Part shown: positions 1 to 35,085 of the stretch, piece after piece
Layout: each line of letters begins with the position of its first letter
How positions within the stretch are numbered: the first letter of the stretch is position 1
From: Bacteroidota bacterium
GTDB taxonomy: Bacteria; Bacteroidota; Bacteroidia; Palsa-948
Length of the DNA stretch: 35,085 bases
NCBI GenBank assembly: GCA_003164895.1
Contig: PLUL01000029.1
Location: 1-35,085 of the forward strand
Direction of reading: 5' to 3'
The notes under the pieces: generated by a model
What the model was told of the DNA's origin: nothing
The model's input: the letters and a program-made list of their open reading frames with translations, nothing else
Database searches by the model: none
Position numbers and translations under genes: made by a program

Positions 1-114
1 ATGTTGGGAATATTTCTCAAGAAACTCGTCGAAAAGGATATGTGCTTTATCGATAAATATAAACAGTATGGCTAAATTGTAATAAAAAAACAATAAATGG
101 TGAAACATTTAATA

Positions 115-122
115 TATATTTG
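115..122 (+). promoter_or_regulatory. Putative Bacteroidota -7 promoter element
   Basis: TATATTTG fits the Bacteroidota -7 consensus TAnnTTTG exactly and lies about 50 bases before the ATG at 173, which would give a short leader. I see no convincing TTG-type -33 element at the usual spacing, so this rests on one motif in AT-rich sequence. Confidence 0.4.
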
Positions 123-172
123 TACAATGGGGAGAAGTATGATTTTCCTCATGCTTTTAAACCTGCAAGTTG

Positions 173-3100
173 ATGAAAAGAAATTTACTCATAGTAATTT
201 TTTTTATTGCAACACTTCTAAGTGCTGATTTTGTTTTTGCACAGGTGCAGATTAGCAATAAAACAACCTTGCCCAATGAAAATGATTTGGTGGCGAAAAA
301 AATTGCATTCATTGATAGTGTGCGCAAGTCAAACAAAACAAAAGAACAGCAGGATCATATTTTTTACAAATCCCTCACTGAACAAGGATTCACCCGAAGG
401 CAGGTTGATAGTTTGCATAAAGTTGCTGACCCCAATTTTATTATTCCTGTACAATTACAAAATAATTCAAGTAACGATTATCAAAACCCGAATGCATATA
501 AATGGTCTAATACTCCTGTAGTATTAACTACCGGGCCCGAACAGGATTGCATGAATGGCATTCAGGTTTGTGCAACATCCTATACACAAAATACCTCCTA
601 CACTGGCTTTGGAACCATGCAAGAGGTTTACAACACGTGTTTGCTTTCAGATGAAACGTATTCAGTGTGGTATATTTTTACAGTGCAGAGTGGCAACACT
701 TTTGACTTCACCATCAATACTAACCATGACTATGATTGGGCAATTTATGATCTTACAGCCATAGGCGGGTGCAGTCACGTTCCAACTTCTGCCCCGGTGA
801 CTTGTAATTATTCAGGCACTTATGGAAACACCGGTATTTCAACTGCGATGGGAGGGTTTTCAAACAATACAAATGCTGCAGGAATACCTTGGAACGCTGA
901 CCTCCCTGTTGTAATGGGACATACTTATGCCATGATTGTTAACAATTACTCAATGGACTTATTAGGATACACGCTCACGTTTGGTGGTAATGCTGTCATT
1001 ACCGATAATGTTGCACCCACTATTACATCCGCAATTAATAATTGCAATAATACAGTTACCCTGAATTTTTCTAAACCTATAACTATTGGTCCTATTGTTG
1101 GGCATCCTAACATAGCTGCGTCTCTGGATGCGGATGGCTCCGATTTCAATATTACACCTGCCGGATTTACTTGGACAACCACTTCTGTTGGTAACGGTAA
1201 TATGGCATCGCAGGCAATATTAAATTTAACAGGAACACCTGCTTCCGGTGTATATACAATTACTGTTAAGAACGGGAATGATTTAAATACTTTGTTAGAT
1301 CATTGCGGCAATGCCATGGCAGTTGGTACCTCCATAACATTTAATTATCTTGGTGCTGTTACTGCCAGTGCTTCTCCCGCCTCTGTTTGTGCGGGTGGAT
1401 CATCCAATCTTTCTGTGTCTAATTTAGCCGGAGCCACGTATGTCTGGACACCTTCTGCTGGTTTGACTCCGAGTGCAATTGTTTATAATCCTGTTGCAAC
1501 CCCTAATGCAACTACAGAGTATCAATGTGCAGTTACTTACGGCGGTTGTACTGGTGTAGGAACCACAACAGTAGCAATATCTCCAACTCCAATTGTTAGT
1601 ATTTCACCTATGAATCCTGTGCTTTGCAGCGGAACAACAAGTCTTGTTGCGTCTTCAACTAACTGCACTGGTTGTGTTTACACTTGGGCTGGACCAGCTC
1701 CAGCACCTTCTACCGGAGCAACTTTGGTTGGAGCCGGGGCCGGCTCTTTCACTGTAACCGCAAGTTCAACTACTTGTGGAACGAGTACTGTTTCTACCAC
1801 TGTATTTCTTGCATCTGCTTTACCAGCTAATTATTGTAGTATTTATTATGTTACTACGGCAGGAGGAGCTGCACCGCAAGACGGATCATCCATTGCCACT
1901 GCAGCAAACGCTTCCACTTTACCATCGGTGATGACAGCTGTTGCATGCAACGGTGCAACAATTAAAATGGCTACAGGAACGTATACGCTTTCTAATCCGT
2001 TAACCTTACCTAACAATGTTACCATAGAAGGTGGTTATGATAATTTATTTCAAACAAAATCAAGTGCTGCAGGGACAACTACTATTACAAGAAATACCAG
2101 TAATATTGAAGGCACTGCCAATGTGGATCCTAGAATTACAGCTCTCATTTGTAATGGCATTTCTAATTTTAGATTGCAGGATTTAACTATTACAACTTCA
2201 AATGCACCAGTAGCAAGTACGTTGGCTGGAAATAATGTAGGTATTTCAACCTATGGTATTTATATAAACTCTTGCAGCAATTACAATATTGTAAGATGCC
2301 AAATTACCCCTGGCACAGGAGGCACAGGAGGCACAGGAACTACAGGTGTTGGTACATATGGAGGAGATACCCCCGGCACCGGAGGAGGTGGTGGAGGTAG
2401 TGCTCCCGATGGAAATTGTGGAGGAAGTGGTAGTCAAGGAAATCTAGGCAACGCAGCGTCCAGTGGTGCTGGTGGTGGTTCTCGCGGTCCAACATGTAAT
2501 TCAAGTGGGTGTAATTTTTTTGGCTGTAGTTCAAACGGCTGTACTGCCGGTACTGGAGGTACTGGAGGTACTGGGGCAGCAGGAACTGCCGGAGCAGCTG
2601 GTTCAACTCTCGGTCTTTCAACTGCAACATATCAACCTGCTGGTCAGGCAGGTGCAGGAAATCATGGATTTGCAGGAGGAGGAGGAGGAGGAGGAGGTGG
2701 TGGAAGTATTGGAACTTGTTGTACATGCGGTTGCGGCGGTGGAAATGCAAATGGTGGCATAGGAGGTTCGGGTGGGAGAGGTGGTCTTGGTGGAACTGGT
2801 GGTTATGGAGGTGGAGGATCTTTTTCCATATTTGTTTTTAGCAATGGTGCAAATGGAAGTGTGATTGATTGCCAAATGGCAGCTACTGCAGGTGCAGGTG
2901 GTGCAGGTGGTGCAGGTGCGGGTGGAGTTGCTGGTGCCGCTGGAGCTGCAGGAACTGCCTATGGAGGATGTAATGGAGGTCAAGGTGGAAATGGAGGAAC
3001 TGGAGGAACAGGAGGAGTAGGTGGAGCAGGAGGAACAGGAGGAACAGGAGCAGTTGCTACTGTTGCTATTGTTTCAGGTTCTAATGTAACTTATATAAAT

Positions 3101-5899
3101 AATGGTGTTACTTCTTTTTTATCTCCTGGGTTAGCTATTCCACCTAATTTTTCACTCACTGGTCAACCTGTAATTGTAGCTGGTGACGCTACATTGAACA
3201 ACATTAATTGCACAGGCACTATTGCTAATATGAATATGACAACTGTTGCTGCCACTCCAACATGGACATTGCCGGGAGGAACACCTGCTTCGGGCAGTGG
3301 TGCAACATTAGGAGTTTATTATGCAGCTCCGCCACTCGGCAGAGAGAATGTGGTTATGAATGCAAATACCTATACCGGATTTAATAATATTATAACTACT
3401 CCGCCTTCAGCAGGCAGTATTCTTGCTTCTTTATCAAGCGGTTGCCCGGGCACTTATAATTTTCAAAGCAGTTTGGGCAGCACGCCGGGTTTCACTTTTG
3501 CGTGGTCTGCAAATACAGTTAGCGGAAATGTTCCAACTGTTGCTACTCCAAATTCAAGTTCTTCCAATATTACGTTTCCAAATAATACCGGCGGAAGTTT
3601 AGTGTTCACAGTTAGTTTAACCATTAAAACAGAGTGTTGTGGTGCTTTAGCACCCATAACTTTTAGCTTTACAGCGGATGCATTGCCTTCGGTACCCACA
3701 GCTGCTGCAACTGCTAGTCCCATTTGCCCGGGAAGTTGCTCCATGGTAAGTGCTACAGCTCCTGCTAATTGTAGTTTTGAATGGTATAATGCATCTACAG
3801 CAGGAACTCTACTTTATTCCGGAGCAAACTATTCAGTATGTCCATCATCTTCTACTAATTATTATGTTCAGACAATCGGTCCAAGTGGATGTGTGAGTGC
3901 GACACGCGCTTTGGTTGCAGTAACTGTTACAGCAAGCTCTCCGCCATCGCTAACAAATGTATCTTCCTGTTCTTCGGGGCAAACTATGACTGTTAATGCC
4001 CCCGTTGGAGGAGCAACTTATAATTGGTACAATACACCTTGTGTAGGCAGTCCTCCCTATTCAGGATTTATTAGTTCGGGGATAGGATATACTTCTAATG
4101 CATTAGTTACAACTACTTACTATGTTTCTGTTATATTGTCTGGTTGTAACGAAAGTGCTTGCACTCCTGTAACTATGACTATAACCGGATCTCCAATAAG
4201 CGTAACATGGAATGGAACTCATAGCGGAGGAACAAATAATTGGTTTGATAATCTGAACTGGACTCCAAATTGTTTGCCTGTTTGCGGAACAAACGTAAAT
4301 ATTCCAAGCGGTACTCCTAATTCTCCTGACATTGGTTTTTCGCCCGCTGCTCCTTTTGTTGCTGCCTGCCAAAACTTTACTCTTGCAAGTGGAGCTACTT
4401 TGAATTTTTCTGATAACAAAGCCGAGTTGAATGTGTGCGGTGATTTTACTCAAAGTGGTGCTATCACCAGTACTTCAGTCAACCATAATGAAAAAATAGT
4501 TTTCATGGGAACTGTGGCGCAACATTTTGCCAAAACAAGTACAGCTACAGGTAATTTTCAAAATGTAGTGCTTAATAATACTGCATCACCTCCGTTGCTC
4601 ACCATTATGGGTGCATCCGGATATCAGGATATGATTGTTTCTCAAAACTTCATGTTTCAGAACGGAATTGTTTTGACCGAAGGAGTGCGAAAATTAGTGA
4701 TCAATAATAATGCAAGCACTTCGCTTAGCGGATATGGCGTGAATAGTTATGTTAACGGAAGAATTACGCGAGCGGTTACAGGTGGTAATGCATATGATTT
4801 TCCTGTGGGCAATTCTCCGGTTGGCGCTACAGTTAATCCATACGAATTGATGAATATTAATTTTGCTTCTGTTACAGCGAATTACCTTACAGTTTCATTT
4901 TCAACCCCTCCTACTGCCATTGCATCAGGAAGCGGATTTCCTCTTACTGATGATCCGCCACAAAATCCGAATTACACACTTCCTTTGGTGGATGTTGGAG
5001 GAACTAATACCGGTACGGGTACAGGTATAGGTGGTGTGTGGACCGTATTTACAAATAATGCAAATAATACTATTTATGAACCAGCCACCTCTACTGCTGC
5101 TTCCTACACAATGACATTGTATGGAACAAATTATAATACCGCTTCTTTTCCCTCTTCGGCAAGTAACTATTATTCTTTTGTTAAAAGAAGTCCGTTTTGC
5201 CCGGGAGCATGGAAAGTAGGCAATGTTGCAGGTGACGGCACATTTTATGTAGGTTCAAATAATGGCAGTTTAATTACAGCAACCAGAACAGGGCTTTCTG
5301 GATTTTCTCAATTTGCTACAGCAAAAAACACGGTGCCATTGCCTGTTGACTTAGTTGCTTTTGATGCAACCTGTGTGAATCACAATACGGTTCTATCATG
5401 GATCACTGCTACAGAAAGTAACAACAATTATTTTACTCTGGAAAGAAGCTGTGATGAAAATTTTTTCCAATATCAAACCATTGCAACCATACCTGGCGCA
5501 GGAAACAGTTCTACCATAAAACAATACTCTTTTACTGACAAAGATTCTCCTGGCAGTTGTTACTATAGGTTATCACAAACCGATTACAACGGTGCTATAG
5601 CTGAGTTTACTCCCATAACAATAAATTGTAAGGAGAATCCTGATTTTAATTTTATAGGCACTCTGCCCAATCCTGCCGACAATGAATTGAATGTGATATT
5701 CACCGATATACAAAGTGAAAATGTTGAGTTGACGATTACCGATATGCTTGGTCAGGCAATTACAACAAAAACTGTATCATCTGAACCCGGTTTGAATAAA
5801 GTAACTCTTGATGTAACAAACTTTAGTGCAGGATTGTATATGGTTAAACTAAGTAACGACAATAAATCATTTATAAAAAAGATTGTGAAAAAGAAATAG
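173..5899 (+). CDS. Giant secreted beta-helix/Ig-like protein with T9SS type A sorting domain
   Basis: This 1908-residue protein is predicted to cross the inner membrane by Sec and the outer membrane by the type IX system, ending at the cell surface or outside. Residues 1-24 form a signal peptide ending FVFAQ. About 120-270 is a Cys-containing domain common in T9SS cargo (WYIFTVQ, DYDWAIYDL). Ig/PKD-like modules follow to about 550. A parallel beta-helix-like segment (YYVTTAGG, NVTIEGGYD) starts near 556 and is interrupted at about 712-962 by very Gly-rich, Cys-containing sequence. More Ig-like modules, a WNG...NNWFDNLNW module near 1342 and an LPVDLVAF fibronectin-like module near 1719 precede the sorting domain (NPADNELN to the C-terminal KKIVKKK). 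I chose ATG 173 over the TTG at 170. The ligand or enzymatic activity, if any, is unknown. The next gene begins at the base after the stop. Confidence 0.9.
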   Translation: MKRNLLIVIFFIATLLSADFVFAQVQISNKTTLPNENDLVAKKIAFIDSVRKSNKTKEQQDHIFYKSLTEQGFTRRQVDSLHKVADPNFIIPVQLQNNSSNDYQNPNAYKWSNTPVVLTTGPEQDCMNGIQVCATSYTQNTSYTGFGTMQEVYNTCLLSDETYSVWYIFTVQSGNTFDFTINTNHDYDWAIYDLTAIGGCSHVPTSAPVTCNYSGTYGNTGISTAMGGFSNNTNAAGIPWNADLPVVMGHTYAMIVNNYSMDLLGYTLTFGGNAVITDNVAPTITSAINNCNNTVTLNFSKPITIGPIVGHPNIAASLDADGSDFNITPAGFTWTTTSVGNGNMASQAILNLTGTPASGVYTITVKNGNDLNTLLDHCGNAMAVGTSITFNYLGAVTASASPASVCAGGSSNLSVSNLAGATYVWTPSAGLTPSAIVYNPVATPNATTEYQCAVTYGGCTGVGTTTVAISPTPIVSISPMNPVLCSGTTSLVASSTNCTGCVYTWAGPAPAPSTGATLVGAGAGSFTVTASSTTCGTSTVSTTVFLASALPANYCSIYYVTTAGGAAPQDGSSIATAANASTLPSVMTAVACNGATIKMATGTYTLSNPLTLPNNVTIEGGYDNLFQTKSSAAGTTTITRNTSNIEGTANVDPRITALICNGISNFRLQDLTITTSNAPVASTLAGNNVGISTYGIYINSCSNYNIVRCQITPGTGGTGGTGTTGVGTYGGDTPGTGGGGGGSAPDGNCGGSGSQGNLGNAASSGAGGGSRGPTCNSSGCNFFGCSSNGCTAGTGGTGGTGAAGTAGAAGSTLGLSTATYQPAGQAGAGNHGFAGGGGGGGGGGSIGTCCTCGCGGGNANGGIGGSGGRGGLGGTGGYGGGGSFSIFVFSNGANGSVIDCQMAATAGAGGAGGAGAGGVAGAAGAAGTAYGGCNGGQGGNGGTGGTGGVGGAGGTGGTGAVATVAIVSGSNVTYINNGVTSFLSPGLAIPPNFSLTGQPVIVAGDATLNNINCTGTIANMNMTTVAATPTWTLPGGTPASGSGATLGVYYAAPPLGRENVVMNANTYTGFNNIITTPPSAGSILASLSSGCPGTYNFQSSLGSTPGFTFAWSANTVSGNVPTVATPNSSSSNITFPNNTGGSLVFTVSLTIKTECCGALAPITFSFTADALPSVPTAAATASPICPGSCSMVSATAPANCSFEWYNASTAGTLLYSGANYSVCPSSSTNYYVQTIGPSGCVSATRALVAVTVTASSPPSLTNVSSCSSGQTMTVNAPVGGATYNWYNTPCVGSPPYSGFISSGIGYTSNALVTTTYYVSVILSGCNESACTPVTMTITGSPISVTWNGTHSGGTNNWFDNLNWTPNCLPVCGTNVNIPSGTPNSPDIGFSPAAPFVAACQNFTLASGATLNFSDNKAELNVCGDFTQSGAITSTSVNHNEKIVFMGTVAQHFAKTSTATGNFQNVVLNNTASPPLLTIMGASGYQDMIVSQNFMFQNGIVLTEGVRKLVINNNASTSLSGYGVNSYVNGRITRAVTGGNAYDFPVGNSPVGATVNPYELMNINFASVTANYLTVSFSTPPTAIASGSGFPLTDDPPQNPNYTLPLVDVGGTNTGTGTGIGGVWTVFTNNANNTIYEPATSTAASYTMTLYGTNYNTASFPSSASNYYSFVKRSPFCPGAWKVGNVAGDGTFYVGSNNGSLITATRTGLSGFSQFATAKNTVPLPVDLVAFDATCVNHNTVLSWITATESNNNYFTLERSCDENFFQYQTIATIPGAGNSSTIKQYSFTDKDSPGSCYYRLSQTDYNGAIAEFTPITINCKENPDFNFIGTLPNPADNELNVIFTDIQSENVELTITDMLGQAITTKTVSSEPGLNKVTLDVTNFSAGLYMVKLSNDNKSFIKKIVKKK
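2310..3060 (+). repeat. Gly-rich low-complexity coding segment with GGN triplet repeats
   Basis: Within the giant secreted protein, about 250 codons are dominated by Gly with Thr, Ala, Ser and clustered Cys (for example GTCCTCGCGGG). A (GGA/GGT)n run at about 2677-2703 encodes ten or more consecutive glycines. The repeats are triplet-based, so slippage would change length without shifting frame. The run contains many AGGAGG hexamers. These would be Shine-Dalgarno-like in other phyla, but Bacteroidota rely little on that signal. The composition resembles mycobacterial PGRS segments; that is resemblance only. Confidence 0.8.
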
Positions 5900-7639
5900 A
5901 TGAAAAAGTATTTATATATATTATTTTTCTTTATTGTTTTACTGCTTGTCAGTAGTGTTGGTTTTGCGCAAACAGTAATTGGAAGTGTGGCTAATAATGG
6001 CAGCACTTTCTACTACTCTAACAGCGGTTTGTGTGGGTTATCCCCTACTGGCTTAGCAGTTACTACTTCTGGGATATGTGCAGGAGCTACTATTACCAAT
6101 GTAAATATTGCTATAAATGCTACTAATATCCAGTATTGGTCTGGAGGGTGGTATTGTTGTTATGCTCAGACTAATTGCGGTTCCTATTTTAATTGGAAGT
6201 TAACGGGTAGCGCATTAGGTACTACTGACGCTGGTGGTTGTGGTGGCAACGAATCTAACTGGAACGGACAAAGCCCAAACCAAACATGGACTTTGACATG
6301 TGAAGAGTTGGATGGACTCTGCTGGGCGATGACTATGGGTTATACGGTTACCGTTACTTATAGTACGGCTGGTTGTTGCACCGCCCCTGGTTTTTCTGCT
6401 CAACCCAATAGCCCAACAATATGTACTGGTGGAACCGCAGTAGTTAGTGTTACTGCAACAGGCACTGCGCCAATAACTTATCAGTGGTATCAAATGGCAA
6501 CTAATTGTGCCACACCAACCATAATTGGAGGTGCAAACTCATCAAGTTATACAACACCAGTGCTTACAACGGGTACTTACTATGGCACTTGTGTTGCTAC
6601 CAATGCCTGCGGCACTTTAACAAGCAACTGTGGAGTTATTAGTGTAAATGCAACATCAACTGCACCTACCTCAGCAACTGCATCAAATAGTATTGTTTGT
6701 AGCGGGGGTGCCTCTGTATTAACATTAAACGGCGGCGGCGGCGGAACTGGAACGGTGATTAAATGGTACACTGGTTCATGTGGAGGAACATTGGTTGGCA
6801 CAGGAAATAATCTTACTGTAAATCCTGTTGCTACTACCACCTATTACGGCAGGTATGAAGATCCTGCTCCTTGCAGTGTTAATACATCCTGCCAGCAGGT
6901 AACAGTAACAGTAGATCTAACCGCACCCACAACAGATAATGTTACTGTAAACAGTACTTGCTGGGTATGTGATAATGCGCATACTTATACTATTACTGCA
7001 GTATCTACTGAAGCGGGTGTGGGTTGGGGAGGTACATGGGGAATATTAACGTTAATCAATTATCAGGGACCGCATGGTGCATATCCTGCTGCTAGTGCTA
7101 ACAATGGTGGTTTCTTTGCATGGAATACCACAACTGCTGCATTGAATGCTGCTGGTTTTACCGCCAATCAATCGGCTTGTACCGGAGGAGGTTTTGTAGG
7201 TAAATATGCTGCTAGTTATGGAAATGGTACTGTTACCTTGGTAAGTGCAAGCACATCACTTGTGGGAAATACAAGAACAGTTAATTTTGTGGTTACTCCC
7301 AATAATACTTTTCCAATATTTGTTGCGAACGATATTTCAGAATACGCGACAGATATTTGTAATAATGCTTCTGCGTGGGTGGATTTTAGTTCACTCTTTG
7401 CCTCCAGTTTAACTGCTCCGGTTTCCTCTGCCGGTCCTGACCAATATATTTGTGCAAGCCCTGCAACCATGGCTGCCACAGGCACAGGAACATGGACGCA
7501 GATAGGAGGTGCTGCTGCAACAATTACCACTCCTGGAAGTGCAACATCCACCATTACCGGATTAGTAAGCGGCACGTATGGTTTCCGTTGGACAAATGGT
7601 TGTGGCGGCTACAGTGATATGGTGATTGTGGTGCAATGA
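5900..7639 (+). CDS. Secreted Cys-rich Ig/PKD-like protein lacking a T9SS sorting domain
   Basis: The 579-residue product has a clear signal peptide (residues 1-24, ending SVGFAQ). A Cys- and Trp-rich N-terminal domain spans about 25-157 (WYCCYAQTNCG, CEELDGLCW). Two Ig-like modules lie at about 160-335 (QPNSPTICTGG, SNSIVCSGG), a further module at about 340-480, and a PKD-like module at about 500-579 (SSAGPDQYIC...GTWTQIGG). Proteins of this architecture normally continue into more modules and a C-terminal sorting domain, but translation stops right after the PKD-like module and no reading frame downstream restores one. ATG 5900 directly follows the TAG of the upstream gene, so the two are probably cotranscribed and translationally coupled. 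It may be a naturally truncated cargo, a periplasmic partner of the upstream protein, or a decayed gene. Function is unknown. Confidence 0.85.
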   Translation: MKKYLYILFFFIVLLLVSSVGFAQTVIGSVANNGSTFYYSNSGLCGLSPTGLAVTTSGICAGATITNVNIAINATNIQYWSGGWYCCYAQTNCGSYFNWKLTGSALGTTDAGGCGGNESNWNGQSPNQTWTLTCEELDGLCWAMTMGYTVTVTYSTAGCCTAPGFSAQPNSPTICTGGTAVVSVTATGTAPITYQWYQMATNCATPTIIGGANSSSYTTPVLTTGTYYGTCVATNACGTLTSNCGVISVNATSTAPTSATASNSIVCSGGASVLTLNGGGGGTGTVIKWYTGSCGGTLVGTGNNLTVNPVATTTYYGRYEDPAPCSVNTSCQQVTVTVDLTAPTTDNVTVNSTCWVCDNAHTYTITAVSTEAGVGWGGTWGILTLINYQGPHGAYPAASANNGGFFAWNTTTAALNAAGFTANQSACTGGGFVGKYAASYGNGTVTLVSASTSLVGNTRTVNFVVTPNNTFPIFVANDISEYATDICNNASAWVDFSSLFASSLTAPVSSAGPDQYICASPATMAATGTGTWTQIGGAAATITTPGSATSTITGLVSGTYGFRWTNGCGGYSDMVIVVQ

Positions 7640-7698
7640 AGAATATGTTTTAGTTAAGCATTTTTTATTTCGATCATTTTCCTTCCTAATAAGTTTCA

Positions 7699-7706
7699 TA
7701 TATTTG
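7699..7706 (+). promoter_or_regulatory. Putative -7 promoter element for the exported GATase-like gene
   Basis: TATATTTG matches TAnnTTTG and lies about 40 bases before the GTG start at 7747. This fits the gene having its own promoter after the upstream secreted-protein pair. No -33 TTG is visible at standard spacing. Confidence 0.4.
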
Positions 7707-7746
7707 ATAAGTTGTTTAGGAGCAAATTGTGTTATTCTTGTAACTT

Positions 7747-9033
7747 GTGAGTAAAAAGTATTTCATCTCTCTGTTTGTCGTCTGTCATTTGTCATTTACA
7801 GTATGTCATCTGGCTATTGCATCTTACATTTTTATTCCCATGGATGAATCGCAAAAAAATCATCTCAAAGCGTATGGAATAACGTATTGGGTTTTGAAAC
7901 AAGGCGGCACGGCTCAGTGGCTTTTGAATTACAAAGGTGGAAGTTTTATGTTTGCTTACAATCCTGATTTTGAAAAAGAATGTGTTATCCGCGGAGTAAC
8001 TTACCAAGTGATTGCGGATGTGCAGGGCAATGCCATCCTCTCGGAAATTGCAAGCCCGGAAGCAAATATGGATGCGGTGAAATTGGAAAAAGCTCCGAAG
8101 GTTGCCGTGTATTCTCCAAAAACAAAACAACCATGGGATGATGCAGTCACGCTTGTACTTACTTACGCAGAAATTCCTTACGATTTAGTTTATGACGAAG
8201 ATGTGATATCAGATAAATTAGTGAAGTACGATTGGCTTCATCTTCATCACGAGGATTTTACAGGACAGTACGGAAAATTCTGGGCGCAGTATAAAAATGT
8301 GGCTTGGTATCAGGATCAAGTAAGGGAATCTGAAAGTGATGCAGCAAAACTTGGCTTTACAAAAGTTTCTCAGTTGAAACTTGCTGTGGCGAAAAAAATA
8401 AAAGATTTTGTTACAGGTGGTGGATTTATGTTTGCGATGTGTTCCGCAACGGATTCGTATGACATCGCACTTGCTGCCGAAGGAGTTGACATTTGCGAAA
8501 GTATGTTTGATGGCGATCCTGCCGATCCTAACATGAACAAAAAAATTGATTACTCAAAAGGATTTGCTTTTAGAAATTATACGCTCAGTTCAAATCCAAG
8601 TGAGTACGCTAAATCCAATATTGATACCTACTGGACGCGTCAACCGAAATACGGGGTAACGGAAACCAATGACCTTTTTACTTTATTTGAATTCTCTGCA
8701 AAATGGGATCCTGTTCCAACCATGCTCTGTCAGGATCATGAAAAAATAATTAAGGGTTTCTGGGGACAAAGTGTTGCGTTTGATAAAACATTTGTGAAGC
8801 CGGACGTTCTTGTTATGGGCGAAGCAAAACAATTCAACGAAGTTCGATATTGTCACGGAGATTTTGGAAAAGGTTTTTGGACATTTTATGGCGGACATGA
8901 TCCAGAAGATTACCAACACAAAGTGGGCGATCCTCCTACGGATTTATCACTTCATCCTAATTCACCCGGTTACCGTTTGATTCTGAACAATGTTTTGTTT
9001 CCGGCTGCGAAAAAGAAAAAGCAGAAAACTTAA
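7747..9033 (+). CDS. Exported 'asparagine synthetase B'-named family protein, probably GATase1-like fold
   Basis: The 428-residue product starts at GTG with a signal peptide (about 1-25, ending CHLAIA). I recognise the N-terminal motif (IPMDESQKNHLKAYGITYWVL) from a Bacteroidota family commonly labelled asparagine synthetase B. That label is not supported here: there is no N-terminal nucleophile Cys2 and no SGGxDS ATP-pyrophosphatase motif. From about residue 117 (PKVAVYSP...PYDLVYDEDV) the pattern resembles flavodoxin-like class I glutamine-amidotransferase/ThuA folds. There is a possible nucleophile-elbow Cys232 (GGGFMFAMCSATD), a LHLHHED cluster near 164-170 and a late GKGFWTFYGGHDPE with His384. 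Substrate and catalytic activity are unknown. It is convergent with the porin gene of the opposite operon, with only 58 bases between them. Confidence 0.75.
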   Translation: MSKKYFISLFVVCHLSFTVCHLAIASYIFIPMDESQKNHLKAYGITYWVLKQGGTAQWLLNYKGGSFMFAYNPDFEKECVIRGVTYQVIADVQGNAILSEIASPEANMDAVKLEKAPKVAVYSPKTKQPWDDAVTLVLTYAEIPYDLVYDEDVISDKLVKYDWLHLHHEDFTGQYGKFWAQYKNVAWYQDQVRESESDAAKLGFTKVSQLKLAVAKKIKDFVTGGGFMFAMCSATDSYDIALAAEGVDICESMFDGDPADPNMNKKIDYSKGFAFRNYTLSSNPSEYAKSNIDTYWTRQPKYGVTETNDLFTLFEFSAKWDPVPTMLCQDHEKIIKGFWGQSVAFDKTFVKPDVLVMGEAKQFNEVRYCHGDFGKGFWTFYGGHDPEDYQHKVGDPPTDLSLHPNSPGYRLILNNVLFPAAKKKKQKT

Positions 9034-9091
9034 AAATGATTCAAACGGATAAGAAAAAGATGCACACGGATTAATTTGTTTGCGTCTTTTG

Positions 9092-11029
9092 TTAATCATA
9101 AAACAACCACCTGATTCCGACCTTAATACTTCTGTCGGGTGCAGGCATTTGCGGAGCGAGATAATATGCGCCCATTAATCCTGAATTGAGATGTTCTGTC
9201 TTAAAGAAAATGTTGGCATGTTTTATTTTCATGTTAAAGAAAAAATCAACGAAAGGATAATTTCCAATCTGTGTTTTGTTCTGCAAATAATATTGTCCGA
9301 GTGCAGGCATGTAAGCATCTGCGTAATAAGAAGTGTAAAATGAAACATCAAATCCTATCTGAACATCCATTACTTTTTTAAACCATTTATCTTGGTAGTA
9401 AAGCGAATAATTCGAAACAATTTGCGGAAGATGAATCACATCAGCAGAAGACTGTGCTTGTTGCCAGGTAATGGTATTGTTGAAATGAATTACTTTCAGG
9501 TGAAAGTTCTTTTGAATAAATGCCGAATAGATGATTAAAGTGCCAGTGAATTGTTTTGGGTTAGAATTGCTATCGAGATAAACGTACCCGATAATTTGAT
9601 TTGCAGTTGCACCAATAGAAAAATTATTTTTTGAATCCACGTAATTTAACCTCACCTGAGTTTCTGAAATGGCGTTCATCGAATCGTTCTTCCATGAGAA
9701 ATGATTGGATCTGTAATTTGTATATAGATATGGTACAGAACGCAAATCTTTTGTCGCTTCAAAAAATATTTTTTTATCGTGTTTGAAGATTGTCAGCAGA
9801 TCACACTTTATTAAATAATTCCCCTGATTGGTTCCGCTCACAATATACTTTCCACCCACGTTCCAGTAAAGTCCGTTTTTGCGAAAGTCAATAATTCTTT
9901 TCCCTAATTCAAAATGCGCAGTATTGTCTGTAATATTTTTGTTTGAAATCATGGCAATATACGGTGCTTGGAAGACGGTGCTTCCTGTAAACTCTAATGG
10001 AGAAGCAAATCCATACTGAACAATGGTAGATGATTTCTGATCAAAGAAAATTTCTGCCGCCACATTTTTATATAAAGTGCTTTTCCATGAAACAGTTTGC
10101 TGAAGAGTAAAAATGTGGGTTGAGTCAAGCGTTTTTGTTTTATCAAAAAAACTATTTTTATAATAAATTGTATCACCCGCTGCTTCTCCATCACCATATA
10201 CAAACCAACTTTCCCCAACGTTAACAGAATACGCAAGGGAATGTGTTGGGCGAATGCGGGTTTTTGTGGAATCTCCCTTCGTGTATTTTTCTTTTTTTCC
10301 GAAGTATAAAAATTGTTTTATGAAAGCACTCCTGCCTCCTCGTGCGGTTCTTGCATCCGGTAAGTTTACACTGAAAAGTTTCTTGTCAATCAGTTGATTT
10401 TTTTGAAAAAGAGAATCATAATTAGACGGACGAGTTGGTATGCCACCATTTTCATATTCTTTGATTGAGCTAACTGTTCCATTTGCCAAAAACGAATAGC
10501 GGTTATTTTTTGTTATGTAGTTAGTGGAAATAGAAACATTATTGTCTGTGCAATTTTGCCGCTGATAAAATCCGGTGCTTCGAATGCGCAACATGTTGAG
10601 TGCAATGTTCCATCGCTTGGTGATATTTTGTGTGTGGAGTATTTTGGAATATTGTTCTTGCTTCATTCCGAATAAAACAAATGCTTCCGTGTATGGAGTG
10701 CGTGTGTGATAATAATTCATCGCCTCATTGTTATAGCCGAATAAATCCAGATAATCAAATCCGCTACTGAATCCGATCTCTGAAGAAGGATCAAAAGTTA
10801 ATTTCCTATTTGCCAACCCTAAACTATAAGTGAAATTATTTGGAAAATAATTTTGAATTCTGTCGAACGATGTATCAACAGTTTTATATGCAGGAACAGC
10901 AAGGGAATAATCTTTTTCTTGAAAATATTGTATAGGATATTTAGCGCGAGCTTTTAACGAATCAGCAAATTGTCCAAAAAGTATTGACGATGATAAAAAG
11001 AAGGATGATATGAGCAAACACTTTTTCAA
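9092..11029 (-). CDS. Putative outer-membrane beta-barrel porin
   Basis: The product is about 645 residues, starting at the TTG at 11027-11029, which gives a compact signal peptide (KKCLLISSFFLSSSILFGQ). The frame is open upstream to an ATG at 11165-11167, but that would add 46 residues without a signal character and overlap the preceding gene by 59 bases, so I prefer the TTG. The mature protein has alternating aromatic/polar strands and ends in IRWLFYD, as expected for a beta-barrel. It resembles the 'putative porin' family of Bacteroidota. It is the last gene of the six-gene operon that starts with the MlaD-type gene, which suggests an envelope-related role. The transported solute cannot be read from the sequence. 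Confidence 0.75.
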   Translation of the reverse strand: MKKCLLISSFFLSSSILFGQFADSLKARAKYPIQYFQEKDYSLAVPAYKTVDTSFDRIQNYFPNNFTYSLGLANRKLTFDPSSEIGFSSGFDYLDLFGYNNEAMNYYHTRTPYTEAFVLFGMKQEQYSKILHTQNITKRWNIALNMLRIRSTGFYQRQNCTDNNVSISTNYITKNNRYSFLANGTVSSIKEYENGGIPTRPSNYDSLFQKNQLIDKKLFSVNLPDARTARGGRSAFIKQFLYFGKKEKYTKGDSTKTRIRPTHSLAYSVNVGESWFVYGDGEAAGDTIYYKNSFFDKTKTLDSTHIFTLQQTVSWKSTLYKNVAAEIFFDQKSSTIVQYGFASPLEFTGSTVFQAPYIAMISNKNITDNTAHFELGKRIIDFRKNGLYWNVGGKYIVSGTNQGNYLIKCDLLTIFKHDKKIFFEATKDLRSVPYLYTNYRSNHFSWKNDSMNAISETQVRLNYVDSKNNFSIGATANQIIGYVYLDSNSNPKQFTGTLIIYSAFIQKNFHLKVIHFNNTITWQQAQSSADVIHLPQIVSNYSLYYQDKWFKKVMDVQIGFDVSFYTSYYADAYMPALGQYYLQNKTQIGNYPFVDFFFNMKIKHANIFFKTEHLNSGLMGAYYLAPQMPAPDRSIKVGIRWLFYD

Positions 11030-11108
11030 ATCTAAAAATTTCAGTAAAAGTAAAAAAACCTCTTTAATGTCTTGGAAAGGATTTGAAACTTGGTCTTTAG
11101 AAATGTTT

Positions 11109-11591
11109 TTATAGCAAAACTTGCTTGTGCCAGCTTTTCTCAGCGGGTACTTCCCAGCCATGTTCAAACTCAGCTAAAGTATGCACGGTGTTGTTAAACA
11201 CAATGGTGCTGGAATTTACTTCGCCTTTTTTTGCAAGGGCTTCAAATTCAGGCAAAGTGCAGGAAAATATTTGCTCGCCTTTTTTATAGGCAACCAACAT
11301 TCTGTTAAGTAAAGAGACATTTAACTCTTGTTCCAGTTCTTTCATGAAACGGATGGATGCGTCCACGCTTCTGCCGCAACTCATTTCATCGGCTTCGTCA
11401 ATCAATATTACTATGAATCGGTTGTGAAGAATTTCTATTTTTCCTTTCACCGGTTTTCCGTGAGATTCCCAAGTTTGGAGAAAAACATTTTTTAATTCTT
11501 CAAACGTTCTTAACCGTGTAGGAGTAAATTCTTCGCTCGATTGGTAAATCCAAATGCGGGAATGGGATGGAATGTTTTTGAAATTTGTCAT
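11109..11591 (-). CDS. Conserved 160-residue Bacteroidota protein, often misnamed 'ABC transporter ATPase'
   Basis: The product is a small soluble protein with no signal peptide or membrane segment. Motifs such as SRIWIYQSSEEF, ILHNRFIVILIDE, CGRSVDASIRFMKELE and the C-terminal WEVPAEKSWH match a family I recognise from Bacteroidota genomes, where it often carries the name ABC transporter ATPase. No Walker A (GxxxxGK[ST]), ABC signature or Walker B is present, so the name is unsupported. The start ATG overlaps the stop of the upstream CCG Fe-S gene by 4 bases, so it is translationally coupled. An accessory role for the Fe-S proteins is only a guess from context. Confidence 0.85.
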   Translation of the reverse strand: MTNFKNIPSHSRIWIYQSSEEFTPTRLRTFEELKNVFLQTWESHGKPVKGKIEILHNRFIVILIDEADEMSCGRSVDASIRFMKELEQELNVSLLNRMLVAYKKGEQIFSCTLPEFEALAKKGEVNSSTIVFNNTVHTLAEFEHGWEVPAEKSWHKQVLL

Positions 11592-12373
11592 TGGAGAGTA
11601 TTTGCTGCAAGTTCGGCAATATCCATCACCTTCACTTCACTTTCTTTATTAAAATGTTTCACGCCATCGGTGATCATAGTCATGCAAAATGGACAAGCAG
11701 TGGCAATGACATCGGGTTTGTGCGAAAGCGCTTCTTCGGTGCGTTCGATGTTTACGTCTTTGGTTCCTTTTTCTGGTTCCTTGAACATCTGCGCGCCACC
11801 AGCACCGCAGCAAAATCCTTTTTCGCGGCTGCGTTTCATCTCTGCCAGATTCGCATCTAAGTTTTGAATTACAGAACGAGGAGCTTCATAAACATCATTC
11901 GCCCTGCCAAGATAACAAGCATCGTGATACGTAATTTTTTTTCCTGCGAAACTTCCTCCTTTCACTTTCAGTTTTCCTGCGTCAATTAATTGCTGAACCA
12001 ATTGCGTGTGATGTATCACTTCGTAATTTCCGCCAAGACCCGGATATTCGTTCTTCAATGTGTTGTAACAATGCGGACAACCGGTAACAATTTTTTTTAC
12101 GTTGTAATTATTGAGCGTAGTAATATTATTCATCGCCTGCATCTGGAAAAGAAATTCGTTGCCTGCTCGTTTGGCAGGATCACCCGAACAGGATTCTTCA
12201 GTTCCCAGCACGGCAAATTTCATCCCAACATGATTCAGAATTTTCACAATAGCGCGGGTAATTTTTTTCGCACGGTCATCAAAACTTCCTGCACATCCAA
12301 CCCAGAAGAGAATTTCAGGTTGTTCACCCGAAGCTGCGTACTCCGCCATTGTTTTTACTTTCAGTTCACTCAT
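11588..12373 (-). CDS. CCG-domain (Fe-S)-binding protein, HdrB/GlpC/LutA-like
   Basis: This 261-residue protein holds two cysteine-rich CCG domains of the type that bind an unusual [4Fe-4S] cluster in heterodisulfide reductase HdrB and related oxidoreductases. Domain 1 has Cys27, then Ser61-Cys62 where the canonical motif has Cys-Cys, then GCPHC (99, 102). Domain 2 is complete: Cys153, Cys188-Cys189-Gly, and CPFC (227, 230). No membrane segment is visible, so it is probably a cytoplasmic subunit bound to the membrane Fe-S protein encoded two genes upstream. Together the two reproduce the domain set of the fused membrane proteins that pass electrons from ETF to menaquinone in other anaerobes and respirers. 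It overlaps both neighbours by 4 bases (ATGA). Confidence 0.88.
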   Translation of the reverse strand: MSELKVKTMAEYAASGEQPEILFWVGCAGSFDDRAKKITRAIVKILNHVGMKFAVLGTEESCSGDPAKRAGNEFLFQMQAMNNITTLNNYNVKKIVTGCPHCYNTLKNEYPGLGGNYEVIHHTQLVQQLIDAGKLKVKGGSFAGKKITYHDACYLGRANDVYEAPRSVIQNLDANLAEMKRSREKGFCCGAGGAQMFKEPEKGTKDVNIERTEEALSHKPDVIATACPFCMTMITDGVKHFNKESEVKVMDIAELAANTLQ

Positions 12374-12810
12374 TCTTCAAAAACTTGTATGGTTGCTTCT
12401 TTGTTTTTCAGTTCGGTGAATTTACCATTGTATTTTGTTGCACGAACAATATGATTATCTATCCAATGATAATTTCCACCTCTTGGTTTTCCAACTATAA
12501 GCCCATGATATTTGAATCCGCATTTTTTCAGCCAGCGATTCGTAACTTCCCTGTGTGCTTCTGTGCGCGAAGTAAAAAAAGTAATGATGTGTCCTTCATC
12601 GTACCATTGATTTACTTTTGCAAGAGCATCGGGATAAACCTCAGCATTTTCCATTCTCTCCGGTTCTTCATTTGGAATATCTTCCCCTACAGTCCCGTCA
12701 ATATCAATGAGAAAATTTTTTACATGCTCAGGAAGTTTAGGAGAGATTTTCTTTCCGTTTTCCTCAGCATCTAAAAGTTTTGAGTCAGTCATAGTAAAAT
12801 TAATTTTCAT
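12370..12810 (-). CDS. HAD-superfamily phosphatase-like protein
   Basis: The 146-residue product has the HAD fold signatures. Motif I is LIDIDGTVGED with nucleophile Asp36 and Asp38. Motif II is FFTSR (Thr80/Ser81), motif III is the Lys in GKPRGG (Lys108), and the acidic motif IV is WIDNH (Asp118). It lacks a cap domain, like other small HAD phosphatases, and similar proteins in this phylum are sometimes labelled phosphoheptose isomerase, which the motifs do not support. It sits between the two Fe-S genes. The chosen ATG overlaps the upstream stop by 11 bases; ATG 12790-12792 (MTDSK...) is an equally plausible start just after that stop. The substrate is unknown; a phosphorylated small molecule is typical for the family. 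Confidence 0.75.
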   Translation of the reverse strand: MKINFTMTDSKLLDAEENGKKISPKLPEHVKNFLIDIDGTVGEDIPNEEPERMENAEVYPDALAKVNQWYDEGHIITFFTSRTEAHREVTNRWLKKCGFKYHGLIVGKPRGGNYHWIDNHIVRATKYNGKFTELKNKEATIQVFEE

Positions 12811-14122
12811 TCACCCAATTTAATCTGTCAGTCGGTGAATATTGCCATGGAGCTCCGTTATTTTCAATATTTGTAAATGTCATGTTGAGCGCTTGAGGTG
12901 CCGCGCTTTGTTCCATCACCAGAAATCTGCGAAGGTCAATAATGATACTTAATGGGTCGATGTTCACAGGGCATTCTTGTACACAGGCATTGCAGGAGGT
13001 GCAAGCCCACAATTCTTCGGAAGAAATATAATTTCCAAAGAGAGATTTTCCATCATCAACAAACTTTTTATTCTTGTCAATATTTCTGCCGACTTCCTCC
13101 AAACGATCGCGCGTGCTCATCATTATTTTTCGTGGCGACAAAAGTTTTCCTGTTTGATTTGCAGGGCAGGAAGAAGTGCATCTTCCGCACTCGGTGCAGG
13201 TGTAAGCATCCAATAATTGTTTCCAAGAGAGATCAAAAATATCTTTTGCTCCAAAACGCATTGGCTGATCAGGATTTGCAGGAGGCGGAGTGAAGGAAGG
13301 ATCAAGCATGGCTTTCACTTCATTCGTTACACTTTGAAGATTGGTGAACTGACCTTTAGGATTCAGATTGGAATAAAAAATATTCGGGAAAGCGAGAACG
13401 ATATGAAAATGTTTTGAAATGATAATGTAATTCAGAAATCCAAAAATGCCGATAATGTGAAACCACCAGCAAACTCTTTCAATCATCATCAATGAATGTT
13501 CCTGCATTCCGCTCAGTATAGGTGCAATGAACTGGCTGATGGGAAAACTTCCCGCAGCACAATAATGTTCACTATGCATTTGCTGTAGTGTTTGGTCGGC
13601 TGCATTCATAAGGAATAACGCGCTCATTAAAATAATTTCAGAACACAAAATCAGGTTAGCGTCAGTTCGAGGCCATCCGTTGAGTTCTTTCATAGAAAGG
13701 CGTTTTACATGAATAATATTTCTGCGAATGAAAAATACAGCACATCCGAATGTCACCAGAAATGCCAGCACTTCAAAAAAGCCAATGAGGAAATTATAAA
13801 AATGAAAAGATTCGAAATTCAGGATGGAAAGAAAACGGTGTGTGCCGAATATTCCGTCAATAAACATTTCAAGCACTTCGATATTGATGAGAACAAATCC
13901 AACATAAACAAAAATGTGAAGCAGTGCAGGAATCGGTCGCGCGAACATTTTTTTCTGTCCGAGCGCAACCAATGTCATGATTTTCCATCGCTCCGATAGT
14001 TTGTCGCTTCTGTCTAAATCTTTTCCAAGTAAAATATTTCTGCGAATCTTTTTTGCGTTAACAACAAACAATCCGGTTCCGGCTGAGAGTAAAAGTAAAA
14101 ATATGATATTGGAAATTCCCAT
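12800..14122 (-). CDS. Membrane (Fe-S)-binding protein with NarI-like heme domain and two [4Fe-4S] sites
   Basis: The 440-residue product has several N-terminal membrane helices (about 3-20, 65-90, 110-132, 155-175, 215-236). Histidines sit where a NarI-like b-heme domain would need them: His69 (PALLHIF), His222 (WWFHIIG) and His238/240 (SKHFHI). A soluble C-terminal domain follows, with two ferredoxin-type clusters: CTECGRCTSSCP (309, 312, 315, 319) and CTSCNACVQECP (374, 377, 380, 384). This equals the front half of the fused ETF:menaquinone oxidoreductase/HdrD-like family. The missing CCG half is the separate 261-residue protein encoded downstream. Predicted role: electron transfer between cytoplasmic donors and the quinone pool. 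It starts 9 bases after the MlaD-type gene ends. Confidence 0.87.
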   Translation of the reverse strand: MGISNIIFLLLLSAGTGLFVVNAKKIRRNILLGKDLDRSDKLSERWKIMTLVALGQKKMFARPIPALLHIFVYVGFVLINIEVLEMFIDGIFGTHRFLSILNFESFHFYNFLIGFFEVLAFLVTFGCAVFFIRRNIIHVKRLSMKELNGWPRTDANLILCSEIILMSALFLMNAADQTLQQMHSEHYCAAGSFPISQFIAPILSGMQEHSLMMIERVCWWFHIIGIFGFLNYIIISKHFHIVLAFPNIFYSNLNPKGQFTNLQSVTNEVKAMLDPSFTPPPANPDQPMRFGAKDIFDLSWKQLLDAYTCTECGRCTSSCPANQTGKLLSPRKIMMSTRDRLEEVGRNIDKNKKFVDDGKSLFGNYISSEELWACTSCNACVQECPVNIDPLSIIIDLRRFLVMEQSAAPQALNMTFTNIENNGAPWQYSPTDRLNWVNEN

Positions 14123-14131
14123 AGGGAAAAA

Positions 14132-15106
14132 TCACTGTTTGTGTTTTTTTGTTCTTTTCTTTTTACTGTACATCGAAAAATATCTCCAGGGATTTTCATT
14201 CATATCTTTCAGCAAACTATCTAAACTGCCGGAAGCTGAGTTTAAATTTTTGTAGAGTTTATCATCACGCAACAACAATCCGGCAGAACCTTCGCCCTTA
14301 TTTATTTTTTCAAGAACACTAGAAAATTCAGACAACGCTCGGTTGGTATTTGCAATGGTATGAGAAAAATTTGCTTTTGAAACAGAATCACTTATTGCTG
14401 CAAAGTTTCTTATAACCTCTGAAATTTTTTCATTGTTGTTCGCCAGATTAGTAGAAATGGATTGTGCATTAGAAAATATTACGGATAATTTATTTCGCTC
14501 GGAAGCAATAAGCGTATCCAATCGCATGGAAGTTTTGTCGAAAGTTTCGAGCGCGTGCTTGATGCTTTCAAAACTTTTTTCCAGATTTTCTCTTCCGTTT
14601 TTATCCATTACCGTTTGAATGGTAACAATGATAGAATCAATGGATGAAATTAGTTTTTCGGCTTTATCTTTCAGCGGTTTCACGGTGGCGTTCACTGATT
14701 CCTGAAGAGATGCTTCCACAATTCCGATGAGCGTATCGCCTTCGGGCGCATAAATTTTTTCGGAACTGGTAATTATCTGAACCGCTTTTGCTCCGAGCAA
14801 ATCCTGACTGATAATTTTTGCAACGGAACTTTTTGGAATATTAAATTTTTTATCTGTGATGGACATTGTTACCAAAATCTTTCCGCTGTTATCATAAAGC
14901 TGAATGGCTTTGATGCGACCAATTTTAAATCCGTTCATCTGAACAGGATTGGCTTCCACCAGTCCGGCAACTTCGGGATAAATGGCATAATAAAGACGCT
15001 GGCTCGAAAAAATATCTTTCCCTTTCAGAAAATTAAATCCGTAAATAAATATGGCAATCGCAATAACAACGAGGATGCCGGTTTTTATTTCTTTTGAAAG
15101 TTTCAT
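14132..15106 (-). CDS. MlaD/MCE-family envelope lipid transport protein
   Basis: The 324-residue product has an N-terminal membrane anchor (about 10-26, GILVVIAIAIFIYGF), followed by an MCE domain at about 38-115 (YYAIYPEVAGLVEANPV...NGFKIGRI). A long, helix-rich C-terminal region includes coiled-coil-like stretches and ends with a basic tail (KKKRTKKHKQ). MCE proteins form periplasmic rings or tunnels that move lipids between membranes. Here no MlaE permease or MlaF ATPase lies in the window, so those partners must be encoded elsewhere. This is the first gene of the operon that ends with the porin, and its 5' side (15107-15182) is the only sizeable gap, so the promoter probably lies there. 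Confidence 0.85.
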   Translation of the reverse strand: MKLSKEIKTGILVVIAIAIFIYGFNFLKGKDIFSSQRLYYAIYPEVAGLVEANPVQMNGFKIGRIKAIQLYDNSGKILVTMSITDKKFNIPKSSVAKIISQDLLGAKAVQIITSSEKIYAPEGDTLIGIVEASLQESVNATVKPLKDKAEKLISSIDSIIVTIQTVMDKNGRENLEKSFESIKHALETFDKTSMRLDTLIASERNKLSVIFSNAQSISTNLANNNEKISEVIRNFAAISDSVSKANFSHTIANTNRALSEFSSVLEKINKGEGSAGLLLRDDKLYKNLNSASGSLDSLLKDMNENPWRYFSMYSKKKRTKKHKQ

Positions 15107-15182
15107 CTTTTACTATTAATGAGTCGCAAAAACATAATTTGCGAATATACGAAGAAAAAAATAATTAAATCCTCTTGAAATT

Positions 15183-16547
15183 TCAGCAAAGCGCCCGGAT
15201 AATATCGGAACGGGTAATGATGAATGTTTCGTCTGTTTTAAAATCGCGCACAAGAACTGCAGTGTTCTCGGTGGTGAGCATTCCCGAAAGCGAATCTATC
15301 GGCGCGGAAATATCCACATATGGAAAAGCCGGCTGCATAATTGTTTCAACGGATTTTGATTTAACGTCAGGATTTTTTACAATCTGTGAATACAAATGTT
15401 GTTCATTCAGCGAACCCACCACGCGACCTTCGTTGGTAACTGCAACCTGTGAAAAATCGTTTTCATTCATAATTTTCACAGCGCGGTCAATGGAATCTTT
15501 CACATCCAAAGAAATTAATTTTCCTTTCTGGAATGCAACCAGATCTTTTGCGGTGAGTCCTTTCTTATCGAAGAAACCTTTGGATCGCATCCATTCATCG
15601 TTGAACATTTTTCCGAGATAGCGCGTGCCGTGATCGTGGAAAATTATCACCACAGTTTCTCCTGCTTTGAAATTATTTTTCAGTTGCAGTAATCCTGCAA
15701 TTGCCGAGCCAGCCGAATTGCCGACAAAAATTCCTTCCTGGCGAACAATTTCGCGCGTCATCATGGCAGCATCTTTATCCGTAACTTTTTCAAAGTGGTC
15801 AATAATATTGAAGTCAACATTCTTCGGCAAAAAATCTTCTCCAATTCCTTCGGTGATGTATGGATAGATTTCATTCTTATCAAAGATGCCAGTTTCTTTA
15901 TACTTTTTGAAAACCGAACCGTAGGTATCAATTCCCCATACTTTCAGTTTTTGATTTTTTTCTTTCAGAAATTTTCCGGTACCGCAAATAGTTCCTCCGG
16001 TTCCGACACCGACAACGAGATGATCTACCTTTCCGCTGGTCTGTTCCCAAATTTCAGGACCAGTAGATTCATAATGCGCCTGAGAGTTTGAAAGATTATC
16101 GTACTGATTTGCTTTCCATGAATTAGGAACTTCTTTTACCAGCCGAGACGAAACGGAATAATAAGAGCGAGGATCTTCGGGCTCAACATCGGTCGGACAA
16201 ATAATTACTTCGGCTCCGAAAGCGCGCAGTGCATCTGCTTTTTCTTTCGATTGTTTATCGGTTGTTGTGAAAATACATTTGTATCCTTTCACAATGGCAG
16301 CCATTGCTAATCCCATACCGGTATTCCCGGATGTTCCTTCAATAATTGTATAGCCGGGTTTGAGCAAACCTTTTTTCTCCGCGTCTTCGATCATCTTCAA
16401 AGCCATGCGGTCTTTGATCGAATTACCGGGGTTAAAAGTTTCCACCTTTGCAAGCACAGTTGCTTTCACATCTTTTGTGATGCTGTTGAGTTTCACAAGT
16501 GGCGTGTTGCCAATGGTTTCGAGAATGTTGTTATAGATTTTTTTCAT
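15183..16547 (-). CDS. cbs: Cystathionine beta-synthase-type PLP enzyme with C-terminal CBS domains
   Basis: The 454-residue product is a fold-type II PLP enzyme acting in sulfur amino acid metabolism, condensing serine (or O-acetylserine) with a thiol such as homocysteine. Residues 1-330 hold the catalytic domain: NPGNSIKDR with PLP Lys45, the substrate loop GTSGNTG (Asn75 contacts the cofactor), and the phosphate-binding GVGTGGT near 180. Residues about 335-454 are a CBS-domain pair, which usually binds adenosyl ligands and regulates the enzyme. The CBS pair separates it from plain cysteine synthase. It stands alone between divergent and codirectional neighbours and appears not to be part of the glycan operon starting 128 bases away on the other strand. 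Confidence 0.9.
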   Translation of the reverse strand: MKKIYNNILETIGNTPLVKLNSITKDVKATVLAKVETFNPGNSIKDRMALKMIEDAEKKGLLKPGYTIIEGTSGNTGMGLAMAAIVKGYKCIFTTTDKQSKEKADALRAFGAEVIICPTDVEPEDPRSYYSVSSRLVKEVPNSWKANQYDNLSNSQAHYESTGPEIWEQTSGKVDHLVVGVGTGGTICGTGKFLKEKNQKLKVWGIDTYGSVFKKYKETGIFDKNEIYPYITEGIGEDFLPKNVDFNIIDHFEKVTDKDAAMMTREIVRQEGIFVGNSAGSAIAGLLQLKNNFKAGETVVIIFHDHGTRYLGKMFNDEWMRSKGFFDKKGLTAKDLVAFQKGKLISLDVKDSIDRAVKIMNENDFSQVAVTNEGRVVGSLNEQHLYSQIVKNPDVKSKSVETIMQPAFPYVDISAPIDSLSGMLTTENTAVLVRDFKTDETFIITRSDIIRALC

Positions 16548-16675
16548 ATAAAAATGTGGAGGCGAAGGTAAAAAAAGGAATCATTATTGATGAAAATAAA
16601 TCTTTAAGAGTATTGAAAATATTAATAGGGATATAATAATTTAAAGTAAATTCGGCTTCATTATTTGACGATAAA

Positions 16676-17935
16676 ATGTATAAGGAAATTACAAAATGCA
16701 GGATTTGCGGTAATACAAATTTAGTTTCATTGATCCATCTTGGCGAGCAAGCTTTGACGGGTGTATTTCCAAAAAATAAATCAGAAAAAGTTACTTCAGG
16801 TCCTTTGGAATTGGTGAAGTGTCATCCTAAAAATGAAAATGATAATGTTTGTCATTTAGTTCAACTTCACCATTCTTATGACAGCAGTGAAATGTATGGA
16901 CTGAATTATGGTTATCGCTCAGGACTTAATCAATCTATGGTGAAGCATTTAACTACAATTGTACAACATGTTCTTTCTTTGGTGGAGATAAAAAAAGACG
17001 ATCTGATTATTGATATCGGCAGTAACGACAGCACTTTGTTGCAGCAATATCCGAGTGATAAAGAATTAGTGCTGACAGGAATTGACCCGACCGGGACAAA
17101 ATTTAAAAAGTATTATCCTTCTCATATTGGGCTTATCCCTGACTTTTTTTCTTTCGAAAATGTAAATAAAAAATTTCCTGGCAAAAAAGCAAAAGTGATC
17201 ACTTCCATCGCAATGTTTTATGATTTGGAAGACCCGATTTCATTTGTAAAAAATATCCATTCTGTTTTAGCTGATGATGGAATTTGGGTTTTCGAACAAA
17301 GTTATCTTCCGTCAATGCTTGAAACAAACTCTTATGATACCATTTGTCATGAGCATGTTGAATATTATTCTTTGCTCCAAATAAAATATATGATGGATAA
17401 GGTTGGGTTCAAAATAATTGATGTAGAACTGAATGATATAAATGGCGGAAGTTTTAGAATTACCGCAGCAAAAAATAACTCTTCTTATATTTCGAAACAA
17501 AATGTAACGGAATGTGCAGCAAATGAAAAAAATCTACAAATAGATACTTTAAAGCCCTATGAAGCATTCCGAAAAAATGTTGAAGCACACAAATTGAAAC
17601 TTATTTCTTTGATTCGCGAAATAAAGCAAAACGGAAAAAAGATTTTTGGATATGGTGCTTCTACAAAAGGAAATGTGATTTTGCAATATTGCGGCATCAT
17701 GGCAAACGACATTCCTTTTATTGCTGAAGTGAATGAAGATAAATTCGGTTCATTCACTCCATTCACACACATTCCTATTATTTCTGAAAAGGAAGCAAGA
17801 GCAATGAAACCGGATTATTTTTTAGTTCTTCCTTGGCATTTTAGAAAAGGAATTCTTGAAAAAGAAAAAGATTTTTTACAATCAGGAGGTAAATTTATTT
17901 TTCCATTGCCTGAAATTGAAATTGTTAGCGTATGA
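16676..17935 (+). CDS. Zinc-site SAM-dependent (sugar C-)methyltransferase
   Basis: The 419-residue product has the three-part layout of NDP-sugar C-methyltransferases. An N-terminal metal-binding region carries CRIC (Cys8, Cys11) and later Cys49 and Cys59 before LVQLHH. The SAM-binding Rossmann domain shows motif I IDIGSNDSTLL. The conserved active-site region (FEQSYLPSMLETNSYDTICHEHVEYYSL region, about residues 205-232) is followed by a C-terminal domain with YGASTKGN. The substrate is probably a nucleotide-linked keto-sugar, but this family also acts on other scaffolds. It is the first gene of the glycan operon, and its stop overlaps the next ATG by 4 bases. Confidence 0.85.
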   Translation: MYKEITKCRICGNTNLVSLIHLGEQALTGVFPKNKSEKVTSGPLELVKCHPKNENDNVCHLVQLHHSYDSSEMYGLNYGYRSGLNQSMVKHLTTIVQHVLSLVEIKKDDLIIDIGSNDSTLLQQYPSDKELVLTGIDPTGTKFKKYYPSHIGLIPDFFSFENVNKKFPGKKAKVITSIAMFYDLEDPISFVKNIHSVLADDGIWVFEQSYLPSMLETNSYDTICHEHVEYYSLLQIKYMMDKVGFKIIDVELNDINGGSFRITAAKNNSSYISKQNVTECAANEKNLQIDTLKPYEAFRKNVEAHKLKLISLIREIKQNGKKIFGYGASTKGNVILQYCGIMANDIPFIAEVNEDKFGSFTPFTHIPIISEKEARAMKPDYFLVLPWHFRKGILEKEKDFLQSGGKFIFPLPEIEIVSV

Positions 17936-18630
17936 GTGATCCTAATTATGTTTCTGTTGTTTTGCCTTGTTATAATGAAAAAGGGAATATAATTCCACTT
18001 ATTGATGCGATTCATAAAGAGTTAAATTTTTGTCTTCATCAAATTGTAGTTGTGGATGACAATAGCCCAGATGGTACTTATAATTTAGTTTGTGAAAAAA
18101 AGTATGAATTTGTAAAAACAATTTTGAGGACTACAGATCCAAGTTTGGCAAAATCTATTCGCAAAGGAATAGAAGAAGCCGATGGAAATATTATTGTAGT
18201 GATGGACAGCGACTTTAATCATCAGCCATATTATATTTCACAGATGGTAAAAAACATGGAATATTACGATTGTGTTTCGGCTTCGCGGTTTTTATATGGC
18301 GGAAGCATGCAAAGTCGTTTCAGGCATATTGCCAGTTGGTTATTTAATGTATTTGTTCGTGTACTAACCCGTCAGTCTATTACAGATAGTTTGTACGGGT
18401 TCTTTTCAATTAAAAAAGAAGTATTACAAAAATTAAGTTACGATAAAATTTTTTGGGGTTATGGCGATTACTGCATTCGACTAATGTATTACCTCCAAAA
18501 ACAAAACCGTACTATCTTGCAAATACCTGTAGTTAACGGTGAAAGGTTAAAGGGCGAAGGCAACAGTAGATTTATAAAAGTATTTTTTCAATATACAATA
18601 GAAACATTCAAATTAGTTCTTTTTGGCTGA
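17932..18630 (+). CDS. Family 2 glycosyltransferase, dolichol-phosphate-mannose-synthase-like
   Basis: The 232-residue protein is a GT-A fold glycosyltransferase: SVVLPCYNEKGNI at the N-terminus, the nucleotide-contacting VVVDDNSPDGT, and the metal-binding DSD in VMDSDFNHQP. The length and the NSPDGT motif resemble polyprenyl-phosphate mannosyl/glucosyl transferases, but the C-terminal membrane anchor is missing. A lipid-phosphate acceptor would fit the GT39-like polytopic glycosyltransferase at the end of the same operon, which uses lipid-linked sugars. The exact sugar is unknown. It overlaps its upstream neighbour by 4 bases. Confidence 0.88.
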   Translation: MSDPNYVSVVLPCYNEKGNIIPLIDAIHKELNFCLHQIVVVDDNSPDGTYNLVCEKKYEFVKTILRTTDPSLAKSIRKGIEEADGNIIVVMDSDFNHQPYYISQMVKNMEYYDCVSASRFLYGGSMQSRFRHIASWLFNVFVRVLTRQSITDSLYGFFSIKKEVLQKLSYDKIFWGYGDYCIRLMYYLQKQNRTILQIPVVNGERLKGEGNSRFIKVFFQYTIETFKLVLFG

Positions 18631-18637
18631 AACATAT

Positions 18638-19117
18638 ATGCCAGTTGGTAAAAAAAATAATGCGAAGTATATTTCGGATGAGTTATATGAACAAATAATT
18701 AATTTCATGCCTATTGCATGCGTTGATTTGGTAGTTTCAAATCACATTGGAGAAATTTTATTGCTTAAAAGAAAAAATAATCCTGCAAAAGGTCAATGGT
18801 GGTTTCCTGGAGGAAGAATACATTTTATGGAAACAAGAAAAGAAGCTGCATTGCGAAAATTGAGAGAAGAATGCGGACTTGTCGGAGAGTGGGTAAAGGA
18901 TATTGGAACCTTTGATGTGATCATGAATGAAGGAAATAATCCTTCGCATGGTATAACAACGGTTTCTTTGTTAAAGGTTGCTGAAACAAAAGTGCAAATG
19001 GATCAGCAGAGCCTAGCGTATGCGTGGAGGTCTCCAAATGAATGGATGGAGATTGTAGAATCAGATTTTGTGCGAATGATTTTTGAAAAATATATTTTAG
19101 AAGCCAATGAGCAATGA
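18638..19117 (+). CDS. Nudix hydrolase, GDP-mannose mannosyl hydrolase-like
   Basis: The 159-residue product starts at ATG 18638; an in-frame TTG at 18623 would overlap the previous gene by 8 bases and add five residues. The Nudix box is present (GRIHFME, then RKLREECGL, residues 59-81). Lys74 replaces the first Glu of the canonical REUxEE, a position also altered in GDP-mannose mannosyl hydrolases. The upstream PIACVDLVV...LLLKRKNNPAKGQWWFPGG segment fits that subfamily well. The predicted reaction is hydrolysis of a GDP-sugar to GDP and sugar, or control of a GDP-sugar pool. This supports GDP-linked sugars as the currency of the operon. Its end overlaps the next start by 11 bases. Confidence 0.85.
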   Translation: MPVGKKNNAKYISDELYEQIINFMPIACVDLVVSNHIGEILLLKRKNNPAKGQWWFPGGRIHFMETRKEAALRKLREECGLVGEWVKDIGTFDVIMNEGNNPSHGITTVSLLKVAETKVQMDQQSLAYAWRSPNEWMEIVESDFVRMIFEKYILEANEQ

Positions 19118-19715
19118 TATTAAATATATAGTTGTCGATAAATTTGATCATCAATTGCTGAGCGAAGCGGCCCGCTTGCATATTGAACATCTTTCTTACC
19201 GCAGTTTTATTACCCTGTTCGGAAATAAATTTATGGTTGAACTGTATAAAGATATTCTCGCAGATAAATTGGGCTTTTTTATTTTTGCATTGGAAGACGG
19301 CCATGTATGTGGTTTTGTTTTGGGTTGTATAAACAGCAAGCAGCTTTTCAATATAATCGCCAGGAAATTTATTAAGTATTTCATGATAATTTTCCCTAGG
19401 ATTATTTTAAATCCGCAAATAATCCCAAAACTTTTTGAAACATTGTTCTATGTTAATAAAGAAAATACGAATGTGGAATCAGAATTAATAGTGATTGTAA
19501 CGGATATTAATCATCGCTCGACCGGGGTGGGTAAGCAATTAGTTTCTGTTTTAGATCAAGAGTTTTTAAAACATGGCGTACACCAATATAAGGTGACTGT
19601 TCATGATGAAATGAAGAAGTCAAATAATTTTTATGTGAAGAATGGTATGAAGTTGTCTGCCAACTTTATGATGTATGGTGTAAAGTGGAATATGTATATC
19701 AATCAACTTGAATAA
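19107..19715 (+). CDS. GNAT-family N-acetyltransferase
   Basis: The 202-residue product has the acetyl-CoA-binding motif A of GNAT enzymes (IVIVTDINHRSTGVGKQLVSVL, with the R/G-x-G-x-G/A pattern) and the following motif B region (FYVKNGMKLSANFMMYG). The N-terminal part (HIEHLSYRSFITLFG) is typical of GNAT proteins in polysaccharide loci. Placed directly before a DegT-type sugar aminotransferase, it is likely to acetylate the amino-sugar product; this is inference from context. Its stop overlaps the next ATG by one base (TAATG). Confidence 0.82.
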   Translation: MSNDIKYIVVDKFDHQLLSEAARLHIEHLSYRSFITLFGNKFMVELYKDILADKLGFFIFALEDGHVCGFVLGCINSKQLFNIIARKFIKYFMIIFPRIILNPQIIPKLFETLFYVNKENTNVESELIVIVTDINHRSTGVGKQLVSVLDQEFLKHGVHQYKVTVHDEMKKSNNFYVKNGMKLSANFMMYGVKWNMYINQLE

Positions 19716-20827
19716 TGCCGGACAAAAAATCACATATACCTTGGGCAAAGCCGGATTTTTGGGGAAATGAAATCCAATATGTTTCAGAAGCACTTGCTTC
19801 TACATGGATTTCAGGCGGCGCTTACCTTGATAAACTTGAAAAACAGTTTAGCGAAACATTTCAAAAAAAATATGCTCTTGCTGTTTCCAACGGAACTACC
19901 GCAATTCACCTTGCATATCTTGGGTTGGGGTTGAAGCCGGGAGATGAAATTATTGTCCCTGGTTTTGCTTTTATGGCTGCTGCAAATATTGCATTGCACA
20001 TGGGTTTGAAACCTGTTTTTGCAGAAGTGGATAAAGATACCTGGTGCTTATCAGCAAGAGAACTTCCGAAATATATTTCATCAAAAACAAAAGCCATTGT
20101 TCCTATTCATACCTATGGAAATGTCTGCGAGATGGATGCAATTATGAAAGTGGCGGATGCGCATAAAATACCAGTCATTGAGGATTGTGCCGAATCGCTT
20201 TTTTCAAAATATAAAGGAAAATATTCCGGAACATTTGGAAAGATAAATACATTTAGTTTTCAGGCAACCAAAACAATTACTACTGGTGAAGGAGGGTTGG
20301 TAGTTACGGATTCGGACGAGCTGAATGAAAAAATGATGCTGTACAGAAGTCATGGAATGCGCAGAAAGGATAAATTTTACTGGCATGAACTACCGGGGCA
20401 CAATTTTCGTTTAACAAATATGCAGGCAGCGCTTGGAGTTGCGCAACTGGAAAAAATAGATTTTATCTTATCTGAAAGGAAACGTGTGTATGAAGAATAT
20501 AAAAAACACATTGCAAATCAGGAAGATGTGGTTTTGCAGAAAATAGAAAAGGATGTTGATCCCGTTATCTGGGCAGTTGCTTTAAAACTAAATTCAAAAA
20601 CTTTTCCGCAAGGTCGAGATAAAGTAATTGAGCAATTAAGAGAAACAGGCATTGAAACCCGCCCAGGATTTTATGCATCGAGTTTGTTGAAAATTTATCA
20701 GCAGCATTCGCTTCCTGTTTGTGAAGATATTAGCAAGAATGTTATTAGTTTACCTTCGTTTCCATCCTTAAAAAATGACGACATTGTTTTTATATGTGAA
20801 CAATTATTAAAATTAAAGAACAGATGA
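19715..20827 (+). CDS. DegT/DnrJ/EryC1/StrS-family sugar aminotransferase
   Basis: The 370-residue protein is a PLP-dependent nucleotide-sugar aminotransferase, converting a keto-sugar to an amino-sugar with glutamate as usual donor. It shows GTTAIHLAYLGLGLKPGDEII, the PLP-contacting Asp157 in IEDCAES, and the Schiff-base Lys186 in SFQATKTITTGEGG. The KTITTGEGG form recalls GDP-perosamine synthases, which aminate GDP-4-keto-6-deoxy-mannose. That fits the neighbouring GDP-mannose-type Nudix protein, although no GDP-mannose dehydratase lies in the window. The HGMRR and FRLTNMQAALG motifs confirm the family. It overlaps the next gene by 4 bases. Confidence 0.9.
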   Translation: MPDKKSHIPWAKPDFWGNEIQYVSEALASTWISGGAYLDKLEKQFSETFQKKYALAVSNGTTAIHLAYLGLGLKPGDEIIVPGFAFMAAANIALHMGLKPVFAEVDKDTWCLSARELPKYISSKTKAIVPIHTYGNVCEMDAIMKVADAHKIPVIEDCAESLFSKYKGKYSGTFGKINTFSFQATKTITTGEGGLVVTDSDELNEKMMLYRSHGMRRKDKFYWHELPGHNFRLTNMQAALGVAQLEKIDFILSERKRVYEEYKKHIANQEDVVLQKIEKDVDPVIWAVALKLNSKTFPQGRDKVIEQLRETGIETRPGFYASSLLKIYQQHSLPVCEDISKNVISLPSFPSLKNDDIVFICEQLLKLKNR

Positions 20828-21627
20828 AATTCAAAACCAACTTTTTTTACAATTATCTCAAAGAAGCTCCTATTCCGCTTGCATTGGAAAGATCATTTGA
20901 GTGCGAAATTCTTTCTAAGCAGGAATTTATTCATCCCATATTGGATATCGGGTGTGGAGAAGGGCTTTTTACGTATATATTATTTGATGAGAAGATTGAT
21001 GTGGGAATAGACCCTGATGAGCGGGAATTAATGCGGGCTAAAGATTATGGAATGTATAACGAGCTGTTGAAATGTTATGGAGATAATATTTCAAAACCTT
21101 CTGGTTCTTTCCAAACTATATTGAGCAACAGTGTACTTGAACATATTCCGGGTATTGAATCAGTGTTGAAAGAGGCACATCGGCTTTTAGCTGATACCGG
21201 CAATTTTTATGTAACAGTACCTACAAATTTATTCGACCAATACAGTATCATTAACCAGATTTTAGTCGGCTTAGGATTAAATAACACGGCTGCCAAGTAC
21301 AGAAAATTCTTTAATGGATTTTGGCGGCATTATCATTACTATGATATCTTAGGATGGCAAAAACTTTTTGAGAAAAATGGGTTTGAGGTCACACAGTCTC
21401 AACAGTATTGTAAGAAAAAAGCGGCTCTTCTTAATGATTTTTTAGCGCCTTTCTGCATCATAAGCTTTATTTCTAAAAAACTATTTAATAAATGGTATTT
21501 ATTTAAGGCACTTCGAAGTATTATTTCCCCTTTGTACTTTGCGCTGTTCAATTCTCAATTAATAAATGAAACGAATTTGAATACGGGGGGCATTGTATTC
21601 TTCCATTTGAAAAAAATAACTAAGTAA
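20824..21627 (+). CDS. Class I SAM-dependent methyltransferase
   Basis: The 267-residue product has a standard SAM-binding core: motif I ILDIGCGEGLFTYIL, acidic GIDPDERE at strand 2, LSNSVLEHIPGIESVLKEAHRLL, and FYVTVPT. The rest (NGFWRHYHYYDILGWQKLFEKNGFEV pattern, about 170-196) is usual for Methyltransf_11-type enzymes in polysaccharide loci. The acceptor cannot be read from sequence; O-methylation of a glycan or lipid intermediate is the likely role given its position. A hydrophobic C-terminal part (about 205-250) may associate with the membrane. Confidence 0.85.
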   Translation: MKFKTNFFYNYLKEAPIPLALERSFECEILSKQEFIHPILDIGCGEGLFTYILFDEKIDVGIDPDERELMRAKDYGMYNELLKCYGDNISKPSGSFQTILSNSVLEHIPGIESVLKEAHRLLADTGNFYVTVPTNLFDQYSIINQILVGLGLNNTAAKYRKFFNGFWRHYHYYDILGWQKLFEKNGFEVTQSQQYCKKKAALLNDFLAPFCIISFISKKLFNKWYLFKALRSIISPLYFALFNSQLINETNLNTGGIVFFHLKKITK

Positions 21628-21648
21628 TGGTTTTGTATTAATAATCTC

Positions 21649-23343
21649 ATGCCAATGTTTTCTGATTTTAAAAATTACATTATTGGATTATTGTTCTTGG
21701 TCTTTTGTTTTAGTTTATATAAAAATATTTCATATCCGCTATTGTGGAACGATGAATCAGAATCTACCATGATGGCAACTAGAGTGCTTACTTATGGCTA
21801 TCCTAAGGTAAATGATGGAAAGAACCGGATTTTCGCATCCGATATTCCCAATTCAGATATTGGCTACAATAAGAAGTTAGATGCTTGTACATATATAACT
21901 TGGGGAAATTATTATTTCGCAACTATAGGTGTAACATTGGCAAAATTCGCAAATGATATATATTCAAAAACGGCACTGATAAGAATACCTTATGCTACAA
22001 TGGGACTATTGGGTTTGATAATTTTTATTATCGCGCTACATCCGTTTTTCCTAGACAAAAATTTATTTAAATGGTTTGTGATTCTGTTTCTTTTTATTGA
22101 ATTATTTTCAATTTCGCTTGTTTTGCACATGAGAGATGCCAGATCTTATCCGCTTGTCATCTTTATTTGCGCCTGTTTTTTTTATGTATATGTAAGGAGA
22201 TTTTTTTTCAAGAAAATAAATTATTATAAATATGCGCTATTGATATTTATTATTTTGACCATTGCATTTCACACAAATTTTATCGCGTTCGTTATTTTAA
22301 CATTGGTTTATTGTGCACATCAGTTTTTTACAATGGTTGTCGAATGGATTAAAATCAAAAAATGGGATGACCGTATCAGTACCATAAAATTATATCTGAA
22401 AGATGCGATTCCTGTCATTGTTGCAGGATTGTTGGCAATCCCTTTCATTCTATTTTTTGAATTATTGAAAACATCTCAGGCGGTTTCCGAGTACCACCAT
22501 TATTCATTTGATATTTACACAGGAAATTTCAAAACAATATTTCATTTTTTTTCAAAGCTTGAGTTTTTATATACGGTATTGGTTATTAAAATAATTTTAA
22601 TTGGAATTATATATTTTGCAAAAAAGAATACAGTATCTTCTAAACGATCGTTCAATTCTCAGTTGTTACCTATTTCCATTTTTTTATTGTTTTTTATTGT
22701 TATTTATATATTGATGATTGCACGGATTCCATATTACATATTTGCGAGATACATTATTGTGCTTCAGGTTGCAGTAAGTTTGATGATGATGATTGATTTG
22801 TTTGCCATTGTTGAATATGCCAATCACTTTATTAAAAAGCAGAACACGAAAAAGATTTTATATAGTTTGTTCACCGTTGTAATGCTGGTCTTTTGTTACA
22901 ATTCACGTAATAAGATGGAATATATTAAAGGACATATTTATGAACTAACCCATCAATACAAAGGATCTTTAGATTATATTATTCCTTTTATAAAAGATAA
23001 TTTTAAGCATACAGATTCTCTGACAATTGCTACTAATTATGAGGAGTATTCTTATATGTATTACTTAAATAGTAAAGTGATAATAGGCTATTGTAATAAT
23101 AATTTGGAAGATGATGTGAAACATATTCCTGATATTATTATGTATAGAAAAACGTGGGGTACAGACCCGAAAGTATTTAATGATTTCATGCAAAAGACAA
23201 GATACCAAAAGGTTGCATTTCCTGTAGCAGACTATCCGGTAAATAATATTCCTGAACTTGATTTTGCCATCAAACATCAATTTAAAACTAAGTTTGCTGC
23301 AAATGAGAATGAAAAGGCAGAAATTTTAGTAAGAGTAAATTAG
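21649..23343 (+). CDS. Polytopic GT39-like (ArnT/PMT-type) membrane glycosyltransferase
   Basis: The 564-residue product has many hydrophobic segments: about 8-25, 105-125, 135-160, 165-185, 195-225, 250-275, 300-325, 345-370, 375-395 and 405-420. A soluble C-terminal domain follows from about 425. The first loop has the acidic LLWNDESESTMMATRVL, matching the D/E-rich catalytic loop of GT-C enzymes that use polyprenyl-phosphate sugars in the periplasm. The donor may come from the operon's GT2. This gene ends the glycan operon and is convergent with tatA 39 bases away. Acceptor unknown. Confidence 0.78.
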   Translation: MPMFSDFKNYIIGLLFLVFCFSLYKNISYPLLWNDESESTMMATRVLTYGYPKVNDGKNRIFASDIPNSDIGYNKKLDACTYITWGNYYFATIGVTLAKFANDIYSKTALIRIPYATMGLLGLIIFIIALHPFFLDKNLFKWFVILFLFIELFSISLVLHMRDARSYPLVIFICACFFYVYVRRFFFKKINYYKYALLIFIILTIAFHTNFIAFVILTLVYCAHQFFTMVVEWIKIKKWDDRISTIKLYLKDAIPVIVAGLLAIPFILFFELLKTSQAVSEYHHYSFDIYTGNFKTIFHFFSKLEFLYTVLVIKIILIGIIYFAKKNTVSSKRSFNSQLLPISIFLLFFIVIYILMIARIPYYIFARYIIVLQVAVSLMMMIDLFAIVEYANHFIKKQNTKKILYSLFTVVMLVFCYNSRNKMEYIKGHIYELTHQYKGSLDYIIPFIKDNFKHTDSLTIATNYEEYSYMYYLNSKVIIGYCNNNLEDDVKHIPDIIMYRKTWGTDPKVFNDFMQKTRYQKVAFPVADYPVNNIPELDFAIKHQFKTKFAANENEKAEILVRVN

Positions 23344-23349
23344 TCTCTT

Positions 23350-23383
23350 GATAACGGATGGATAAAGGGTTATCGTTGATAAC
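23350..23383. terminator. Possible bidirectional terminator hairpin
   Basis: Between two convergent genes, GATAAC (23350-23355), GTTATC (23369-23374) and GATAAC (23378-23383) allow two alternative hairpins. The tighter one has a three-base loop. There is no clear U-run, so terminator function is tentative. Confidence 0.3.
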
Positions 23384-23583
23384 TACTTCGGCTCTTCCTT
23401 TTTTATTTCTGTTTTCACTTCTGCGTCATCGCCTTTAGAAGCATCCTTAAATTCCTTAACGCCTTTTCCAAGTCCGCGCATAAGTTCCGGGATTTTTTTT
23501 CCTCCAAAAAGAAGCAACACCACAATCACAATCATGATGATTTCGGGTGTGCCGAGCATTCCTATTAAAATTGAACTAATCAT
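23383..23583 (-). CDS. tatA: Twin-arginine translocase subunit TatA/TatE
   Basis: The 66-residue protein has an N-terminal membrane helix (about 8-26), the [21 protein letters not shown] hinge and amphipathic helix (the FGxxKxPEL signature of TatA/E), and a charged tail. Tat moves folded, often cofactor-bearing, proteins across the inner membrane. The upstream gene encodes a superoxide dismutase with a twin-arginine signal peptide, so a client and a transport component are neighbours on the same strand about 100 bases apart. TatC is not in the window. Confidence 0.92.
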
Positions 23584-23683
23584 AGTAGCTGTTTTTAGTT
23601 GCGTAAAGATAAGATAAAAACAGATATGAGAAGTTAGATTTTAGATGTGAGAAATATAAATACCCATTCTCAAATCCTATGTC

Positions 23684-24463
23684 TTATTTCTCAAATCTTT
23701 TTGCAGCTTCTTCCCAATTCACAATATTCCACCACGAATTCACGTAATCAGCGCGTTTGTTTTGGTATTTGAGATAGTAGGCGTGTTCCCAAACATCAAG
23801 TCCGATAATTGGTTTTCCTTTCAGTTCAGAAACATCCATCAGCGGATTATCTTGATTTGGAGTAGTGCCTATTTCTAATTTTCCATCCTTATTGATAATT
23901 AGCCAAGCCCAACCTGAACCAAAAACACTCAAAGATTTTTCAGCAAACTTTGTTTTGAAATTTGAAAATGAATCGAATGAAGATTTAATTGCATCCCCAA
24001 TTTTTCCGGCAGGTTCGTTTGGAGAAGCAGGAGCAAGAACAGTGCTTGAACTTGGTTTCATTCCTTTCCAAAACATGGAATGATTGTAATGTCCACCGCC
24101 ATTGTTTCGAACAGCAACAGAATATTTAGAAACGTTTTTACAAATATCCTCTAAAGAAACTCCGCTTATTTTTGCTTCAGCCAACGCTTTGTTCAGTTTA
24201 TCAACGTATGCCTGATGATGCTTGTCGTGATGAAGCTCCATTGTTTGTTTATCAATGTATGGTTCCAACGCATCGTAACCATAAGGAAGCAGTGGAAGCG
24301 TGAACATATTGTCTTCAGGAATTCCTAAATTCATTTTTGAAATTTCGGAATGCACATCGGAATAATTTTTTCCAAAGGAAGTGCTTAATACAGCAAATCC
24401 TGCTCCGGCAAGCGCAGCTTTTTTTAAAAAATCTCTGCGATTATTATTTTCTTGTTCTTTCAT
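23684..24463 (-). CDS. Exported Mn/Fe superoxide dismutase with twin-arginine signal
   Basis: The 259-residue enzyme converts superoxide to hydrogen peroxide and oxygen. Residues 1-30 read as a Tat signal peptide (NNRRDFLKK, then an Ala-rich hydrophobic stretch), which most bacterial superoxide dismutases lack. The mature part (from about 50) has the fold's landmarks, with metal ligands His78 (MELHHDKHH), His128 (HYNHSMFW), Asp223 and His227 (DVWEHAYY). Gly at the position before the second ligand block and Gln in TPNQDNPLM match the Mn-type rather than Fe-type second-sphere pattern; cambialistic use remains possible. It is presumably periplasmic, loaded with metal before export. The neighbour downstream is tatA. 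Confidence 0.92.
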   Translation of the reverse strand: MKEQENNNRRDFLKKAALAGAGFAVLSTSFGKNYSDVHSEISKMNLGIPEDNMFTLPLLPYGYDALEPYIDKQTMELHHDKHHQAYVDKLNKALAEAKISGVSLEDICKNVSKYSVAVRNNGGGHYNHSMFWKGMKPSSSTVLAPASPNEPAGKIGDAIKSSFDSFSNFKTKFAEKSLSVFGSGWAWLIINKDGKLEIGTTPNQDNPLMDVSELKGKPIIGLDVWEHAYYLKYQNKRADYVNSWWNIVNWEEAAKRFEK

Positions 24464-24496
24464 AAAATTATTGAATATGGGGGTTAGTATTATTTT

Positions 24497-24973
24497 TCAA
24501 GCGAAGGTAATCATTATCTGATTTTTTTCAATGGCATCTCCTTTTTTGATATGAATCTTTTTGATAACAGCATCGGTTGGCGACTTTAATATATTTTCCA
24601 TCTTCATCGCTTGCAAAACGACAAGAGCATCACCTTTTTTTATTTCATCAGCTTCATTTACTCGCACATCAACCACCAAACCCGGCATGGGAGCTTTTAT
24701 ATCTTTCACTTTTGCTGCTGCTAATGTTTCCATTCCAAGTTCTTTCAGAAGGTGGTCGTATTTGTCTTTTAGCTGAACGGTGTATTTATTTCCGTTCACA
24801 CGAATCACAAAATTTTTTTCTTCGTGATATGTTTTGAGAACTTCTGCGCTGTAAGATTTGTTGTCTTTGATGATGTGAAAAATTCCTTGTTTCACTTCAA
24901 TCATGTCAAAGCTTTTGTCGACATCTTCATCAATAGTAAAATCGTACTTATTATTTACTTTGGCTTTGAGCAT
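24497..24973 (-). CDS. Biotin carboxyl carrier protein of an acyl-CoA-type carboxylase
   Basis: The 158-residue product ends in a biotinyl/lipoyl-attachment domain (about 93-158) with the biotinylation motif QAMKMEN (Lys124) and flanking MPGLV and GDAI turns. An N-terminal region (1-80) is typical of the carrier subunits linked with propionyl-CoA or methylmalonyl-CoA-type carboxylases in Bacteroidota, not of the Pro/Ala-linker AccB of fatty acid synthesis. The carboxyltransferase and biotin carboxylase partners are not in the window. It sits between the bifunctional nuclease family gene and the superoxide dismutase gene, on the same strand with short gaps. Confidence 0.87.
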   Translation of the reverse strand: MLKAKVNNKYDFTIDEDVDKSFDMIEVKQGIFHIIKDNKSYSAEVLKTYHEEKNFVIRVNGNKYTVQLKDKYDHLLKELGMETLAAAKVKDIKAPMPGLVVDVRVNEADEIKKGDALVVLQAMKMENILKSPTDAVIKKIHIKKGDAIEKNQIMITFA

Positions 24974-25015
24974 GATTGTTATTGTTGTTTAAGGAAAAGA
25001 AAAAATAAAATCTTG

Positions 25016-25621
25016 TCAGGACTTTTTTCGCTTGTTCAACTCATCTCGAATTCTGGATGCGCGCTCGTAATTTTCTGAATCAATAGCTCCTTTCAATAAT
25101 TCCTTCAATTCTTCTGTAGATTTTTTTGTGAGGTCTTTATCATCTTTCTCTGCAATTTTTTTCACCACAGGTTCTTCAATAGCGGCTATTCCGGCTTCTT
25201 TCGGCTGGTCTTCTAAAATAATTCCGGCAGCAGAAAGAATAAATTCGTAAGTGAAAATCAAACAATCGAATCGAACCGCAAGCGCAATAGCATCCGAAGT
25301 ACGTGCGTCAATCTCTATTTCTTTTTCTTCATCTGCTGAACAGATTAGCTTGGCATAGAAAATCCCTTCAACGAGATTATAAATGATGACTTCCTTAAGT
25401 TTTATTCCGAATGTATCTGCAAAATTTTTAAAAAGGTCGTGCGTAAGCGGGCGGCTCGGTGTCATTTTTTCAAGCTGAATTGCAATTGCCTGAGCCTCAA
25501 ATCCTCCAATGATGATTGGCAATCGTCTTTTTCCTTTTACTTCTCCGAGAACAAGTGCGTATGCTCCTGCCTGAGTTTGGCTGTAAGATAATCCGATGAT
25601 GTCTAACTTAACTTTCTTCAT
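25016..25621 (-). CDS. Bifunctional nuclease family (DUF151) protein with C-terminal UVR motif
   Basis: The product is about 201 residues from the ATG at 25619-25621 (MKKVKLDIIGLSYSQTQ), the start conserved in relatives; an in-frame ATG 18 bases upstream is less likely. The DUF151 domain covers about 1-130 (GAYALVLGEVKGKRRLPIIIGG, ARTSDAIALAVRF). A charged linker follows, then a UVR-like helical hairpin (LKGAIDSENYERASRIRDEL region, about 165-195) of the kind used for UvrB-UvrC contacts. The nuclease name comes from plant and bacterial relatives; activity here is unproven. Confidence 0.87.
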   Translation of the reverse strand: MKKVKLDIIGLSYSQTQAGAYALVLGEVKGKRRLPIIIGGFEAQAIAIQLEKMTPSRPLTHDLFKNFADTFGIKLKEVIIYNLVEGIFYAKLICSADEEKEIEIDARTSDAIALAVRFDCLIFTYEFILSAAGIILEDQPKEAGIAAIEEPVVKKIAEKDDKDLTKKSTEELKELLKGAIDSENYERASRIRDELNKRKKS

Positions 25622-25697
25622 AAATCTACGAAACTCCAAATCAATACGAATTTACGAAATAATTGTTTATGACTTTCAATTTGCAATCTGTAATTTA

Positions 25698-26672
25698 TCA
25701 ATGTGCTGACTTAAATTTTTTCACTTCCTCAATTAATTTAGGCACAACTTCAAACGCATCTCCGCAAATTCCATAATTTGCCGCTTTGAAAAATGGAGCT
25801 TCTTTATCATTATTGATAACCACCATTACTTTTGACGAATTCACTCCTGCTAAATGTTGGATTGCACCTGAAATTCCAATGGCAATATAAAGATTGGGTC
25901 CAACTGTAATTCCGGTTTGTCCAACGTGTTCATGATGCGGACGCCATCCAATATCCGCAACTGGTTTGGAGCATGCGGTTGCAGCACCTAAAAGTTCTGC
26001 AAGTTGTTCAATCATTCCCCAGTTTTCAGGTCCTTTCATTCCTCTTCCGGCAGAAACAACTATTTCTGCTTCGGTGAGTGCAATTTTTCCGGATGTCTTT
26101 TTAGTTTCTTTTGAAGTGGAATTGAAGTCAGCACCTGCGAATGTTGGAGAAAAACTTTCTATTGAAACGTTTCCTTCTCCTGAATTAATATGAAATGAGT
26201 TTGGAGTAATTCCTATCACTTTTACATCGGAAGAAATTACAACATCGGTCAATCCTTTTCCGGAAAAACATTTTTTACGAATGGTGAAAGGAGAAGTTGA
26301 CGATGGAAGTGCAGTTGCGCCTGCAATTAATCCAGCTTTCAATTTCACTGCCACTCTTCCGGCAACAGATTTTCCTGAATAAGTGTAAGAAAGAACAACC
26401 ACTTTCGCATTTTCTTTCTGTGCCGCTTGTGAAATGGCAGATGCAAATGCTGAAGGATTCAACGAATTCAGTTTATCATTCTTCACCGATAAAACTTTTT
26501 GAGCACCGTATTTTCCCAGCGACTTCATATCCTCATCGCTTGCGTTTCCGATCACAACGGCAGTAACGGAACTGCCGGTTTGTTTTGCAATTTCAGCACC
26601 ATAAGAAATTGCTTCGTAAGTTGATTTCTTGAACTTACCATCCCAGTTTTCTGCGAATACTAATACACTCAT
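25698..26672 (-). CDS. etfA: Electron transfer flavoprotein subunit alpha
   Basis: The 324-residue product is the FAD-carrying subunit of ETF. The N-terminal domain (SVLVFAENWDGKFKK) is followed by the C-terminal FAD domain with SAGRGMKGPENW, SKPVADIGWRPHHEHVGQTG, YIAIGISGAIQHLAG and INNDKEAPFF. It takes electrons from acyl-CoA or other dehydrogenases and hands them to a membrane quinone oxidoreductase. The gene follows etfB on the same strand; the 56-base gap between them is mostly a palindromic repeat. The split membrane Fe-S pair encoded at 11.6-14.1 kb is a plausible acceptor; this is inference. Confidence 0.93.
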   Translation of the reverse strand: MSVLVFAENWDGKFKKSTYEAISYGAEIAKQTGSSVTAVVIGNASDEDMKSLGKYGAQKVLSVKNDKLNSLNPSAFASAISQAAQKENAKVVVLSYTYSGKSVAGRVAVKLKAGLIAGATALPSSTSPFTIRKKCFSGKGLTDVVISSDVKVIGITPNSFHINSGEGNVSIESFSPTFAGADFNSTSKETKKTSGKIALTEAEIVVSAGRGMKGPENWGMIEQLAELLGAATACSKPVADIGWRPHHEHVGQTGITVGPNLYIAIGISGAIQHLAGVNSSKVMVVINNDKEAPFFKAANYGICGDAFEVVPKLIEEVKKFKSAH

Positions 26673-26688
26673 ATTTTATTTTATTGTT

Positions 26689-26724
26689 CGTCATTGCTTC
26701 GGTCGTTCCTCCCTCGCAATGACG
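26689..26724. repeat. REP-like palindrome between etfB and etfA
   Basis: Perfect 9-bp arms CGTCATTGC (26689-26697) and GCAATGACG (26716-26724) flank an 18-base loop. The arm sequence is like a dispersed palindrome family I recall from many bacterial genomes. It lies entirely between the etfB stop and the etfA start and can form an mRNA hairpin there. Only this copy is present in the window. Confidence 0.75.
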
Positions 26725-26728
26725 TTAT

Positions 26729-27466
26729 TTATATAACTTTTGCTTCTGTATGTAATAGGTTTACTAATTCTCCAACATTATTCGGGTCAATCATTTTGCA
26801 TTCTCCTTTTGCAGCAGGCAGATCAAATTGTGCTGAACTGCTCAACATTTCGCAAGCAGCAGGTTCAACAACTGCAAGGGGTTTAGTTCTTGCTGTCATA
26901 ATTCCGCGCATGTTTGGAATTCTTGGTTCAGCCATTCCTTTTTGCGCTCCTGCAACAAACGGAAGTTTTGCTTCAAGGATTTCTTTTCCGCCGTCAATTT
27001 CTCTTTCGAGTGTTGCTACAGATCCATTCACATCCAGTTTTGTTGCTACGGAAACAGAAGGTAATCCTAAAAATTCTCCGAGCATGGTTGGAACTTGTCC
27101 TCCGTTATAATCAATGGATTCTTTTCCTGTAAGAATTATATCGTAAGAATTTTTCTTGGCAACTTCTGCAATTTGAAATGCAACAAAATAAGCATCGGTT
27201 GGTTCAGCATTCACGCGGATCGCGTCATCCGCGCCAATGGCAAGTGCTTTGCGCAAGTTGGGTTCGGTGTTTGTCTGACCAACATTGATAACAGTTACTG
27301 TTCCACCCAAAGCTTCTTTCAACTCAAGCGCGCGGGTAAGAGCAATTTCATCGTAAGGATTGATGATAAACTGAACGCCCTGAGCGTTGAATGCTTTTTT
27401 ATCAGGCGTGAAAGTGATTTTGGTTGTAGTGTCAGGGACTTGTGAAATGCAGACAAGAAATTTCAT
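26729..27466 (-). CDS. etfB: Electron transfer flavoprotein subunit beta
   Basis: The 245-residue product is the AMP-binding beta subunit of ETF. It begins MKFLVCISQVPDTTTKI and shows INPYDEIALTRALELKE, a middle ADP-binding-like segment (TGKESIDYNGGQVPTMLGEFLGLPSVS, about 115-142) and AKLPFVAGAQKGMAEPRIPNMRGIM near the recognition loop. It is the first gene of the etfBA pair; a -7-like element lies just upstream. Subunit order B-then-A matches many Bacteroidota genomes. Confidence 0.93.
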   Translation of the reverse strand: MKFLVCISQVPDTTTKITFTPDKKAFNAQGVQFIINPYDEIALTRALELKEALGGTVTVINVGQTNTEPNLRKALAIGADDAIRVNAEPTDAYFVAFQIAEVAKKNSYDIILTGKESIDYNGGQVPTMLGEFLGLPSVSVATKLDVNGSVATLEREIDGGKEILEAKLPFVAGAQKGMAEPRIPNMRGIMTARTKPLAVVEPAACEMLSSSAQFDLPAAKGECKMIDPNNVGELVNLLHTEAKVI

Positions 27467-27492
27467 AAATATTTATTTTTTTCAAAGGATGG

Positions 27493-27500
27493 CAAAGATA
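27493..27500 (-). promoter_or_regulatory. Putative -7 promoter element for etfB
   Basis: On the minus strand the sequence reads TATCTTTG, an exact TAnnTTTG match about 27 bases before the etfB ATG. No -33 TTG is seen at the usual distance. Confidence 0.4.
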
Positions 27501-27558
27501 ATAATATCTGAATGACTCGGAAATGAGAAAAGTCAAATCTGTGATAAGCATATTTTAT

Positions 27559-27589
27559 TTTGCGCAATGGAAAGAAAGAGGTAGGTTTG
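27559..27589 (+). promoter_or_regulatory. Putative -33/-7 promoter directly abutting a start codon
   Basis: TTTG (27559-27562), a 19-base spacer and TAGGTTTG (27582-27589) fit the two-part Bacteroidota promoter consensus. Transcription would begin at or within a few bases of the ATG at 27594 or 27600, implying a leaderless or nearly leaderless message. Confidence 0.4.
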
Positions 27590-27593
27590 TGGG

Positions 27594-29267
27594 ATGAAAA
27601 TGAAATTCCTCTCGACATTTTTCTTTTTTGTTTGTTTCTCGGAAAATCTTTTTACACAGAATTGGGATTGGGCGAAAGTTGTTGGGGGTGTTAGAAGTGA
27701 TGAGGGTAACTGCGTAAGCACAGACGGTGTTGGTAATGTTTTCGTTACAGGTTATTTTTACAGTCCTACCATTGCTTTTGGCTCTACCATACTCACTAAT
27801 AAAGATACATCAGGAAATACCCAAGATATATTCATCGCCAAATTTGATGCTTCAGGAAATGTTTTGTGGGCGAAAAATGTCGGTGGAAGTGGTAATGATT
27901 TCGGGCAAAGTATAAGTACAGACGGCAACGGCAATGTATTTATTACAGGCGGATTTGAGAGTTCTACCATCATTTTCGGCTCCGACACTTTAATCAATTT
28001 AGGAATTCAAAATATTTTCATAGCTAAGTATGATGCCTCTGGCAATTTGCTCTTTGCGAAAAGTGTTGGAGGGTCTTCTCAAGATGTAGGTTATAGCATA
28101 AGTACAGATGGCATAGGAAATGTATTTGTTACAGGTTGGTTTCAAAGCCCATCAATCACTTTTGGTTCTACGACACTAACCAATCAAGGATTCACTAATA
28201 TATTCATAACTAAATATGATGCTATTGGCAATGTGCTTTGGGCGAAAAGTGTGGCAGGAAATGCTGATGATTATGGTGTTGGTGTCAGCACTGACGGCAG
28301 TGGCAATGTTTATCTAACGGGCTCTTATGGTTATACCCTTACTTTCGGTACTACTATATTATCTAATACCGGAAGTGCAGAATTTTTTATTGCTAAGTAT
28401 GATGCTTCTGGGAATGTACTTTGGGCGAAAAGTGCGAGTGGAAGTTCTAATGGTAACAGCATAAGTACCGATGGTATTGGCAATGTGTTTGTAACTGGTT
28501 TTTTTAAGAGTTCCACCGTCACTTTTGGTAACACTATCTTAACCAATTCAGATTCGGCACCTGATATATTCATAGTCAAATATGATGCTTTGGGAAATGT
28601 ATTATGGGCAAAAAGCTCTACGGGAACAAGTACTGATGTAGGTTGCGGTGTTAGTACAGATGGCATTGGCAATGTATATTTAACTGGCTATTTTAATAGC
28701 TCATTAATCTCCTTCGACTCAGACACAATAACCAATGCAGGTTATTGGAATATTTTTCTTACAAAATACGATGCTTCGGGAAATGTAATTTGGGTGAAAA
28801 GTGCACGGGGTGATGGTGGCGATATGGGTTACAGCGTCAGCGCGGATGGTAGTGGCAATGTTTTTATTACTGGAATATTAAATAGTTTCGTTACTATTTG
28901 CGGTTCCACAACTTTAACTAATACAAATATGGGGGGTACTAATATATTTCTTGCCAAATTAAACGGTATTAGTGGAATCAACGAAATTAATTTAGACAAC
29001 TCCTTTGAAATTTATCCAAATCCCACTAATGGAATGTTTACAATACAAGCCAACCTGCCTACCGGACAGGCAGGTAGCCATCAGCTCTTAGCTAATAGCC
29101 AAATAGAAATTTACAATGTAATGGGGGAAAAAGTTTACAGCAATTCCCAATTACCTCAATCAACTCAATTAACCATTAACCTTTCTGCACAAGCAGTCGG
29201 AATTTATTTCCTGCAACTCACCACTCAACAAGGAATTGCGAGGAAGAAAATTGTGATTAGCCGTTAG
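27594..29267 (+). CDS. Secreted seven-repeat (SBBP-type) beta-propeller protein with T9SS sorting domain
   Basis: The 557-residue product has a signal peptide (about 1-22, ending ENLFTQ; ATG 27600 would drop two residues). Seven copies of a roughly 60-residue SBBP-like repeat follow (each with STDG.GNVF.TG, FGSTTLTN-like and KYDASGNVLWAKS), consistent with one seven-bladed propeller at about 23-460. A T9SS type A sorting domain closes the protein (YPNPTNGMFTIQ...GIYFLQL). That domain is interrupted by about 16 residues around a DNA palindrome encoding LPTGQAG (488-494). The function is probably structural or binding at the cell surface. A short leaderless-type promoter lies at the start. Confidence 0.9.
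   Translation: MKMKFLSTFFFFVCFSENLFTQNWDWAKVVGGVRSDEGNCVSTDGVGNVFVTGYFYSPTIAFGSTILTNKDTSGNTQDIFIAKFDASGNVLWAKNVGGSGNDFGQSISTDGNGNVFITGGFESSTIIFGSDTLINLGIQNIFIAKYDASGNLLFAKSVGGSSQDVGYSISTDGIGNVFVTGWFQSPSITFGSTTLTNQGFTNIFITKYDAIGNVLWAKSVAGNADDYGVGVSTDGSGNVYLTGSYGYTLTFGTTILSNTGSAEFFIAKYDASGNVLWAKSASGSSNGNSISTDGIGNVFVTGFFKSSTVTFGNTILTNSDSAPDIFIVKYDALGNVLWAKSSTGTSTDVGCGVSTDGIGNVYLTGYFNSSLISFDSDTITNAGYWNIFLTKYDASGNVIWVKSARGDGGDMGYSVSADGSGNVFITGILNSFVTICGSTTLTNTNMGGTNIFLAKLNGISGINEINLDNSFEIYPNPTNGMFTIQANLPTGQAGSHQLLANSQIEIYNVMGEKVYSNSQLPQSTQLTINLSAQAVGIYFLQLTTQQGIARKKIVISR
29053..29075. repeat. Palindromic element inside the T9SS sorting-domain coding sequence
   Basis: ACCTGCCT (29053-29060) and AGGCAGGT (29068-29075) are perfect 8-bp inverted arms around a 7-base loop. 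The element is read in frame as LPTGQAG. The surrounding protein fits the sorting-domain pattern better if about 16 residues here are an insertion. Only one copy is in the window. Confidence 0.65.
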
Positions 29268-29274
29268 AGCATCT

Positions 29275-29290
29275 TCACAGCCACACATCC
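29275..29290. repeat. Isolated in-phase unit of the 21-bp array
   Basis: CTTCACAGCCACACATCC (from 29273, core ACATCC at 29285) has the subtype A layout, 8 bases after the upstream stop codon. Its core is exactly 63 bases (three periods) before the first unit of the continuous array, although the two periods between do not match. Confidence 0.4.
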
Positions 29291-29347
29291 CAAATCAATA
29301 ATGAATAAGGAATCATGAGCAATCAATAATCAATCTTTCGGAGTTAC

Positions 29348-29746
29348 ACATCGGACTATCACAACCAGACATCCAACCTTCACAGTCGGACATCCAACCT
29401 TCACAATCAGACATCCAACCTTCACAGTCGGACATCCAACCTTCACAGTTAGACATCCAACCTTCACAATGAGACATCCAACCTTCACAGTTGGACATCC
29501 AACCTTCACAGTTAGACATCCAACCTTCACAGTCGGACATCCAACCTTCACAATGAGACATCCAACTGCGTTAATGAAACATCCGACTGAGTGAATGAAA
29601 CATCCAACTGAGTGAATGAAACATCCGACTGAATGAATGAGACATCCAACTGAGTGAATGAAACATCCAACTGAATGAATGAAACATCCAACTGCGTTAA
29701 TGAAACATCCGACTGAATGAATGAGACGTCCAACTGAGTGAGTTGC
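29348..29746. repeat. 19-unit 21-bp tandem array with two unit subtypes
   Basis: The core ACATC (ACGTC in the last unit) recurs every 21 bases without a single phase slip from 29348 to 29726. Units up to 29537 continue as CAACCTTCACA plus a variable 5-base tail such as GTCGG, ATCAG, GTTAG or ATGAG (subtype A; the first unit is divergent). Units from 29558 on continue as CAACTG or CGACTG plus AGTGAATGA-like sequence (subtype B). Open frames on both strands arise because 21 is a multiple of three and the units lack stops; no start or codon signal supports translation. The array fills most of the 680-base gap between a T9SS cargo gene and the pyruvate dehydrogenase gene. Confidence 0.95.
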
Positions 29747-29896
29747 CTCTATCTAATAGCTAAAATCGTTGAAAATTGAGGTTTTTTGTTTCAAACTTCT
29801 TACTTCCTTCAAAAGAGTGCTTTTTTAATTCAATCTGTGGAGACATCCCGATACGTGCCAGAACAGACTACTCGATGTTACACACCCGATTTTTTC

Positions 29897-29904
29897 TACA
29901 TTTG
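29897..29904 (+). promoter_or_regulatory. Putative -7 promoter element for the pyruvate dehydrogenase gene
   Basis: TACATTTG matches TAnnTTTG and lies 43 bases before ATG 29948, in the non-repetitive end (29747-29947) of the gap. No clear -33 element is seen. Nothing else is recognisable in that 200-base segment. Confidence 0.45.
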
Positions 29905-29947
29905 CCCTCCATAATTTGTACATTCGTAAAAATTCGCATCCGTACTT

Positions 29948-30928
29948 ATGAAAACCATTCAATTTAGAGAAGCACTGCGCGAAGCCATGACAGAAGAAAT
30001 GCGCAGGGACGAACGCGTGTTTCTCATGGGCGAAGAAGTGGCTGAGTACAATGGCGCTTACAAAGTGAGCCAGGGAATGTTGGCTGAGTTTGGCGCTAAG
30101 CGCGTGATAGATACTCCCATTGCCGAACTAGGTTTTACCGGAATCGGTGTGGGTGCTGCCATGAATGGTTTGCGTCCAATAATAGAATTCATGACTTTTA
30201 ATTTTTCGCTTGTTGCCATTGACCAGATTATAAACAGTGCGTCAAAAATGTTGAACATGAGTGGCGGACAGTTTCCTGTTCCTATCGTGTTTCGCGGAGC
30301 TACCGGTTCGGCAGGACAACTTGGAGCGCAACATTCCAATTCGTTTGATTCGTGGTACGCAAACTGTCCTGGATTGAAAGTGGTTGTTCCTTCAAATCCA
30401 GCAGATGCAAAAGGACTTTTAAAATCTGCCATTCGCGATAACGACCCTGTAATTTTTATGGAAAGCGAGCAGATGTATGGCGATAAAGGCGAAGTTCCTG
30501 AAGGAGAATATTTAATCCCGATTGGTGTTGCGGATATAAAACGTGTAGGAAGTGATGTTACAATCGTAAGTTTCGGAAAAATTATTAAAGAAGTTTACAA
30601 AGCTGCCGATGAATTGGCGAAGGAAAATATTTCTGCCGAAGTAATTGACCTGCGCTCTATTCGTCCTATTGATTACGCCACGGTTATTGAATCTGTAAAG
30701 AAAACAAATCGTTTAGTTGTAGTTGAAGAAGCATGGCCTCTCGCTGCAATTTCCTCTGAGATTGCTTATTATGTTCAGAAAAATGCTTTTGATTATTTGG
30801 ATGCTCCGATTCGCAGAGTGAATTCAGAAGATGTTCCTCTTTCTTATGCATCTACACTTGTTGAACCTGCATTGCCGAATGCGGGAAAAGTGATTCGTGC
30901 AGTGAAAGATGTCCTTTATCTTTCGTAA
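29948..30928 (+). CDS. pdhB: Pyruvate dehydrogenase E1 component subunit beta
   Basis: The 326-residue product is the beta half of the thiamin-dependent E1 heterotetramer that decarboxylates pyruvate for the dehydrogenase complex. Landmarks are MGEEVAEYNGAYKVSQGM at the thiamin site, RVIDTPIAELGFTGIGVGAAM, and FRGATGSAGQLGAQHSNSF (potassium/cofactor region). The C-terminal transketolase domain has VIDLRSIRPIDYATV and VVEEAWPLAAISSEIA, and the protein ends at DVLYLS. Branched-chain 2-oxoacid E1 beta is the main alternative, but the motifs fit the pyruvate type. The alpha subunit and E2 are not in the window. It is convergent with the FtsB/DivIC-like gene, with only two bases between stops. Confidence 0.93.
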   Translation: MKTIQFREALREAMTEEMRRDERVFLMGEEVAEYNGAYKVSQGMLAEFGAKRVIDTPIAELGFTGIGVGAAMNGLRPIIEFMTFNFSLVAIDQIINSASKMLNMSGGQFPVPIVFRGATGSAGQLGAQHSNSFDSWYANCPGLKVVVPSNPADAKGLLKSAIRDNDPVIFMESEQMYGDKGEVPEGEYLIPIGVADIKRVGSDVTIVSFGKIIKEVYKAADELAKENISAEVIDLRSIRPIDYATVIESVKKTNRLVVVEEAWPLAAISSEIAYYVQKNAFDYLDAPIRRVNSEDVPLSYASTLVEPALPNAGKVIRAVKDVLYLS

Positions 30929-30930
30929 AA

Positions 30931-31272
30931 TTAATTTGACGCGATACTATTTTTCTTCACCGTGTCTTTAACGATTACAAAAATTTCCTCGTTATCTTTT
31001 TTCATTAAATATTTTTCACGTGCAAACTTTTCAAGATTGGAAGGATTGGTGCGCAGTTCGTTCATGTCGTTCTTGCTGTTCTTGATTTCATCTTTGTAAT
31101 ATTTACGTTCGGTGCGAAGTTGTTTTAGTTTTTGTCTTAGCTGATATTGTGAAAGTAAATCGTCTTTGTCGAAAAATGTAACCCAAACAATTATTGCCAA
31201 GATGGAAATAAAATATTTATTCCAAACAACCGGAATAATCATTTTTAAAAATGAATTCTTTTTCTTTCCCAT
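30931..31272 (-). CDS. FtsB/DivIC-family septum formation initiator
   Basis: The 113-residue protein has a short basic cytoplasmic N-terminus, one membrane helix (about 17-34, KYFISILAIIVWVTFF), and a coiled coil (about 42-75, QLRQKLKQLRTERKYYKDEI). A short C-terminal domain follows with the family's KFAREKYLMKKDNEEIFVI. FtsB/DivIC acts with FtsL and FtsQ at the division site. It is divergent from the L,D-transpeptidase-fold gene, with 74 bases between their starts. Confidence 0.87.
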   Translation of the reverse strand: MGKKKNSFLKMIIPVVWNKYFISILAIIVWVTFFDKDDLLSQYQLRQKLKQLRTERKYYKDEIKNSKNDMNELRTNPSNLEKFAREKYLMKKDNEEIFVIVKDTVKKNSIASN

Positions 31273-31346
31273 TGAAGTAAAAGTAAGTAGCGAAACAATC
31301 TTTGCAAAATAAATTCGTTGTACTTTTAAACAAAATTGCTAACACA

Positions 31347-32117
31347 ATGAAAAGAATATTCACATATTTATCAGGTGTCGTATTTTTGTCGATAATCTTT
31401 TTTGTGTTTAATTCTTCATTCATGTCAGAAAGTTTCAAATTACAGCAGCAGAAATTTCCACGGGTAAAAACTGCTTACGATGAAAAAGAAAAACCTGTGA
31501 AGGAATTATTTTCTTCAAAGGGAATAGATATTTCTGCTATGAATATTTTTATCCGTGCATTTAAAAAAGAAGCGCAGTTGGAAATCTGGGCGAAATCTTC
31601 AAAGCAAGAAAAGTTTCAACTGATAAAAACATATTCGATTTGCGCTTCATCAGGTACACTCGGTCCAAAAAGTAAACAAGGTGACGGACAAGTACCAGAA
31701 GGGTTTTATGAGATAGACAGATTCAATCCTTCCAGTAATTTTTATTTGTCGCTTGGGGTGAGTTACCCAAATTCTTCAGATAGAATTCTTGGTGAAAAAG
31801 GAAATCTTGGCGGAGATGTTTTTATCCATGGCAATTGCGTTACCATCGGTTGTATGCCGCTTACCGATGATAAAATAAAAGAAGTATATCTGATGGCTGT
31901 GGAAGCGCGATCTGCTGGACAGCAGAAAATATTTGTTCACATTTTTCCCTGTCGGATGGATGAGAATGGAATGAAATACCTTGAGAAAGAGTATAAAGAC
32001 AACCCTAAACTTATTTATTTCTGGAAAAATATTCAGAAAGGATATGAGTATTTTGAAAAGAATAAAATCCTTCCAGCTATCTCGGTTTTGAGCAATGGTG
32101 AGTATTCTGTCAAGTAA
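31347..32117 (+). CDS. L,D-transpeptidase (YkuD)-fold protein, YafK-like
   Basis: The product is 256 residues from ATG 31347; a TTG at 31302 is in frame but less likely because the signal/anchor begins at MKRIFTYLSG. The N-terminal hydrophobic segment (about 3-22) is followed by a YkuD domain with GDGQVPEGFYEID. Its active-site block is IHGNCVTIGCMPLTDD, with His161 and nucleophile Cys169. Thr replaces the usual Ser before the catalytic GC. The HGxCVxxGC form is the YafK-like subgroup, which includes an enzyme that removes a lipoprotein from peptidoglycan in Escherichia coli. Either peptidoglycan crosslinking or cleavage of a peptidoglycan-protein link is possible. It acts in the periplasm. 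Confidence 0.85.
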   Translation: MKRIFTYLSGVVFLSIIFFVFNSSFMSESFKLQQQKFPRVKTAYDEKEKPVKELFSSKGIDISAMNIFIRAFKKEAQLEIWAKSSKQEKFQLIKTYSICASSGTLGPKSKQGDGQVPEGFYEIDRFNPSSNFYLSLGVSYPNSSDRILGEKGNLGGDVFIHGNCVTIGCMPLTDDKIKEVYLMAVEARSAGQQKIFVHIFPCRMDENGMKYLEKEYKDNPKLIYFWKNIQKGYEYFEKNKILPAISVLSNGEYSVK

Positions 32118-32318
32118 TTTTATTTTTTCCTGCAATTTTGTCGAAAAAATCATACTGTTTGTCTAAAATATGTTGCATTTCGTTTAAGAAATAACTTTTA
32201 AAAATTACTATTGCTATATAATCTTATTGCAATTTATTGTTGATAAAATGTATTGATATGTTTTTATTACACAGGCAACCTTTACATAACTTTCCGTCTT
32301 TATTTCAAACATGACTTG

Positions 32319-35085
32319 ATGAGATTATTTACCCCCATAATTTGTTTGTTTTTTCTTTTTACGATTATCGAGTTGTGTAATGTTAAGCCGACTTTTTCTC
32401 AAATTCCTCAATCTGTCAAACAGAAAACTTCTTCCAAGTGGTCTGTCAATCCTTTTGAGCAAAAGGTTTTTGTAGAGAATAAAGGTCAGTTCAATGAAAA
32501 CACAGAGGTGAATAATGAAATTTTATTTCACGCAGTAAGCGGAGGAGTGAATATCTATTTTACAAAACAAGGCATTGTGTATCGTCATGATGAGATAATT
32601 CCAAAGAAAAAAAATGATGATGCAGATGACAAGGACGAGGATGAAAATGAAGAAAGAAAAGTTGAGTTGATTCCACATACTTTATCGGCACAATGGATCG
32701 GAAGTAATTCTTCAGTCGAAGTTACAGCAGAAGATAAAGTTTCTTTCTATTACACTTATTCGTTCGATCCTAAAAAAGAAAAAGAAGGAATAAAAGCAAG
32801 TGCTTATAAAAAAATAATTTACCACAATCTTTATCCGAACATTGATGTGGAATATATTTTGCCGGAAGATAAAAAAGGAATTAAATATTCCTTGGTTCTG
32901 CATCCGGGCGCAAATCCGAGTGATATAAAAATGAAATGGGATGGTGAAAAAATCTCTCAAGATGCATCAGGTAATATTGTTGTAAAAAGTTCATTCGGAG
33001 AATTTATTGATCATGCTCCAACAACTTATTATTCGGATGGTGGTTCGGTGGCTTCTTCCTTTGCAATAGAAAATGGCATCACCGCTTTTAAACTTTCAAA
33101 CTTTGACAACTCTCGCACTATTATCATTGACCCATGGACAAGCAGCCCAACCTTTTCTACAAATCAGGCATTTGATGTAAATTATGATTTTGCAGGAAAT
33201 GTATATGCGTATGGGTCGAGTGGCACATATCAGTTGGTAAAATTTAATAGTGCTGGAGTTCTGCAATGGGTTTTTAGTGCTACTTCTGTCAGTGCAAACG
33301 GATATTATGGTGCTTTTGCTGTGGATGGCACAAGTGGTAGAAGTTATCTGGGTGAAGGATATAACGGATCAGGTGCACAGATTGCCAAAGTAAATACACT
33401 TGGTTCTCAGATCGGACTTTATACTGGTAATTCGCAAATGCTTGAATTATGGAGAATGGCGTATAATTATTGTAATGGAACAATTATTTGTGCCGGAGGT
33501 GGAACTTCAACACCTTCGCATCAGTCTTTTATACTTGATACAAATCTTGTAACCATTACACCTGTTCAGGTTGTAAGTACACTGCCTGATATTGATGCTG
33601 CATTACTATCTACTGATAGATACAGTAATTTTAGTTTTATTCTTTTTGCCCGAATATATAGTGGCAGTCAACCTACATTAGATAATTTATTGGTGAAATG
33701 TCCTTTGCCAGGGTTAATTCCAACTACATGGGGAACACTTACTGGTCATACATTTGTGGAAGTGTCGAGTGTAACTTATACTGGTGGAGGAGCTGGATGG
33801 GATCCCAACGGATTTAATGGCTTGGCTGTAAGTCCAAATTTTGTTTACACATATGATGGAGGATTAATAAAAAAATGGAACAAAACTTCTGGAGCTTTTG
33901 TTTCAAGTTTGTCTGTATCGGGTACACTATTCAGTTGGGGTGGATTGGATGTGGATGAATGCGATAACCTATATGTTGGAGTTCAAAGCGCAATAAATGT
34001 CTATGATGTAAACTGGGCACCTGTTACTACCTATCCTGTTTCAAATACCATTTATGATTTAAAACTTTCCGGCAGCAAACTTTACGCATGTGGCAATGGA
34101 TTTGTATCTGAAATTGATTTAACAGCCGCCACTCATACTCTTACAGCCACTTCGGCTACCTGCGCTCAATGTAATGGAACAGCTACGGCACCGTCGTGCA
34201 GCAGCACCGGATTTTCTTATTCATGGAATCCAGGAGGGCAAACCACACAAACTGCTACCGGCTTATGTCCTGGAACTTATACGGTAACTGTATCTACCAA
34301 CTGCGCAAGAGCTTTTGCCGATACTGTTACAATTAAAAATACAAATATTATTCCTGTAAGTTTTACTTACACGAATGTATGTATAGGTCAGTCCACAACA
34401 TTTGTTGATAACACACCTGCCACCAGTGGAACCATGTCGAGTTGGACTTGGAATTTTGGAGATGGAAATACTTCCAATGTGCAAAACCCTTCGCATACAT
34501 ATTCTGCTTCGGGTACATTTTCTGTAACAATGAATGCTTCATCCACGTTGGGATGTTCAGGCACTATCACAAACACCGTTACGGTTAATTCTCTACCTGT
34601 TTCTAACTTCAGTGCTACAACAGTTTGTTTAAGAGATACTACACGATTCACCGATTTATCTACCGGAGCATTATCGTGGAATTGGAATTTTGGTAATGGA
34701 AATACATCTGTTCTGCAAAATCCGCCCAACACATATTCTGTTTCCGGAACTTATAGTGTTTCGCTCATTACTACAACTGCAAACGGATGTAAAGATACTA
34801 CCGTGATTCCTGTAACGGTAAATCCGTTGCCCATAGCTAATTTTACTACAACTCCTGTATGTTTAAATACGCCACCTATGACATTCACGAATCAGTCAAC
34901 AGGAGCAACTCAATGGAATTGGAATTTTGGTGATGCAAGTCCGAATTCAACCCTGCAAAGTCCTACACATAATTATGCAGCTGCAGGTAATTATTCCGTT
35001 ACACTCATTGCTACAACTGCAAATGGATGTAACGATACAACGAGCCTGAGTATTACCGTCAACGCGTTACCTATTCCAAAGTTTA
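32319..35085 (+). CDS. Large secreted PKD-repeat protein with N-terminal DUF7948-like domain (5' part only)
   Basis: The reading frame is open from ATG 32319 to the window edge (922 codons, one base over), so the gene is cut by the window. After a signal-peptide-like N-terminus (LFTPIICLFFLFTII), residues about 48-260 match the domain that opens many T9SS-associated PKD proteins: FVENKGQFNEN, ILFHAVSGGVNIYFT, YHNLYPNIDVEYIL and IIDPWTSSPTF. A propeller-like region follows to about 600, then a SprB-like module (ATSATCAQCNGTAT...GLCPGTYTVTV). At least three PKD repeats come next, with WTWNFGDGN or WNWNFG cores and ANGC...DTT ends. A C-terminal sorting or gliding-type domain is expected beyond the edge. 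It is preceded by a 201-base gap with no clear promoter. Confidence 0.88.
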   Translation, partial: MRLFTPIICLFFLFTIIELCNVKPTFSQIPQSVKQKTSSKWSVNPFEQKVFVENKGQFNENTEVNNEILFHAVSGGVNIYFTKQGIVYRHDEIIPKKKNDDADDKDEDENEERKVELIPHTLSAQWIGSNSSVEVTAEDKVSFYYTYSFDPKKEKEGIKASAYKKIIYHNLYPNIDVEYILPEDKKGIKYSLVLHPGANPSDIKMKWDGEKISQDASGNIVVKSSFGEFIDHAPTTYYSDGGSVASSFAIENGITAFKLSNFDNSRTIIIDPWTSSPTFSTNQAFDVNYDFAGNVYAYGSSGTYQLVKFNSAGVLQWVFSATSVSANGYYGAFAVDGTSGRSYLGEGYNGSGAQIAKVNTLGSQIGLYTGNSQMLELWRMAYNYCNGTIICAGGGTSTPSHQSFILDTNLVTITPVQVVSTLPDIDAALLSTDRYSNFSFILFARIYSGSQPTLDNLLVKCPLPGLIPTTWGTLTGHTFVEVSSVTYTGGGAGWDPNGFNGLAVSPNFVYTYDGGLIKKWNKTSGAFVSSLSVSGTLFSWGGLDVDECDNLYVGVQSAINVYDVNWAPVTTYPVSNTIYDLKLSGSKLYACGNGFVSEIDLTAATHTLTATSATCAQCNGTATAPSCSSTGFSYSWNPGGQTTQTATGLCPGTYTVTVSTNCARAFADTVTIKNTNIIPVSFTYTNVCIGQSTTFVDNTPATSGTMSSWTWNFGDGNTSNVQNPSHTYSASGTFSVTMNASSTLGCSGTITNTVTVNSLPVSNFSATTVCLRDTTRFTDLSTGALSWNWNFGNGNTSVLQNPPNTYSVSGTYSVSLITTTANGCKDTTVIPVTVNPLPIANFTTTPVCLNTPPMTFTNQSTGATQWNWNFGDASPNSTLQSPTHNYAAAGNYSVTLIATTANGCNDTTSLSITVNALPIPKF

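Follow-up and report, generated by a model that had tools for sequence, protein, structure and literature searches.

A phased 21-bp tandem array upstream of a pyruvate dehydrogenase gene is one copy of a dispersed intergenic repeat element in a Bacteroidota genome

The stretch of DNA analysed here (hereafter the window, 35,085 nucleotides) is the entire contig C56 of the Bacteroidota assembly G000, which consists of 80 contigs and 3.25 Mb. On its plus strand, a cargo gene (27594..29267), whose secreted product has SBBP beta-propeller repeats and a T9SS sorting domain, is followed by a gene for the beta subunit of a pyruvate/2-oxoacid dehydrogenase (PDH-beta; 29948..30928), and a tandem array lies between them. 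Read on the same strand, it is composed of a 5′ leader unit, GGAGTTACACATCGGACTATCACAACCAG (29340..29368), nine A-type units resembling ACATCCAACCTTCACARTYRG (29369..29557), eight B-type units resembling ACATCCRACTGARTGAATGAR (29558..29725), a terminal unit, ACGTCCAACTGAGTGAGTTGC (29726..29746), and a conserved 3′ tail, GAGTTGCCTCTATCTAA...ACTTCCTTCAAA (29740..29813). Because the conserved tail extends to about 29813, the feature is longer than the initial annotation stated. An isolated, decayed unit-like stretch (29268..29290, plus strand) stands three periods 5′ of the array, directly 3′ of the stop codon of the cargo gene (TAG, 29265-29267). It includes the relative TTCACAGCCACACATCC at 29285, in phase with the array and 63 bp 5′ of it, where such a unit had been claimed, and it has a TTCACAGCC.CACAT-like motif in common with another contig of the assembly, C15. 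On the other side, 151 bp 3′ of the array, TACATTTG (29897..29904, plus strand) resembles the Bacteroidota −7 consensus TAnnTTTG, and we take it to be a plausible −7 element, a putative promoter box of the PDH-beta gene. Two other repeats in the window may be recorded here. A palindrome-like CTGCCTACCGGACAGGCAG at 29055-29073, the only one in the window, lies in the part of the cargo gene that encodes the T9SS sorting domain. It is read there as LPTGQAG and has the appearance of a repeat inserted in frame into a conserved domain. Several GGT/GGA-rich repeats of 9, 18, 24 and 36 bp, detected by TRF at 2312-3054, probably belong to a glycine-rich repeat protein.

How regular is the array? In steps of 21 bp from 29348, 19 successive ACATC units (ACGTC at 29726) can be read up to the last base at 29746 with zero indels. 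TRF reports two period-21 arrays, at 29359-29566 and 29552-29741, both with 0% indels, and identity within the array is 0.85 at lag 21 but about 0.2 at a lag of 20 or 22. When the window was shuffled 300 times, the longest run in phase came to 3 units, against 19 in the array. These readings agree with the earlier description of 19 cores spaced exactly 21 bases apart without slip, and the units read in register also display the abrupt change of type at 29558 with the phase kept, the new type starting at base 10 of a unit (from ACATCCAAC to TGCGTTAATGAA). It was also asked whether the array might be an artefact of assembly. It is not obviously one, because its units differ from each other and because a related array elsewhere in the genome breaks the assembly rather than collapsing.

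That related array came to light when the units were searched in the genome and its relatives, as the initial annotation had advised. BLAST and pattern searches located a second long array at two contig ends, C15:13519-13644(+) and C62:18396-18174(-), which are probably the two pieces of one array that the assembly did not cross, the joining being our inference, and a third copy, at C43:15850-15990, with two units only. The leader unit is common to C56, C15 and C43 (18/21 identity between the leader unit of the window and unit 1 of C43). The tail, with the aligned pattern GAGTTGYCTCYATCTAA..G.TAAAATCGTTG...ACTTCCTYCAAA, is common to C56, C62 and C43; its C43 and C62 versions are 80% and 78% identical to that in the window, and in both of them a counterpart of the terminal unit opens the tail. 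The array is therefore one copy of a dispersed intergenic repeat element, whose unit number differs from locus to locus: 2 in C43, 19 in the window and at least about 15 in C15/C62. The C43 copy has flanks without synteny to the sister species. Upstream of the second array, at about 9720-9781 of L049 (C15), the end of a T9SS sorting-domain gene (GIYFLQL-like ... KKLVISR*) is present as a piece not joined to any long ORF, and a T9SS sorting domain thus stands 5′ of the C15 array as well as of the window array. Among 60 relatives, the sole BLAST matches were AT-rich heptamer arrays in G054, which matched the upstream spacer. Exact patterns for the unit pair and for the tail had no match in GTDB genome contigs, in which records of the source genome may themselves be absent, and the exact B-unit pattern had none in viral contigs. 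The family was found in this one genome only, and no change of unit number within a species was seen for it.

The two-unit copy gives a clue to the A/B switch. When the leader unit of the window is placed immediately before its last unit and tail, the sequence agrees with the C43 copy in 95 of 115 columns. The A-type units match the leader unit at 13-16 of 21 positions and the tail unit at 10-13, and the B-type units match the tail unit at 14-16 and the leader unit at 11-13. This resemblance of A units to the first unit and of B units to the last suggests that the switch most likely marks two founders that were amplified separately. The simplest history to be read from the alignments would be a two-unit element of which both units were amplified in the window and only the leader type in C15/C62. 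Expansion from a two-unit founder, which had been put forward for this array, is thus supported by a two-unit form that carries the same tail, but the C43 copy could also be a longer array that has collapsed, and it would then look identical to the founding form.

The initial annotation went on to suggest that the array is a series of protein-binding sites controlling the pyruvate dehydrogenase gene, that is, an operator or enhancer for the downstream PDH-beta gene. Both lie on the same strand, and the array ends 151 bp 5′ of the promoter-like box. However, in the sister species G003, where both cargo gene and array are absent, the PDH-beta gene stands about 185 bp behind etfB and still has the promoter-like box; indeed TACATTTG is present in G000, G003 and G005, species with and without the array. 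The C15/C62 and C43 copies, moreover, adjoin unrelated genes (a Peptidase C26 gene; a short secreted protein and a gene presumed to be DUF58-like from our reading of its sequence). The proposal is not supported by these comparisons, and it seems very improbable that the array serves as an operator specific to PDH.

Then, to what kind of known repeat does the element belong? The iterons of plasmid origins are likewise direct repeats, with a spacing of about two helical turns. The window array is like them in this respect, but no replication initiator or origin context was found, the genes beside the array being the T9SS cargo gene and PDH-beta, and here many unrelated unit sequences occur on the chromosome. 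The nearest published kind is the BrickBuilt minisatellite/MITE of Porphyromonas gingivalis, which has 19 copies, always intergenic, with 1 to 22.8 imperfect 23-nt units (indels up to 6%) between a leader and a tail, and terminal inverted repeats (TIRs) matching IS5-family elements (PMC4596501). Like BrickBuilt, the present element is a dispersed, intergenic Bacteroidota repeat with imperfect units of conserved and variable positions. Its several copies (C56, C15/C62 and C43) have a short non-repeated leader and, at three loci, a tail of about 75 bp, and its tandem unit number varies between copies (2, 19 and at least about 15), as in VNTR minisatellites. Unlike BrickBuilt, it has a unit of 21 bp without indels, it occupies three loci, and its period is common to unrelated families. 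No terminal inverted repeat links the two ends in C43 or in the window, C43 having an internal hairpin only, and neither target-site duplication nor transposase was found for the copies. Given the dispersal and the leader and tail, and in view of the missing TIR, we therefore regard it as working like a BrickBuilt-type element and do not file it as a MITE.

As a rule, one expects minisatellites with different sequences to have different periods as well. This is not what is seen in the genus. In TRF samples picked regardless of arrays (400 kb of the own genome plus the window, and 399 kb of the same genus; 834 kb in total), non-coding arrays had a period of 21 bp or a multiple of it (42, 63, 84) in 8 of 9 cases in the own genome and in all 11 in the same genus, 19 of 20 altogether. 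A pattern search that selected ACATC arrays was left out of these frequencies. One own array, L139 7116, was placed among the non-coding ones, since the open frame over it lies upstream of a signal-peptide start, as an extension. L136, which may be the exception, resembles a coding repeat rich in alanine. The unit sequences of these period-21 arrays are unrelated, e.g. AGTTCCTTTTATGTCAAAAGG, CTTGCAAGAAAAATGACTTTG and AATGGAACCATAGTGATTAAG. By extrapolation, 7 arrays per 400 kb correspond to about 57 per genome. Other families also have similar arrays, strongly so in G135. In a class-wide sample of 648 kb, 21-bp arrays occurred in two genomes only, with heptamers, 22, 24 and other periods elsewhere, and some non-coding arrays of the class have periods of 19, 22, 24 or 40; the lock on 21 bp is therefore lineage-specific. 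Literature searches found no published account of such a lock. What is unusual here is the genus-wide 21-bp period in unrelated arrays, the dispersed minisatellite itself being of an ordinary kind. In the own genome, the L145 family is dispersed as well, its copies having the array in common and not the flanks. Upstream of the same gene in two species, G009 and G182, orthologous arrays of about 18 and 14 units have their unit order reshuffled; this pair (L157 6557-6929 and L158 1444-1733) offers a natural case for array turnover. At about 6400-6700 of L135 (own C12), a badly decayed 21-bp array combines a AATTTGAAA part that stays constant with stretches that vary, and ACATCCAAC and AATGAG pieces resembling the window family lie near it.

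The phase is kept as well. In minimum spanning trees, the window array has 28 substitutions and six own arrays have 289, all of these arrays being read in register and without an indel, although zero indels are partly expected where homopolymers are short, and the units have no long ones. The ratio of indels to mismatches was 0.035 in all period-21 TRF rows vs 0.255 in other non-coding arrays, about sevenfold lower, and 0.052 in heptamers, with the reservation that detection at period 21 favours indel-free arrays, those with indels being harder to detect. Coding for seven-amino-acid repeats was rejected as a reason for the period: open frames numbered 2.2 vs 1.8 in column-permuted controls, and 1 vs 2.1 for the window, and where some arrays are covered by long open frames, these extend upstream beyond the real starts, L169 being a possible exception. 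A role tied to orientation or termination was also rejected, there being no excess of convergent sites and no orientation preference.

What holds the period at 21 bp? One answer is selection that keeps the units two helical turns apart, so that proteins bind on the same face or the DNA curves in a plane, with a chromosomal role such as nucleoid organisation, insulation or local promoter effects; different sequence families would then do one job. The locked period with few indels across unrelated units speaks for it, as do dyads in several families. Strong dyads, such as GACATCATATGATGTC and CTCACATGGGATGTGAG, were noticed in the 21-bp arrays L160 6021-6196 and L159 7075-7372. The predicted bend of the units slightly exceeds that of column-permuted controls, with a mean z of 0.55-0.61 at 10.5 bp where ordinary non-coding 21-mers give 0.08, but the wedge values of this test are provisional and the 7-bp harmonic is nearly as strong, and curvature was set aside as a weak excess. 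Against selection for spacing stand the lack of a motif common to the families, the lack of an orientation preference, an orthologous locus without the array, and mean lag profiles with no 10-11 bp signal within units and only a faint 7-bp one. We therefore consider such selection rather doubtful. Of the same-face spacing constraint suggested in the initial annotation, the 21-bp period in many unrelated arrays and the rarity of indels hold, but a duplication ruler gives the same pattern, and the cause of the lock may be either a ruler of this kind or same-face selection. A sequence-independent ruler, in the form of a duplicating enzyme or of a chromatin protein sensitive to phase, might create or maintain tens of unrelated intergenic arrays per genome, whose only common property would be the exact spacing of two B-DNA turns. 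This is a tentative idea, which we rate as possible though below an even chance.

Since 21 is also a multiple of 7, old heptamer arrays of Bacteroidota might have been re-amplified in threes. Heptamer repeats are intergenic tandem repeats for the most part, in the same phylum; VNTRs of F. psychrophilum are mostly heptamers (PMC4501049), and heptanucleotide TAACTGA repeats are known from Bacteroidota (PMC4679880). A weak excess at lags 7, 14, 28 and 35 (0.29 vs about 0.245) and units in G018 and G156 that look like heptamer triplets agree with such an origin. In L152 605-954 (G005 C173), a 21-bp array is followed about 16 bp on by a perfect CAGAACC x 16, which suggests a link between 7-bp and 21-bp arrays. 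However, the units here are diverged 21-mers unlike 7-bp units, most arrays have no more than a faint heptamer signal, and no long arrays with a period of 28 or 35 are seen where those of 21, 42, 63 and 84 abound. A heptamer origin thus appears unlikely, though not negligible.

Another reading concerns RNA: transcribed from the minus strand, the array may be predicted to form a series of hairpins in a leader or a non-coding transcript. Folding of the whole window array on this strand beat column-permuted controls (z −2.3, P 0.0125), and the two-unit C43 copy forms an inverted repeat of 15+15, though an imperfect one (P 0.009), both values coming from several tests without correction. On the other hand, the fold of the related C62 array was not significant, and a B block folding back on the A block was rejected, the gapless identity being at chance. 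Over 38 arrays, the hairpin potential against column-permuted controls had a mean z of −0.7, with 24% below −2, and neither known RNA families (Rfam) nor tRNAs were found. Such an RNA is improbable, and we treat the hairpin, inverted-repeat and bend signals as leads, not results.

Taken together, we think it quite probable that the array is a dispersed minisatellite that expanded in place, with turnover of units in 21-bp steps and no operator function specific to PDH. Such an element has a leader unit at its 5′ end, a fixed tail of about 75 bp at its 3′ end and, between them, 21-bp units in varying number. It may have spread as a short form, perhaps of two units, and then have grown in place by slippage or unequal exchange; in the window copy, units of the leader type and of the tail type would each have been amplified, giving the A/B switch. 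The family would be one among many sequence-unrelated 21-bp arrays of the genus, in which units may be gained and lost two B-DNA turns (2 x 10.5 bp) at a time and in no other way, this being possibly the only step tolerated by the duplicating process or by a phase-sensitive function of DNA binding or bending. Such arrays break assemblies, and they are possible strain markers. Unrelated arrays across the genus share one period, equal to two helical turns, and hardly ever slip, and this makes it testable how repeat length is set, whether the duplicating machinery dictates it or selection favours a given spacing on the face of the DNA.
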